Below are positions 1 through 8,859 of a DNA stretch of 8,859 nt, in pieces (within the stretch, counting starts at the first letter, position 1; every line of letters starts with the position of its first letter). Source of the stretch: Campylobacter sp. UBA1713 (GTDB taxonomy: Bacteria; Campylobacterota; Campylobacteria; Campylobacterales; Campylobacteraceae); contig DCIZ01000082.1 of assembly GCA_002317305.1 (NCBI GenBank), forward strand, positions 11,682 to 20,540, written 5' to 3'. The notes beneath the pieces are model-generated. The model made no database searches. It was not told where the DNA came from and saw only the letters and a list, made by a program, of their open reading frames with translations. The position numbers were made by a program, and so were the translations under genes.

Positions 1-63
1 AAAAAAATCTCCTAAAAACACTCCGCAAAATCAAGCTAAACTGGTTTTTAGAGATGCCCTTAT
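1..63. repeat. Family A palindromic repeat, partial copy cut by window edge
   Basis: The inner end, TTTTTAGAGATGCCCTTA at 45-62, is the exact reverse complement (18/18) of 309-326. Similarity continues outward from there: the reverse complement of 1-50 aligns with about 319-367, sharing a TAGTTT/CAGTTT-type block and then GTTTTTAG. This is one half of an element that runs off the left edge of the window. No coding potential was recognised. It is probably a MITE-like non-autonomous element, but no transposase is in view, so that label is an inference. Confidence 0.6.
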
Positions 64-307
64 TTAAATTTGCTTTTTATTTTGCCTCCGCCCAAACTCT
101 CTTTTCGCTAAAAGCTCAAAGAGAGTTTGGGCGGAGGCTGGGGGGACGGGGGCACTGCCCCTGCGACCCCGTTTTTGAGTGCAGAATGCGGAAAACAGAA
201 AAACTGAATTTGTGAAAATTCGCTTTTAAGTAAATTTGACAATTCTGCTCGCTCACCATACTCCTACAAAAACTAAAAATAGCCAATTTTTGCTTAAATT
301 TTGATTT
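64..307 (+). repeat. Composite intergenic repeat B1 (hairpin, GC stem, heptamers, AT-rich tail)
   Basis: This non-coding segment sits between two family A elements and has the same module order as the reverse complement of the composite element near 6056-6410. The order is GCTTTTTATTTTG, a long perfect hairpin (84-138), the motif GGACGGGGGC, a small GC hairpin GGGGC-ACT-GCCCC (149-161), heptamers (CAGAATG, CGGAAAA, CAGAAAA), then GAATTTGTGAAAATTCGCTTTT and an ATTCTGCTCGCTC tail. Stop codons and the dense palindromes argue against a gene. Its function is unknown. Confidence 0.6.
84..138. other. Perfect 21-bp stem hairpin with 13-nt loop
   Basis: Bases 84-104 are perfectly complementary to 118-138, and the loop is TCGCTAAAAGCTC. 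The top half of the stem is G+C-rich and the loop-proximal half is A/T-rich (CTTT/AAAG). No U-tract follows on either strand, so this is not a standard intrinsic terminator. The loop (TCGnTAAA..CTC) and the left flank GCTTTTTATTTTG recur at the hairpin 6215-6270, while the stem sequence differs at about half of its positions with every change compensated. It may be a structured RNA or a DNA hairpin recognised by a protein. Confidence 0.7.
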
Positions 308-487
308 TTAAGGGCATCTCTAAAAAATAGTTTGGCTCAATTTCGAGAAATGTTTTTAGCGAATTTTTGTTTTCAAACAAGGAGAATACTTGACGTATTT
401 GACGAGTTTTAAGGCAAAAAAGCGCAAAAACAGACTCGAAAGTGAGCCACAGATTTTTCTTTAAGTAGTTTTTAGAGGTGCCCTTAA
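308..487. repeat. Family A palindromic repeat, about 180 bp, complete copy
   Basis: The ends are inverted copies: TAAGGGCATCTCTAAAAA (309-326) against TTTTTAGAGGTGCCCTTA (469-486), with one mismatch. Inner blocks are inverted too: GGCTCAATTTCGAG (334-347) against CTCGAAAGTGAGCC (435-448), with one mismatch. The centre holds AATAC-TTGAC-GTATT (385-399). The whole element is therefore an imperfect palindrome, as expected of a MITE. A minus-strand reading frame crosses it but matches no family I recognise and is explained by the repeat. Its right end lies directly against the lptG promoter. Confidence 0.65.
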
Positions 488-489
488 GC

Positions 490-511
490 TTATTTTGGTA
501 GAATCCCCAGC
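490..511 (+). promoter_or_regulatory. Probable sigma-70 promoter of the lptG-lysA-hslU operon
   Basis: TTTTGGTAGAAT (493-504) resembles the extended -10 element typical of epsilonproteobacteria, with TAGAAT at 499-504 as the -10 hexamer preceded by a TG-containing T-rich stretch. Members of this group usually lack a conserved -35 box, and none is clear here. Transcription would begin near 511, giving a leader of about 30 bases before the ATG at 541. The site begins only a few bases after the end of the family A repeat. Confidence 0.5.
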
Positions 512-540
512 TTTTGAAAGGACAAAAAGGGTTAAACAAA

Positions 541-1587
541 ATGAGATGGCGTTATCTAAGTTGGGTATATATAAAATATTTCATCATCATATTTCTTGCG
601 TTGGAGCTTTTCTACGTGGGCATCGACACGCTCATGGGCTACAAACACATTCCGAGCGAATTTAAACTACAACTATACTACATAAGCCTAACGGCACTAA
701 ACGCCATAAACTACATCTTGCCACTTAGCGTTATGTTTGCGTTTATCATGTCTTTTGTAGGGCTTGTGCGTGCAAACGAATTTGTCAGCTTTTTTGCACT
801 CGGCGCGTCAAAATTTGGCATCGTTTTGCCCGCTTTTCTCATCTCTGTCGTCATTACGCTTGTTTACATCGGGCTAAATTTCACCGACTTTTCCTACGCA
901 CGCTACTTCCAAAAAAACATAAACAAAGGCGGCAAAGTGGTAAAGTCGGTCTTTTTAAAAGAGAGCAACAAACTCATATTTATAGGGCGACTGGACATAA
1001 AAAACCAAATAGCAACTCAAATTCGAATTTTTGAGTTTGAAAACGGCAAACTAAAAAGCCAACTCCTCTCGCCACAGGCAAAATTTGGCAACAAAGAGTG
1101 GCAGATGCAACGCACTTACACAAAAACGCTAAACGACACGCTAGCACTTGACGGTGCTGGTTTTGTCGCTAGTAGCGGGAGAAACCGCGTATTTTTGCAC
1201 GGCTTTAAGCCAAAAACGCTAGAAAACATGGCACAAGCCTCGCAAGCTTACAACATAAGAGACGCCGTAGAGGCGCTAAAAACTGCCAAAAATTCGAATT
1301 TAGACAAAAGACCTATGTATGCTGCTATTTACACGACTATTTGTTTTCCGTTTTTTGCGCCGTTTTTGATGATCATTTTGTATTATCGTCTGCCACTCAC
1401 AGCACGATTTTTTAACCTCGCTTTGCTTAGTTTCATTCTCGTGCTTGTTACGCTACTGACGTGGGGCTTGCTATATTTGCTCATCACTTTTGTAGAAAAC
1501 AGGCTCATAGCACCAGAGCTAGGAATCATCGCACCCATCGTGCTTTTGGCATTTTTGGCGGTGAAAAGTGCGATGAAAAATAGATAA
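541..1587 (+). CDS. lptG: LptF/LptG-family lipopolysaccharide export permease
   Basis: This is the inner-membrane permease subunit of the Lpt transporter, which with LptB extracts LPS or lipooligosaccharide from the membrane for export to the outer membrane. The product is 348 residues, normal for the family. Hydrophobic segments lie near residues 9-30, 52-76 and 95-113, then a soluble periplasmic domain (about 118-255), then three more segments near 259-281, 290-315 and 325-342. NEFVSFFALGAS (79-90) matches the coupling-helix motif that contacts LptB. The ATG at 541 is chosen because AAAGG (526-530) is well spaced before it; a TTG at 514 would start before that ribosome site. It is the first gene of an operon with lysA 28 bases downstream, an arrangement also known in Campylobacter jejuni. 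LptF is the alternative name; LptG is favoured by the lysA context. Confidence 0.85.
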   Translation: MRWRYLSWVYIKYFIIIFLALELFYVGIDTLMGYKHIPSEFKLQLYYISLTALNAINYILPLSVMFAFIMSFVGLVRANEFVSFFALGASKFGIVLPAFLISVVITLVYIGLNFTDFSYARYFQKNINKGGKVVKSVFLKESNKLIFIGRLDIKNQIATQIRIFEFENGKLKSQLLSPQAKFGNKEWQMQRTYTKTLNDTLALDGAGFVASSGRNRVFLHGFKPKTLENMAQASQAYNIRDAVEALKTAKNSNLDKRPMYAAIYTTICFPFFAPFLMIILYYRLPLTARFFNLALLSFILVLVTLLTWGLLYLLITFVENRLIAPELGIIAPIVLLAFLAVKSAMKNR

Positions 1588-1615
1588 ATTTATAAATTTA
1601 AAAAAAAGGAAAAAC

Positions 1616-2818
1616 ATGAACTATAAACAAATGGCAAACGAATTTCAAACGCCGCTTTACATCTACGACTTTGACGCCATCAAAAGCCGTTACAACGCAC
1701 TAAAAAGCGAATTTAGCGCACGCAAATCGCTCATCTGTTACGCGGTCAAAGCAAATTCAAATTTAAGCGTTTTAAAGCTACTTGCCTCGCTAGGTGCTGG
1801 CTTTGACTGCGTTAGCATAGGCGAAGTAAGACGCGCACTACTAGCTGGCGCAAACCCTTACCACGTCATATTTAGCGGCGTTGGCAAAACAGATGCAGAG
1901 ATAAAAGAAGCCATCGAAAAGGGCATCTTGTTTCTAAACGTGGAGAGTTTTGGCGAAGTTGAGCGCACAGAAGCCATCGCCAAAGCACTCGGCACAAAAG
2001 CGCGCATCAGCGTCCGTGTGAATCCAAACGTAGACGCAAAAACTCACCCATACATCTCAACTGGACTTGCCAAAAACAAATTTGGCGTTAGCATAGACGA
2101 GGCAAAACGCATCTACATTTTTGCCAAAAAAAGCGAATTTTTAGAGCCTGTCGGCATCCACTTTCACATAGGCTCACAGCTACTAGACACAAGCCCAGTT
2201 GTAGAAGCTGCTAGCATAGTGGCAAAACTTTTACGCGAGTTAAAAGCGCTAGATGTAGACATAAAGTTTTTTGACATAGGCGGCGGCGTTGGTGTGCGTT
2301 ATGAAAAAAGCGAAAATGAGCCATCGCTTTACGACTACGCACAAGGCGTGCTGGCTACTTTAAGCGGTCAAGATGTAACGGTCGTTTGTGAGCCGGGGCG
2401 TTTTGTCGTGGCAAATGCAGGCGAGCTGCTAGTAAGCGTGGTGGGCGAAAAACAAAACGGCACGAAAAGATTCGTCATCACAGATGGCGCCATGAACGAT
2501 CTCATTCGCCCTAGCCTCTACGAAGCGTTTCACGAAGTGGTCGCCGTGGAAAAAGATGGCGAAACAAGCGTGTGCGACGTGGTCGGTCCCATCTGCGAAA
2601 GTGGCGACTTTTTGGCAAAAGATGTCGCTTTACCAAATTTAAAAAGCGGCGATCTACTCGTGGTAAAAAGCGCGGGAGCTTACGGCTTTGCCATGTCTAG
2701 CAACTACAACACACGCGGGCGAGCGGCGGAGGTGGCAGTAGAAGATGGCAAAACGAGGCTAATAAGACGCCGCGAAACTTTCGAGGACGTGGTGGCTTTG
2801 GAGAGAGAATTTGTTTAA
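1616..2818 (+). CDS. lysA: Diaminopimelate decarboxylase
   Basis: This PLP-dependent cytoplasmic enzyme converts meso-2,6-diaminopimelate to L-lysine and CO2, the last step of lysine synthesis. It belongs to the fold III (alanine racemase-like) decarboxylases and at 400 residues is of typical length. Visible motifs are YAVKAN (42-47) with the PLP-binding lysine at 45, HIGSQ (184-188), the glycine-rich phosphate loop DIGGGVG (220-226), EPGR (259-262), and GPICESGD (324-331) with the cysteine that completes the partner subunit's active site. AAAGGA (1605-1610) sits five bases before the ATG. It lies between lptG and hslU and is probably cotranscribed with both. No feature suggests damage. Confidence 0.96.
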   Translation: MNYKQMANEFQTPLYIYDFDAIKSRYNALKSEFSARKSLICYAVKANSNLSVLKLLASLGAGFDCVSIGEVRRALLAGANPYHVIFSGVGKTDAEIKEAIEKGILFLNVESFGEVERTEAIAKALGTKARISVRVNPNVDAKTHPYISTGLAKNKFGVSIDEAKRIYIFAKKSEFLEPVGIHFHIGSQLLDTSPVVEAASIVAKLLRELKALDVDIKFFDIGGGVGVRYEKSENEPSLYDYAQGVLATLSGQDVTVVCEPGRFVVANAGELLVSVVGEKQNGTKRFVITDGAMNDLIRPSLYEAFHEVVAVEKDGETSVCDVVGPICESGDFLAKDVALPNLKSGDLLVVKSAGAYGFAMSSNYNTRGRAAEVAVEDGKTRLIRRRETFEDVVALEREFV

Positions 2819-2839
2819 AAATTTAAAAAAAGGAAAAAA

Positions 2840-4159
2840 ATGGAACTACAACCCAAAGAGATAGTAAAACTGCTAGACGAATACGTCATAGGGCAAAACG
2901 ATGCAAAAAAAGTCATCGCCGTAGCACTTCGTAACCGCTACCGCCGCTTAAAGCTAACAGAGAGCCAAAGGGAGGACATAACCCCAAAAAACATTCTCAT
3001 GATAGGCTCGACTGGTGTCGGCAAAACAGAGATAGCTAGACGTCTTTCAAAGCTTTTCGGACTACCTTTTGTAAAGGTGGAAGCTAGCAAATATACAGAA
3101 GTGGGCTACGTCGGTAGAGATGTCGAGTCGATGGTAAGAGACCTAGCTAGAACGGCACTTGCGATGGTAAAAAAAGAAGCCCAAGAGCAAAACCAAACAC
3201 GCATCGAGGAGTTTGTAGAGGAGAAGCTTTTGGAAATTCTCGTCCCAAATTTGCCTGCTGGTGCTAGCGAAGAGAAGCTTGCCGCACTAGAAGCAAGTCG
3301 CGAAAAGATGCGTGAAAAGCTAAAAAACGGCGCACTTGACAACGCCACAGTGGAGCTAGAGGTGAGCGAAGCACGCAGTGAAAGCGAGCTAGACCTTTCG
3401 CCAGAACTAGACGAGATGCGTGAAAATTTAGCAAACATCATCATAAGCGCAGGCAAAAAAGTCAAAAAGAAATTTAAGGTAAAAGATGCGCGAAAAGTCC
3501 TAGAAAACGAAGCCGTCAGCACGCTTTTAGACGATGGTGAGATAAAATCAGAAGCGCTCATGCGCACAGAAAACGAAGGCATCATCTTTATAGACGAGAT
3601 AGACAAAGTGGTCGCACTCTCTGGCGACAAAGGGAGCGAGCCGAGCAAAAACGGCGTTCAGCGGGACTTGCTGCCCATCGTCGAGGGTTGCACGGTAAAG
3701 ACAAAGATAGGGCAAGTCAAAACCGACCACATCTTGTTTATAGCAGCTGGCGCTTTTCACGTGAGCAAACCGAGCGACCTTATCCCTGAACTTCAAGGGC
3801 GTTTTCCTTTGCGTGTTAGCCTCGACCCGCTGGACGAAAAGAGGCTTTTTGAGATTCTCACAAAACCAAAAAATTCGCTTTTAAGGCAGTATGAGCTTTT
3901 GCTTGGCACTGAAAATGTGCGACTGGTTTGGGAAGACGATGCAGTAAGCGAGCTAGCTAGGCTGACAGCACAGGCAAATGAGACGGTCGAGGACATAGGC
4001 GCTAGGCGACTTCACACGGTTTTAGAAAAAGTCCTCGAGGATGTTAGCTTTGCTGCGGAGGAGTTTGCAGGACGTGAATATGTGGTAACAGCAGAGATGG
4101 TTCGCCAAAAGCTAGAAAACGTGGCACAAGATAGGGACTTAGCGAAGTATATTTTGTAA
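2840..4159 (+). CDS. hslU: ATP-dependent protease ATPase subunit HslU (ClpY)
   Basis: HslU is the AAA+ unfoldase ring that feeds substrates into the HslV peptidase. The 439-residue product has Walker A GSTGVGKT (56-63; the family more often has GPTGVGKT), the substrate-gripping pore loop GYVG (89-92), a charged intermediate I domain (about 110-240), Walker B IIFIDEID (248-255), an arginine-finger region ELQGRF (317-322) and sensor 2 GARR (387-390). The C-terminal DLAKYIL resembles the tail that docks into HslV. AAAAGGA lies five bases before the ATG. The usual upstream partner hslV is absent; lysA ends 21 bases upstream instead. A functional HslV would have to be encoded elsewhere. Confidence 0.95.
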   Translation: MELQPKEIVKLLDEYVIGQNDAKKVIAVALRNRYRRLKLTESQREDITPKNILMIGSTGVGKTEIARRLSKLFGLPFVKVEASKYTEVGYVGRDVESMVRDLARTALAMVKKEAQEQNQTRIEEFVEEKLLEILVPNLPAGASEEKLAALEASREKMREKLKNGALDNATVELEVSEARSESELDLSPELDEMRENLANIIISAGKKVKKKFKVKDARKVLENEAVSTLLDDGEIKSEALMRTENEGIIFIDEIDKVVALSGDKGSEPSKNGVQRDLLPIVEGCTVKTKIGQVKTDHILFIAAGAFHVSKPSDLIPELQGRFPLRVSLDPLDEKRLFEILTKPKNSLLRQYELLLGTENVRLVWEDDAVSELARLTAQANETVEDIGARRLHTVLEKVLEDVSFAAEEFAGREYVVTAEMVRQKLENVAQDRDLAKYIL

Positions 4160-4412
4160 GTTCCGAATGCGGAGTGTGTTCGGATTGCGGATTGCGGAAT
4201 TTGGAATGCGGATTCTGCAATTCACTAGAATCGACAAACAAAACAAGCGAAGCGCTTTTTGCAAAGCAAAAATATTTCTTTAAATTCGCGAAAAAAGCAA
4301 ATTTATAAAAATTCTGTTTTCCGCATTCCGTTTTCCGCTTTCCGTTTTCCGTTTTCCGCTTTCCGCCGTCATTCTGAGGGTGGGCGTTAGCCCGCCCGAA
4401 GAATCCCCTGCA
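4160..4412 (-). repeat. Repeat mosaic B2 between convergent hslU and lysE-like genes
   Basis: The gap of about 300 bases between the two stop codons holds no gene. Heptamers of the CGGAATG/CGGATTG/CGGAGTG kind occupy about 4165-4215. A stretch with ACAAGCGAAGCGCT and an A/T-rich region follows. Seven perfect-length heptamers (TTTTCCG, CATTCCG, CTTTCCG types) then lie in tandem at 4317-4365, followed by an ATTCTGA...GAAGAAT hairpin at 4371-4404. Read on the minus strand, the hairpin precedes the heptamers, whereas in the 6056-6410 element it follows them, so modules have been shuffled. No intrinsic terminator with a U-tract was found for either convergent gene. Confidence 0.6.
4371..4404. repeat. 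REP-like hairpin ATTCTGA...GAAGAAT
   Basis: The outer stem is ATTCT (4371-4375) with AGAAT (4400-4404). Next come opposed GA/GA mismatches, then an inner 8-bp stem GGGTGGGC/GCCCGCCC containing one G-T wobble, closed by the loop GTTA. The same boundary motif recurs at 6062-6093 and, inverted, at 6374-6404, and part of it appears at the right window edge. Opposed GA steps can form stable sheared pairs in RNA. This resembles REP-type elements known in many bacteria; its assignment to a named family is not possible by eye. Confidence 0.6.
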
Positions 4413-4465
4413 TGGCAAGGGATAAATTCACCAATTAAATGTTTTTTATAGGCGACCTAATGTTT

Positions 4466-5101
4466 TTAAACAAATTTCATCACGCCGTAAAAGAGAGCGA
4501 CTACGCCTACTAGTAAAAGCACGGCATCGGAGAGTAGGCAGATGAGGCGTTTGTGGCGTCCAAAAACGGCGGTTTGACAAAAGAGTGCATAGCCAAAAAG
4601 CAAAGCAAAGTCTAGTGCTATCCAAACAAGCGTTAGAAAAGCGAGGCTAAGATGCACACTGGGCGTAACGGCGACAAACTGCGGAAAAAAGCTGGTAAAA
4701 AAGAGAATATCTTTTGGGTTTGAAAGCCCTAGTAGCAGCCCGCTGAGAAAGTGGCTTTTTTGGTGAGAGTGAATTTGTGCGTTTGTTTTGTTTTGTGTAG
4801 TTTTGGCGGTTTGCATGGTGTTTTTTAAGCCTTTAACGCCTAAAAAGATAATGAAAACTGCTCCGAAAATGGCGATGACGTTTAGCAAATTTGGGCTAAC
4901 GCTAAACATGCCTAGCAAAACAAGCGAGGCTATGCCGATGAGAATAAGTGAAGCGGCGTTTGTGCCAAAGATGCTTTTTAGCGCTGCTTTTAGCCCGCCA
5001 CTCGCTGCGTTTCGTAACACAAAAGCTACAACTGGACCTGGCGTAACTATGAGTGCCACAACTGCCAAAACAAAACCAAAAAGCAAATTTAAGTCTAGCA
5101 T
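4466..5101 (-). CDS. LysE/RhtB-family amino acid exporter
   Basis: This is an inner-membrane exporter of the LysE superfamily; members export lysine, arginine, threonine, homoserine or related small molecules. The product is 211 residues, typical for the family. The signature TPGP (20-23) is followed by the GLKAAL...FGTNAA stretch (36-50), and the second conserved block, FLSGLLLGLSNPKDILFF (118-135) with PQFV, is intact. About six hydrophobic helices can be seen. The ATG at 5101 is chosen because AGGAG (5112-5108) precedes it by six bases; an upstream start at 5176 would lie inside the neighbour in another frame. The start overlaps the upstream gene's stop as ATGCTAG, so translation is probably coupled. 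The substrate cannot be read from the sequence. Confidence 0.88.
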   Translation of the reverse strand: MLDLNLLFGFVLAVVALIVTPGPVVAFVLRNAASGGLKAALKSIFGTNAASLILIGIASLVLLGMFSVSPNLLNVIAIFGAVFIIFLGVKGLKNTMQTAKTTQNKTNAQIHSHQKSHFLSGLLLGLSNPKDILFFTSFFPQFVAVTPSVHLSLAFLTLVWIALDFALLFGYALFCQTAVFGRHKRLICLLSDAVLLLVGVVALFYGVMKFV

Positions 5102-5861
5102 TTTTCGCTCCTGATTTTTAAGGGGCATTTGTTTGGCGCTTGAGTGTTTGGCTCGTTTAAAACATACTGCTTCCACTCAAATTTACTTTCATCGCCAAAA
5201 AAGCCAAGTTCGTTTGGCAAAATGCCGCTGTTGTAGTTTTTTACTCTTTTTCGAATAATTTCTCTCATTTTTCTACCTTGTTTTGTCTCGTTAGATGCTA
5301 CAAAATCAAAATTTTCTCGTGGATTTACGACAAACGTGATGTAACTTCCCAAATTTCTATTTTTCAAAATTTCATAATGCGGAGTGCTTACGTTAAAAAA
5401 CAACTCTATTTTGTTAAAACAAAAAGTCCAGTTATGTCTGTTTGGGTTTGTTGGAATGTGTTTTGGATATGCTTGAATGTCATTGTCATGCAATATCTGA
5501 ATTTGACTCCAAGCAAAATTTTGCTCTTCTTTTAGAGTTTGAAAATGTTGTCTAAAAAACACCACAAGTGGCGTTAAAATTCGTTCTTTTTGCGATATTT
5601 TTTTAATAAAATTTGTATATTCAACAAAACCGTCTATCAAATTCTCTTTACTTTCTACAAATAAAAATAAAATTTGGTTGCTTTTAAAAGCATTTAGTCC
5701 AAAAACGCAAGGGAAATTTTTGTCGCTTAATTTAGTCCGAAAGCAAGAAAATGCCTCTTTGTGCCACGCGATATTTTCTATATTTTCCGATGTTTTTAGA
5801 AGCTGAAACTCTCTCTCTCTCTCGTTTTTTCGTCTAGTGTTTGTGTAGTGTATGTTTGCAT
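5095..5861 (-). CDS. YqcI/YcgG-family protein, out of frame at a GA tract (phase-variable or broken)
   Basis: ATG at 5861 has GGAG (5870-5867) five bases before it and encodes MQTYTTQTLDEKTRERE, then runs into a stop because of the GA tract at 5809-5823. The frame open downstream of the tract has no usual start until a TTG at 5640, inside the domain. Removing one GA unit joins both parts into 254 residues, normal for the family. Family marks in the joined protein are FPCVFGLNAF (49-58), LHDND (123-127), a W-rich core (about 144-165), NPRENFDF (179-186), the REIIRKRV helix (199-206) and EWKQYVLNE (228-236). Characterised relatives such as GntA of guanitoxin synthesis are heme-dependent N-hydroxylases of guanidino amino acids; the substrate here is unknown. 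The stop overlaps the exporter start. Sequencing error or a true pseudogene are alternatives. Confidence 0.75.
5809..5823 (-). repeat. (GA)7 simple-sequence tract in the YqcI/YcgG coding region
   Basis: On the coding strand the tract reads seven GA units plus a G, starting 13 codons after the ATG at 5861. With seven units the reading frame stops soon afterwards at TAA; with six (or nine) units it enters the long conserved frame. Short dinucleotide tracts near a start codon are classic slipped-strand contingency switches. The present copy number is the OFF state. Confidence 0.7.
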
Positions 5862-5865
5862 ATCA

Positions 5866-5897
5866 TCTCCGTTTGTTTAAATTTTTCGATAAGTGTA
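5866..5897 (-). promoter_or_regulatory. Candidate promoter and leader of the YqcI-LysE unit
   Basis: On the minus strand TTTGGTTACACT ends at 5892, with TACACT (5897-5892) as a possible -10 and a TG-containing T-rich stretch just upstream, similar in layout to the lptG promoter. The leader would be about 25-30 bases and includes the GGAG ribosome site. No convincing -35 box is visible. The assignment rests on pattern and spacing only. Confidence 0.35.
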
Positions 5898-6055
5898 ACC
5901 AAATTTAGATAAATTTTGACTTAATAGAATCTTATAAAAACTAGTTTGGCTCGGTTTTAAAAAAACTAGCTTTCAGCGAGCACTTCGCTTGTTGTGTTGT
6001 TGCTTTTTTAATATTTGCTAAATTTTTGTCAAATGCAAAAAAAAGCTAGTGCAAC
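5898..6055. other. A/T-rich intergenic stretch with repeat remnants
   Basis: No gene is seen. TAGTTTGGCTC (5942-5952) is identical to 328-338 inside the family A element, and CTAGTTT/AAACTAG (5941-5947, 5963-5969) could fold. ACTAGCTTT (5965-5973) is inverted at 6042-6050. The reverse complement of 5975-5998 carries ACAAGCGAAGTGCT, close to the ACAAGCGAAGCGCT of the 4160-4412 mosaic. These look like decayed repeat modules upstream of the YqcI promoter. Confidence 0.4.
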
Positions 6056-6410
6056 GCCGTCATTCTGATGGAGGCGTAAGCCGACCGAAGAATCCCCTGA
6101 AATTTGACGGAGCAGAATCTTCAAAATTCACAAAAAAGCGAATTTACAAAAATTCCGTTTTCTGTTTTCCGCTTTCTGTTTTCTGAATGCAGGGGCGAAA
6201 GCCCCCGTCCGCCCTGTCCAGCCGCCGTTTTTCTTTGAGATTTATCGAAAAGAAAAACGGCGGCTGGACAAAATAAAAAGCGTTAGCTTTTTACATACGG
6301 AAAGCAGAAAGCGAAATTCGTCAAAATTTGCTTTTTTGTGAATTTAAAGATTCTACTCGCTCAAAAGTCAGGGATTCTTCGGTCGGCTTCGCCTCCCTCA
6401 GAATGACGGC
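6056..6410. repeat. Composite palindromic element B3, 355 bp
   Basis: The ends are inverted (GCCGTCATTCTGA at the left, TCAGAATGACGGC at the right), and the arms match inward through GGAGGCG..AGCCGACCGAAGAATCCC, an AGAATCTT..AATTCACAAAAAAGC block and heptamers of the CGGAAAG/CAGAAAG kind. A perfect 22-bp hairpin (6215-6270) sits near the middle, next to GGGGC-GAAA-GCCCC (6192-6205), which would be a GNRA-type tetraloop as plus-strand RNA. The left arm is longer than the right. No protein is encoded. It separates the methyltransferase gene from the YqcI-LysE unit. Confidence 0.7.
6215..6270. other. Perfect 22-bp stem hairpin with 12-nt loop
   Basis: Bases 6215-6236 are perfectly complementary to 6249-6270. 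On the minus strand the loop is TCGATAAATCTC and the element is preceded by GCTTTTTATTTTG, both shared with the hairpin at 84-138. About 11 of 21 aligned stem positions differ between the two hairpins, yet both stems are perfect. No U-tract follows on either strand, so a plain terminator role is unlikely. Confidence 0.7.
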
Positions 6411-6435
6411 ATTAATTTATCGATTCACGAGAATC

Positions 6436-6474
6436 GCAAATTTCCGCATTCCGTTTTTCGCATTCCGCACGCAC
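6436..6474 (-). repeat. Short heptamer array next to the methyltransferase stop codon
   Basis: CATTCCG, TTTTTCG, CATTCCG and CACGCAC follow one another up to the stop codon of the methyltransferase gene at 6475-6477. They match the heptamer family seen at 4317-4365 and 8740-8785. No terminator-like hairpin with a T-tract was seen downstream of the gene. Confidence 0.5.
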
Positions 6475-7365
6475 TCACCCGCGTTTCACCAGTTTTGTTA
6501 CAAAAAACGCATCAAAAATCTCATTTGGCGCTATAAACACACCAAACGGCGAGTGAAAAAACTTCGCCTCCACGCTAGCTGCGCCAAAGGGCAAACTCAA
6601 ATTTGCCAAAGTGTCAAAAAATTCCAGCCTCTCCACACTCACGTCAAACTGCGAATTTAGCGCATTTTGCACCACCTCTTCGTTCTCCTCTTCAAAAAAC
6701 GTGCAAGTCGAGTAGACAAGCGTCCCGCCCGGCTTTAAAGCCACAAGCGCTGCATGCAAAAGTTGCTTTTGAAGTTTTGCAGTCGCTTTTATCTCTTTTT
6801 TGTTTTTTTCCGCAAAACCCTCACCAAAATGCGAATATGCCGAACACGGCGCATCTAGCAAAATTCGGTCAAACCGCTCCACGCACGTCCTGGCTACACT
6901 TCTGGCGTCTTTTTGGTAGGCACGCACGCCCGCGCAAACGTATTTTTTTAGGTTAAATTTCAGCACAAAAAACCTCTCTCTGTCCGCCTCCATGACCGCC
7001 AAATCGTTTGTGGCACGCGAGAGCACGACCGACTTTCCGCCCGGACTTGCGCACATATCTAGCACGCTTTCGCCCGCTTTTACGCCAAGCAAATTTGCCG
7101 CCAAAAACGAACTGGCGTTTTGAATGTAAATTTCGCCTTTGTCAAAAAGCTCACTTCTGGTGAGCGTGCTTTTTTCTGCTGCTGGTGCGATGTAAAAAGG
7201 CAGAGCAAAGTCAAAAAGTCGCACGAAATTTATGCCGAGTTTTTCGAGTTTGGTTTCTACCTCTTCAAAAGCAAAAAAACCAACGCACTTTGGCGTAAAA
7301 AAACTTTTCCAAATTTGTGGAAAATCTGTGCCAAATCTTGTTTTTAAATAATTTTCAAAACTCAT
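6475..7365 (-). CDS. NOP2/RsmB-family RNA cytosine-C5 methyltransferase
   Basis: This cytoplasmic SAM-dependent enzyme methylates C5 of cytosine in RNA, most likely rRNA. The 296-residue product has motif I DMCASPGGK (103-111) for SAM binding, motif IV LLDAPCS (169-175) with the cysteine at 174 and motif VI YSTCTF (218-223) with the cysteine at 221; both cysteines of this family are present. It is shorter than E. coli RsmB because the N-terminal NusB-like domain is missing, so RsmB, RsmF or another specificity cannot be decided. ATG at 7365 is chosen because AAGGA (7375-7371) lies five bases before it. A start at 7437 would add 24 residues translated from repeat sequence. It follows the F-like secretion gene by 123 bases on the same strand. 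Confidence 0.88.
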   Translation of the reverse strand: MSFENYLKTRFGTDFPQIWKSFFTPKCVGFFAFEEVETKLEKLGINFVRLFDFALPFYIAPAAEKSTLTRSELFDKGEIYIQNASSFLAANLLGVKAGESVLDMCASPGGKSVVLSRATNDLAVMEADRERFFVLKFNLKKYVCAGVRAYQKDARSVARTCVERFDRILLDAPCSAYSHFGEGFAEKNKKEIKATAKLQKQLLHAALVALKPGGTLVYSTCTFFEEENEEVVQNALNSQFDVSVERLEFFDTLANLSLPFGAASVEAKFFHSPFGVFIAPNEIFDAFFVTKLVKRG

Positions 7366-7375
7366 TTTTATCCTT

Positions 7376-7488
7376 TCAGAAAACGGAAAACGGGCGGGAC
7401 GGAGGCTTTTACCACAGCTAGCCACGTGTTTTAACACGGAGTGCGTTCAGGATGCGGAGTGTGGAGTGCGTAGTGCAAAAATTTTTTT
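7376..7488 (-). repeat. Heptamer repeats filling the methyltransferase leader
   Basis: CAGAAAA-CGGAAAA-CGGGCGG lies at 7377-7397, directly upstream of the methyltransferase ribosome site. CGGAGTG, CGGAGTG, TGGAGTG and CGTAGTG units lie in 7437-7476. A small CGTGT-TTTA-ACACG hairpin (about 7425-7438) is between them. No clear promoter was found, so read-through from the gene upstream is plausible. A run of nine T (7482-7490) overlaps the stop codon of the upstream gene. Confidence 0.45.
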
Positions 7489-8703
7489 TTACCGAATAAC
7501 GCTACTCAAATCCCACATAGGCATGAAAATTCCAAGCCCTAAAACGACTACAAAAAGCCCGAGCAACAAAAGCATTAGCGGTTCGACAAGCGCAGCGATG
7601 TTGTCTACAAAAAAGTCAAATTTGGTTTTGTAGAGTTCAGCGGTTTTACAAAAAACAAAATCCATCGCGCCACTTCGCCCTCCTGCGCCCAAAAGTGCGA
7701 GAAAAACAGGCTCAAAAACGCCACTTTTTTCAAAAGCAACTTTTAGGTTTTCGCCGTTTTCGATGGCATTTTCTATGTGTAAAAGTCGCTTTTGTAGCCA
7801 CAAATTTTGCACGCTTTGACGCGAGATGAGAAGCGCTTGAGTGATGACAACGCCGCTGCTTACTAGCTCTGAAAGCACGAGCAAAAAGCGACTCAAATTT
7901 GAGTAGATGACTAGCTTTTTAAATAGCCAGATTTGAGCAAAAATGGTGTCAAAAAAGAGGCGAACTTTTTCGTTTTTGCGTGCTAAAAGAGACAAAAACA
8001 ACAAAAAAGCGACCAAAAAGAGTGCGACAAATAGACCAAATTCACTAAAAAACTCCTGCGTTTTTAGCAAAATGCGTGTAGGAAGTGGCAAATTTGAGCC
8101 AAAACTGACAAAAATGTCACGAAATTTTGGCACGACAAACTCCATAATGACAAAAAATGCGACAAAAATAGCAGAAAAAAGCATGGCGGGGTATCGCATT
8201 GCACTTTTGAATCTTGATTTGATTCGCTCATTTTCTTCTAAAACAACAACAAGCCTTTCGAAGCTTTTTGCAAAATTCCCACTCTCCTCGCCAAGTCTCA
8301 AAAAACAAAGAACTTCGCCTGAAGCGCCCGCTTTTGCAAAACTTGTGCTTAGATTTTTTCCTTTTTCTATGTTTGTTTTTACTTTTTGTAAAAATGTTTG
8401 GACTTTTTTAAGGTGTGTTTTTGGTAAATTTGCCAGCGTTTCGTCCAGTGCGCTACTAAAAGTGATGCCAGCGTTTAGCATGACAGAAATTTCACGCAAA
8501 GTTGGCAAAAGGTCGGCGTTTTTTGGAGTTAAAAAATTTGCAAAAAGCAAATTTAGCGGTGGGAAATTTTGTTTTTCTGTTTTTATGATGGTAATTCCAG
8601 TGAAAGTGGCAAAAATTTCGTTTTTTGCTTCTGTTTCATCTTTTGCCTCTATCGTGAGTTCTCGTTTTTTCAAATCTTGTAAAAATGTGATGCGAAAATA
8701 CAT
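7489..8703 (-). CDS. Type II secretion / type IV pilus F (GspF/PilC-like) inner-membrane protein
   Basis: Proteins of this family form the inner-membrane platform that links the assembly ATPase to pilin or pseudopilin polymerisation. The product is 404 residues, normal length. It shows the duplicated family pattern: LPTLREISVMLNAGITFSSAL (split 66-86) and GEESGNFAKSF (138-148) in the first half, VLSELVSSGVVITQAL (276-291) and GAGGRSGAMDF (339-349) in the second. Membrane segments lie near 172-192, 222-241 and 372-395, the last containing the usual EP at 374-375. AAGG (8714-8711) precedes the ATG at 8703. In Campylobacter the comparable gene, ctsF, serves DNA uptake; that role here is an inference. 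No ATPase or pseudopilin gene is beside it in the window. Confidence 0.88.
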   Translation of the reverse strand: MYFRITFLQDLKKRELTIEAKDETEAKNEIFATFTGITIIKTEKQNFPPLNLLFANFLTPKNADLLPTLREISVMLNAGITFSSALDETLANLPKTHLKKVQTFLQKVKTNIEKGKNLSTSFAKAGASGEVLCFLRLGEESGNFAKSFERLVVVLEENERIKSRFKSAMRYPAMLFSAIFVAFFVIMEFVVPKFRDIFVSFGSNLPLPTRILLKTQEFFSEFGLFVALFLVAFLLFLSLLARKNEKVRLFFDTIFAQIWLFKKLVIYSNLSRFLLVLSELVSSGVVITQALLISRQSVQNLWLQKRLLHIENAIENGENLKVAFEKSGVFEPVFLALLGAGGRSGAMDFVFCKTAELYKTKFDFFVDNIAALVEPLMLLLLGLFVVVLGLGIFMPMWDLSSVIR

Positions 8704-8735
8704 AAAAAGCCTTATAAAATAAAAAAATGTAAACG

Positions 8736-8859
8736 CGTGCGGAGTGCGTGCGGAAAGCAGAATGCGGAAAACGGAAAACGGAATTTGTGAAATTCGCTTT
8801 TTTGCGAATTTGACTTTTTCCGCCCTCGCTAGGCGGGATTCTTCGCTTCGCTAACGCTC
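8736..8859 (+). repeat. Composite repeat B4 upstream of the F-like gene, cut by window edge
   Basis: Heptamers (CGGAGTG, CGGAAAG, CAGAATG, CGGAAAA twice) run to about 8780. AATTTGTGAAATTC follows, then a hairpin AAATTCGC-TTTTTT-GCGAATTT (8790-8811) and a GATTCTTCGCTTCGCTAACGCTC end that looks like half of an ATTCTGA/GAAGAAT element. The module order matches 6290-6410. It begins about 33 bases upstream of the F-like gene's start, leaving little room for that gene's promoter. Confidence 0.55.

What the first reader, a model, noticed from the sequence alone, without database searches (positions are those of the whole stretch)
5095..5861. Phase-variable YqcI/YcgG-family gene caught OFF by a GA dinucleotide tract
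Seen directly: a well-placed ATG with GGAG site at 5861, a (GA)7 tract 13 codons later, and a long open frame with all family motifs in the frame that one fewer GA unit would give. The combined product is 254 residues. A random pseudogene would not be expected to carry its only lesion exactly in a dinucleotide tract near the start. Phase variation of a YqcI/YcgG protein is not something I know to have been described.
Basis: partly seen in the sequence, partly recalled or inferred. Interest (0 to 1): 0.75.

Follow-up and report, generated by a model that had tools for sequence, protein, structure and literature searches.

The report
Repeat-switched guanidine-hydroxylase gene in Campylobacter
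In an unnamed Campylobacter genome, the gene for a predicted guanidine-hydroxylating heme enzyme is out of frame at a seven-unit GA repeat just after its start codon, in a leader closely similar to that of a predicted sugar-transferase gene, so the enzyme is likely switched on and off at random, as bacteria do with surface genes.

Summary
On the minus strand, ATG 5861 (GGAG at 5867-5870) is followed by (GA)7 at 5810-5823, and its frame stops after 21 codons. A 238-codon frame beyond the tract encodes a complete, undecayed YqcI/YcgG protein (Pfam 175 bits; 28 of 28 invariant family residues). Its model matches AglA, a heme-thiolate guanidine N-hydroxylase (TM 0.83).

The whole genome supports the switch interpretation. 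It has 11 (GA)6-9 tracts where 0.08-1 is expected, all on the coding strand, 8 within about 17 codons of an ATG. Four of 11 frames run on through the tract, near the one third of a free-running switch. Most of these genes look like envelope-sugar genes. No MutL reaches the family cut-off in the genus.

Unexpected: about 100 bp before the yqcI tract (85 of 105 columns identical) is shared with a GtrII-type gene's leader and ends at the tract in both. The gene is rare in the order (2 of 398 genomes) and AT-rich, so an acquired enzyme probably captured a resident phase-variable leader. It overlaps a LysE-type exporter gene.

Length variation was not observed: no reads or second strain were reachable. 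Two relatives' copies are broken without a GA tract, so fixed loss is the main rival.

The parts
5824..5924 (-). Leader shared with the GtrII-type gene on contig C33: 5' region, ribosome site, start codon and first codons up to the tract
   Evidence: 85 of 105 columns identical, score 60 against a maximum of 28 in 200 shuffles; a 23-base stretch occurs only at these two genes
5867..5870 (-). GGAG, putative ribosome-binding site of ATG 5861
   Evidence: read from the sequence
5796..5861 (-). 21-codon frame of ATG 5861 with its stop, as assembled
   Evidence: translation
5810..5823 (-). (GA)7 tract where the frame is interrupted
   Evidence: found as G000:C141:17491-17504
5095..5811 (-). YqcI/YcgG enzyme body, 238 codons and stop TAG 5095-5097, in another frame than ATG 5861
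   Evidence: PF08892 175.1 bits; model pLDDT 90.7; AglA fold match
4466..5098 (-). LysE-type exporter gene whose ATG overlaps the yqcI stop codon
   Evidence: PF01810 91.1 bits, cut-off 25.6; junction read

Best explanation
The yqcI gene is likely a phase-variable (slipped-strand) switch: this assembly shows it out of frame at a (GA)7 tract right after its start codon, in a leader closely similar to that of a predicted sugar-transferase gene of the same genome. Shown: the tract, the interrupted frame, the intact enzyme body, the shared leader, ten sister tracts, and the overlap with a LysE-type exporter gene. Inferred: gain or loss of GA units during replication moves the reading frame among three registers, only one of which joins the ATG to the enzyme body; in the other two only a short peptide is made, and a restart inside the long frame (first possible start TTG 5640) would lack the heme-ligand cysteine. 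Inferred: when made, the enzyme uses a cysteine-ligated heme to N-hydroxylate a guanidino compound (arginine or a derivative), and the LysE-type pump exports the product. Frame shifts would then silence the enzyme and, through lost coupling, perhaps lower the exporter, giving a mixed population of producers and non-producers. Inferred: the enzyme gene came from elsewhere and was joined near its original start to a resident phase-variable leader.
For: Tract and frames. Intact family protein; 28 of 28 invariant columns and 42 of 45 columns conserved in at least 17 of 18 homologues are kept, one of the 3 differences being the start-Met column that the piece does not hold. Heme-ligand Cys and pocket residues present; AglA fold. 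Genome-wide: 11 GA tracts, 11 of 11 on the coding strand, 8 of 11 within about 17 codons of an ATG, 4 of 11 in frame. No run of 5 units but eleven of 6 or more in the fetched 74 kb. MutL below the cut-off in 16 of 16 genus genomes. Leader shared with C33. Rarity: 1 of 60 and 2 of 398 genomes; GC 32.5% against 44.4%. LysE partner in 3 of 4 relatives whose DNA was read.
Against: No tract-length variation was seen; the protein search returned only the window's own truncated gene call as a near-identical hit. The copy in G351 is broken by frame shift and stops without a GA tract, and the L004 copy is broken beside a run of six A, so the gene can simply be lost. LysE has its own AGGAG and a normal GC of 44.4%, which weakens coupling and joint recent arrival. 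AglA itself is essentially inactive on free arginine, so the substrate is open. Several other homologues have longer N-termini than P0002 and P0006, so the original start site is not certain.
Confidence: 0.78

Rival explanations
1. Fixed pseudogene: an acquired, dispensable gene lost its frame once, by slippage in the tract, and now decays without switching back.
For: Relatives' copies in G351 and L004 are broken without a GA tract; the family is nearly absent from the order (2 of 398 genomes).
Against: No second lesion and no loss of conserved residues in 238 codons; the tract is one of 11 of its kind in the genome, 4 of 11 in frame; the leader is shared with another tract gene.
Confidence: 0.15
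2. Sequencing or assembly error: the true tract has another length and the gene is simply intact.
For: The assembly is a draft in 160 contigs, and repeats are where assemblies err.
Against: A 14-base tract fits inside any short read, and 7 of 11 tracts interrupt their frames, which single errors would not explain. Even a wrong length call would leave a slippage-prone tract in the same place.
Confidence: 0.04
3. The 21-codon ORF is a regulatory leader peptide, or ribosomes slip on the tract by programme, so that the enzyme is made without any change of DNA.
For: Two other loci (C111b, C122) have a short tract-bearing ORF in which a frame ends over the start codon of the next gene.
Against: In yqcI the short frame ends inside the enzyme's coding region, and the long frame has no ATG, GTG or TTG before TTG 5640, past the heme-ligand cysteine. 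I know of no programmed slippage signal made of GA repeats (recalled, not searched).
Confidence: 0.03

Closest known systems
AglA of Streptomyces monomycini, YqcI/YcgG-family heme-thiolate guanidine N-hydroxylase (PMC12866846; PDB 9ub3 and others)
   Same: Family, predicted fold (TM 0.83), heme-ligand Cys and Phe/Arg/Phe pocket residues
   Different: 22-23% identity; AglA belongs to argolaphos biosynthesis and acts on an aminomethylphosphonate-linked arginine. The window gene has a LysE-type exporter beside it, no biosynthetic cluster within the window, and a GA tract at its 5' end.
GntA, guanitoxin-pathway N-hydroxylase (NF041366)
   Same: Same Pfam family, weak match over most of its length (45.6 bits)
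   Different: Far below the equivalog cut-off of 145 bits; not GntA.
CT-repeat phase-variable outer-membrane protein genes of Helicobacter pylori (oipA, babA; PMC10564699 and PMC5394467, abstracts in a listing)
   Same: Dinucleotide tract in the 5' coding region, translational on/off switching in a relative of the same order
   Different: There CT on the coding strand and adhesins or porins; here GA, an enzyme with an exporter, and a leader shared between unrelated genes.
Campylobacter phasome catalogue (PhasomeIt, PMC6321876; passages and one section read)
   Same: Lists dinucleotide tracts of 6 or more units as putative phase-variable loci in the genus: 44 in 77 genomes
   Different: That survey is dominated by poly-G/C (91% of tracts); this one genome has 11 GA and 2 CA tracts. 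The parts I read name no YqcI/YcgG gene; its supplementary tables were not seen.

Membership tests
YqcI/YcgG (PF08892) | Score above the gathering cut-off over the whole domain | tested here: met
   175.1 bits against 27, profile positions 1-210 of 211
YqcI/YcgG (PF08892) | Heme-ligand cysteine and pocket residues of AglA | tested here: met
   C35, F138, R152, R165, F168 and R187 match; N163 stands for Gln177 and R183 for Lys196 (alignments read)
YqcI/YcgG (PF08892) | AglA-like fold | tested here: met
   Model of the piece, pLDDT 90.7; AglA entries are the 5 of 132 matches with E <= 0.001
YqcI/YcgG (PF08892) | Heme binding and guanidine N-hydroxylation | not testable with these tools
   needs protein
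GntA equivalog (NF041366) | Score above the equivalog cut-off | tested here: not met
   45.6 bits against 145
Slipped-strand phase-variable gene | Repeat of a unit not divisible by three, long enough to slip, inside the coding region | tested here: met
   (GA)7 at 5810-5823; 6 or more units is the cut-off used by PhasomeIt
Slipped-strand phase-variable gene | Long frame continues in another register and the gene body is otherwise intact | tested here: met
Slipped-strand phase-variable gene | Tract length differs between cells or strains | not testable with these tools
   No reads and no second strain; the protein search gave only the window's own gene call as a near-identical hit
Slipped-strand phase-variable gene | Several loci with the same tract type in the genome, mixed in and out of frame | tested here: met
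   11 tracts, 4 in frame and 7 interrupted; the C111a frame runs into masked bases further on
LysE-type translocator (PF01810) | Score above the gathering cut-off | tested here: met
   91.1 bits against 25.6; none of the 5 NCBIfam models listed reaches its cut-off, so the substrate is open

The most novel reading that the evidence does not exclude
This lineage has a portable phase-variation module: a roughly 100-bp leader ending in a GA tract that is copied in front of other genes and turns a newly acquired metabolic enzyme (here a guanidine N-hydroxylase with its exporter) into a random switch, so that a secreted N-hydroxyguanidine metabolite is made by only part of the population. At other loci the same kind of tract sits in a short leader ORF that ends over the next gene's start codon and would switch it by translational coupling.
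Probability: 0.4. Interest if true: 0.75.

Novelty: new variant of a known kind. Interest (0 to 1): 0.55.

Why it matters
Slipped-strand phase variation is known mainly for surface structures, adhesins and DNA methylases (established knowledge). Here it appears on a small-molecule enzyme of a family whose characterised members make bioactive N-hydroxyguanidines, paired with an exporter gene. Bet-hedged production of a secreted metabolite would be an unusual target. The shared leader suggests how a foreign gene can be brought under such a switch, which strain comparisons can test. N-hydroxyarginine also feeds into host nitric-oxide and arginase chemistry (recalled), a possible reason for a host-associated bacterium to vary it.

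Tried and rejected
Looking for another strain: the protein search found only the window's own truncated gene call as a near-identical hit; a second tract gene likewise gave only its own cluster at 100% (P0020). HslU P0024 is recorded on two contigs, the longest of 21,553 bases, while C141 has 20,675, so a second assembly may exist; I could not reach it.

GntA membership: rejected. GA tracts as a peculiarity of this genome: rejected. 50 of 153 genomes of the family hold at least one 12-base GA run, and one other genus (g10) has one in 13 of its 14 genomes searched. In the window's own genus 3 of 16 have one.

Synteny around hslU: 15 congener loci came with about 1.5 kb of flank or less; of the seven window genes only hslU matched, so no empty-site comparison was possible.

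Leader likeness beyond C33: the yqcI leader also resembles the C80 leader more weakly (score 36, maximum of 200 shuffles 25), partly over a stretch like the genome's intergenic repeats; I rest the capture claim on C33 only.

Literature (listings unless stated): 'phase-variable' with 'hydroxyarginine', 0 papers. 'YcgG' with 'phase variation', 3 papers; in the one whose passage I read, YcgG2 is an E. coli c-di-GMP phosphodiesterase, unrelated. 'YqcI' with Helicobacter and Campylobacter: no paper with all three terms headed the ranking. Searches showed nothing on this gene. These searches cover open-licence papers only.

Full report
What is there. On the minus strand an ATG at 5861 with GGAG at 5867-5870 is followed by (GA)7 at 5810-5823. 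The frame of that ATG stops after 21 codons. A second frame, open from 5862 to the TAG at 5095-5097, holds the long coding region and has no ATG, GTG or TTG before TTG 5640.

The enzyme body. Piece 5098-5811 matches PF08892 at 175.1 bits over positions 1-210 of 211. The NCBIfam GntA model gives 45.6 bits against a cut-off of 145, so it is not GntA. Of 19 proteins found, one is the window's own truncated gene call and 18 are homologues at 39-55% identity. The window keeps 28 of 28 columns invariant among the 18. It keeps 42 of 45 columns identical in at least 17 of 18; one of the three differences is the start-Met column, which the piece does not hold. Each of the 18 homologues keeps 39-45 of 45-50 in a similar leave-one-out count, so there is no sign of decay. 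The model of the piece has mean pLDDT 90.7. The five PDB matches with E <= 0.001 are all AglA (TM 0.83-0.84; next hit E 0.51), which is also the only PDB relative by sequence at E <= 0.001. In AglA the heme iron is bound by Cys44, and Phe152, Arg179 and Phe182 shape the pocket (PMC12866846: abstract, introduction and first of two parts of the results read). Reading the alignments, Cys44 corresponds to C35 of the piece, Phe152 to F138, Arg166 to R152, Gln177 to N163, Arg179 to R165, Phe182 to F168, Lys196 to R183 and Arg200 to R187. Guanidine N-hydroxylation is a reasonable inference; the substrate is unknown, and AglA itself is essentially inactive on free arginine.

The partner. The yqcI stop codon overlaps the ATG of a LysE-type exporter gene (4466-5098). 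The same order with overlapping ends is seen in Helicobacter bilis L003, the Neisseriaceae bin L004 and G351/L078, but not in L002, whose contig ends about 0.9 kb after the gene. That is 3 of the 4 relatives whose DNA I read. Coupled expression is inferred; LysE has its own AGGAG.

Genome-wide tracts. The genome is an unnamed Campylobacter: HslU's best named relatives are C. hyointestinalis at 65-66%, unnamed metagenome proteins reach 71%, and the 15 congeners searched have 62-66%. The genome holds 11 GA tracts of 6-9 units. Chance models give 0.08-1.0 for 6 or more units and 0.004-0.08 for 7 or more, against 11 and 8 seen; the training DNA was the 74 kb around the tracts. That DNA has 28 GA runs of 3 units, 8 of 4, none of 5, and 11 of 6 or more. 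All 11 tracts read GA on the strand of the gene, and 8 of 11 start within about 17 codons of an ATG. Genes hit or directly followed: three GtrII-type transferases, two sulfatase-domain proteins (their EptA_B_N matches are below the cut-off), an MBOAT acyltransferase, one gene weakly like TauD/CsiD (below both cut-offs), a family-2 glycosyltransferase, an FdtA-type sugar enzyme, one unknown, and yqcI. In 4 of 11 the frame runs on through the tract (C4, C80, C111a, C122; C111a runs into masked bases further on); in 7 it is interrupted. One in three is what a freely slipping tract would give. Two CA tracts, no TA tract and eight G tracts of 9 or more were also found. MutL is below the family cut-off in 16 of 16 genus genomes, three of them only 82-83% complete, while 11 of 14 control genomes pass; repair of slippage by that route is therefore unlikely.

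The shared leader. The 101 bases before the yqcI tract align to the leader of the GtrII-type gene on contig C33 with 85 of 105 columns identical; the score is 60 against a maximum of 28 in 200 shuffles. The likeness stops at the tract (post-tract score 10, shuffle mean 10.7) and upstream of the leader (13, shuffle mean 12.9). A 23-base stretch of it occurs at two places in the genome, these two genes, with up to three mismatches allowed, and the reversed control pattern nowhere. A second leader likeness joins C17, C122 and C159. Homologues P0002 and P0006 begin with their methionine where the window's tract ends, while several others have longer, unlike N-termini. The simplest reading is that the leader with its tract was joined to an acquired gene near its original start. 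Acquisition is supported by rarity (1 of 60 relatives; 2 of 398 genomes of the order) and by GC of 32.5% against a mean of 44.4% (sd 4.9; 52 ORFs, some possibly shadow frames). LysE at 44.4% does not share this composition, which speaks against a recent joint arrival.

Against the reading. No length variation could be seen. Copies in G351 and L004 are broken without GA tracts. GA tracts as such are not new in the family: 50 of 153 genomes have one, and PhasomeIt counted 44 dinucleotide tracts in 77 Campylobacter genomes (PMC6321876, passages and one section read). What appears new is the target, a small-molecule enzyme with its exporter, and the copied leader. My searches of open-licence papers showed no report of a phase-variable YqcI/YcgG gene.

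Verdict. Phase-variable gene caught off: likely (0.78). Fixed loss 0.15, error 0.04, other control 0.03. Interest 0.55; a new variant of a known kind.

Noticed in passing
L022:3651-3866 (contig C122) and L021 around 3540-3556 (contig C111): A GA tract lies in a short ORF of which one frame ends in a stop codon overlapping the ATG of the next gene (a family-2 glycosyltransferase in L022, an unknown in L021): possible phase-variable coupled leader ORFs. The post-tract DNA of the two is alike (score 48, shuffle maximum 29).
   Followed up: partly
L080:244-259 (contig C65): A (CA)8 tract about a dozen codons into a 522-codon open frame that matches the sulfatase-domain paralogue: another dinucleotide switch candidate, continuous here.
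   Followed up: no
L075 / contig C66:466-2058: A further sulfatase-domain paralogue with seven in-frame stops, a decayed copy.
   Followed up: no
window 3-368, 4305-4377, 6124-6472, 8742-8811: Intergenic repeats recur in the window: TTCCG-rich arrays and 24-60 base inverted copies. Similar stretches stand upstream of several tract genes.
   Followed up: no
   Followed up: no
genus g10 of the family, for example G033 and G503: GA runs of 6 or more units are found in 13 of 14 genomes searched of this other genus, so GA-based switching may be a habit of that lineage.
   Followed up: no
L078 (G351) and L004: The yqcI relatives there are frame-broken without GA tracts, with the LysE gene still beside them.
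   Followed up: partly
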